From positions 1 to 41,497 of the forward strand of contig CACZMI010000038.1 of the NCBI GenBank assembly GCA_902782245.1: a stretch of 41,497 nucleotides of DNA, in the 5' to 3' direction. This document shows, piece after piece, positions 1-41,497 of this stretch (the stretch's first letter is position 1; each line of letters starts with the position of its first letter). The notes under the pieces were generated by a model, which was not told the DNA's origin, did no database searches, and worked only from the letters and a program-made list of their open reading frames with translations. A program made the position numbers and the translations under genes. The DNA is from an uncultured Bacteroidales bacterium. GTDB taxonomy: Bacteria > Bacteroidota > Bacteroidia > Bacteroidales > Bacteroidaceae.

Positions 1-103
1 CGGCAATAGCCGAAAAACTGAACTCGGATGTCTTGTTCATGCCCTTGGCAAAAACAAGTTTTGCAGGCGCGATAACGCCTGACAGGACTGTTTTGATACT
101 CAT
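1..103 (-). CDS. 5' end of an FMN-riboswitch-controlled gene, product not recognised (partial)
   Basis: An open frame starts at an ATG (103-101) and runs off the left edge of the window after 34 codons. It reads MSIKTVLSGVIAPAKLVF and onward, with no stop. A purine-rich stretch lies just upstream of the ATG, and an FMN riboswitch ends about 12 nt before the start, so expression should fall when FMN is plentiful. Genes under this riboswitch class are usually for riboflavin synthesis or uptake, or flavin-dependent enzymes. The visible 34 residues do not match any family I can name with confidence, so no product is assigned. Confidence 0.7.
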   Translation of the reverse strand, partial: MSIKTVLSGVIAPAKLVFAKGMNKTSEFSFSAIA

Positions 104-114
104 AAATTCTTCTT

Positions 115-212
115 CCATCCAGACTATACTGTCGGTACCGTAATCGCAACGGTTCAGCCTTTCGGCTCGCGGACTCTACCGCCGGTCGGGGAATTGCGCC
201 CCACCCTGAAGT
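115..212 (-). promoter_or_regulatory. FMN riboswitch (RFN element)
   Basis: Read on the minus strand, the segment contains the conserved RFN blocks in order: a GGGGCG...TTCCCCGACCGGCGGT block, then AGTCCGCGAGC, then a stem ending in the 3' block AGTCTGGATG. The ATG of the downstream gene follows within about 15 nt of the 3' block. This proximity suggests control at translation initiation, because the expression platform must overlap the start region, rather than by a separate terminator. A possible promoter lies upstream (TTTG, 19 nt, GAAATTTG around 225-260, minus strand), with one mismatch to the Bacteroidetes -7 consensus. Confidence 0.93.
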
Positions 213-297
213 TTTACGCTTGCAAATTTCCGCTTTCTGCACGACTCTGCAAAGCTTTTTCTGCTAAAAAAGATAAAGTTTATGATAAATGGTAAGG

Positions 298-515
298 CCG
301 GTTTCCTCCACCTGAATATAAGTATTCTGGAGACGACGTTACGGGGCTACTCAGAACCCCTCCGAGACCTAAACATCGATCGCCTCCCTTTTAGCCACCT
401 GAAGGTGTCTAACGGTCGTTGGACGTAACGATGTTCTTAACGGTCTCTCCAGGGCCTTCGCTCACGCCCCTTCACTGACGCTCCCGAATACTTATATACA
501 GGCTCCGTAAACCGG
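298..515 (+). repeat. Fold-back element E1 (type A, structured)
   Basis: A roughly 218-nt intergenic unit with complementary ends: left arm about 298-341, right arm about 477-515. Inside are nested helices: GGGGC (343-347) with GCCCC (466-470), GAGACC (364-369) with GGTCTC (442-447), and AACAT (372-376) with ATGTT (431-435). These enclose two small hairpins, CACC(TGAA)GGTG at 396-407 and CGTTG(GACG)TAACG at 417-430. The core 368-443 matches the reverse complement of 2323-2398 at 73 of 76 positions. Arms and inner helices differ from E2 in sequence yet stay paired. It lies between the 3' end of the plug-domain gene and the riboswitch gene's promoter region. It contains no credible reading frame. 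Confidence 0.85.
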
Positions 516-536
516 AATGCCACGTGCACCCATAAA

Positions 537-570
537 GTACAAAAGGGGTCTGTCCCCTTTTGTATCATTT
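537..570 (-). repeat. REP-like palindrome R1 at a gene 3' end
   Basis: In minus-strand orientation the motif is AATGATACAAAAGGGG, a short loop (ACAGA), then CCCCTTTTGTAC. It follows the plug-domain gene directly, and the TGA of the motif is that gene's stop codon (567-565). The stem is about 11 bp, but here the distal side reads CTTTATG, without the run of T seen in R2-R4. The same motif occurs at 2503-2538, 10012-10047 and 27659-27720. It may act as a 3' end hairpin or weak terminator. Confidence 0.8.
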
Positions 571-1116
571 TTTGGTTTTGATTTCTATTACTCCGTTCTT
601 TCCTTTCTCGCCCCAGACGGTTACTGCAGCTTTTCCTTTCAGGACGGTCATGGACCGGACGTTTTCAGCATCTATATCTTCGATGCTTCCGTTGAAGACT
701 TCATCGTCTACAATAATGAGCGGTGTTTCACCTTCTTTAAAGGCACTCTTCAGTTCCCCCTCGGAAAAGCCGTTGGACTTATATGTAGAAGATGTTATGC
801 TTCCTGATTCCGACGTTGAAGACTTATATGTTCTTGATGATTTGCCAGTTGGGTCTGTATTAACATCTGAACTCATGAACATATCAAATGGGTCCGATAT
901 TTTTGTCTTGATATTATGCTCTTTGATTACCCCTTCGGTAGAGTTCTTGTAGTTTATGTCATACTTGACGATGGTCTTTGAAACCAGTTGGGATCCGTCA
1001 AATGCGGTAATGGTCTGACCGTCTATTACATAGCGGTTGATTGTGTCGGTCGGGGCTGTCATATCATTGGAAACTGACAGCGCAGCAAACAATGCTGAGA
1101 TTAATAATGCGTTCAT
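565..1116 (-). CDS. Secreted protein with an isolated TonB-receptor plug-like domain
   Basis: A 183-residue protein if started at the ATG at 1116-1114; a TTG two codons earlier is possible. It has a short signal peptide (NALLISALFAALSVS). The last 55 residues resemble the plug segment of SusC/RagA-type TonB-dependent receptors: PLIIVDDEVFNGSIEDID, then MTVLKGKAAVTVWGEKGKNG, then VIEIKTKK. No beta-barrel follows: the protein stops where a receptor would continue. The middle is Ser/Thr-rich. It is the third gene of an operon with an ECF sigma factor and a membrane-anchored putative anti-sigma factor, 19 nt after the latter. By context it could signal to or be controlled by that pair. The stop codon lies inside palindrome R1. 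Function is inferred from domain resemblance only. Confidence 0.75.
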   Translation of the reverse strand: MNALLISALFAALSVSNDMTAPTDTINRYVIDGQTITAFDGSQLVSKTIVKYDINYKNSTEGVIKEHNIKTKISDPFDMFMSSDVNTDPTGKSSRTYKSSTSESGSITSSTYKSNGFSEGELKSAFKEGETPLIIVDDEVFNGSIEDIDAENVRSMTVLKGKAAVTVWGEKGKNGVIEIKTKK

Positions 1117-1135
1117 ATTCAATTATTTAATAGAG

Positions 1136-1666
1136 TTAGTTTAATGCGGTGAATGATAGAGAACTGGCATCGGAATTACACGTCATCGAGTAGCTCCGTT
1201 CCTTGCCGTCTGTAAGTTTAACGGTTATGACAACCGTGCTGCCGTGAGGTTCAGCCTTAACGGATTCAATCTCTCCCACCTCAATCTTGGAGATCATCTC
1301 CATACCCTCCAGAATCTGCATGGTGCTGATAGCCGTCTCAGTCTCCGGTAGCATCTGTTTATGGCCGATATGCAAGCTCACAAGCATCAGTATAACCGCT
1401 GCGGCTGCCACAGAACTCCATCTCAGAATCATGCGTACAGGCCTCCCACCCTTGGTTATACGGTCAAATTCGGCCGTATCAATCATGTCCGATGCACCAG
1501 CGTGCGTCATCCTGATAAGGGCTGCAATCTGCTCCTCATCGGCATCAGGCTGATGCGATGCATAGTACTGGGCCAGCATCTGCTCCTCGCGGATGGTAGT
1601 ATCGGCATCCAGATATCGCTCTGCAAGAGCCATGCGGAACTGTTTGTTTTCAAGCATAGTATTCAT
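1136..1666 (-). CDS. Putative anti-sigma factor (single-pass membrane protein)
   Basis: 176 residues. The N-terminal ~80 residues are soluble and charged. One hydrophobic segment at about residues 83-102 (SSVAAAAVILMLVSLHIGHK) would anchor it in the inner membrane, with a C-terminal ~75-residue periplasmic part. Size, topology and position match anti-sigma regulators that follow ECF sigma genes in Bacteroidetes. The start ATG overlaps the sigma stop by 4 nt (ATGA), implying translational coupling and matched stoichiometry. No FecR or zinc-finger ZAS motif (HxxxCxxC) is visible, so the assignment rests on topology and gene order. Confidence 0.65.
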   Translation of the reverse strand: MNTMLENKQFRMALAERYLDADTTIREEQMLAQYYASHQPDADEEQIAALIRMTHAGASDMIDTAEFDRITKGGRPVRMILRWSSVAAAAVILMLVSLHIGHKQMLPETETAISTMQILEGMEMISKIEVGEIESVKAEPHGSTVVITVKLTDGKERSYSMTCNSDASSLSFTALN

Positions 1667-2163
1667 AAGTCCTTCTTTATTTGTTCCATCATCAGCCTGC
1701 GGGCTGCTGAAAGCGTTGTTTTAATACTGGTTTTGGGACATCCCGTCACCTCCTCCATCTCATCAAGAGAGAATCCCATCTCATTCCTAAGATGCAGATA
1801 ATGCCTCTGTGTAGGTGTGAGCAGTGCCAGAAGCGACTCCCTGACGGCATTTATATCGGCCTCATCGGTCAAATCCGATGCCGACGGACCTCCCGCCAAA
1901 TCAACCCCGTCAATAGACTGCATCACAGCTCTGTTACCGCGCAGATGCGCAAGACAAACCTTCTTGGTTACAGTAACAGCCAATGCCTCAGGATCCCGGA
2001 TCTCATAACCGTTCTCCGTCTGACTCCAAAGCATGAGCAGCGACTCCTGCACAATATCATCCGGTGCATCCTGTATCCCCGAATCCTTCACGAAACGGCC
2101 GGCCATAAGCATCAGCCTGCTTCGTATCCGTAGAGTCAACTGTTCAAAATCCTGTCTAGTCAT
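1663..2163 (-). CDS. RNA polymerase sigma factor, ECF subfamily
   Basis: 166 residues, typical ECF length. Sigma region 2 is at about residues 10-75, with the characteristic DAPDDIVQESLLMLWSQ stretch. Region 4 is at about residues 110-160, with a helix-turn-helix in GFSLDEMEEVTGCPKTSIKT followed by a basic helix. It heads a three-gene leftward operon with the anti-sigma and plug-domain genes. The upstream intergenic region is occupied by fold-back element E2, whose left arm ends about 80 nt before the start, so any promoter must lie within or next to that element. The target regulon cannot be read from this window. Confidence 0.88.
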   Translation of the reverse strand: MTRQDFEQLTLRIRSRLMLMAGRFVKDSGIQDAPDDIVQESLLMLWSQTENGYEIRDPEALAVTVTKKVCLAHLRGNRAVMQSIDGVDLAGGPSASDLTDEADINAVRESLLALLTPTQRHYLHLRNEMGFSLDEMEEVTGCPKTSIKTTLSAARRLMMEQIKKDL

Positions 2164-2243
2164 AATCTCGCGTCTCTACACCATAGTTGCAGAAAACCAC
2201 CAAAAGTAAATCGAAAACCCCAAATATTTCCCCAGTGAGCAAA

Positions 2244-2474
2244 GGTTTTCTTTTACGCGGAGCCGGACTATACCCTTGTGGGACCATCAGTGCAGCGACG
2301 TTAAGCGAGAGCCCCGGAAAGGCCGTTAAGAACATCGTTGCGTTCAACGACCGTTAGACACCTTTAGGTGGCTAAAAGGGAGGCGATCGATGTTTAGGCC
2401 TTGGAGGGAGCTTGAGTAGTCGCGGAACGTTGCGTCCCACAAGGGTATAGTCCGGCGTAGTGTAAAAGAAAACC
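2244..2474 (-). repeat. Fold-back element E2 (type A, structured)
   Basis: A roughly 231-nt unit with 41-nt complementary arms (2244-2284 and 2434-2474; one 5-nt internal mismatch). Read on the minus strand it has the same architecture as E1: GCGAC/GTCGC (2419-2423 with 2295-2299) replaces GGGGC/GCCCC, and AAGGCC/GGCCTT (2397-2402 with 2319-2324) replaces GAGACC/GGTCTC. The 76-nt core is 2323-2398. The three core differences from E1 fall in two tetraloops and in one G-T versus G-C pair. The right arm includes the T-tract of the aspS terminator, and the left arm carries an inverted copy of it. This element fills most of the 369-bp gap between aspS and the sigma gene. Confidence 0.85.
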
Positions 2475-2498
2475 GCTCCTCAATAACGAGAAGCGGCT
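2462..2498 (-). terminator. Rho-independent terminator of aspS
   Basis: On the minus strand, AGCCGCTTCTC, a GTTATT loop, then GAGGAGCGG followed by TTTTCTTTT. It lies about 35 nt downstream of the aspS stop. Its T-tract overlaps the outer arm of element E2. Confidence 0.8.
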
Positions 2499-2502
2499 AA
2501 AA

Positions 2503-2538
2503 TAGTACAAAAGGGGTCTGTCCCCTTTTGTATCATTT
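2503..2538 (-). repeat. REP-like palindrome R2 at the aspS 3' end
   Basis: Minus strand: AAATGATACAAAAGGGG, ACAGA, CCCCTTTTGTACTATTTTA. The TGA in the motif is the aspS stop codon (2535-2533). A near-identical unit is found at R1, R3 and R4, always in the same orientation relative to the upstream gene. Confidence 0.85.
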
Positions 2539-4287
2539 CAGGTCAATTTTAAGCTGAAGTTCGTCTAGCTGAGACTGGTCAAGAGGACCGGGGGCATCCA
2601 GCATGACGTCGCGGCCTGAGTTGTTCTTGGGGAACGCGATGCAGTCGCGGATGCTGTCAAGCTTTGCAAAGATGCTCACAAAGCGGTCAAGTCCGAATGC
2701 CAGACCACCGTGAGGAGGTGCGCCGAACTTGAATGCGTTCATCAGGAATCCGAACTTGGCCTGAGCCTGCTCAGGAGTAAAGCCCAGGATCTTGAATATG
2801 GTAGCCTGCAGCTTGCTGTCGTGGATACGGATGGAGCCGCCGCCAACCTCGATACCGTTTATAACTATATCGTATGCATTGGCGCGAACGCTTGCAGGAT
2901 CAGTATCCAGAAGAGGAATATCCTCGGGCTTGGGTGATGTGAACGGATGGTGCATAGCCATGAGGCGGTTCTCCTCATCACTCCACTCGTACATGGGGAA
3001 GTCAATCACCCACAGGCACTTGAACTGGTTCTTGTCACGGAGGCCAAGCTCATCGGCCACCTTAAGACGGAGCTCGGAGAGCTGCTTGCGGGTCTTCATG
3101 GCGTCATCGCCTGAGAGAATAAGTATAAGGTCACCTGCCTCGGCGTTCATGGCAGCCTTAAGCTGCTGCAGAACCTCCTGGGAGTAGAACTTATCGACCG
3201 ATGACTTGACGCTGCCGTCAGCCTCAACGCGGGCGTAAACCATACCCTTGGCACCAATCTGAGGACGCTTAACGTACTCGGTAAGTGCATCAATCTGTTT
3301 GCGTGTATAAGTAGCGGCACCCTTGGCGCAGATACCACCTATGTAAGCGGCATCGTCAAACACACCGAATCCGTAGCCCTTGAGAACATCCATAAGTTCA
3401 ACAAAGTGCATGTCAAAGCGCAGATCCGGTTTGTCAGAGCCGTAGTATTTCATAGCGTCCTGCCAAGTCATACGCTGGAAGGGATCCTTCATCTCTATGC
3501 CCAGGATGCTCTTGAACAGATGCTTTGCCATAGCCTCAAAGATCTGCAGGATATCCTCCTGCTCCACAAACGACATCTCGCAGTCAATCTGAGTGAACTC
3601 CGGCTGACGGTCGGCACGCAGGTCCTCGTCACGGAAACACTTGGCAATCTGGAAATAACGGTCAAATCCCGATACCATAAGCAGCTGCTTAAGAATCTGG
3701 GGGCTCTGAGGCAGAGCGTAGAACTGACCGGGATTCATGCGTGAAGGTACCACGAAGTCACGTGCGCCCTCAGGAGTGGAGTTGATCAGTATAGGAGTCT
3801 CAACCTCCATAAAGTTCAGGTCATCCAGGAACTTGCGGATCTCCATAACCATCTTGTGGCGCAGTTCCAGGTTCTTGCGTACGCACTGGCGGCGCAGGTC
3901 AAGATAGCGGTATTTCATACGCAGGTCATCACCGCCGTCGGTATCGTCCTCAATGGTAAAGGGAGGCGTATCGGCCGCATTGATAACGTTAAGAGTATTT
4001 ACCAGAATCTCTATGTCACCTGTAGGAATCTTGGAGTTCTTGCTTGAGCGCTCGCTCACCTTACCGGTAATCTGGATCACGAATTCACGTCCCAGACGGC
4101 TGGCCTGCTCGCACAGGGCGGCATCGGTAGCATCGTCAAACACAAGCTGGGTTATGCCGTAGCGGTCACGAAGGTCAACAAAGACCATACCACCCATTTT
4201 CCTAACTCTCTGAACCCATCCTGCCAGTGTAACGGTCGTTCCGGCATCGGCCAGGCGGAGTTCTCCACAAGTTTTGCTTCTAAACAT
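2533..4287 (-). CDS. aspS: Aspartyl-tRNA synthetase
   Basis: 584 residues, the normal length of the bacterial-type enzyme that charges tRNA-Asp in the cytoplasm. An N-terminal OB-fold anticodon-binding domain occupies about residues 1-105. Class II motif 1 is around [20 protein letters not shown]. Motif 2 is in [18 protein letters not shown]. The bacterial insertion (GAD) domain sits in the middle, and motif 3 is near the C-terminus in [13 protein letters not shown]. The ATG at 4287 gives the expected N-terminus ([19 protein letters not shown]). It is monocistronic: its own terminator (2462-2498) follows, and a -7 element (TAAATTTG, 4318-4311) lies 24 nt upstream. The stop codon is part of palindrome R2. 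Confidence 0.98.
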
Positions 4288-4310
4288 AGTCAGTTTCCTA
4301 AAAAGACCTG

Positions 4311-4318
4311 CAAATTTA
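4311..4318 (-). promoter_or_regulatory. Putative aspS promoter (-7 element)
   Basis: TAAATTTG on the minus strand matches the Bacteroidetes -7 consensus TAnnTTTG, 24 nt upstream of the aspS ATG. No TTTG -33 element is evident at the usual spacing. Confidence 0.5.
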
Positions 4319-4457
4319 CCTTTTTTGTTTGATAACTGTATATTATTCCCGTTTGATTTGTTCTTTGTGCCACTCGTATTACAGCATTTGCAAAAATTGC
4401 TTAACTTCGCCTCAATTAAACTATATTTATAAAAGGTAAAACCAATTCAATTGCTTT

Positions 4458-4823
4458 ATGAAAAAGAAACTTACCCGCTGGTCATTAGTGCTTGCAACTA
4501 TTCTCTTTGTCTTTGCAAGTTGTAGTCTTCTGGAAGACGATTATGATGAAGACATGATTGTTGGTTCATGGACCACAAGCGGTTGGAGCTATGTATTCAA
4601 TGAGGACCATACCGGTTCACGCACCCAGTCAGGCAGAACCCAGAACTTTACATGGAGCCTGGACGGCGATGAACTGGAACTCAAGATTGAAGGATATGAA
4701 GAGGGACAGACAGAAATCGTAACATTCATAGTTTACATCATTGAGGAGCTCAATGAAACCAGAATGGAGGTTTACGACAGCGCCGATTCCAAGAAGGAGA
4801 TAATCGTATTTAAGAAGAAATGA
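4458..4823 (+). CDS. Small lipoprotein, lipocalin-like
   Basis: 121 residues with a lipoprotein signal peptide: a basic start, a hydrophobic core, and a lipobox FASC with the acylated Cys at position 22. The mature part is short and acidic. The WTTSGWSYVFNEDHTG...FTWSLDGDELEL pattern resembles the small lipocalin-like / DUF lipoproteins common in Bacteroidetes (IVGSWTTSGWSYVF opening strand). The stop overlaps the start of the AsmA-family gene by 4 nt (ATGA), so the two are translationally coupled and probably act together at the envelope. Exact function unknown. Confidence 0.75.
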   Translation: MKKKLTRWSLVLATILFVFASCSLLEDDYDEDMIVGSWTTSGWSYVFNEDHTGSRTQSGRTQNFTWSLDGDELELKIEGYEEGQTEIVTFIVYIIEELNETRMEVYDSADSKKEIIVFKKK

Positions 4824-7800
4824 AACCTAAACTGAAAAAAGCCCTCAAGATTACCGGAATCTCACTGGGATCACTGATAGGATTAGTGATCATACTGGTT
4901 CTGGTGGTTTGCTGGATTGTGTTCTCATCATCCGGCCTTACCAAAGTTGCGGAGAAGGCAATTGACAAATACTCTCCCGCCCGCGCCAAAATTGATGACG
5001 TGGACCTGACTCTTGTGGGTTCATATCCGTTCCTGGGATTCCGTCTGAACGGTCTGGTGGTGTATGATGATATGGAGGCGTCTCCGTATGACACACTGGC
5101 CGCAATAGACGCTTTCACTGTAACGGTTGATTTCAAGACTCTTTACAAGGAGAGAAAGATAATTCTCACCAACCTGTTCATTGACGGTGTATATGCCAAC
5201 CTCTTTACGGCTGCCGACGGAAGTTCAAACCTGGATGTATTCGGTATGTCACAAGAGGAAGAGGAAGAACCGGAGGATGATGAAAGCAGCATGGATATCT
5301 ATGCTGACCTCCAGAAAATCTCCATAGGTGACATAAATGCCTCGTACAAGGACCTTGCGGCAGGTATTGATGCAGGAATTAACAGCCTGGACATCAACCT
5401 TAAGGGACTGCTCAATTATGACAGTCTGGATGCCAAGGCCGGAATCAAGTTGGCATCGGTCAATGCAGCCATCAGGAATGATTCGATGAATGTAGGTGCA
5501 TACCTTAAGGATATCAACCTAAATGCCGAACTCTCCAAATACAACGATGATGTGACTGCCGATGTCACTCTGGATCTCAAGGAGACTCAGGCCGCCATGG
5601 ATGACATAAAGGCTGACCTGAACAACCTGAAGCTGGTTCTGAGCAATGTCAGCACCACTTTGGGCAGTGAAGGCTTAGGAGACCTCATGGCAGCATTCCG
5701 CATCACGGCATCAGACCTGTCCTACTCATCAGAGGGCATGATGACCCAGACCGGAAACATAATCATGAAGGCCGATAAGGCATTGCTTGCAGGTGACAGC
5801 GCCAATGTAAGCGGATTCACGTTTGATTCGCGCGACATTTCACTCCAGCTTGAGGACTCCGTAGGAACCATTACCAAAGCCAGCATAGCCAAGGTGCTGC
5901 TGGGTCTGGAAGGTGCGCTAAAACTTGATCTGAGCGATGTGGCCACCGGTCTCACCATAGATGTAAACGGCACAGAGTACAATCAGGGCGGCGATGATCC
6001 CATCAACGTCATTACCGATGAGCTCTCACTCAAGGCCGATGCCACCATCAAGGATGGAGATATTGCACTTCTTGCCGAATTCAACACCCCGTCTGTAAGT
6101 ATTGAGATGGACAGTGACATGTACGTTCCGGGCTGGTCATTCGGATTTACCCTGCCGCTTGAAACCGACATGGACATAACCCGTTTCAACGTAAAGCAGG
6201 GCGCAAATGTACGTATAGACGGTCAGCAGATAGCGTTCAACGCCAATGGTACCCTGGGCGGACAGCAGACAGTTGCCGGACGTGCCAGAATCAACACCCC
6301 GCGTGACCTTGACATAGACAGGCTCATTTCCATGATTCCCGATGCGTTCAAGGACATGCTCCAGGGCATTGACGTCCACGGACTTGTTGGACTGGACATC
6401 AACGTCAAAGGTGCTTTGGCCGATGCAGGTCCCGTTCTGGATAATGCTACGGCCAGAATCTCACTCAGGAATCTGGATGCATCGGTAAATGATTCGCTTA
6501 ATGCCGCATCGGGCAAACTGACTCTTGAGGCTGCCTACCCCAGCCGTGTGGCTGTTGACAGACACCGCCAGACTGCCGATGTAATTATCAAGGCTACTGA
6601 TCTTGATCTGTCGATGATAGATTCCACCAATATCAACGCCGCTATTGAGGACCTTAATCTGAGCGCATCGGTAGCAGGTCTGGATGAAGACATCGACAAG
6701 ATGAATGTCCTGGTTGACCTGAGTGTAGGTAAACTGTCGGGCGATATGGACACTCTGGCCGCCTCACTCGGCAATACTGCCATCACGCTCAATATGGCAC
6801 CTGCAGACGGAACTATCGCCATGAAGGCCGATATAGGATTCGACCAGTTGGCCGCCACAATGGGAAGCGCACTATCCGCAACCCTTGGCGCCACCAAACT
6901 GCAGGCTATGGCACAGTATGACTCCACCAAGACCGATATCCTGAACCAATGGAATCCTCAACTCAAGGTGCTGCTCAAGGATGGTCAGGTTGATATGCTG
7001 GCCTCGCCCATCTGCCTCAAGACACTTGACTTTGACTTCTCGCTTGGCCGGTTCAATATCAACGAATGCCGTGCAGAGATTGATGATTCGGATATCCAGT
7101 TGTGGGGTGATATCTATAACATAGGTGAATTCATGGACGGCACCGGCCTTCTGACCGGTGAGTTGTCTCTGGAATCGGACCACATGAACCTGAACAGACT
7201 CATGGCACTTACCGGCGATGAAGAGGATCAGGAAGCCGCCCAGGAGGCCGTTCAGGAAATTGAGGAGGGCCAGGATACCATCAGCACCGGTCCTATCATG
7301 ATTCCTAAGGGCATAGACCTTACACTCTACACCAACCTCAGTGAAGTTGACTTTAACGACCACACATTCAACAATGTAGGTGGCGATATCTCAATCAAGG
7401 ACGGTGTCATGATAATGCAGGAGCTCGGCTTCTCGTCAAAGGCTGCCGAGATGCAGCTTACAGCCATCTACCGCACGCCCAATGTCCAGGACCGTTTCAT
7501 GGAACTTGACTTCCATCTGCTGGACATTGAGATTGACGAGCTCATAGACATTGTACCTTCAGTTGACTCAATCATGCCTATGCTCAAGGCGTTATCAGGT
7601 AAGGCGCAGTTCCATTTTGCCGCTCAGACATATCTGGAGCCCGATTACGTAACGTACGGACCTCTGTATCCGCAGATGTTCACCCTTATGAGCAATGCCG
7701 TCATTGAAGGTGCTAACCTGCAGGTACTTGACTGCGAGATGTTTGATGAGATAAAACGCAAGCTGTTGATGAGCAAGGATGCCAAGCCTGTAATTGACAG

Positions 7801-8176
7801 CTTGGATGTCGAGATTCAGGTTCTTGACGGTAAGGTTGACGTCTATCCTACCCGCATCAAGATGGACCGTTATGAGGCTATCCTGAGCGGCCGTCACAAT
7901 ATCGACGCCGGCTTAAGCTGCAGTTACAACATATCACTTGTAAAGTGTCCGCTTCCCATCCGTCTGGGTGTGACCATAAGCGGTCCGCTTGAAGAGATTG
8001 CCGAGTTCCCGGTACGTCACATCAAGGTTGGACGCGCACAGTATGACAAGCTGTACAGTCCCGAGAAGGGCAAGGCCGAAGAGGCTATCATGCGTCGCAA
8101 GAACGCCATCATGGAAGCCGGTCGGGCAAATGTACGACCCCGATCATCGGCAAAGCATGTCAAACCTGCTGAATAA
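4820..8176 (+). CDS. AsmA-family envelope protein
   Basis: 1118 residues. One N-terminal transmembrane segment (about residues 11-35) is followed by a very long periplasmic part made of repeating beta-strand units with many Asp/Asn/Gly turns, as in the AsmA/TamB/YhdP group. The N-terminal block (KVAEKAIDKYSPARAKIDDV, then GSYPFLGFRLNGLVVYDD) is the usual AsmA opening, and the C-terminal 200 residues resemble the AsmA_2 region. Members of this group bridge inner and outer membranes and are linked to phospholipid transport or outer-membrane assembly. Two acidic low-complexity stretches (about residues 146-158 and 795-815) interrupt the repeats. It is coupled to the upstream lipoprotein by an ATGA overlap and ends at a shared bidirectional terminator. 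Confidence 0.85.
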   Translation: MKPKLKKALKITGISLGSLIGLVIILVLVVCWIVFSSSGLTKVAEKAIDKYSPARAKIDDVDLTLVGSYPFLGFRLNGLVVYDDMEASPYDTLAAIDAFTVTVDFKTLYKERKIILTNLFIDGVYANLFTAADGSSNLDVFGMSQEEEEEPEDDESSMDIYADLQKISIGDINASYKDLAAGIDAGINSLDINLKGLLNYDSLDAKAGIKLASVNAAIRNDSMNVGAYLKDINLNAELSKYNDDVTADVTLDLKETQAAMDDIKADLNNLKLVLSNVSTTLGSEGLGDLMAAFRITASDLSYSSEGMMTQTGNIIMKADKALLAGDSANVSGFTFDSRDISLQLEDSVGTITKASIAKVLLGLEGALKLDLSDVATGLTIDVNGTEYNQGGDDPINVITDELSLKADATIKDGDIALLAEFNTPSVSIEMDSDMYVPGWSFGFTLPLETDMDITRFNVKQGANVRIDGQQIAFNANGTLGGQQTVAGRARINTPRDLDIDRLISMIPDAFKDMLQGIDVHGLVGLDINVKGALADAGPVLDNATARISLRNLDASVNDSLNAASGKLTLEAAYPSRVAVDRHRQTADVIIKATDLDLSMIDSTNINAAIEDLNLSASVAGLDEDIDKMNVLVDLSVGKLSGDMDTLAASLGNTAITLNMAPADGTIAMKADIGFDQLAATMGSALSATLGATKLQAMAQYDSTKTDILNQWNPQLKVLLKDGQVDMLASPICLKTLDFDFSLGRFNINECRAEIDDSDIQLWGDIYNIGEFMDGTGLLTGELSLESDHMNLNRLMALTGDEEDQEAAQEAVQEIEEGQDTISTGPIMIPKGIDLTLYTNLSEVDFNDHTFNNVGGDISIKDGVMIMQELGFSSKAAEMQLTAIYRTPNVQDRFMELDFHLLDIEIDELIDIVPSVDSIMPMLKALSGKAQFHFAAQTYLEPDYVTYGPLYPQMFTLMSNAVIEGANLQVLDCEMFDEIKRKLLMSKDAKPVIDSLDVEIQVLDGKVDVYPTRIKMDRYEAILSGRHNIDAGLSCSYNISLVKCPLPIRLGVTISGPLEEIAEFPVRHIKVGRAQYDKLYSPEKGKAEEAIMRRKNAIMEAGRANVRPRSSAKHVKPAE

Positions 8177-8179
8177 AAA

Positions 8180-8210
8180 GAAATCCCCGGAGGTCATCCG
8201 GGGATTTTTT
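8180..8210. terminator. Bidirectional terminator between convergent genes
   Basis: AATCCCCGG, an AGGTCAT loop, CCGGGGATT followed by T6 on the plus strand. On the minus strand the same hairpin is followed by TTTCTTTTTATT. It serves both the AsmA-family gene and the Na+/phosphate cotransporter gene, whose stop codon overlaps it by 2 nt. Confidence 0.9.
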
Positions 8211-9963
8211 ATGCGTTTAATCCAAGTAGCGCCTGGGAGATGTTGATCATAAAGTCTCCCATCGTTTCAAGTTCCTGGATAAGGTCAAAGTAATAAACGC
8301 CCGCCGTGTAATCATATGATTTGACCTCCATATTCTTGAGGTGCTCCTCGCGAAGGCTGTCACGCATATTGTTTATGGCATCCTCGGCCACATAAGCGTC
8401 TGTTATGTCTGTCACGTTGGCCTGTGCCAGATTGGTGTTCATAACGTCATAAGCCTTCTGCATGGTATCCAGCATCTCATTTATGCGCTTGCGCATCAGG
8501 TCGTTGAATACCTTGCCGTGATCACGCTTACGCTGCAGCAGACGTGAAATGGCCTCGCCCGAATCACCCAGAGACTCCATCTCACCTATTATCTTGAAAT
8601 ATGCCTTGACCTGCAGACGTGCCTGGTCCGATATGTCATTCTGGCTTACCTGATTAAGGTATGATGCAATCTCAAACTCAATACGGTCCGTAATCTCCTC
8701 ATACTTGACCAGTTTCTGCCGGAGTTCCTCAAATCCGTCGGTCTCGGACTCCTGAATGGCCTGACGTACATATCCGAATCCCTTGGCGCATATCTCGCCA
8801 AAGTGGTTTATCTCCTTGCGCGCCTCGGTTATGGACAACTCGGCCAGATTGGCGTTACCCTTGCCGATATAAACCAGATGGAACACCTCTTTCTCCTCTT
8901 CCTTGTTGGGAACCATCTTCATGACCAGTTTCTCCAACTGCGGTATGAACCATACCAGGATAAGTGTTGTTATGATGTTGAACAGAGAGTGAACAATGGC
9001 TACACTGTACGGCAGACTGCTTGCCAGGGTTGTCTGGGCGCTCAAGGCGCTGCCTTCTAGACCGGTCTGTGACAGGATGCTGAAATCGGCCGTAAGAGGA
9101 TTGGGGAATCCCATAGCCTCTACGATATAGGCATTCAGCCTCATATAAGGTCTGAACAGCGCAATTACCAGAACAGAACCGAAAAGGTTGAATACCAGAT
9201 GCGCACGTGCGGTACGCTTGGAACTTACGTTGGTCGATGTTGCAGCCAGGTTAGAGGTAATTGTGGTACCTATGTTCTCACCCAGGATAAACGCGACAGC
9301 GTTGGGGAACGTAATGGCGCCCGATGCCAGCAGCAGCATGGTGATACTTGTTGCAGCAGCCGATGACTGCAGGCAGAAAGTCATCACGGCACCTATTATG
9401 ATAAAGAGCACGGTGCTAAGGCCCATATCGGTTATAGGAGCCAGGAAATCACGTACCGGCTGGCTTGACAGCAGCGGATAAGATGTATCCTTGAGCATGC
9501 TCAAGCCCAGGAACAGGAACGCGAATCCTATCAGGAACGAGCCGAAATCCTTGGTTTTCTGTTTCTTAAAGAATGATGTCAGTACGAATCCCACAAAAAT
9601 AAGAGGGATTGCAATGGCACCCAGGCTGAACGTTCCGTCCATACTGACGGCAAACAGCCATGCGGTAACCGTAGTACCTATGTTGGCACCCATGATCACG
9701 CCGATGGCGCTCTTGAGTGTCATAAGTCCCGCATTCACAAAGCTTACCAGCATAAGTGTGGTTGCGGTCGATGACTGCACCAGAACGGTCACCAAAAAAC
9801 CGGTAAACAGGCATTTACCGGTATTTGATGTCATCTTCTCAATAAATGAACGCAGGCCCTTGCCCGCAAATCTCTGAAGGCTGCTGCTCATAAGATTCAT
9901 GCCCCAAAGGAACAGGGCAAGGCAGCCAAGCATCGTAAGAATCTGATAGAATAGTGAATCCAC
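8209..9963 (-). CDS. Na+/phosphate cotransporter family protein with PhoU-like C-terminus
   Basis: 584 residues. The N-terminal ~340 residues are hydrophobic and contain the two inverted-repeat signature motifs of the Na/Pi cotransporter (NptA, COG1283) family: VQSSTATTLM near residue 65 and LQSSAAATSITM near residue 205, each followed by a GANIGTT or GENIGTT stretch. The C-terminal ~200 residues are alpha-helical and PhoU-like. It would import phosphate with sodium through the inner membrane. The chosen start is GTG at 9963, preceded by AGAGG; the next in-frame ATG would remove the first helix. The promoter just upstream borrows its -33 element from palindrome R3. Confidence 0.92.
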   Translation of the reverse strand: MDSLFYQILTMLGCLALFLWGMNLMSSSLQRFAGKGLRSFIEKMTSNTGKCLFTGFLVTVLVQSSTATTLMLVSFVNAGLMTLKSAIGVIMGANIGTTVTAWLFAVSMDGTFSLGAIAIPLIFVGFVLTSFFKKQKTKDFGSFLIGFAFLFLGLSMLKDTSYPLLSSQPVRDFLAPITDMGLSTVLFIIIGAVMTFCLQSSAAATSITMLLLASGAITFPNAVAFILGENIGTTITSNLAATSTNVSSKRTARAHLVFNLFGSVLVIALFRPYMRLNAYIVEAMGFPNPLTADFSILSQTGLEGSALSAQTTLASSLPYSVAIVHSLFNIITTLILVWFIPQLEKLVMKMVPNKEEEKEVFHLVYIGKGNANLAELSITEARKEINHFGEICAKGFGYVRQAIQESETDGFEELRQKLVKYEEITDRIEFEIASYLNQVSQNDISDQARLQVKAYFKIIGEMESLGDSGEAISRLLQRKRDHGKVFNDLMRKRINEMLDTMQKAYDVMNTNLAQANVTDITDAYVAEDAINNMRDSLREEHLKNMEVKSYDYTAGVYYFDLIQELETMGDFMINISQALLGLNA

Positions 9964-9987
9964 TTCTTAACCTCTTATAAATCGATA

Positions 9988-10020
9988 CAAAGATAATTTA
10001 TTTTTGAAAAACAGTACAAA
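9988..10020 (-). promoter_or_regulatory. Promoter of the Na+/phosphate cotransporter gene
   Basis: Minus strand: TTTG at 10020-10017, 21 nt spacer, TATCTTTG at 9995-9988, matching the Bacteroidetes consensus. The TTTG is the distal arm (CCCCTTTTGTAC) of palindrome R3, so the end signal of the upstream gene and this promoter overlap. Confidence 0.65.
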
Positions 10021-10047
10021 AGGGGACAGTCCCCTTTTGTATCATTT
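10012..10047 (-). repeat. REP-like palindrome R3 at the metallo-hydrolase 3' end
   Basis: Minus strand: AAAATGATACAAAAGGGG, ACTGT, CCCCTTTTGTACTGTTTTT. The TGA of the motif is the stop codon of the upstream metallo-hydrolase gene (10044-10042). Loop bases differ from R1 and R2 (ACTGT rather than ACAGA). Its T-rich 3' side would allow termination. Confidence 0.85.
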
Positions 10048-10803
10048 TATGTCCAGTTTGAGGCCGTCGTAGGCAAACTGCATGTGCGGCGGGAACTTGG
10101 CGTTCATTATGGCATGCATACCTGCACGGTGGCTCATGTGGACAAAATAAGTCTCCTTGGCCCCTACCTTCTCTGCAAACAGCACAGCCTGGCGCACGTT
10201 CTGGTGCGTGGGATGTTCCTTGGTATGCAGCGCGTTCACCACAAGAGTCTCAGTGCCTTCCAGCAGTCTGAATGACTCCTCATCAATGCTTTTCATATCG
10301 GTAATGTATGTCAGGTTTCCGATTCTGAACCCAAGAATGGGCAGGTTGCCGTGCATTACGCGTATGGGCAGAAATTCCAGGTCACCAACCCTGAAACTTT
10401 TGCCCGGTTGGATCTCACGCAGTTCCATATGAGGCACACGGGGGTTGATATTCTGGTTGAAACAGTACGGCATACTCTGCACGATATGACTTATCACATT
10501 GCTCTCGGCATAGATGGGAATGGTGGTCGTAGTGCAGTAAGGACGCAGGTCATCAAGACCTCCTATATGGTCGTAATGCTCATGCGTAACGATCACAGCA
10601 TCAAGCTGTTCAATGCCGGCTCTTAAAGCCTGCTGACGGAAATCGGGGCCGCAGTCTATAATGATTTTGGTGGTATCAGTCTCTATCAGGGCCGATGTGC
10701 GCAGACGCTTGTCATGCGGATCGGTTGACATGCATGTCTGGCAGTGGCAGCGCATCTCGGGTACGCCTATGGATGTTCCGGTTCCAAGGAAAGTCAGTTT
10801 CAT
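10042..10803 (-). CDS. MBL-fold metallo-hydrolase, PhnP-like
   Basis: 253 residues. The metallo-beta-lactamase signature HEHYDH is at residues 74-79 (H74, H76, D78, H79), preceded by the IDCGPDFR strand. An N-terminal CHCQTC cluster (residues 19-24), typical of PhnP-like enzymes, probably binds a structural zinc. Further metal ligands are in VMHGN, ITDM and FVHMSHR. Relatives are cyclic phosphodiesterases or nucleases; the substrate here is not determined. The start ATG overlaps the murB stop by 4 nt, so the two are one transcript. This pairing with murB is the only context clue. The stop codon is inside palindrome R3. Confidence 0.88.
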   Translation of the reverse strand: MKLTFLGTGTSIGVPEMRCHCQTCMSTDPHDKRLRTSALIETDTTKIIIDCGPDFRQQALRAGIEQLDAVIVTHEHYDHIGGLDDLRPYCTTTTIPIYAESNVISHIVQSMPYCFNQNINPRVPHMELREIQPGKSFRVGDLEFLPIRVMHGNLPILGFRIGNLTYITDMKSIDEESFRLLEGTETLVVNALHTKEHPTHQNVRQAVLFAEKVGAKETYFVHMSHRAGMHAIMNAKFPPHMQFAYDGLKLDIK

Positions 10804-11798
10804 ATATAGTTGACCTCTGTAGAGAGTGTAATTCCGAATTTCCGTTTCACATCGGCAATGATGGTGTCGGCCAGGTGCCTGACATCGGCCCCGGTGGCCC
10901 CGCCCTTGTTTACCAGCACCAGCGCCTGCTTGTCATAAACGGCTGCAGGACCCAGCGAGCGGCCTTTCCAGCCGGTTTTCTCAATCAGCCAGCCGGCCGG
11001 AACCTTGATTCCGCCCGGAGCCGGATATGAAGGCACATCGGGATAGTTACTCCTTATTATATTGAACTCCTGTTCTGTCACCACCGGGTTCATGAAAAAG
11101 CTTCCGGCATTACCAAGTACCTTGGGATCGGGCAGTTTGCTGTCACGGATTGAAATCACGGCCTGGCGTATGTTTGCCAGTGTGGGACCGCCCAGACGCT
11201 CCACCTCCTGCTCCAGCGCTCCGTAACCCAACTTGGGCTGAGGCACCTTGGAAAGCGCATATATCACGTATGCAACTGCATACTGTCCCTTAAGTTCATT
11301 CTTGAATATGCTCTGACGGTATCCGTAGCGGCACTCGGCTTTGCTGAAATCGCGCTCGGTTCCATCGGTCAGGCATATGGTCTGCACAGTATCGATAACG
11401 TCCTTTGCCTCAGCACCGTATGCGCCTATGTTCTGGACTGCGCTGGCACCTACCTCGCCGGGAATGGCCGACAGGTTCTCAACACCCCAGAAACCGTTAA
11501 TGGTGCACCATGCCACGAAATCATCCCATACAACTCCTGCGCCCACCTTTACGTAGACGAGGTCATCAGTACTGTCTATGATATCTATCGATGTTATTGT
11601 GGAGTGCAGTACCGTACCCTTGAAATCGCCCATAAACAGCAGATTACTGCCTCCTCCTATCATCAGGACGGGCGTTTCTATATCCGGCAGGGCGTTTTTG
11701 AGCTCATCGGTAGTAGCCCAGTCAATAAGCCTGTCTGCCCTGACATCCATACCGAAGGTATTCCTGTCCGCAAGTGAACAATTGTCTCTAATCGTCAT
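10800..11798 (-). CDS. murB: UDP-N-acetylenolpyruvoylglucosamine reductase
   Basis: 332 residues. It reduces UDP-GlcNAc-enolpyruvate to UDP-MurNAc with NADPH and FAD in peptidoglycan precursor synthesis. The FAD-binding motif is GGGSNLL (about residues 48-54), with the substrate/FAD region at NLSAIPGEVGASAVQNIGAYG. The catalytic Ser is in NAGSFFMNP and the C-terminal Glu in STEVNYI, which makes this a type I (E. coli-like) MurB with the Tyr-loop insertion. The start ATG at 11798 leaves a 77-nt gap to the divergent pheS gene. It is followed without a gap by the metallo-hydrolase gene. Confidence 0.97.
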   Translation of the reverse strand: MTIRDNCSLADRNTFGMDVRADRLIDWATTDELKNALPDIETPVLMIGGGSNLLFMGDFKGTVLHSTITSIDIIDSTDDLVYVKVGAGVVWDDFVAWCTINGFWGVENLSAIPGEVGASAVQNIGAYGAEAKDVIDTVQTICLTDGTERDFSKAECRYGYRQSIFKNELKGQYAVAYVIYALSKVPQPKLGYGALEQEVERLGGPTLANIRQAVISIRDSKLPDPKVLGNAGSFFMNPVVTEQEFNIIRSNYPDVPSYPAPGGIKVPAGWLIEKTGWKGRSLGPAAVYDKQALVLVNKGGATGADVRHLADTIIADVKRKFGITLSTEVNYI

Positions 11799-11823
11799 GC
11801 TGCAAAATTACTCATTCTAATTG

Positions 11824-11853
11824 TTGAAATCGCTTCTTTTTTTGCTAATTTTG
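11824..11853 (+). promoter_or_regulatory. Promoter of the pheS operon
   Basis: TTG at 11824-11826, 19 nt spacer, TAATTTTG at 11846-11853, a full match to the Bacteroidetes -33/-7 pattern, with the pheS ATG 22 nt downstream. Confidence 0.75.
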
Positions 11854-11875
11854 CGCCTTGTAAAAAAGTATCGTG

Positions 11876-12895
11876 ATGATTGAGAAAATAGAACAGCTTA
11901 TAGCCGAAATCAACGGCCTCAAGGCATCAACTGCCGAAGAGCTTGAATCACTGCGTCTTAAGTACCTGAGCAAGAAAGGTGCCATCAATGACCTCATGGC
12001 CGATTTCCGCAATGTTCCCGCCGAGCAGAAGCGTGAGGTGGGTCAGAAACTCAATGAACTCAAGAACCTGGCACAGGACAAGATAAACGCCCTCAAGGAG
12101 ATTTTTGATGCACAGAAGGCCGAGTCCGAGAAACCCGACCTGACCCGCACCGCATACCCCACCGGACTCGGCACACGCCACCCGCTCAACATAGTCAAGA
12201 ATGAGATAATCGATATTTTCTCACGTCTGGGCTTTGTTCTGGCCGACGGTCCCGAGGTGGAGGATGACTGGCATGTATTCTCATCCATGAACTTTGCCGA
12301 GGATCACCCCGCACGCGATATGCAGGATACCTTCTTTGTAGAGGCACATCCCGATATCATACTTCGTACGCATACATCATCGGTCCAGAGCCGCGTAATG
12401 GAGGTCTCAGAGCCCCCTATCCGCATCATCTGCCCGGGCCGCGTTTACCGTAACGAGGCCATCAGTTACCGTGCACACTGCTTCTTCCATCAGGTTGAGG
12501 CTCTGTACGTTGACAAGAAAGTAAGTTTCTCGGACCTCAAGCAGGTTCTGCTCTACTTTGCACAGCAGATGTTCGGTCCCGATACCAAGATCCGTCTGCG
12601 CCCCAGTTACTTCCCCTTCACCGAGCCATCGGCCGAGATGGACATAAGTTGCAACATATGCGGCGGAAAGGGTTGCGCATTCTGCAAGGGCACCGGTTGG
12701 GTTGAGATCCTGGGCTGCGGTATGGTTGACCCCAACGTTCTGGAACTCAACGGCATCAACAGCAAGGAATACTCAGGCTTTGCACTCGGTATGGGTATTG
12801 AGCGCATCACCAACCTTAAATATCAGGTCAAGGACCTGCGTATGTTCTCCGAGAACGACGTGCGTTTCCTCAAGGAGTTTGAGGCAGCCAACTGA
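11876..12895 (+). CDS. pheS: Phenylalanyl-tRNA synthetase alpha subunit
   Basis: 339 residues. It is the catalytic subunit of the alpha2-beta2 enzyme that charges tRNA-Phe. An N-terminal coiled coil (about residues 1-85) for tRNA contact is followed by the class II core: HTSSVQSRVM, motif 2 in GRVYRNEAIS...HCFFHQVEAL, and motif 3 in GFALGMGIERI. A Cys-rich insertion (CNICGGKGCAFCKGTGW), as is common in Bacteroidetes versions, probably binds zinc. The ATG at 11876 is preferred over the GTG one codon earlier. pheT is not adjacent; the next gene is nth, 15 nt downstream. Confidence 0.97.
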   Translation: MIEKIEQLIAEINGLKASTAEELESLRLKYLSKKGAINDLMADFRNVPAEQKREVGQKLNELKNLAQDKINALKEIFDAQKAESEKPDLTRTAYPTGLGTRHPLNIVKNEIIDIFSRLGFVLADGPEVEDDWHVFSSMNFAEDHPARDMQDTFFVEAHPDIILRTHTSSVQSRVMEVSEPPIRIICPGRVYRNEAISYRAHCFFHQVEALYVDKKVSFSDLKQVLLYFAQQMFGPDTKIRLRPSYFPFTEPSAEMDISCNICGGKGCAFCKGTGWVEILGCGMVDPNVLELNGINSKEYSGFALGMGIERITNLKYQVKDLRMFSENDVRFLKEFEAAN

Positions 12896-12910
12896 TAACC
12901 CACACCTCTT

Positions 12911-13546
12911 ATGAGAAAGAGGGAATTATACAATAAATGCAGCGAGAGACTATCTCAGGCATATCCTGAGGCAGCAACCGAGCTGCATTTTTCGTCTCCA
13001 TACCAACTGCTCTGTGCGGTCATGCTGTCGGCCCAATGTACCGATAAGCGCGTCAATATGGTCACTCCCGCCCTCTTTGAGGCATTCCCCACGGTGCATG
13101 ATATGGCTGCAGCCACTCCGGAGCAGATATTCCCGTATATCAAAAGCGTTTCTTATCCCAACTCCAAGGCCGATCATCTGGCCGGAATGGCACGTATGGT
13201 ATGTGACCGTTTTGACGGCAGGATACCGGATACCATGGAAGAGATGACCTCTCTGCCAGGTGTAGGCCGCAAAACCGCAAACGTGATGCTTGCAGTGGCA
13301 TTTAACGGTCAGGCTATGCCGGTTGATACCCACGTATTCCGCCTGAGCCACCGCATTGGTCTTGTACCCAAGCGCTGCACTACCCCGTTAAGCGTTGAGA
13401 AAGAGTTGGTTAAGTACTTCCCAAAAGAACTGCTTTCACGTGCTCATCATTGGCTCATCCTGCACGGGCGCTACGTATGTACCGCGCGCACACCAAAATG
13501 TGCAAATTGCTGCCTTAATGACATATGTTTGCGTGATTTTGATTAA
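12911..13546 (+). CDS. nth: Endonuclease III (DNA glycosylase/AP lyase)
   Basis: 211 residues, the standard length. It removes oxidised pyrimidines and cleaves at the abasic site in base excision repair. The helix-hairpin-helix is LPGVGRKTANVML, with the catalytic Lys at residue 121 and the catalytic Asp at residue 139 in VDTHVFR. The C-terminal [4Fe-4S] ligands follow the family spacing: C-x6-C-x2-C-x5-C (CTARTPKCANCCLNDIC). It sits 15 nt after pheS and 24 nt before the serine acetyltransferase gene and is probably co-transcribed with both. Confidence 0.97.
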   Translation: MRKRELYNKCSERLSQAYPEAATELHFSSPYQLLCAVMLSAQCTDKRVNMVTPALFEAFPTVHDMAAATPEQIFPYIKSVSYPNSKADHLAGMARMVCDRFDGRIPDTMEEMTSLPGVGRKTANVMLAVAFNGQAMPVDTHVFRLSHRIGLVPKRCTTPLSVEKELVKYFPKELLSRAHHWLILHGRYVCTARTPKCANCCLNDICLRDFD

Positions 13547-13570
13547 TTTTGCGGTCTGTTACCAGTGGCA

Positions 13571-14398
13571 ATGGAAAAGAAAGACATTTTTGAAAGCATC
13601 AGGGACGTTAAAAAATCCCTTCAGAAAGCCGATAAGTACATCCCCAAGGTTGAGGAGCGCTCCATTGACCGTGCCGAGATAAAGGAGGCGGTCAAGTTGT
13701 TCCGTCATGTGGTGTTCGGCAATTTCTTTGGAGCGGTTGACCTCTCCACGTCTTTAAGCCGCCTGTATACCATTCTGTCCCATCAGATTGACTATATCAG
13801 CCGGATATTCCATGAGTCCATGCCCTGTTGTGCAGAGGAGATTTCCCAGCAGTTCATTGAGAGCATCCCGGAGCTTCGCCGCCTGCTTGGAACCGATGTC
13901 AAGGCCATCTTTGACGGTGACCCTGCAGCCGTAAGCCATGAGGAGGTAATCCTGTGCTACCCGTCGCTGGTAGCCATGTACCACTACCGTATGGCACACC
14001 GTCTGCTTGAACTTGGAGTACCCATCCTGCCCCGCATCATCACTGAACTTGCACACTCGCTTACCGGCATAGACATCCATCCGGGTGCCCGTATCGGCGA
14101 GTATTTCAGTATAGACCACGGTACCGGAGTGGTTATAGGCGAGACAGCAATCATAGGCAATCATGTACAACTCTATCAGGGAGTTACGCTTGGCGCCAAG
14201 AGCTTCAAGTTTGATGAGAACGGCAATCCCATAAACGTACCGCGTCATCCTATCATCGAAGACAACGTGGTAATCTACTCCAACACATCGGTACTTGGCC
14301 GCATAACCATCGGCCATGACACCATCATTGGAGGTAACGTATGGCTTACTCAGGACCTGCCGCCCTACTCCAAGTTTTTTCAGAACAGAGAGAAATAA
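13571..14398 (+). CDS. Serine O-acetyltransferase
   Basis: 275 residues. The product would make O-acetylserine from serine and acetyl-CoA for cysteine synthesis. The N-terminal ~135 residues form the helical domain. Residues about 160-270 are a left-handed beta-helix of hexapeptide repeats, including DIHPGARIGEYFSIDHGTGV and VIGETAIIGNHVQLYQGVTLGAKS, with the catalytic His of the DHGTGVVIGETA motif. The ATG at 13571 is used; a GTG two codons earlier is possible. A TAATTTTG -7-like element lies at 13544-13551, although no -33 is well placed. It precedes pgk by 23 nt. Confidence 0.9.
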   Translation: MEKKDIFESIRDVKKSLQKADKYIPKVEERSIDRAEIKEAVKLFRHVVFGNFFGAVDLSTSLSRLYTILSHQIDYISRIFHESMPCCAEEISQQFIESIPELRRLLGTDVKAIFDGDPAAVSHEEVILCYPSLVAMYHYRMAHRLLELGVPILPRIITELAHSLTGIDIHPGARIGEYFSIDHGTGVVIGETAIIGNHVQLYQGVTLGAKSFKFDENGNPINVPRHPIIEDNVVIYSNTSVLGRITIGHDTIIGGNVWLTQDLPPYSKFFQNREK

Positions 14399-14421
14399 TT
14401 TAACCATAAACAAACAGAATT

Positions 14422-15672
14422 ATGACAATTGATCAATTCAATTTCGCCGGAAAGAAGACTTTCGTACGCGTAGACTTCAACGTTCCCGTTGATGAGAACT
14501 TCAACATCACCGATGATACCCGTATCGTCGCTGCAATGCCCACCCTGAAGAAGATCATCGCCGATGGCGGTCGTCTTATCATCGCTTCACACATGGGTCG
14601 TCCCAAGAAGAACCCGGATCCCAAGTACTCACTCAAGTACATCCTGAAGCACGTTTCAGAGTGCCTTGGTGTTGACGTAAAGTTTGCCGAGGACTGCGCT
14701 AAGGCTCAGGAGCAGGTTGCCGCTCTCAAGGACGGTGAGGCTCTGCTGCTTGAGAACGTACGTTTCTACGCTGAGGAAGAGGGTAAGCCCCGTGGCATCG
14801 AGAAGGAGGATCCCGCATACGATGCTGCCAAGAAGGAGCTCAAGGCCGCTCAGAAGGAGTTCGCCAAGACTCTGGCCAGCTACGCCGACGTTTATGTAAA
14901 CGATGCATTCGGTACCGCTCACCGCAAGCACGCCACCACAGCCGTTATGGCCGATTTCTTTGATGCAGATCACAAGATGTTCGGTTATCTGATGGAGAAG
15001 GAGGTTGTAGCTGTTGAGAAGGTGCTCAATAACTCAGTTAAGCCTGTAACCGCCATCATCGGTGGTTCAAAGGTATCTTCAAAGATCACCATCATTGAGA
15101 ACCTGCTCCAGAAGGTTGACAACCTGGTAATCATAGGCGGTATGGCCTACACATTCGTTCTGGCCAAGGGCGGTAAGGTAGGTAACTCACTCTGTGAGCC
15201 CGATCAGGTTGACGTTGCCCTGGCCGTTCTCAAGAAGGCCGAGGAGCTGGGCGTAAAGATCGTCCTGCCCGTTGACTGCCTTGCAGCCGATAACTTTGAC
15301 AACAACGCCAACACTCAGGTTGTTGACAACAACAACGTACCCGACGGTTGGGAAGGTATGGATATAGGTCCCAAGTCAGCCGCTCTGATGGCCGGAGTAA
15401 TCGAGTCTTCAAAGACTATCCTGTGGAACGGTCCTGCCGGTGTATTCGAGTTCAGCAACTTCCAGGCCGGTACAAAGGCTATCGCTACCGCTGTTGCCAA
15501 CGCAACTGCCAAGAACGGAGCTTTCTCACTGGTAGGTGGCGGTGACTCAGTAAGCGCTGTAAAGCAGTTCGGTTTTGCCGATAAGGTATCATACGTATCA
15601 ACCGGCGGCGGTGCCCTGCTTGAGGCTATCGAGGGTAAAGTTCTGCCCGGTATCGCTGCTATCAAGGGTTAA
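14422..15672 (+). CDS. pgk: Phosphoglycerate kinase
   Basis: 416 residues. It converts 1,3-bisphosphoglycerate and ADP to 3-phosphoglycerate and ATP in glycolysis. The N-terminal signature is [19 protein letters not shown], with substrate-binding [12 protein letters not shown] and the LLLENVRFY segment. The nucleotide-binding C-terminal half contains [17 protein letters not shown] and [13 protein letters not shown]. Codon choice is strongly biased (GTT, AAG, CTC, CGT), as expected for a highly expressed gene. It ends at a strong terminator that overlaps the leader of the next gene. Confidence 0.98.
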
Positions 15673-15696
15673 TCCCAAATATTTTTAGTATATTTG

Positions 15697-15732
15697 AAAC
15701 CGCGGGAGCAATACTCCTGCGGTTTCTTTATT
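15697..15732 (+). terminator. Terminator of pgk, overlapping the leader of the TPR gene
   Basis: AAACCGCGGGAG, a CAATA loop, CTCCTGCGGTTT, then TTTCTTTATT: a 12-bp stem with one G-T pair. A TATATTTG -7-like box (15689-15696) lies directly in front of it. A transcript for the downstream gene could therefore start within the stem and escape termination. Confidence 0.85.
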
Positions 15733-17781
15733 ATGGGTGTAGAGGAAGATATAAAGAAGCGTGCGCAGCACATCAGGGAACTGTTGCTCAGCGCACATCT
15801 CAAGGAGGCATTGGAGCAGATTCAGGCTCAGATGTCGGGCATATCGGACTGGAGCGCATCGTCCCGTTTTGAGGATATAGACCGCTCCTACAGGTACATG
15901 CTGCAGTATTACAGCCAGGGTTCGCCCGATGAGCACCGCAATGAGGTCTACCGCCAGCTGGTGCGCCGTGCCCTGCTTCTGAACGATGACGTACTCCAGG
16001 CACGCCTGCAGCCTACGTCCATGCTTCTCTACTACCAGCACCTGCGCTCCACCCAGTCCCGTACAGAGAATATAGAAGGACTCCGCCTGGCACTGGAATC
16101 ATTTGCCGAACTTGGCGATACCGACACCCACGAGCGTAACCTAGGCCTTCTGTTTGACCTTATCTGGACCAACGGAGAGTGGAATTCAAGTGATTCAGCA
16201 TCACTACTTGAACTCATTGATTCTCCGCTTGTTATAGAGGATGATTCAGCCCTTGCCATAAGCGCCGTGACGCTCTCCCTGATGGAGCGGTTTGATCCGC
16301 TCAAATGCATATTCCTGTGCCAGGCTGCCCGTAGTCTGAGTACCACAGTATCGGTCCGTGCACTCACAGGACTGGCTGTGGCATTGGGCGGTTACAATGA
16401 CATTATGCCCTACTTCCCGGAAGTAACTGATGCCATAAGGCTGCTGCAGGACGAGCCGGACATATGCGAGCGTATGCTCAAAGTGCAGATGTCACTGCTT
16501 CTGTGCCGTGAGACCAAGGAGATAGACCGCCGTATGCGTGAGGAGTTCATCCCCACCATGTTGCGTAACCCCAAACTGGGCGACCTTATGCGCGAGGAAC
16601 TGGAGCGGGATGACGATGTCTATATGAGCACCTTCTCAAATCTCAAGAACTATCCCTTCTTCCGCGAGATACACAATTGGTTCCGTATCTTCAGCATAGA
16701 CCAGCCCGATGTACGTAAGGCGTTGGGAGACAATACCCTGGCTACGACCATCGGCAAATCCATGCTCTCCAGCGGCATATTCTGCAATTCAGACAAATAC
16801 TCCATAGCGCTCACCTTCTCGCAGATACCGCGCGAGCAGCGTGACATGCTTACGGGACAGATCAACGAGGAGGCCCTTGAGGCAATGGATGAGAAAGCCA
16901 CCAGCGCATCACCCGCCGGTGCCGCCGAGACATTCTCGGCCCGTCAGTATGCCCATGACCTGTACCGTTTCTTTAATCTCTTCAGCCGCCGCCATGAGTT
17001 CCGCAACCCGTTTGACAGCAATCTTAATCTGCTTACAGACAGTCCAGTATCTCCTCTTCTCCAAACTACGGAGTCAGAGCAGGCCATTGCCGCATGGCTG
17101 TTTGGAAAGAACTATTATGATGAGGCCGTACAGGCATTCCGCCTGATGGAATCCACAGCGCACCCCTATTCGACCGATTACCGGTTCTACCAGCAACTGG
17201 GATACGCGCTTCAACGCACCCAATCATATAACCAAGCGCTTGAGGCATATCGCCGGTCGGATATACTTCAGGGCGGCAACAACTGGACGTTGCGTCATTC
17301 GGCCCAGTGCCTTAGGGTTCTTGGACAGGCCGATGAGGCTCTTGAACTGCTGTTGCAGGCTGAGAAGAACAGCCCTGACAATCTCTCGCTTCAGATTCAG
17401 ATAGGCGACTGTCTGGTGGATCTTAAGCGTTACGACGATGCCCTGACACGTTTCTTCAAGGTTGATTACCTTAAGCCGGACTATCCCAAGGCATGGAGGG
17501 CAATAGGCTGGTGCGCATTCCTGGCAGGACGTACTGATAAATCCATTGAGTATTACAACAAACTGCTCAATGCCAAGCCTACCGCCAATGACTGCCTCAA
17601 CGCCGGTCACGCCTACTTTGTTGACGGCAATATCCAACGCGCAGTCTCCCTGTACCGTCAAAGCCGCAGCATGATGGGCCCCGATGAATTTGAGGCCGAA
17701 TTCAACAAAGACCGCCCCATTCTGGCATCAAAGGGCATTGCCGAGCAGGATTTCCCGCTGTTGTGGGACCTTATAGAATAA
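15733..17781 (+). CDS. Tetratricopeptide-repeat protein
   Basis: 682 residues from the ATG at 15733, which immediately follows the pgk terminator. An upstream TTG in frame would place the terminator inside the gene and is rejected. The first ~420 residues are alpha-helical with no recognised domain. Residues about 445-670 hold several TPR units, for example [68 protein letters not shown] and [17 protein letters not shown]. There is no signal peptide or membrane segment, so it is probably a cytoplasmic scaffold. GH3 starts 16 nt downstream but is a separate, exported product. Specific partners unknown. Confidence 0.8.
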
Positions 17782-17797
17782 TCAGATAAACAAGCAT

Positions 17798-20161
17798 ATG
17801 AAAACTGTCAGACATTTGTCTTTTTTACTTCAGCTGTTAATCGTGACAGCATGTAACAACACCCCCAAATCAACCCTGTCTTACGCCTACGACTCCCAGA
17901 TTGAGGATAACGTCGAGCGCACTCTCAAGAAAATGACCCTTGACGAGAAGATAGGTCAGATGCTTCAGCTTAACCTTCCTACCGTAGGTCATACTGACCG
18001 GAACGGTAAGTTTGTAGTTGACGATGACAAACTTGAGGAGGTGATAGGCAAATACAAGGTCGGATCCCTGCTCAACACACCTCAAACTATACCTCCCACT
18101 CCCGATGAATGGTACGCCATTGTAAAGAAAGTTCAGGATAAGTCACTGGATGTAATGGGAATACCCTGCCTGATAGGACTTGACCAGAACCACGGTACCA
18201 CCTATACCAGCGGTGGTACCCTGTTCCCCCAGAACATCAATATGGGTGCCACGTTTAACCGTCAGGCCACATTTGATGCCGCCGCTATCACCGCATACGA
18301 GACCCGCGCCAGCAATATTCCATGGACCTTCTGCCCTACACTTGACCTGAGCCGCAACCAACTGTGGCCCCGCTGCTGGGAGAATTTCGGTGAAGATGCA
18401 TACGTAAATTCCGCCATGGCCCAGGCTGCCGTCATGGGTTTCCAGGGATTGGACCCCAACCATATCGACAACCGGCACATATCCGTATCTCTCAAGCACT
18501 ACATAGGTTACGGCGTACCCGTATCGGGTAAGGACCGCACACCGGCTGTAATCAGCCCCTTGGAACTGCGTGAGAAATATTTTGCACCCTATCTGGCCGG
18601 TATCCGCGCCGGCGCCCTCAACATCATGGTCAACTCCGGCATGGTTAACGGCGTCATGACCCACGCCAACCACGAACTCCTGACCGTATGGCTAAAGGAG
18701 CAGTTGGGCTGGGACGGAATGATCCTTACCGACTGGGCCGATATAGACAACCTGTACAACCGCGACAAGGTTGCCAAGGATAAGAAAGAAGCCATCAGGA
18801 TGGCCATCAACGCCGGTATAGACATGTCCATGGACCCCTACAGCCTGCAGTTCTGCGATATCCTGAAGGAACTTGTTGAGGAGGGTTCAGTACCAATGAG
18901 CCGCATTGATGATGCCGTACGCCGCATCCTGCGCATGAAATTCCGTCTGGGACTCTTCGGCACGCCCTATACTGACCCCAAAGAATTCACTGAATTTGCC
19001 AGTTCCGGACACGCAGAGGTTGCCCTGCATGCAGCCGAGGAGAGCATGGTACTGCTCAAGAACGACGGCACCCTGCCCCTCAAAAAGGGTACAAAGATCC
19101 TGCTTACCGGCCCCAACGCCAACAGCATGCGCTGCCTTGACGGCGGCTGGAGTTATTCCTGGCAAGGTGATATAGCCGATATGTGCGCTTCACAGTACAA
19201 CACCATCTATGAAGCCTTGGTCAACAAGTTCGGTGCAGACAACGTAATACTTGAGCAAGGGGTACGCTACACACGTGGAGCCACATTCGAAGCCGAGGCC
19301 AAGCCTGAGATAGACAAAGCCGTAGCCGCAGCCAGCAAGGCCGATGTCATAGTAGCGTGTATCGGCGAGAATTCCTACTGCGAGACTCCCGGTAACATAT
19401 CGGACCTGACACTGTCCAAAAACCAGCGTGACCTGATTAAGGCCCTTGCTCAGACAGGCAAGCCTATCGTGCTGATACTCAACGAGGGGCGCGCACGTAT
19501 CATTGCCGATATAGAGCCTCTGGCAAATGCCATAACTGACATAATGCTGCCGGGCAACTACGGTGGTGACGCACTGGCCAACCTGCTTGCCGGCGATGCA
19601 AACTTCAGCGGCCGCCTGCCCTTTACCTACCCCAGGGAGGTACATTCACTCATCACCTATGACTACAAACCATGTCAGGAGGTTGACAAGATGCAGGGTG
19701 CCTACGATTATGACGCTGTAGTATCGGTACAGTGGCCCTTCGGCTATGGAAAGAGTTATACAACGTTCAAATACTCCAACCTTAAATTCGATGTCATAAA
19801 CGGTAATCCCGGAAACCAGACCGGTTTCAAGGCTGGTGACGTACTCTCCTTTACTGTCGATGTGACCAACACCGGTTCAGTTGCCGGTAAGGAGAGCGTC
19901 CTGCTGTTCAGCAGCGACCTTGTAGCCAGCGTATCGCCCGATGTCCGCCGCCTGCGTGACTTCACCAAGACAGAACTTGCCCCGGGTGAGAAAAAAACCG
20001 TACAGTTGTGCATCAACGCAAATGACCTGGCCTTTGTGGGAGCCGACGGCAAGTGGATTCTTGAGGAGGGCGAGTTCCGTATACAGATTGGCACCGAAAC
20101 AGTCATTATCAACTGTACGGAGACACACAAATGGGAAACCCCGAATATTCCGGTCATTTAA
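17798..20161 (+). CDS. Glycoside hydrolase family 3 lipoprotein (beta-glucosidase/beta-xylosidase-like)
   Basis: 787 residues. A lipoprotein signal peptide ends in LLIVTACN (Cys 19), so the enzyme is membrane-anchored. The GH3 N-terminal TIM-barrel runs to about residue 380: [31 protein letters not shown], and the nucleophile Asp 312 in ILTDWADI. The GH3 C-terminal sandwich follows ([40 protein letters not shown]), then a C-terminal fibronectin-III-like domain. Family members remove terminal beta-glucose or beta-xylose from oligosaccharides. It lies next to a GH43 gene with its own promoter, which suggests joint hemicellulose-oligosaccharide processing. Precise specificity cannot be read from sequence. 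Confidence 0.93.
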
Positions 20162-20172
20162 TCAATTATTGA

Positions 20173-20204
20173 TTGGAAAGACTTTTAACTTTTTCTTATT
20201 TTTG
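20173..20204 (+). promoter_or_regulatory. Promoter of the GH43 gene
   Basis: TTG at 20173-20175, 21 nt spacer, TATTTTTG at 20197-20204, giving a leader of about 40 nt before the ATG at 20254. Confidence 0.65.
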
Positions 20205-20253
20205 CAATCTAATAGAAAGTGATTATAACAACCAAATAACCAATTATTATAAA

Positions 20254-22404
20254 ATGACAGCCAATAGACTTTTCAGAAGCATCATGCTGCTCTTGGCATG
20301 TGCCTTGGTTCTGTCCACACAGAACATCTCCGCTGCTAAAAAGGTCCAGGAGGGCCCGGTGAAAGCCTCACAGCGTTTTGTGCATAACTACGGTGGTCGC
20401 GGTAACCCCTATCTGCCCCTTTGGGAGCATGTACCCGACGGCGAGCCTAAAGTATTTGAGGACCCTGACCGTCCCGGACATTACCGTGCATATATCATCG
20501 GCTCACACGATGTAAGCGCCAACCGTTACTGCGGTCCCGATATCCGTATCTGGTCAGCACCCGTTGAGAACCTGAACGAGTGGCGTGATGACGGCCCGGT
20601 ATTCACATTCCAGGCAGCCAACGGTCGTTGGGACGTTATGTACGCTCCTGACCTTGTTGAAGTTATCGAGAAGGATGCCAAGGGTAAGGACAAAAAAGTA
20701 TATTATCTCTATCCCCACAGCCGTGGTCCCCGTCGTGAGGCAATGGTCTGCAAGGGTGACCGCCCCGACGGCCCCTTCACTCCCCTCAACCTCGATGAGA
20801 ATCAGGCAGCCATCGCAGGCAGTTGCATCGGCTTTGACCCGTCAGTATTTATTGAGAAGATAACCGACAAGAATGATCCCGACTATGCAAAGGGCTTCCG
20901 TGCATACGGATTCTGGGGCTTCCAGCACTCAACAGGTGCCCAGCTTGACCAGGAGACCATGTACTCGGTACGTCCCGGAACCACTCCAGTTGATCCTCTG
21001 CTGCCCGCCAGCTCCCGCTACGGTGTGGTTCGTGACCGTCAGGGAACAGTCTACACTGCTCTTGCCGAGGGTCAGAATCCCGGTGACTTCAACTTCTTTG
21101 AGGCATCTTCAATCCGTCAGGTGGGTAACAAGTATGTCATGATATTCTCAGGTTACTCAGGTCCCGACTACGGTCTGGGCTCAACCAACTCAGCCCTGCG
21201 TTACTGCTACGGCGATTCTCCTCTGGGTCCCTGGAAGAGCGGCGGCGTTGCTGTTGACTCACGTGGTCCTATCCTCAACGAGGACGGCACCAAGCTTATC
21301 ACAGCCAACTTTGCCCACAACACCCACGGCAGTATCGAGCAGATAAACGGCCAGTGGTACATATTCTACCATCGTCCTCCGCGCGGCAACGGTAACGCCC
21401 GTCAGGCAATGGTTGCTCCCGTCAAGATCACTTGGGATGAGAAACCCGTATCAGAGGGCGGTAAGGTAGTCATCACAGGTTATGATCCCTATGCTCCCGA
21501 TGAGGTTTGGACTGCCAAGGCTTCAAACGGTGACGAGTACACCGGCGCTGAGGTTACATCTGAGGGATTCAACATCTACGGTCTGCCTCCCTATGCATAC
21601 TATTCAGCAGGTTACGCTTGCGTATTCATGAACAAGGACGGCGGTCAGAACCGTAACTCACTGCAGGACAACTGGGATATCTGGAACAACGAGCAGATCT
21701 GCAACGTTGACGCCGGCGATATCATAGGTTACAAGTACTTCGGTCTGGGCGGTCTCAAGAAGGACAGCAAGGGTATCGAGGCATTTGACGGCACCACTTC
21801 AAAGCAGCATTCATCATTCAACGTATGGTTCAAGCGTACTGCCGGTGAGGGCGGTATCAACATAAAGGTCATGATGGACGGCCCCTGGAAGAACGATGTA
21901 TGGAACGGTAAGGAGATCGGTAAGATCAAGATTCCTGCCAATTCACCGGTTGACAAACTTGAGAAATATACAATCGACGTATCAGAGTTTGTTGATGATG
22001 TTGAAGGCAAGCATGCCATATATCTGGTGTTTGATGCTGCCATTGACGGAGCTATCGGCCAGTTCTATGGTTGCGGATTCAGCACCAAGACCACATCACT
22101 GAAGCGCCCCGTACCTCCCACCCTTAACGTAACAATAGGTGGTAAGGCCATAGAGCTTCCCGCCGAGCCCGTTCACTCAAATGACAACAACGGTTACACC
22201 GACAACACTCATTATGAGATGGACTACAAGCTGGAGCCCGGTCAGAAGTCAAAGGTATCTGTAGAGTGCCTCTGGTCAACAATGCAGTTCTGGGTAGAGC
22301 AGATCAAGGGCGATGAAGGCACCGCCGTCATCACTGCCGAGTACCTCTTCCCCGGTACCCTCAGCAAGCAGACCAAGGTCTACAAGATCAATATCAGCAA
22401 ATAA
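20254..22404 (+). CDS. Secreted glycoside hydrolase, family 43-like
   Basis: 716 residues from the ATG at 20254, which gives a clear signal peptide (FRSIMLLLACALVLSTQNISA). The N-terminal ~380 residues look like a GH43 five-bladed propeller: an early VFEDPDRPGHYRAYIIGSHD strand, WDVMYAPDLVEV, GFDPSVFIE, and FFEASSIRQVGNKYVMIFSG, whose Glu (residue 283) is the likely general acid. The segment NFAHNTHGSIEQINGQWYIF has the usual metal/His strand. The remaining ~330 residues are beta-rich with a CBM6-like middle portion and an Ig-like C-terminal domain (PPTLNVTIGGKAIELPAEPV). Likely acts on arabinose- or xylose-containing polysaccharide. Terminator at 22425. Confidence 0.85.
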   Translation: MTANRLFRSIMLLLACALVLSTQNISAAKKVQEGPVKASQRFVHNYGGRGNPYLPLWEHVPDGEPKVFEDPDRPGHYRAYIIGSHDVSANRYCGPDIRIWSAPVENLNEWRDDGPVFTFQAANGRWDVMYAPDLVEVIEKDAKGKDKKVYYLYPHSRGPRREAMVCKGDRPDGPFTPLNLDENQAAIAGSCIGFDPSVFIEKITDKNDPDYAKGFRAYGFWGFQHSTGAQLDQETMYSVRPGTTPVDPLLPASSRYGVVRDRQGTVYTALAEGQNPGDFNFFEASSIRQVGNKYVMIFSGYSGPDYGLGSTNSALRYCYGDSPLGPWKSGGVAVDSRGPILNEDGTKLITANFAHNTHGSIEQINGQWYIFYHRPPRGNGNARQAMVAPVKITWDEKPVSEGGKVVITGYDPYAPDEVWTAKASNGDEYTGAEVTSEGFNIYGLPPYAYYSAGYACVFMNKDGGQNRNSLQDNWDIWNNEQICNVDAGDIIGYKYFGLGGLKKDSKGIEAFDGTTSKQHSSFNVWFKRTAGEGGINIKVMMDGPWKNDVWNGKEIGKIKIPANSPVDKLEKYTIDVSEFVDDVEGKHAIYLVFDAAIDGAIGQFYGCGFSTKTTSLKRPVPPTLNVTIGGKAIELPAEPVHSNDNNGYTDNTHYEMDYKLEPGQKSKVSVECLWSTMQFWVEQIKGDEGTAVITAEYLFPGTLSKQTKVYKINISK

Positions 22405-22424
22405 ATTGCATATTTTTTCATCAA

Positions 22425-22456
22425 AAAGGCTGTCGATTTAATCGGCAGCCTTTTTT
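22425..22456 (+). terminator. Terminator of the GH43 gene
   Basis: AAAGGCTGTCGA, a TTTAA loop, TCGGCAGCCTTTTTT, about 20 nt after the stop codon. Confidence 0.9.
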
Positions 22457-22466
22457 CTTTCAATAT

Positions 22467-22498
22467 TTTGCATATTGTAAACAAAAATTATAGATTTG
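22467..22498 (+). promoter_or_regulatory. Promoter of the secreted-protein gene
   Basis: TTTG at 22467-22470, 20 nt spacer, TAGATTTG at 22491-22498: a full match to the Bacteroidetes pattern, with the ATG 26 nt downstream. Confidence 0.75.
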
Positions 22499-22523
22499 CA
22501 TAAACATTAATCCTCTTCTGATT

Positions 22524-23540
22524 ATGAAAAAATATTCAACATTACTTATTGTACTTGCTTCTTCAATCGGCGTTTCAGCCCAGACTACTATTGAAAGTGA
22601 AGGTATTTATCTTATTGAGAATACCGGCGCATATGATGGATATCAGCAACCCACACAGTCATCGTACACTTTGGAGTATGGTAAGCAATATATCTTTCAG
22701 GTAGACGGTGATTATTACATCACAGTAGTAGGAAAAGATATGAGAGACCCCAAGATTCTGGGCGTAGGAAACAACGTATTCATGTTCTTTGATTGGGATG
22801 GATGGTGCAAGAAGTATAATCAGGACTCAGATTCAGAATTTGCTCTGGCAGGCTATGATTCGTTCAAGATGCAATCCGGCATATATGAAATATGGGCCGA
22901 AGCACCCCAAAATGTAGGAGATTGCGGAGATATCAATTTCGTCAGGATGGGATCAATAGAAGATTATGCCAACAGGGATTATTACGATACAGTATCCGTA
23001 AACATGACTCTTGTATATTCGTCACGCAAGAAAGTACAGAAGTCGTCATTGAATGTTACAAGCGGTCCATGGGTGATGACAATGAGAACTTACACTCATT
23101 GGGATTATGAGAGTACTGATTATGTCTACCTGCCTTCAAAAAGGTTGGCAGAAAGATTGGGCTACCCCGGATGTTATGCCTTCTATATCACCAATCCATA
23201 TTCATCGGATGATATAATGGAACTTACAATTGATGGTAGCAGGTATTGGTTCAGTTCGTATTCAGCAGAATCTGATTGGACCGATCTCACATTCGCACAG
23301 GCGGGAATAAGTGTCAATTCACATACAGGAAACAGAATTGCAGTTATAGTTGATAAGGATAAAAACAAGGCGCTTATCAAGACATTCCAATTTAATGGTA
23401 CTATGATTGACTTTATCAAATCATCCGTATCAAAGATTAAAGCCGCTGATTCATCAGACCAGACCTACTCCGTATCCGGAATACCCGGAGCCCAGGAGGG
23501 CCTGATAATCAAAAACGGAAAAACCTACTACGTTAAATAA
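22524..23540 (+). CDS. Secreted protein of unknown function with a short C-terminal tag-like end
   Basis: 338 residues with a signal peptide (KYSTLLIVLASSIGVSA, then QTT). The mature protein is rich in Tyr, Asp and Ser and looks all-beta. I recognise no enzymatic motif. The last 24 residues (YSVSGIPGAQEGLIIKNGKT then YYVK) resemble the C-terminal motif on many secreted Prevotella-type proteins (YDLxGRRV...KGLYIxNGKKxxxK), which is linked to type IX secretion-like sorting. Base composition is more AT-rich than its GH neighbours, and codon use is less biased, which would fit recent acquisition or low expression. It has its own promoter and a bidirectional terminator shared with tRNA-Ser. Confidence 0.7.
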   Translation: MKKYSTLLIVLASSIGVSAQTTIESEGIYLIENTGAYDGYQQPTQSSYTLEYGKQYIFQVDGDYYITVVGKDMRDPKILGVGNNVFMFFDWDGWCKKYNQDSDSEFALAGYDSFKMQSGIYEIWAEAPQNVGDCGDINFVRMGSIEDYANRDYYDTVSVNMTLVYSSRKKVQKSSLNVTSGPWVMTMRTYTHWDYESTDYVYLPSKRLAERLGYPGCYAFYITNPYSSDDIMELTIDGSRYWFSSYSAESDWTDLTFAQAGISVNSHTGNRIAVIVDKDKNKALIKTFQFNGTMIDFIKSSVSKIKAADSSDQTYSVSGIPGAQEGLIIKNGKTYYVK

Positions 23541-23558
23541 AACTTTCTGGGGTAAATG

Positions 23559-23590
23559 AAAAAGGGCCGCATTCAGCGACCCTTTTTTTG
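23559..23590. terminator. Bidirectional terminator between the secreted-protein gene and tRNA-Ser
   Basis: AAAAAGGGCCGC, an ATTCA loop, GCGACCCTTTTTTT. Both strands end in a T run, serving the rightward gene and the leftward tRNA. Confidence 0.88.
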
Positions 23591-23675
23591 CGGAAGAAGA
23601 GGGATTCGAACCCCCGGACCCGTGAAGGTCAACGGTTTTCAAGACCGCCGCATTCGACCACTCTGCCATCCTTCC
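23591..23675 (-). tRNA. tRNA-Ser (anticodon UGA)
   Basis: 85 nt on the minus strand. The acceptor stem GGAAGGA pairs with TTCTTCC, with discriminator G; CCA is not encoded. The D-arm contains GCAGAGTGGTCGAATGC. The anticodon loop CTTGAAA gives UGA. The long variable arm (TTGACCTTCACGGGTCC region) is diagnostic of tRNA-Ser, and the T-loop is GTTCGAATC. It is flanked by a terminator at 23559-23590 and a promoter-like pair upstream. Confidence 0.97.
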
Positions 23676-23686
23676 TAAAAGCGGTG

Positions 23687-23717
23687 CAAAGGTGGAGATT
23701 TTTTTTTGAAACAGCAA
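23687..23717 (-). promoter_or_regulatory. Putative promoter of tRNA-Ser
   Basis: Minus strand: TTG at 23717-23715, 20 nt spacer, CACCTTTG at 23694-23687 (one mismatch to TAnnTTTG), 11 nt upstream of the tRNA 5' end. Confidence 0.5.
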
Positions 23718-23772
23718 GCACTCTCCCACTTTTTTGATTACTTTGCAGAAAAAATAACCCAATATTTATAAT

Positions 23773-25131
23773 ATGGACAAGAATAAGGTTACGGAGTTCC
23801 TTAAGCATCGGGTGCTGGATAGATTTGCTTTGGGGGCCGATGCGGCATCGCAGGAGGAGGTTAATTCCAATATCCATAAGGGAATAATGATTCGGGGCAC
23901 AAATCTTTGGGTCCTGATATTCGCCATATTCATTGCATCGCTGGGTCTTAACACCAACTCAACGGCCGTTATCATAGGCGCCATGCTTATATCCCCGCTT
24001 ATGGGACCTATCATCGGCATGGGATATTCAATGGGAGTTTATGATTTCAACCTGCTCAAGGAATCGCTGCGTAACTTCCTGTTTATGATTGTGGTAAGCC
24101 TTATCACATCGGCCGTATTCTTTACGCTTCCGCTTATCACTTCAACCCAAAGCGAGTTGCTGGCACGTACGCAGCCTACCACATATGATATTCTGATTGC
24201 ACTCTTCGGCGGTCTGGCCGGCATGGTTGCACAGACACGTAAGGACCGCACCGGTACCGTTATTCCGGGTGTGGCCATTGCAACCGCCCTTATGCCCCCA
24301 CTCTGCACGGTTGGCTACGGACTGGCCACTTTCCAGTTCCGCTTTATGCTTGGTGCCCTGTATCTCTTTACCATCAACTCCATTTTCATTGCGCTGGCAT
24401 CATTCATTGTAACCCGTGTTATGAATTTCAAGATGATAGGTGAGTTGGAGCCCGACAAACTGAAGAAACTCAAGCGCGCAATGGTTGCGGTCATCATCAT
24501 AGTTACCCTGCCCAGCGTGCTGATAGCCATCTCAATCATACAGAGGTCAGCATTCGATGCCAATTACCGCAACTTTGTGGACGAGGCTTTCAAATATGAC
24601 AACACTTTCGTAGTTGAATCCAAATATGAGTACAACGCCAACCCGCGCAAACAGTCTGTGATTGAGGTGCGTCTGTTCGGTGAGCCGTTATCGGACAACG
24701 TAATCAACAACATACGCGGGCAGATGTCAAGCGTTTATCATCTGCCCAAGGTTGACCTGGTAGTGCGCCAGTCCAACCAGGAGGACGGCGGAATAGCCAT
24801 CACGGCCCTGCAGAGCAACTACACCGAGATGCTCAACGAGAAGAACCGCCAGATTTCACATCTGCAGGAGCAGCTCTCATCCATACGTACGGCCGATACT
24901 CTTGCCGTAAGCAGCATGACCCGCGAGCTTGGCATATTCGTACCCGAGATAAACGACATGTCGCTGCAGCGCCATATTTCATACAATACTGACGGTGCGG
25001 CCACCGATACCGCATATATCTGCATCATCTCATTCCGTGATGGTACCGATATACAGCCCAAGATTGATCTGATAAAGGACTGGCTCACCAAACGTGCCGG
25101 TGCCACCAACATTAACATTCTTGTCAAGTAA
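23773..25131 (+). CDS. DUF389 / TIGR00341-family membrane protein
   Basis: 452 residues. A short soluble start is followed by a hydrophobic block of about six transmembrane segments (roughly residues 45-265). It carries the conserved DUF389 signatures TNSTAVIIGAMLISPLMGPI, GGLAGMVAQTRKDRTGTVIP, and GVAIATALMPPLCTVGYGLA. The C-terminal ~190 residues are soluble and include a possible coiled coil (EMLNEKNRQISHLQEQLSSI). Members are widespread in Bacteroidetes, and the transport substrate, if any, is not established. The mutS2 start codon follows the stop by one base, so the two are probably co-transcribed although functionally unrelated. Confidence 0.85.
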   Translation: MDKNKVTEFLKHRVLDRFALGADAASQEEVNSNIHKGIMIRGTNLWVLIFAIFIASLGLNTNSTAVIIGAMLISPLMGPIIGMGYSMGVYDFNLLKESLRNFLFMIVVSLITSAVFFTLPLITSTQSELLARTQPTTYDILIALFGGLAGMVAQTRKDRTGTVIPGVAIATALMPPLCTVGYGLATFQFRFMLGALYLFTINSIFIALASFIVTRVMNFKMIGELEPDKLKKLKRAMVAVIIIVTLPSVLIAISIIQRSAFDANYRNFVDEAFKYDNTFVVESKYEYNANPRKQSVIEVRLFGEPLSDNVINNIRGQMSSVYHLPKVDLVVRQSNQEDGGIAITALQSNYTEMLNEKNRQISHLQEQLSSIRTADTLAVSSMTRELGIFVPEINDMSLQRHISYNTDGAATDTAYICIISFRDGTDIQPKIDLIKDWLTKRAGATNINILVK

Positions 25132-25132
25132 G

Positions 25133-27658
25133 ATGATATATCCTGACAATTTTGAACATAAGACCGGTTTTGACGAGATCAGACAGATGCTCGCCGACCG
25201 CTGCATATGCCCGCTGGGAGTCCAGCTGGTTGACGATATGCAGTTCATGACTGATTTCCAGCCCATCGAGAAGGCTTTGGACCAGACCATGGAGTTTGTC
25301 AGGATACTCACCGAGGGCAAATCATTCCCCGACCAGAACTACCATGACCTGCGTGAGGCCCTGGCCCGCATCAAGGTGGTTGGCACATGGCTTGATGAGG
25401 CTGAACTGCTTGGTCTGTGGCGCTCTCTGGAGACCATCAGCGGGATTGTGGAGTTCCTAAACAAGGAGGACAATCAGGGACTCTACCCCAACCTGACCGA
25501 ACTTGCACAGAGCGTAGCGGTATTTCCCTCAATAACGCAGGGAATAGCCAAAATCCTGACCAAATTCGGCAAGCTCAAGGACAACGCCAGTCCCGAGCTC
25601 TACCGCATCCGCATGGACCTTACCAACACTTCGTTCAGCATTTCACGCATACTCAACAGCATACTTAAACAGGCCCAGTCTGACGGTCTGGTTGACAAGG
25701 ATGCCGCTCCCACCATGCGTGACGGCCGATTGGTACTACCCGTGGCACCCGGACTCAAACGCAAGATACGCGGTATAGTACATGATGAGTCCGCATCGGG
25801 CAAGACAGTATTCATTGAGCCCGAGGAGGTTGTTGAGGCCAATAACCGCATCCGCGAACTTGAGGCCGATGAGAAACGTGAGGTCACCCGCATACTGATT
25901 GCATTTACTGACTCCATACGCCCCCAGATTCCGTCAATCCTGGAATCATACGGCTTCATGGCACAGATAGACTTTATCCGCGCCAAGGCCCGTCTGACGC
26001 TGGATTTTGATGCCTGCAAGCCCATCATGGAGCGCAAGACCGTAGTTGACTGGGTGCAGGCCGTACATCCGCTTCTCAAACTCTCTCTTGCCAAGCATGA
26101 CAAGACGGTGGTTCCGCTGGACATCGACCTGGATTCCAAGAACAGCATACTGTTGATATCGGGCCCCAATGCCGGCGGTAAGTCAGTGTGCCTCAAGACC
26201 GTAGGTCTGCTGCAGTACATGCTGCAGTGCGGAATTCCCGTACCCATGCGCCCCAACAGCCACGCGGGCATTTTCAAGAGCATATTCATTGACATAGGTG
26301 ATGAGCAGAGCATTGACGATGACCTGAGTACCTACTCCAGCCACCTGCTCAACATGAAGAACATGATTAAGTATGCCGATAACCGCTCACTCATTCTGAT
26401 TGATGAGTTCGGAAGCGGTACGGAGCCCAACATAGGCGGTGCCATTGCCGAGTCGGTCCTGATGCGTTTTAACCGCAACCGCGTGTTCGGCATCATAACC
26501 ACCCACTATCAGAACCTCAAGCATTATGCCGATGGCAATGAAGGCATCCGCAACGGCGCCATGCTCTATGACCGTCACCTGATGCAACCGCTTTATATAC
26601 TGCAGATTGGCAACCCCGGCAGCTCGTTTGCCGTAGAGATAGCCCGCAAGATTGGTCTGCCCGAGGATGTCATAGAGGATGCCACACAGATTGTAGGCCG
26701 CGATTACGTGAATGCCGACAAGTATCTGCAGGACATCGTCCGTGACAAGCGTTACTGGGAGAACAAACGCCAGAACGTGCACCAGTTGGAGAAACAGCTG
26801 GACCAGCAGATTGAGCAGCACCGTCAGGAACTTGAATCGCTGCAGAAAGAGCGCAAATCAATCATCCGCGAGGCCAAGGAGAAGGCCGATCAGCTTATCC
26901 AGGACTCCAACGCCATGATTGAGAACACAATACGCACCATCCGTGAGGCCCAGGCCGATAAGGAACTGACCCGTCTGGCACGTCAGGAACTCACTGATTT
27001 CAAGGAGACTATCGATGACCGCCAGGCCAACTCCGAGGATGAGCTCAAGATTCAGCGCAAGATGGAGCGCATCCGCCAGAGCCAGGAGCGCCGTGAGCAG
27101 CGCAAGCGTGACAAACTCAAGGAGCATCACGCTCAGCCAGTCTCTCCCGCCCCCTCAGAGCCGCTCAACATACCCGCAACATCAGGCAAGCGTTCATTCA
27201 AGGTGGGTGACACAGTCCGTCTGGCCGGTCAGACACAGGTTGGCGAGGTGATATCGGTCAACAAGAGCGATGTTACCGTTGCATTCGGCCTTATCAAGAC
27301 ATCGGTCAAGGCCAACCGTCTAGAGCCCGCCCAGCCCGTCAAGGTTCAGGAGATCCGCACCGCCACATACGTGAGCAAGCAGACCCACGATGACATCTAT
27401 AACCGCAAACTGGCATTCAAGCCCGATATCGATGTTCGTGGCATGCGTGGTGACGAGGCCATCCAGACCGTAATGCACTTTATTGACGATGCCACGCTCA
27501 TCGGCATGAGCCGCGTCCGCATCCTGCACGGCACGGGCAACGGCATACTGCGCAACCTTATCCGCCAGTATCTCCACACCGTTCCCGCCGTCAAGGACTA
27601 CCACGACGAGCACATCCAGTTTGGCGGTCACGGAATAACAGTAGTAGATCTGGGATAA
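25133..27658 (+). CDS. mutS2: MutS2 family protein (Smr-domain ATPase/endonuclease)
   Basis: 841 residues from the ATG at 25133. An in-frame GTG 13 codons upstream would overlap the previous gene and is rejected. Order: MutS-like core and clamp (about residues 1-320), ABC-type ATPase with Walker A GPNAGGKS and Walker B LILIDEFGSGTEP, the THYQNLKHYA switch, and a long charged coiled coil (about residues 520-670). The end is a C-terminal Smr domain with DVRGMRGDEA and HGTGNGILR. MutS2 lacks the mismatch-recognition domain of MutS; members act on recombination intermediates or on collided ribosomes. The specific role here is not determined. Palindrome R4 begins 1 nt after the stop codon. Confidence 0.95.
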   Translation: MIYPDNFEHKTGFDEIRQMLADRCICPLGVQLVDDMQFMTDFQPIEKALDQTMEFVRILTEGKSFPDQNYHDLREALARIKVVGTWLDEAELLGLWRSLETISGIVEFLNKEDNQGLYPNLTELAQSVAVFPSITQGIAKILTKFGKLKDNASPELYRIRMDLTNTSFSISRILNSILKQAQSDGLVDKDAAPTMRDGRLVLPVAPGLKRKIRGIVHDESASGKTVFIEPEEVVEANNRIRELEADEKREVTRILIAFTDSIRPQIPSILESYGFMAQIDFIRAKARLTLDFDACKPIMERKTVVDWVQAVHPLLKLSLAKHDKTVVPLDIDLDSKNSILLISGPNAGGKSVCLKTVGLLQYMLQCGIPVPMRPNSHAGIFKSIFIDIGDEQSIDDDLSTYSSHLLNMKNMIKYADNRSLILIDEFGSGTEPNIGGAIAESVLMRFNRNRVFGIITTHYQNLKHYADGNEGIRNGAMLYDRHLMQPLYILQIGNPGSSFAVEIARKIGLPEDVIEDATQIVGRDYVNADKYLQDIVRDKRYWENKRQNVHQLEKQLDQQIEQHRQELESLQKERKSIIREAKEKADQLIQDSNAMIENTIRTIREAQADKELTRLARQELTDFKETIDDRQANSEDELKIQRKMERIRQSQERREQRKRDKLKEHHAQPVSPAPSEPLNIPATSGKRSFKVGDTVRLAGQTQVGEVISVNKSDVTVAFGLIKTSVKANRLEPAQPVKVQEIRTATYVSKQTHDDIYNRKLAFKPDIDVRGMRGDEAIQTVMHFIDDATLIGMSRVRILHGTGNGILRNLIRQYLHTVPAVKDYHDEHIQFGGHGITVVDLG

Positions 27659-27720
27659 AAATGATACAAAAGGGGAAGGTTTAGCTCGACGAAGTCACTG
27701 TCCCCTTTTGTACTATTTTA
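27659..27720 (+). repeat. REP-like palindrome R4 with an enlarged loop, at the mutS2 3' end
   Basis: AAATGATACAAAAGGGG, then CCCCTTTTGTACTATTTTA, in the same orientation to the upstream gene as R1-R3. Here the GGGGA and CTGTCCCC halves are separated by an extra 21 nt (27677-27697) that contains a mini-hairpin GACGAAGTC. The gene's stop is TAA, four bases before the motif's TGA. nfo begins 8 nt after the unit. Confidence 0.8.
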
Positions 27721-27727
27721 GAAGAAT

Positions 27728-28567
27728 ATGAAGAAAATTGGACCACACGTATCAGCTTCGGGGGGTGTTTATAATGCTCCCGTTAATGCTATGGCAGTAG
27801 GCGCATCGGCCTTTGCTTTGTTTACCAAGAACCAGAGACAATGGTTTAGCACACCTCTGCAACAAGCTGAAATTGAGAAGTTTAAGGCCGAAGTGCTAAA
27901 GTCGGGAATTGAGGCCCGATACATACTTCCTCATGACAGTTACCTTATAAATCTGGGCAGCCCGGATGCAGAAGGATTGGAGAAGTCGCGTGCTTCGTTT
28001 CTGGATGAGATGCAGCGCTGTGAGCAACTGGGACTGACCATGCTCAACTTCCATCCCGGCAGCCACCTCAAACAGATTACGCCCGATGAGTGCCTGGATC
28101 GCATTGCCGAGAGCATCAACCTGACACTCCAAAAGACCAGCGGTGTAACTGCAGTAATCGAGAATACCGCCGGACAGGGCACCAACATGGGATTCGCCTT
28201 CTGGCAAATCAAGCGTATAATAGACGGAGTGGCCGATAAGTCCCGCGTAGGAGTCTGCATAGACACCTGCCACACCTACACCGCCGGCTACGACCTCAAA
28301 AACGCCTACGAGAGTGTCTGGGAAGAGTTTGACAACGAAATAGGCCTCTCCTACCTGCGAGCCATCCACCTGAACGACAGCAAGAAGGAACTGGGCTCCC
28401 GAGTAGACCGCCACGACTCCATAGGAAAAGGTTTCCTGGGTCTTGACTTCTTCAAAAAGATAATGCAAGACCCCAACCTGAACCAAGTCCCCTTCATCCT
28501 GGAAACCCCCGACGAATCCCTCTGGCCTCAGGAAATCACCCTCCTGCACTCACTAGAGCAGAAGTAA
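27728..28567 (+). CDS. nfo: Endonuclease IV (AP endonuclease)
   Basis: 279 residues, the standard length. It cleaves the phosphodiester 5' of abasic sites in base excision repair. The zinc ligands lie in the expected motifs: [58 protein letters not shown] and ILETP. The start [13 protein letters not shown] is the normal N-terminus. The last three codons (GAGCAGAAG) and the stop are part of the outer arm of fold-back element E3 and are mirrored exactly at the end of the converging regulator gene. Confidence 0.97.
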
Positions 28568-28771
28568 AATTAAAATTTCGGGGGTATAGTCTCAGGAACC
28601 ATGGCCGCCCGTGGGCTTGTGAACGGGAGGGGCCCGTCACTAAGAAGATGCTCTGGAAGATGGGAGTTTACTCACGTCTTTCAGAGCGTCTTATTAGGGA
28701 TGGGAGGGATAGCGCCGAAGGCGCGTAGTTCTGGAGACTATACCCCCGAAATTTTAATTTTACTTCTGCTC
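28556..28771 (-). repeat. Fold-back element E3 (type B) with perfect 38-bp arms
   Basis: Left arm 28556-28593 and right arm 28734-28771 are perfect reverse complements over 38 nt. Each contains the last codons and stop of a gene (nfo on the left, the regulator's AraC part on the right; both end Glu-Gln-Lys-stop). Read on the minus strand, the interior has a GCGCC(TTC)GGCGC hairpin (28724-28712), CCCTCCCA (28708-28701), a long hairpin with stem GCTCTG/CAGAGC (28687-28682 with 28655-28650) tipped by GAG(TAAA)CTC, and GGGCCCCTCCC (28635-28625). E4 has the same motif order. It would also act as a bidirectional terminator for the converging genes. Confidence 0.85.
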
Positions 28772-29000
28772 GTCGGCCTCGAGTTGTCGGATGTATTCTG
28801 TCGGGCTGACGCCGTAGTACTGCTTGAAGGTAGTTGAGAAGTGGGTTTGTGAGGCAAAACCTACGCTGTAGGCAATCTGTGATACGTTTACGCGCTTCTC
28901 CTTAAGCAGTTTCATGGCCTGCTGCATACGTATATTCTGCATAAAGCGGGCAGCCGAGAATCCGGTAAGCTCCTTGAGCTTGCGATGCAGCTGACTCATC
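28760..29000 (-). pseudogene. Detached AraC-type DNA-binding domain of the hybrid regulator (frameshifted)
   Basis: In a different frame from the kinase gene, this stretch encodes MSQLHRKLKELTGFSAARFM followed by QNIRMQQAMKLLKEKRVNVS and onward to GVSPTEYIRQLEADEQK: most of an AraC double helix-turn-helix domain, missing its first helices. Those are in the kinase frame and end at QMVDE. The junction is 28991-28995. Relative to the usual spacing in this family, about 17 nt appear to be missing between the Glu codon and the Gln-Leu-His-Arg codons. The piece has no credible start of its own and is best read as the 3' end of the upstream gene. Confidence 0.75.
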
Positions 29001-32000
29001 AACCATCTGGGTGATATTGAATTCGCTGTTGGAGATATTAGCGTTGACAATCTCCATGACACGCTTCATAAACTGCTCGTCGCTGGATTCAAACTGAACC
29101 TCAGCCACATTCTCAGCCTGCTCCTGCTGCCCCGAGTACTTACCCTTAACAATCAGACGGTTACTGATAAGGTTGGACATGAGAGCCTTAAGCTCACTCA
29201 TATAGAAAGGCTTGGGAAGGTAACTGTCGGCGCCGGTATCCAAGCCAAGCATACGGTCCTGCAGTTTGTTCTTGCCGGACAGCATGATAACCGGGATGTG
29301 ACTTACCAGAGAGTTGCCCTTGAGCGCCTTAACCAGTTGGATTCCATCCATTTCGGGCATTACCACATCCGTAATGATAAGGTCCGGCATCTGTGAAACC
29401 GCATACTTCAGACCCTCCTTACCGTTTCGGGCCGTGATAATCCTGTAACTGTGTTTCAGGCTGTCCGACAGGTAATCCAGCATAGAGTCATCGTCATCCA
29501 CCAGAAGCACCTTTATATTGCTCTTGATATGGTTCTTATCCTCTGGTTCGTCATAATCCATGCTGGCACGCGTACGCTCCAGTTGAGGACGTGCTATCTG
29601 ATCGTTGTCAACAATATCCTCGGCCGGGATATGACTGTTTCCCAAAGGCAGACGGAAAGAGAACACACTGCCGCTCTGACCGTCCGTACGGTTATCCGCC
29701 CAAATGGTTCCATGGTGCAGACGAACCAGCATCTGACTGTAGTTCAAGCCGATGCCCATACCCATAGTAACCGATGTCAGATTATTGTCAGCCCGGTAGA
29801 ATCGGTCAAAAATCTTATTGATATCCTCCTTGTCGATACCTATTCCCGTGTCGGAAACAGACACCTCAACATAATTATGGAGCGGTCCCTTCTCATGGTC
29901 ATCGGTCCCCACCTCAACCTTCATCTCAATCTTACCGCCGTCATTGGTGTATTTGAAAGCGTTTGACAACAGGTTCATCATAACCTTGTCTATGCTGTCA
30001 CGATCTATCCACACCGGCTGCTCAACCATTGAATGACTGAATGAGAATTCAATGTTGCGTTTCTCGGCCGTCTGGGTATACAGTTCAAACGGTCCCATAA
30101 GGAAATTGATAAGGTCAGTCTCGGAATAGTGAAGCTGCATCTGACCTTCGTCAAACTTACGCATATCCAGCAACTGGTTGATAAGAGACAGAATCCTGGT
30201 AGAACTCTTGTGCATCTGACGCAGGTTCTGCTGTACATCGGCCGGAATGGTATTATTCCGGAGCATATCCTCCAGAGGCGATATCACCATGGTCATAGGC
30301 GCGCAGATTTCATGCGCCACATTAATGAAAGACTGGAATTTAGCCTCATCCATCTCCCTTTGGCGGGTCTTGCGTCGGACTCTGAAAATAACCATGAGAA
30401 TGGCCATCATCAGTATGATATACAGGATTATTGCGATTGATGACGCATACCAGGGAGCCGCGATCTTTATGGTATATGCCCTGGGCTGTGACACGATATC
30501 GTTCAGCCTGGCCCTTACGGAGAGTGTGTATCGGCCGAAACCCAGTTTGGAGAAACTGAAACGGTTAACTCCGGCCGGATTGCTCACCCACTCGTCTCTG
30601 CCGGGACTCATTGAATACTCGTAGATAAGGCTCATCTCGTCGCCGTAATTCAACGAACTGAATTCCAGCGTAAAAGAGTTGTCCTTGTAAGCCAGCCGGA
30701 ACTGATCGGAAATGTTGAGAGGCTTGTCCGATATATGTCTGCCGCCCGACATGGACTCGGATGTTATCTGTTCGCCGTTCAAATAGAATCCGGTCATAAC
30801 CACCTGATTCACTGTGGATTCCGTAGTTATACGGTAAGGATAGAATGCAGTAATGCCCACATTGCTTGCAAAATACACCCTGTCGTCAATAGCAGAGAAT
30901 GCCGATACGCCGTTAAATGCCTTCTCCTCGGTAAAGAATCGGCTCACCTCCAGATTATAAGGGTCGATGCGGTTGACTCCGCCGGGCGTTGACACCCAGA
31001 TGTACCCGTCGCTATCCTTGACCATTCCGCGGATATCATTGCTCGACAGACCACGGTTGGTGTTTATAAGACGCACCACACCGCTTGTCATATTGTACAC
31101 AATAATGCCCTTGGTCGTGCCGAACCACATGATGCCCTCTCTCTCTTCGAGCATGCAGGTACAGCCCGATGTTCCCATTGCCTGAGACAGATTGTCATTG
31201 TCAATGAATATGTTACGGTCTATGTCAAAGCAGTCCGCTCCATTGTCATGACCTATCCAGAGACGGTTCCAACTGTCCACAATCATGATATGGATCCAGT
31301 CATTGGTAAGCGTGGCGCCGCGTTTGCTGCTGGTGGCAAAATCACTGTACGCCTCGGTCTTCATGTTGTCGGGATTGATCCGGCTGAATCCCGTGCCCAG
31401 TTCCGAGTAATAGATTCTGCCTTTGGAATCCTCGGCAATTGATGACACATTGGAGTATTCGTTGGATATCACCATATTCAGGTCGCCGGTCTCGGTATTG
31501 AGCAGTGCAAGTCCCACATTGGGGCAACCTGCCCAGATCCGGTTTTTACTGTCACGGAACAGGCAACTGATATAATGGGAGTTCCTGCCGTCCTTTATAA
31601 CCTGACCGCTGCCCGACATACAGGTAACGCCGTTATTGTTGTAACCTATCCATAACCTGCTCTCCGAATCCACCGCCATGGCAGTGACCGTTCCGGATAT
31701 GTCCTCCCTGTAATCAGAGAATTTCCAGTATTCAAACTCGTTACGGTCCCTTGTTACCAGAATCAGGTCCGATAAGAAGCAGCCTATCCACCTGTTACCA
31801 GCCCTGTCCATATACATGGCGCTCACGTCAAGCCTGCTCAGGCTGCGGTCATTCGGCTTAAGGTCAAACTGTACCAGACGGTCATCATCGTTCAGAGCCA
31901 GCAGGCCCTTGCCTCTGATGGAGATTTTGAGTCCCTCACCGTCCATGAAAGAGTGCGTTATCTCCCATATTCCATCCTCGGGCGTAATTCTGACAAGACG

Positions 32001-32711
32001 TTTTCTGGACAGGCTCCACCTGTAGAGATGGTTGTGGGTGGAAATCAGTACATCGCCGTTCTCATCGACCGTAACACCGGTAATATCACCTCTTATCACA
32101 TCCGTGCTGAATTCACTTATCTTATCGGACCGGGGGTCATACAGAAGTACTCCCGATGCCGTTCCGATCCATATCGTACCCTCGGTATCCTCCACGAATG
32201 TCCTGAATATACCCTGCGCGGGTGCGTAATTGTTCAGGCTTGCTATACCGTTTATGACATCGGGCTTCTGCGGATCCACCCAATACAGTCCGTCGCCGGG
32301 TGCCGCTATCCATATGTGGCCGTCGCTGAGTTTGGTTATCTGCTGTACGTACGGGAACCTGTTTCCCGGAAACGGAACCGTGTGGAAACTCTTCTCGCTG
32401 GGTTTGAGATACTGTACGCCGCGGTTTGTTCCTATCCACAGTGTTCCGTCATCATCGGTATAGAGACTACGTATGTAGTTGCTCATAAGCGACAGTGAAT
32501 CATTGTTGTCATGGAAAAACTTGTGGAAATTGTAGCCGTCGTATCGGTTAAGACCGTTCTCCGTACCAATCCAAATAAAGCCCCATTTGTCTTCACAGAT
32601 GGCCTGGAAGCGGTTATTTGACAGTTGCCCCATGGAATAACGGTATGTTCTCTGTGCTTTTATCGGAACAAGGGATATTACTGCAAGGACAAGAATAAAC
32701 AACTTGCGCAT
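28902..32711 (-). CDS. Hybrid two-component system regulator (HTCS), truncated by a frameshift
   Basis: 1269 residues as read. Order: signal peptide (FILVLAVISLVPIKAQ); two seven-bladed periplasmic propellers with repeated W-IGT/W-G units (about residues 25-660); a Y_Y_Y domain (about 665-760); a transmembrane helix (about 765-790); HisKA with AHEICAPMT; HATPase_c with NLLSNAFKYTNDGG, DTGIGI and GMGIGLNYS; and a receiver with acidic pocket VDDDD, phospho-acceptor Asp in IITDVVMPEMDG and the Lys of LPKPF. The AraC output domain should follow, but the frame shifts at about 28991-28995 and the protein ends after 29 unrelated residues. Such regulators sense glycan oligosaccharides and activate nearby utilisation genes. 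The SGNH, CotH and GH115 genes are the likely targets. Confidence 0.92.
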   Translation of the reverse strand: MRKLFILVLAVISLVPIKAQRTYRYSMGQLSNNRFQAICEDKWGFIWIGTENGLNRYDGYNFHKFFHDNNDSLSLMSNYIRSLYTDDDGTLWIGTNRGVQYLKPSEKSFHTVPFPGNRFPYVQQITKLSDGHIWIAAPGDGLYWVDPQKPDVINGIASLNNYAPAQGIFRTFVEDTEGTIWIGTASGVLLYDPRSDKISEFSTDVIRGDITGVTVDENGDVLISTHNHLYRWSLSRKRLVRITPEDGIWEITHSFMDGEGLKISIRGKGLLALNDDDRLVQFDLKPNDRSLSRLDVSAMYMDRAGNRWIGCFLSDLILVTRDRNEFEYWKFSDYREDISGTVTAMAVDSESRLWIGYNNNGVTCMSGSGQVIKDGRNSHYISCLFRDSKNRIWAGCPNVGLALLNTETGDLNMVISNEYSNVSSIAEDSKGRIYYSELGTGFSRINPDNMKTEAYSDFATSSKRGATLTNDWIHIMIVDSWNRLWIGHDNGADCFDIDRNIFIDNDNLSQAMGTSGCTCMLEEREGIMWFGTTKGIIVYNMTSGVVRLINTNRGLSSNDIRGMVKDSDGYIWVSTPGGVNRIDPYNLEVSRFFTEEKAFNGVSAFSAIDDRVYFASNVGITAFYPYRITTESTVNQVVMTGFYLNGEQITSESMSGGRHISDKPLNISDQFRLAYKDNSFTLEFSSLNYGDEMSLIYEYSMSPGRDEWVSNPAGVNRFSFSKLGFGRYTLSVRARLNDIVSQPRAYTIKIAAPWYASSIAIILYIILMMAILMVIFRVRRKTRQREMDEAKFQSFINVAHEICAPMTMVISPLEDMLRNNTIPADVQQNLRQMHKSSTRILSLINQLLDMRKFDEGQMQLHYSETDLINFLMGPFELYTQTAEKRNIEFSFSHSMVEQPVWIDRDSIDKVMMNLLSNAFKYTNDGGKIEMKVEVGTDDHEKGPLHNYVEVSVSDTGIGIDKEDINKIFDRFYRADNNLTSVTMGMGIGLNYSQMLVRLHHGTIWADNRTDGQSGSVFSFRLPLGNSHIPAEDIVDNDQIARPQLERTRASMDYDEPEDKNHIKSNIKVLLVDDDDSMLDYLSDSLKHSYRIITARNGKEGLKYAVSQMPDLIITDVVMPEMDGIQLVKALKGNSLVSHIPVIMLSGKNKLQDRMLGLDTGADSYLPKPFYMSELKALMSNLISNRLIVKGKYSGQQEQAENVAEVQFESSDEQFMKRVMEIVNANISNSEFNITQMVDESAASQAQGAYRILGCPLYAEYTYAAGHETA

Positions 32712-32737
32712 TAGTGACTATAGTTAAGTAATTGTTC

Positions 32738-32745
32738 CAAAGATA
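32738..32745 (-). promoter_or_regulatory. Putative promoter of the hybrid regulator (-7 element)
   Basis: TATCTTTG on the minus strand matches TAnnTTTG and lies 26 nt upstream of the ATG. No -33 TTTG is found at standard spacing. Confidence 0.5.
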
Positions 32746-32839
32746 ACCTTTTATTTGTATATGGAGAGTCTCAAGTCGGTTTAATTAGTAACTTTACCAT
32801 TCGGAAACAGAATAATCAAACTATTCAAAATAACCGATC

Positions 32840-34039
32840 ATGAAACTTAAATCATTAATCCTGACTGCCGTTCTGACGGCAATCGTATGTGCTCCGGCCA
32901 ATGCCGGCAAGCATTGGGTAGCAACTTGGGCCACAGCCGAGCAGGTTGTGGAACCTCACAATTGTCCCCCCGCCCCGGGTCTGGCCAACAACTCCATCCG
33001 TCAGATAGTCCAGACATCCATCAGTGGTAAGGAAGTCAGGGTAAAGTTCTCAAACGAATTCAGCCAGGGTCCTGTAACCATCAACGCAGCAGAGATTGCC
33101 CATGCAGCCACTGCTGGTGCCAGCAGTGAAATCGTAGCCGGAACAGAGGTAAGCCTTACCTTTGGAGGCAGCAAATCAGTAACCATCAAGCCGGGCGAAC
33201 TTGTAACATCAGATCCCGTCAAGTTCCCCATGGCAGAGCGTCAGAATGTAGCTATCACAATGCACCTGGGCGAGGCTTCATCAACCAGCGTTACCGGTCA
33301 TCCCGGTTCACGTACCGACTCTTATCTTATTGAAGGTCAGGGTTCTGACTTCAGTAATGCAGTCAAGACCGCTCACTGGTACATCATCAACGCCATAGAG
33401 ATCAAGGCTGAGAAGAAAGCCCGCGCTATTGTAGTACTGGGTAACTCCATCACCGACGGCCGCGGATCGACCACCAACGAGCAGAACCGCTGGACCGATA
33501 ACCTGTCACGCCGTCTGCTTGCCAACAAGAAAACCCGCCGTGTATCGGTCCTCAATATGGGTCTGGGCGGCAACTGCATACTCCAGGGCGGCCTTGGACC
33601 GACCGGAAAGAGCCGTTATCCGCGTGACCTCTTCCAGCAGGAGGGCGTCAAGTACATCATTTTGTTTGAGGGCGTGAATGACCTTGGCGGACGCGGCGAT
33701 GCAATCTCAAAGGCCAACCAGATAGAGGAGGTTTACAAACAGATCATTGCCGAGGCTCACGAGCGCGGAATCAAGGTTTACGGTGCTCCTGTAATGCAGT
33801 TCAAGGGTAACAACTACTACAGCGAGAACCACGAGGCAGGCCGTCAGCAGCTCAACCAGTGGATCCGCTCAAGCGGTTACTTTGACGGAGTCATAGATTT
33901 TGACGCCGCAATGGGCAACCCCGACGATCCCGCACAGCTCAATCCCAAGTACCTCTTTGAGAACGACTACCTGCACCCCAACGCTGACGGTTACGTCCAG
34001 ATGGGTAACTGCATCGACCTCAAATTGTTTGAGAAATAA
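32840..34039 (+). CDS. Secreted SGNH/GDSL-type esterase
   Basis: 399 residues with a signal peptide (LILTAVLTAIVCAPANA). The N-terminal ~190 residues are a beta-rich domain. The SGNH hydrolase follows: block I GNSITDG with the nucleophile Ser 203, block II GLGGNC, block III GVND, and block V DYLHPNADGY with Asp 376 and His 379. Enzymes of this type in polysaccharide loci often remove acetyl groups from xylan or other glycans; that substrate is an inference from the neighbouring GH115 and GH43 genes. The gene is divergent from the hybrid regulator, a common layout for a regulator and its target. The CotH-family gene follows about 60 nt downstream. Confidence 0.9.
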   Translation: MKLKSLILTAVLTAIVCAPANAGKHWVATWATAEQVVEPHNCPPAPGLANNSIRQIVQTSISGKEVRVKFSNEFSQGPVTINAAEIAHAATAGASSEIVAGTEVSLTFGGSKSVTIKPGELVTSDPVKFPMAERQNVAITMHLGEASSTSVTGHPGSRTDSYLIEGQGSDFSNAVKTAHWYIINAIEIKAEKKARAIVVLGNSITDGRGSTTNEQNRWTDNLSRRLLANKKTRRVSVLNMGLGGNCILQGGLGPTGKSRYPRDLFQQEGVKYIILFEGVNDLGGRGDAISKANQIEEVYKQIIAEAHERGIKVYGAPVMQFKGNNYYSENHEAGRQQLNQWIRSSGYFDGVIDFDAAMGNPDDPAQLNPKYLFENDYLHPNADGYVQMGNCIDLKLFEK

Positions 34040-34102
34040 GCAGGAAAAAGTTTAACTTTTTGCCTTTGTATCGCTATTTAAGTAAAACACTTGAATGACG
34101 GT

Positions 34103-35836
34103 ATGAAGGCAAAATTTTTGTGCACTATAGTATCTGCAGCCCTGTTCTCAGCGGCTGCTTTCGCACAGTTCCCGGGAGGCGGAGGTTTTCCCGGAGGTGG
34201 TGGTTTCGGGGGTGGATTCCCGGGTGGAGGATTTCCGGGCGGATTCGGCGGAAGGTTCCCGTTTGATCCTCAGGAGCAGGACGGTCAGATGCCCGGCGGC
34301 GGTTTCCCCGGCGGAGGCGGTTTTGGCGGCGGATTCGGAATGAATGCCAGTTACAACACCTCAACTTTAACCGACAATGTGGATTTCACATCGTCCAACC
34401 TGCCTATCGTGATAATCCAGACCGACAGCCCCACCCTGACCAACCGTGAAAAGTCAGGTGGCACAATGAAAATCATTGACAACGGAACCAAGCGCAACAA
34501 AGTAACTGATCCGGCCAACGGATACAACGGAAACATCAGAATAAAACTGCGCGGAAACTCATCGTTGTTCTTTGACCAGAAGCGCTTTACGCTTGAGACC
34601 GTCACCCCCGAGGGCAAGGCCAACAACGTTGAACTCCTGGGCATGCCGGCCGATAACGACTGGGTGCTGCTGGCTCCATTCAACGACATATCCATGATGC
34701 GCGACCCCTTTGCATTCGACCTCTGGAACGAGATGGGCCACTGGGCACCGCGTAACCGCTATTGCGAGGTTGTCATGAACGGCCATTACATCGGTGTCTA
34801 CATACTCTGCGAGAAGATTAAACGTGCCGAAAACCGTCTGAGCATAGCCAAACTCAAAAAGACCGATACCAGCGGTCTGGAACTCACAGGAGGTTACATT
34901 GTACGCATAGACCCGCCCGATGAGGGTGAAAAATCCTTCCAGTCCGAAGTTCCCGGCATCATCACCAGCGGTGGTATGGGAGGCTTTGGCGGCATGGGCG
35001 GATTCGGAGGTCCCGGCGGAGGATTCGGAGGAGGCCGTGCCACGGTTACCTGGAGTTACTTCTACCCCAAGTCCGAAAACCTTACCCCCGAGCAGGAAAA
35101 GTACATCAGTGATTACATCAAGACAACCGAGAAAGTAATCCAGAGCGATAATTTTGCCGATCCCAAGGAGGGTTACGCCAAATATATCGACGTAGAGTCA
35201 TTCGTGGACTACATAATCCATACCGAGCTCAGCCTGAATGCCGACGGCCTTAAGCGCAGCACCTATTTCTATAAGACCAAGCAGAATGAGGACGGCACCG
35301 GCGGCAAACTGCATGCAGGCACTGTCTGGGACTATAACCTGGCATACGGAAACTGCAATTTCGCCAACGGCAACAACATAGAGGCATGGATTTATAACGG
35401 CGGTGAAACCAACCCCACCCCTGCCATGTTCAAGCGCCTCATGGAGGATCCCGCATTCGTGGCAAAGGTGAAGGCCCGCTGGAAAGAACTCCGTAAAGGT
35501 GTCCTGAGCATCGACAATATCAACAAATACATTGATAATCATGCTGCTCAGCTGGCCGAGGCCAAGGATCGCCAGTTTGCCCAGTACACCAACCTGCTGG
35601 TACCCGAATCAAGGAATCAGAACCAAGGCGGCCGTAACGGTGGCTTCGGTGGCGGATTCGGTCCCGGAATGGGTGGTTTCGGTGGCGGCATGGGCGGATT
35701 CGGAGGAGGCTTTGGTGGCGGTGATGCCGTTGGAATGTTCGCAGCCTACCGTGTATCCAGCTACGATGAGGAGATATCGGTCCTCAAGAAATTCTTTGCA
35801 GACCGCATAGCATTCCTGGACAGCAACTGGAAATAA
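34103..35836 (+). CDS. Secreted CotH-family protein with Gly/Phe-rich segments
   Basis: 577 residues from the ATG at 34103. The signal peptide is KFLCTIVSAALFSAAAFAQ. The CotH kinase-like fold spans about residues 95-500: IRIKLRGNSSLFFDQKRFTL, DWVLLAPFNDISMMRDPFAF, YCEVVMNGHYIGVYILCEKI, GGYIVRIDPP, and GTVWDYNLAYGNCNFANG. Three low-complexity Gly/Phe/Pro-rich blocks interrupt it: N-terminal (about 22-82), an insertion (about 292-312) and near the C-terminus (about 508-548). These have repeated GGF and PGGGF units. CotH proteins include spore-coat protein kinases, and related domains appear on secreted proteins of plant-fibre degraders. The role here is unknown. The next gene has the same Gly-rich composition. 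Confidence 0.85.
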   Translation: MKAKFLCTIVSAALFSAAAFAQFPGGGGFPGGGGFGGGFPGGGFPGGFGGRFPFDPQEQDGQMPGGGFPGGGGFGGGFGMNASYNTSTLTDNVDFTSSNLPIVIIQTDSPTLTNREKSGGTMKIIDNGTKRNKVTDPANGYNGNIRIKLRGNSSLFFDQKRFTLETVTPEGKANNVELLGMPADNDWVLLAPFNDISMMRDPFAFDLWNEMGHWAPRNRYCEVVMNGHYIGVYILCEKIKRAENRLSIAKLKKTDTSGLELTGGYIVRIDPPDEGEKSFQSEVPGIITSGGMGGFGGMGGFGGPGGGFGGGRATVTWSYFYPKSENLTPEQEKYISDYIKTTEKVIQSDNFADPKEGYAKYIDVESFVDYIIHTELSLNADGLKRSTYFYKTKQNEDGTGGKLHAGTVWDYNLAYGNCNFANGNNIEAWIYNGGETNPTPAMFKRLMEDPAFVAKVKARWKELRKGVLSIDNINKYIDNHAAQLAEAKDRQFAQYTNLLVPESRNQNQGGRNGGFGGGFGPGMGGFGGGMGGFGGGFGGGDAVGMFAAYRVSSYDEEISVLKKFFADRIAFLDSNWK

Positions 35837-35908
35837 ATAGGAATCCCCATTAAACCTTTTGCCCGGTCCGGCATCAAAGATGTATAATCTTTGAAAGTGC
35901 TACCCTAT

Positions 35909-36613
35909 ATGAGAATTAAGAGAATCCTCACCATTTTATTCGCTGTCCTGGTGGCAGCAACGTGCTATGCTCAACGCGGAGGCGGCGGAGGCGGCGGCTT
36001 CGGCGGCGGCATGGGAGGTGGCTTTGGCGGCGGCGGTGGCCGTGGCGGCGGAGGCGGAAACTTCCAGGGCGGCGGTGGCGGTCGTGGCGGATTCGGCGGC
36101 TGGGGAGGTTATGCAACTCTTAATGACAGTACTGAGATTGAGAGATTCAGCGGCAGCCTCACATTCGTAGAAGGCCGTGGTGCCGGAAACGCCATCCGTG
36201 AAGATGACCTCAAGCAACTTCTGGATTCACTTCAGTTCCAGAGATATGAACTTGCCAACCGCAAATTCATAAAGGGCGACAACAAGGAGAGCATCGGCGT
36301 CATATGCGGTATTCCTACAGCCATACTCACGCTTATCGCCGCGACCCATTACAGTTCGAATGATCCCGGACTATCCAAAAAACTGTATATAATATCCGGC
36401 GCATTGGCAGTCCCCACCCTCACATTCTATACCTGGGGACGCTTGCAGAAAGGCAAGGCCAAAAGGTCTCTTGAGAAACTGGCCGATGAGTACAACCAAG
36501 ACCTGCCGTTCAAGAAGGCAGCCAAGATGCTTCAGTTTGAATTCGAACCCACGGTATTTATAGACTGGCAAAACAACTCATCGTTCGGAGCGACGGTAAA
36601 CCTGAGCTTCTGA
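35909..36613 (+). CDS. Exported Gly-rich protein of unknown function
   Basis: 234 residues from the ATG at 35909; an upstream TTG is less likely. The signal peptide is RILTILFAVLVAATCYAQ, followed by about 50 residues of almost pure Gly with a few Phe, Arg and Met. The rest has two hydrophobic segments (IGVICGIPTAILTLIAA and KLYIISGALAVPTLTFYTW) separated by a short polar loop, and ends in a beta-like stretch with terminal Phe (GATVNLSF). This resembles small membrane proteins with a Gly-rich leader; I recognise no family. The Gly-rich block matches the composition of the CotH-family protein 72 bp upstream, so the two may share an assembly or surface role. Confidence 0.7.
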   Translation: MRIKRILTILFAVLVAATCYAQRGGGGGGGFGGGMGGGFGGGGGRGGGGGNFQGGGGGRGGFGGWGGYATLNDSTEIERFSGSLTFVEGRGAGNAIREDDLKQLLDSLQFQRYELANRKFIKGDNKESIGVICGIPTAILTLIAATHYSSNDPGLSKKLYIISGALAVPTLTFYTWGRLQKGKAKRSLEKLADEYNQDLPFKKAAKMLQFEFEPTVFIDWQNNSSFGATVNLSF

Positions 36614-36615
36614 CA

Positions 36616-36661
36616 AAAAAAGAAAGGCGGGGTTTTGATATGAACCCCGCCTTTTCTTTTT
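36616..36661. terminator. Bidirectional terminator between the Gly-rich protein gene and GH115
   Basis: AAAGGCGGGGTT, a TTGATATG loop, AACCCCGCCTTTT, flanked by A-rich and T-rich tracts on both sides. It serves both converging genes. Confidence 0.92.
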
Positions 36662-39214
36662 TTACTGCTCTCTCACATACGGTGACTCCGGCATGAAGAG
36701 GTAACTCTTAATGTAGCCTCCGGCATCAATCACCACTTTCTCAAAGACTGTACCCGGCTCAATAGGACGGATAGTCAGTGTGTGCTCACCCTTAGTTGCC
36801 TTGCCCAGCTGTACGCGGTCATCCTTAACGCGTGTAGCAACAGTAGGATAATAGACAGAGTAGATGTTACGTTGATCCTCATTCAGACGCTCGTTGAACA
36901 CAACTTCAACCTCCTGGCCGCCATCCAGGCTAACCATATAGCGGTGTCCCTCAAGACGATAGAATGTAAGCGTTGCATTAACTGCTATTACGGCCGATAA
37001 CTCATCCACATCCTCAGTCAGATTAAACTTGTAGGTCATGCTGGCGCCATCGGTAGGCTGGCTGTAAGGCATCAGAGCCACGCCTGACAGCGTACGACCC
37101 ATGAAAGGAATGGTGGTCCACTTGGCAGAACCTGCAGTCACAGGAACCTGTGCATAGAAATGCTCAGCCTCCATAGCCACAACACCGTCCTTCTGGGTGA
37201 ACACATATCCTCCCTCCTTCTCGCCTTTCTCCACGCGGCTTACGCGCGGCTGTGTATCGGCACGGAAGTTATCGTTCCAAGAGGTATAGCCTATGTGCTT
37301 CTGGATCATCATACCGTTCCACTTGCCGCCGGCCATCTCCTTGTTGTAATATGCACAGAGTTCGGCGTCACGCTTAAAGTCGCGCTCGCAGCGCTCTGCC
37401 CAGTAGTTTGCAGCCGGATCGTTGTTGCGGGCCAGCTTCTGGTTCATGGCCTGGCTGTAATACATATCGTAGATGTTGCCCATAGCCTGTACGGGGAACA
37501 GTATTATCTGCTGATAAGCGTCACGGTATTCGGGCTTGAGCTTGAGATACTGACGCAGAGCCTCAGCCTCCAGACGTGCATAATCGTCGCAAACCTGCTC
37601 AAACTCACCGGTCTCAAGCGTGTAGTACTGGCGTGCATCCAGCATCTCGGCGCTGATACGTCCGTTGTATTTGCAGCACAGGTTCAGAATACGGGCAGCC
37701 TCTGCAGCCTCTTCCTCACCGAAGAACTCCTTGCAGAACTCATAAGTATGATCCAGCAGGTTGTCTACAGTGAATGATGTGGGGTTCCAGGCCATATCCA
37801 GGAACAGAGTGATAGGATACTCCATAGGCTTAAGGTCACCTACGTTGAGAACCCAGATCTTGTCAACTCCGTAGTCATAGGTAAGCTGCATCTGCTCCCA
37901 GAGGTGCTGTATCGGAGTGATATTGAGCCACTTGGAGTTACGGGGAGCACCCACATAGTCTACATGGTAGTACATACCCCAGCCTCCCTTGCGCTTGCGC
38001 TCCTCGGCATTGGGCAGACGGCGAATATCACCCCAGTTGTCATCGGACAAAAGGATTATCACATCGTCAGGCACACGCAGGCCCTTGTTGTAATAGGTCT
38101 GAACCTCCTTGTAGAGTGCCCATACCTGCGGACGCTGCTCGGCCGGCTTGCCGGTTACCTCTTTTATTATCTGGCGCTGATCGGCGAACAGGCCCTCAAG
38201 CATCTTCATGTTGTCCTCGTCGCTTCCTCTCAGCTCGGCGTCACCGTCACCGCGCATACCAATGGTAATCAGATCCTCGGTATCTTTTGCTCTTTCAACA
38301 CCCTCACGGAAGAAACGCTGCAACTCCTGCTTATTGGCCGTGTAATCCCACTGACCGCCGTAAGCCTTGGGGTTACGTGCCCATTCCTGATGGTTACGGG
38401 CCATCGGCTCATGGTGAGATGTTCCCATTATTACACCCATCTCATTGGCAGTCTTTGAGTTCTCAGGATCATCGGCATAGAATGCCCAGTCCCACATTGC
38501 AGGCCACATGAAGTTACCGCGCAGACGCAGAATCAGTTCAAAGCAGCATGCGTAGAACTCGTGTCCGCCGCGCTGTGTGCCGAATGTGTTCTTGACCCAA
38601 GTGGTAAGGCACGGAGCCTCATCGTTCAGGAATATGCCTCGATAGGTTACTGCAGGCTCACCTGCTGTATATGTTCCCTTGGCCAGAGATATGTTATCCT
38701 GATGCTGGATTGGAACATCGGCCCAATAGTACCAGGGCGATACGCCAATCTGCTCGGACAGCTCGTAGATACCGTAAATGGCACCGCGCATATCGCTGCC
38801 GGCTATCACCAAAGCCTCGTCAATGCCCTTTATGGGGTTGGCAATCACGCTCATAATATACTTCTCGCGCTTGCCCTGCAACTCTTTCTTGTCAATCTTC
38901 TTAGCCTTGATTATCTGTGCAATGTACTTACTGTCCATTGTACCCACAATAACCGGCTTGCCCACCCCCGGCTCATACACAACCGGAGCCAACTTGCCCG
39001 ATACGGCCATAAAATCCTTCTGCAAAGCCTTCAGTGCAATCTGAACGCCGCTCTTATCTGCCTCATCGGCCAGAATAGTCACAGGATTGCCGTTCTCTAT
39101 GAGTGTAAACCTGTCGGCCGATAACTCATCAAATGCAATACCTTTATTATCGGCAGCCATGGCCGATACACACGTCAGCGCAAACACGCCAAGAACCATT
39201 AAGATCTTTCTCAT
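36662..39214 (-). CDS. Glycoside hydrolase family 115 (xylan alpha-glucuronidase-like)
   Basis: 850 residues with a signal peptide (ILMVLGVFALTCVSAMA). An N-terminal domain (about 25-190) contains SGKLAPVVYEPGVGKPVIVG and GSDMRGAIYGIYELSEQIGV. The catalytic barrel (about 195-520) has the family's conserved GIFLNDEAPCLTTWVKNTFG, FMWPAMWDWAFY, GTSHHEPMARNHQEW, MRGDGDAE, LSDDNWGDIRRLP and WVLNVGDLKPMEYP segments. Helical and C-terminal beta domains follow. GH115 enzymes remove (4-O-methyl-)glucuronic acid from xylan side chains, including internal ones. It has a strong consensus promoter. Two fold-back elements (E5, E4) fill the upstream gap. Confidence 0.93.
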   Translation of the reverse strand: MRKILMVLGVFALTCVSAMAADNKGIAFDELSADRFTLIENGNPVTILADEADKSGVQIALKALQKDFMAVSGKLAPVVYEPGVGKPVIVGTMDSKYIAQIIKAKKIDKKELQGKREKYIMSVIANPIKGIDEALVIAGSDMRGAIYGIYELSEQIGVSPWYYWADVPIQHQDNISLAKGTYTAGEPAVTYRGIFLNDEAPCLTTWVKNTFGTQRGGHEFYACCFELILRLRGNFMWPAMWDWAFYADDPENSKTANEMGVIMGTSHHEPMARNHQEWARNPKAYGGQWDYTANKQELQRFFREGVERAKDTEDLITIGMRGDGDAELRGSDEDNMKMLEGLFADQRQIIKEVTGKPAEQRPQVWALYKEVQTYYNKGLRVPDDVIILLSDDNWGDIRRLPNAEERKRKGGWGMYYHVDYVGAPRNSKWLNITPIQHLWEQMQLTYDYGVDKIWVLNVGDLKPMEYPITLFLDMAWNPTSFTVDNLLDHTYEFCKEFFGEEEAAEAARILNLCCKYNGRISAEMLDARQYYTLETGEFEQVCDDYARLEAEALRQYLKLKPEYRDAYQQIILFPVQAMGNIYDMYYSQAMNQKLARNNDPAANYWAERCERDFKRDAELCAYYNKEMAGGKWNGMMIQKHIGYTSWNDNFRADTQPRVSRVEKGEKEGGYVFTQKDGVVAMEAEHFYAQVPVTAGSAKWTTIPFMGRTLSGVALMPYSQPTDGASMTYKFNLTEDVDELSAVIAVNATLTFYRLEGHRYMVSLDGGQEVEVVFNERLNEDQRNIYSVYYPTVATRVKDDRVQLGKATKGEHTLTIRPIEPGTVFEKVVIDAGGYIKSYLFMPESPYVREQ

Positions 39215-39246
39215 AACTATATTTGGTTAATTGTTTGTCTTACACG

Positions 39247-39278
39247 CAAAGGTAATCACATTTTGCTCACTATCCAAA
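39247..39278 (-). promoter_or_regulatory. Promoter of the GH115 gene
   Basis: Minus strand: TTTG at 39278-39275, 20 nt spacer, TACCTTTG at 39254-39247, a full consensus match. The ATG is 33 nt downstream. Element E5 begins 4 nt upstream of the -33 box. Confidence 0.8.
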
Positions 39279-39281
39279 TTT

Positions 39282-39423
39282 CGCCAAAGTGTCCCACGCG
39301 CACCCATCTCCTGCGCTCTGTGGCGCCGCTCGTTGTGTTACATCCCCTCATACAGGGGGTGTGTCCCACACTCACCTGCGTCAGGAGCTACTCTGGGGCC
39401 GATGAGCGTGGGACATCTTGGCG
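39282..39423. repeat. Fold-back element E5 (family uncertain)
   Basis: A roughly 142-nt unit with arms CGCCAAAGTGTCCCACGC (39282-39299) and GCGTGGGACATCTTGGCG (39406-39423), complementary over 18 nt with two mismatches. Inside is a CCCCT(CATAC)AGGGG hairpin (about 39344-39358) and a further copy of GTGTCCCAC (39361-39369). It has no clear sequence match to E1-E4, although size, position and architecture are similar. It sits directly upstream of the GH115 promoter. Confidence 0.65.
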
Positions 39424-39446
39424 GGATTCTGCGGGATGGGAAGAAC

Positions 39447-39646
39447 GACTTTTCCATTAAAAAAAGGGGTATACCCTTCCAAAAGCGGCCTTCGGCCGGC
39501 CCTCCCACCACACTTTATATCTATTCCGAAACCATGAACAAGTTCCTGGTTCCAGAATAGCTACAAACTGTAGCGGGCCCCTCCCACTGGTCACGCGTGG
39601 GTGCGAGACTTTTTCCAGGGTATACCCCTATTTTAATGGAAAAGTC
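39447..39646 (+). repeat. Fold-back element E4 (type B, structured)
   Basis: A 200-nt unit with about 30-nt arms (39447-39477 and 39617-39646), nearly perfect complements. The right arm includes the last codons and stop of the UPF0280 gene, and the left arm is an inverted copy. The interior follows the E3 order: CGGCC(TTC)GGCCG hairpin (39486-39498), CCCTCCCA (39500-39507), a hairpin with CTATTC/GAATAG and AACCA/TGGTT stems tipped by GAA(CAAG)TTC, then GGGCCCCTCCC (39575-39585). Together with E5 it accounts for most of the 418-bp gap before GH115. Confidence 0.82.
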
Positions 39647-40382
39647 TTAGCTCGTATTGGCCGGTTACAGCTAAACGGTCGTCTTTTACGGCCAATGCTC
39701 CTAAGATTTCGGGAATGGATTGGATGCTTTCTATTACTGGTTGCAGATCTGAGACTGTCTTTATGCGGTTGGCCATGGCGGTGGCGTAGCTGTCGGCCAG
39801 CAGAACGTCTTGGCAGACTATCATCATGGCATCGGCACTGCCCAAACTCAGCGAGGGACCTACGGTGCCGCTGGAGGTGCAGATACCACACGGAAATGCG
39901 GCTGCAGGTATGTGCAGGCCTACTTTTTCGGATAGCGGCGACTGGCCGGCAAACACTGATATATCCATATCCTCAGCTACTGAAGCGTATATGTCTCCCC
40001 CATTCTCCACTATAACCTCCTCAACACCGAACTTCTCTTTCAGAAAATCCGCAACACGTAATGCAACTGCTCCGGCTACGGCACTCATGGGGCCGATACC
40101 CGTCTTGTGGCTTATGCGGGACATCTCTTTCAGTATGTTGGGAGCCTCCAAACCGGCATCGTAAGGTGTCAGAGCGGCCTTGTATTGCGGATCCATGAGC
40201 AGATATGCATCCATCCGGCGACGCAGATCCACCAGGAACGCATAGACATCCTCCTCCATAGAAGCACGATAGGAGCCGCTGTCGACTCCTATCCAAAGGT
40301 CTGATTCAAGGAACTTTACGCAGAACCAGCGTCTCCCGTCATCCGAGAAACGGCTTCGGTAACTGCGCTCCTTATATTCCAT
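39633..40382 (-). CDS. UPF0280 (COG2122) ApbE-like protein
   Basis: 249 residues. It is related to the ApbE flavin-transferase fold and contains the family's conserved SAVAGAVALRVADFLKEKFG, EEVIVENGGDIYA, and FPCGICTSSGTVGPSLSLGS segments, with ADAMMIVC following. In methanogens and other anaerobes COG2122 genes accompany the NIL-ferredoxin and DUF39 genes of sulfide-dependent homocysteine (and cysteine) synthesis, as here. It overlaps the ferredoxin stop by 1 nt (TGATG), so it is translationally coupled as the third gene of the operon. Its last codons and stop are part of the arm of fold-back element E4. Confidence 0.85.
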   Translation of the reverse strand: MEYKERSYRSRFSDDGRRWFCVKFLESDLWIGVDSGSYRASMEEDVYAFLVDLRRRMDAYLLMDPQYKAALTPYDAGLEAPNILKEMSRISHKTGIGPMSAVAGAVALRVADFLKEKFGVEEVIVENGGDIYASVAEDMDISVFAGQSPLSEKVGLHIPAAAFPCGICTSSGTVGPSLSLGSADAMMIVCQDVLLADSYATAMANRIKTVSDLQPVIESIQSIPEILGALAVKDDRLAVTGQYELRLFH

Positions 40383-40792
40383 CAGTCTGCAAATTCAATA
40401 TGAAACAGCTTGAGCGGGCATGCGGTAATGCACATCTTGCACACCACGCACTTGTCGGGCTGGAACCTCAGCTTCCAATCCGGAGCGCCTATTGACAGCG
40501 CGCCAGACGGACAGGCCGATGTACATGCGCCGCAACTCACGCACTTGCGGTCATCAAATGTTATCTTCTTCTCAAGCGGGCTTACATCCACACCGCTCTT
40601 CTGCATAAAGTCAATGGCTTGGGCAATATGGTCGGAGTCCGAATCCAGCTCCAGCACCAGCTTTCCGCTGCGACCGCCGTCGATATCGGCCTTGATGATG
40701 CTCACCATTATGTCATACTTCTTAATCAGCTCATAGATAAGCGGGCGGCTGGCCTCGCCATCGGGGAATGATATAACTACTTTCTTTGTCAT
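40382..40792 (-). CDS. NIL-domain ferredoxin, homocysteine biosynthesis partner
   Basis: 136 residues. The N-terminal NIL domain (about residues 1-75: KVVISFPDGEASRPLIYELI) is followed by two [4Fe-4S] ferredoxin motifs, CVSCGACTSACPSGA and CVVCKMCITACPLKL. This is the architecture of the MA1822-type protein that works with DUF39/HcyBio proteins in making homocysteine from aspartate semialdehyde and sulfide; the clusters supply electrons. It lies 11 nt after the HcyBio gene and overlaps the UPF0280 start. It is cytoplasmic, with no signal peptide. Confidence 0.88.
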   Translation of the reverse strand: MTKKVVISFPDGEASRPLIYELIKKYDIMVSIIKADIDGGRSGKLVLELDSDSDHIAQAIDFMQKSGVDVSPLEKKITFDDRKCVSCGACTSACPSGALSIGAPDWKLRFQPDKCVVCKMCITACPLKLFHIEFAD

Positions 40793-40803
40793 AACGTGCT
40801 GAT

Positions 40804-41497
40804 TTACAAGTTCAAATCTTTAAGTCCCTGGAGTGACGTTCCCGTAGGCATGGGCCTTACCGGAGCGGTCAGTTCAAACTGTCCCTTCTCAATCCAATCC
40901 TTCAGGATGGCGGCAATCTTACGGGCCTTGTTGAGGCTTGACAGCGGAGCGGTATGGATCTTCTTGCCCATAAACTCAATCTCGCCTGATCGCAACTGCT
41001 CATAGTTGACCTTACCAATCAGCTCACCACGGCCGCCGTAATCCTCTATAAAGGTGTCAATCTGACAGTTACGTATGCTCACGCGGTGCGCCAGGTCCTC
41101 ATCCAGCAGCGGGATTGGAACACCCACTCCAACGTACATCGTAACACCGTACTTCTCAAAATAAGCGCCGCGCAGGAACTCACTGGACATCTCCCTCATC
41201 TCACCCATCAGGGCCAATGTCCGCGCATTGCCCATCGGCACACCATACTCGTTAAGAGGTTTGCTACAGTTGAACTGAGTGCCGTTCCAAACCACGTAAC
41301 CCTGTGTGCCGCAAAGGAATATGCGGGTTCCCAGACCGATGGTACGGCATTCGGGATCGTTCAGCAGCGGTGAAAGCTCACCTGCCGAGCTGTAAGAGGC
41401 ATTCTTCATGCGGGGCAGCAGCGTGCCCATATATGTATATAAGGTGCGGTCAGTGGAGTTCACGGCCACATTGTAGTTCTGATATGCGTTACGCGGA
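40804..41497 (-). CDS. HcyBio/DUF39 family L-aspartate semialdehyde sulfurtransferase-like protein (partial)
   Basis: The frame is open to the right edge (no start inside the window), so this is the C-terminal 231 residues of a protein usually of about 400. Conserved HcyBio (COG1900) stretches are visible: RNAYQNYNVAVNSTDRTLYT, YSSAGELSPLLNDPECRTIG, GTRIFLCGTQGYVVWNGTQF, and GVGVPIPLLDEDLAHRVSIR. The family inserts sulfide into aspartate semialdehyde to give homocysteine, with the NIL-ferredoxin as partner. It is the first visible gene of a leftward three-gene operon. A GTG at 41469 is in frame but lies within conserved sequence and is not the start. Confidence 0.9.
   Translation of the reverse strand, partial: PRNAYQNYNVAVNSTDRTLYTYMGTLLPRMKNASYSSAGELSPLLNDPECRTIGLGTRIFLCGTQGYVVWNGTQFNCSKPLNEYGVPMGNARTLALMGEMREMSSEFLRGAYFEKYGVTMYVGVGVPIPLLDEDLAHRVSIRNCQIDTFIEDYGGRGELIGKVNYEQLRSGEIEFMGKKIHTAPLSSLNKARKIAAILKDWIEKGQFELTAPVRPMPTGTSLQGLKDLNL

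Follow-up and report, generated by a model that had tools for sequence, protein, structure and literature searches.

Background

The kinds of known element nearest to the one described here are the REP/REPIN repeats and the Flavo-1 motif. REP/REPIN/BIME repeats, which are associated with RAYT (TnpA-REP) enzymes, are many-copy, intergenic and palindromic, and REPs lie in both orientations near the 3' ends of genes; all of this holds too for the family typified by two elements, E1 and E2, of the DNA analysed below. One account gives the REP unit as 20-40 nt (PMC3733652). The E1/E2 unit, unlike a REP, is about 220 nt in length, keeps conserved internal loops while its stems are free to change, and is absent in its genus-type form from the Y1 transposase loci listed in our searches. 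Flavo-1 (RF01705) resembles the family as a hairpin with internal loops from Bacteroidetes, but it is a 76-nt model of other sequence and gives no match to E1 or E2 at E-values up to 10. The single sub-threshold Flavo-1 match in one collected locus (L121) falls beside a relative of the element and outside it. In Flavobacterium psychrophilum, Flavo-1 matches are reported on the sense or the antisense strand of transcribed regions without distinction, and the excerpt of that report gives no function for them (PMC9723704).

Three further kinds of element invite comparison. The Bacteroidota MITEs, such as BrickBuilt, reportedly a MITE of Porphyromonas gingivalis, are by description likewise non-coding and many-copy; MITEs have terminal repeats in common with a parent IS, whereas in the E1/E2 family conservation lies in the center and the ends are variable. 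ERIC, a palindromic repeat of 100-200 bp that lies between genes and has an RNA-like fold, resembles the family by description in these traits and belongs to another phylum. Integron attC sites carry conserved RYYYAAC/GTTRRRY boxes that pair at the base of the hairpin and occur in arrays with an integrase; in the E1/E2 family, judged by eye, it is the apical part that is conserved and the base that is variable. A search of titles and the starts of abstracts, mostly outside subscription papers, recovered no description of the family.

Fold, conserved modules and covariation

The window, by which we mean the whole stretch of 41,497 nt from an uncultured Bacteroidales bacterium (contig CACZMI010000038.1), contains E1 and E2 near its start, and their parts are collected in Table 1. 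The two cores differ at core positions 34, 55 and 59 only, and both outer helices described in the sequence-only reading as compensatory are present and could be mapped to coordinates. Neither E1 nor E2 was equaled in predicted RNA stability by any of 200 dinucleotide shuffles. The small hairpin CGTTG(nACG)yAACG proposed in that reading fared less well: it overlaps the inner helix at 372-378/429-435, its usual form in the 54 copies is a 3-bp CGT/ACG pairing, and since this hardly varies among them it has no covariation support.

Table 1. Coordinates and supporting observations for E1, E2 and the adjoining terminator-like hairpin
Feature	Position in window	Strand	Observations
E1 whole hairpin (ends approximate)	298..515	+	Covariance model R1 match 327-492, 170.9 bits; fold z -4.97
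E2 whole hairpin (ends approximate)	2244..2474	-	Covariance model R1 match 2439-2273 (-), 168.6 bits; fold z -9.99
E1 76-nt core, CCTAAAC to TTCTTAACGG	368..443	+	Limits are a conserved internal-loop module; 73/76 identical to E2 core
E2 76-nt core	2323..2398	-	73/76 identical to E1 core
E1 helix AACATCG/CGATGTT	372-378/429-435	+	Helix 6 of covariation model; two-sided changes in 3/7 pairs
E1 apical helix, loop TGAA	387..415	+	Helix 7 of covariation model; two-sided changes in 9/9 pairs, the two innermost mapped out of register by an alignment gap
E1 outer helices	328-335/479-485, 344-347/466-469, 357-359/452-454, 364-369/442-447	+	Helices 1-5, each with two-sided changes; outermost pair 328/485 is T.C
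Terminator-like hairpin and T-run	2464..2498	-	Directly 5' of E2, downstream of a class-II tRNA synthetase gene (Pfam), read as aspS

An alignment of 54 copies was prepared after setting aside near-duplicates, rows with short flanks, five loci with insertions or truncations (L015, L019, L021, L045, L046) and then L018, L030 and L031. RNAalifold predicted from it 34 pairs, 22 of them with two-sided changes, and a covariance model of 167 positions, R1, was built from the same copies. A later alignment drew on 100 loci, with L018, L030 and L031 restored. The larger alignment of 104 matches (97 distinct) shows two-sided changes in 27 of the 34 pairs, with 96.1% of cells able to pair; it includes most of the 54-copy set and was fitted to the model, whereas the 54-copy alignment was not. 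The 97 distinct copies have a covariation score of 0.357; shuffled alignments give 0.140 (sd 0.005), with none of 500 reaching the observed score, and sliding the partners gives no more than 0.072. The covariation of the family is far above what chance agreement between two copies would yield, and the further homologues, whose lack of covariation would have counted against the sequence-only reading, do covary. Against this background of freely changing stems in the genus-type elements stand near-fixed, mutually opposed internal-loop modules, CTAAAC facing TTCTTAACGG and GGCTACTC facing CGCTTACGCC, together with a conserved apical helix.

A search of the whole window with Rfam (release 15) yields just two matches at gathering score, to an FMN riboswitch and to a tRNA, and in a relaxed search of positions 1-2700 with E-values up to 10 the extra matches are all sub-threshold, belong to unrelated families and lie outside E1 and E2. 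With strong covariation and no Rfam family at gathering score, the initial description of a probable undescribed structured RNA or foldable ssDNA element is upheld.

An artefact of quasi-palindrome correction, in which template switching holds the arms complementary in the absence of function, would suit the widely diverged yet self-complementary arms and the partial left-arm duplications found in tandem in two copies (L058 and L017), but it is highly improbable, as template switching should remove mismatches too and the opposed loops are near-invariant across the genus and recur in relatives.

Copies within the genus and family

Of 37 same-genus genomes, 21 have BLAST matches to the E1 core, as many as 16 in one of them; three of the 16 genomes lacking a BLAST match (G009, G022 and G024) do give matches to the covariance model. 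When R1 was searched against 201 genomes of the family, 14 were positive, from three of 30 genera; of the 12 genomes listed from the window's genus, 10 are positive. The window's own genome has 10 R1 matches, two of them partial. At most 14 candidates were scored per genome in this search and in three genomes all 14 matched, so the copy counts are lower bounds. A diverged copy used as a query in another genus matched 4 of 15 genomes. Given the many matches in the genus, the family and another genus, E1 and E2 are two members of a large dispersed set. The phage and plasmid collections searched with E1 gave no match.

Relatives elsewhere in Bacteroidota

Scanning genomes for the pattern CCTAAACG-N(28-58)-CGTTCTTAACGG retrieved at least 116 stretches. 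Of the 80 matches listed, 78 come from Bacteroidota, many of these from the genus of the window, and they include Saprospiraceae genomes (at least five stretches in one) and Flavobacterium lotistagni. Seven pattern matches in viral contigs have coding-like sequence and were taken as chance, as were one match in Nitrospira and one in Clostridiaceae. The relatives read from outside the genus, 17 of which were aligned, share the modules of the genus-type elements, and in most of them the apex is a different one (AACTCGC..GCTCAAACA); they are scattered over other Bacteroidota, often as multi-copy sets. In one genome at least 10 copies lie inside about 80 kb, and their left end is sharp, often falling right after a stop codon. 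Two copies from a further genus (L083 and L096) contain the two modules seen in the window's family and so connect the two types; R1 matched these copies and L082 on the strand opposite to the presumed element strand. L084 and L095 were left out of this reading of diverged copies.

A second covariance model, R2, was built from the relatives and run on a sample of 395 genomes of the phylum, scoring at most 10 candidates per genome. Six of the 395 are positive at E-values up to 1e-4; the window's own genome has no match at this threshold, and for this reason the link between the genus-type and relative-type elements rests on their shared modules. The apex pattern has 49 matches in 14 of these genomes, against nine matches in eight genomes for the reversed control, and its single matches may be chance; the exact pattern is found in one of the 395, the window's own genome. 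The relative family is therefore patchily distributed in this sample.

Many relatives start with an A/T-rich 5' hairpin, the loop of which is able to pair with bases immediately ahead of the main stem. Of 48 distinct loops compared, 17 have a downstream complement of at least six bases; 500 permutations gave 4.8 such loops on average and 10 at most, and reversed loops gave none. Several hairpins that are clearly not the 5' hairpins of elements (e.g. L160, L233, L234, L236, L237, L356) were kept in this set. A directed search collected 27 non-identical instances in which a CTTGA(A/C/T) loop is accompanied by (T/G/A)TCAAG, and as these were chosen for complementarity the permuted count of the 48 loops is the sole test. 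Two observations count against pairing: in one genome the loop varies (CTTGGC, CTTGCC, CTTAAC) as its partner stays constant (GTCAAG), and the CATTGAT loops of another group have just 3-5 matching bases. The length of stem S1 and that of the linker are uncorrelated (Spearman 0.07). The 5' hairpin loop and downstream segment of the relatives may form a pseudoknot; by eye, we found no 5' hairpin in the genus of the window.

Strand of the functional form and the possibility of an RNA gene family

A G-T pair had been read at the outset as favoring an RNA in the E1-plus direction, and over 3,226 alignment cells this sign proves weak, with the strand signals in conflict. There are 43 G.U cells against 32 A.C cells (A.C being G.U on the other strand), and 51 T.C mismatches, which read as G.A on the opposite strand, against nine G.A mismatches, one single pair supplying 33 unpaired cells. 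On the E1-plus strand the consensus cUNCGg fits 44 of 54 parsed apical loops, 43 of the 97 copies being unparsed; the reverse complement of this loop, C-GNA-G, is itself a stable DNA triloop. Weinberg et al. use UUCG loops as an argument for RNA over ssDNA in another motif (PMC2864571). We lean, weakly, toward the E1-plus strand as RNA being the functional form.

These observations bear on the possibility that the copies are a dispersed family of small-RNA genes, every copy being transcribed into a structured RNA of about 200 nt that acts in trans, for instance as a protein decoy. The covariation in 27 of 34 pairs speaks for such a family, as do the cUNCGg loops, and so do the A-rich linker and covarying loop of the relatives. 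Covariation taken alone fits an RNA gene family equally well, and to that extent counts against a mobile element. Up to 16 copies in a genome, in every orientation, are by contrast hard to fit to this explanation, as are the genomes of the same genus in which BLAST finds no copy, even allowing for the three with covariance-model matches, and the conflicting strand signals. We consider an RNA gene family unlikely; a mobile structured repeat is the better description because the family is many-copy and polymorphic in its sites.

Genomic placement and site polymorphism

Placement was analyzed for 125 of 131 copies, with neighbors called by a simple longest-ORF rule. Among the 113 copies with both neighbors called, the flanking genes are oriented -- in 33, ++ in 30, +- in 26 and -+ in 24, and a fixed orientation upstream of a gene, of the kind that marks a cis-regulatory leader or riboswitch, is not seen in these 113. 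Copies lie nearer to the 3' ends of genes than to their starts: the median distance is 39 nt past a co-oriented upstream gene and 26-52 nt ahead of a facing gene, as against 70-120 nt to a gene start. A terminator-like hairpin precedes 15 of the 125 copies on their own strand at a distance of up to 110 nt, a modest excess over 21 of 1500 random windows such as terminator targeting of the group IIC intron type might produce, and the other three positions have 7, 4 and 1.

Proximity to 3' ends and this excess of upstream hairpins would both be expected if the elements were bidirectional terminators or 3'-end stabilizers maintained by the host, with no mobility, and some orthologous sites free of the element carry a simple terminator. 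The other three positions, however, have fewer such hairpins, and 11 of the 15 are in ++ contexts, where the terminator of the gene itself is expected. Conserved internal loops and a 76-nt core are unneeded by an ordinary terminator, 24 of the 113 copies lie between divergent genes, and copies come and go across orthologous sites. We therefore regard host-maintained terminators as rather unlikely.

The coming and going is seen in the flanks of eight copies. Joined in silico and used as queries, they gave one-piece, junction-spanning matches of only 72-88% identity at six or more sites, which identifies orthologous sites lacking the element; the other two had no one-piece match among the matches listed. 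In alignments of 14 one-piece and one two-piece orthologous loci the element is present in none. No target-site duplication was seen by eye in these 15 alignments, which counts against mobility, and several empty sites hold another hairpin instead; on both grounds precise insertion is only putative. Terminal inverted repeats in common with an IS were likewise not seen in them, and the copies read gave no recognizable IS or MITE family.

Cores and arms were compared in 68 of 72 copies. E1 and a copy at the aspS locus in another species have the same core sequence (similarity ratio 1.0) and arms with a ratio of 0.489, whereas against the orthologue of E1 itself the arms reach 0.967 and the core 0.857. 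The nearest copy by core is the nearest by arms in just 21 of the 68. Cores and arms thus have separate histories, and cores exchange independently. The aspS-side copy persists in several species, which would also fit a maintained host function and in that respect counts against mobility.

Search for a partner enzyme

Y1 transposase genes occur in 23 of the 37 same-genus genomes, and none was found in four multi-copy genomes (G034, G007, G012, G014). The motifs NH(V/L)H and YIHQNP are present at 22 of 30 same-genus Y1 loci. These motifs are reported for subclass 2.6 of TnpA-REP, from Bacteroidetes, whose genes are flanked by atypical structures (PMC6006769). The element might accordingly be the REP of such a transposase, and possibly its atypical structure, and a loose apex pattern (three substitutions allowed, run with no control) matches the flanks of 23 of 51 Y1 loci. 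R1, however, finds the genus-type element at none of the 51 Y1 loci listed, and the sole R2 match among them (L369) is an IS200-type gene within an element. The Y1 flanks that were read hold other palindromes, of the GGGG-TCTG-CCCC or GGGGACGGTTC types, and five of 10 Y1 loci read have long hairpins of a different sequence in their flanks. REP-like palindromes are present at six of 30 Y1 loci (on both sides in four) as against eight of 72 element loci. Together with the multi-copy genomes in which no Y1 gene was found, these results make a REP/RAYT relationship quite improbable. A Y1 gene between two elements in another genome (G316) was considered as an autonomous unit and rejected, as the IS200-type gene sits inside one copy of the element.

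Reverse transcriptase (PF00078), which would be expected to accompany a group II intron or retron-like retroelement, is encoded in seven of the 37 genomes, including the multi-copy G025 and G028 as well as G019, and was not found in six multi-copy genomes (G003, G033, G034, G007, G012, G014). TnpB (PF07282), the expected companion of an omega RNA, is above cut-off in none of 24 genomes, with three sub-threshold matches. Inspection by eye of the first residues of the 25 largest clusters of neighboring ORFs revealed no obvious transposase; the largest cluster is a spurious reading frame that runs across the element. These searches, in which many genomes are incomplete, thus do not support Y1 transposase, reverse transcriptase or TnpB as a partner.

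A proposed mobile structured repeat of Bacteroidota

The family has many copies in all orientations, a covarying hairpin with near-fixed modules, and sites that are occupied in some genomes of the genus and empty in others; its modules recur in relatives, often together with a 5' hairpin that has a loop able to pair with downstream sequence. Mobility and function we infer from these observations. The explanation that we favor, at somewhat better than an even chance, is that E1 and E2 are copies of a non-coding, non-autonomous, REP/MITE-like mobile repeat of Bacteroidota whose folded strand is functional. A trans-acting factor would recognize the shape and loops of the folded single strand, either RNA or ssDNA exposed in replication, and would copy or move the repeat unit. 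The arms would diverge because complementarity, and not sequence, is selected, and the near-identical cores might be kept alike through gene conversion. The hairpins may also, as a side effect, terminate transcripts or protect them.

A bolder form of the proposal, which we offer as a doubtful one, is that the family represents an RNA-mediated, SINE-like class of Bacteroidota repeat, a rod with modules that bears a 5' pseudoknot in many lineages, reaches new intergenic sites through copying by an enzyme of the host or of a helper, and recombines its cores between copies.

Dispersed repeats are usually recognized by sequence, whereas this family is conserved chiefly in shape and loop modules, and sequence-based repeat finders would accordingly tend to split or miss it. 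It offers a deep covariation data set, and the enzyme that reads the repeat is a question open to testing. The family may be a cause of shared spacer structure and of core exchange in the genomes of Bacteroidota.

Repeats and hairpins associated with the element and with Y1 genes

Two perfect copies of a 27-bp repeat, TACAAAAGGGGTCTGTCCCCTTTTGTA, adjoin the copies of the structured element in the window, E1 and E2 (one beside each; see the table). This repeat looks like an ordinary REPIN, because similar palindromes lie on either side of a Y1 (RAYT) transposase gene in four related loci (L244, L247, L253 and L263). Long hairpins, such as CAAAGGGGACGGTTC...GAACCGTCCCCTTTG, bracket the Y1 genes resembling subclass 2.6, the Bacteroidetes TnpA-REP group with atypical flanking structures, in 5 of the 10 loci read (L254, L259, L251, L248 and L243).

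Coordinates of features in the window and at a related locus
Feature	Location	Strand	Remark
27-bp repeat	window 538-564		adjoins E1
27-bp repeat	window 2506-2532		adjoins E2
FMN riboswitch	window 103-217	-	precedes a reading frame
Three-gene cassette	window 565-2163	-	between E2 and E1
Flavo-1 match	L121 6008-6069	-	sub-threshold, 34.8 bits against a gathering threshold of 42

The left arm of element copies L018, L021, L045 and L046 contains a second short repeat resembling CCTTATTTTATTTTGCTACGCAAAAGG, L314 also belonging to this set of loci and a similar repeat being present at an element-free site; the left ends of L058 and L017 carry partial left-arm duplications in tandem. The Flavo-1 match at L121 immediately adjoins a relative of the element.

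Genomic contexts of the element

Ten copies, among the matches listed, cluster at C2:303-382 kb of G067, a genome of the phylum sample (L350 and L351), where their 3' end is followed by a variable tandem repeat and the surrounding genes, judged by eye, resemble toxin-antitoxin and ATPase genes. One gene of the window cassette is sigma-70-like (Pfam matches all below cut-off), and its other two frames had no match in the Pfam search. The frame behind the FMN riboswitch has relatives that, by eye, resemble TonB-dependent receptors, and in two genomes of the same genus (G029 and G003) the riboswitch gene directly follows the element on the side of aspS, the tRNA synthetase gene adjoining E2. It is possible that this riboswitch-led frame mediates flavin-regulated uptake across the outer membrane.
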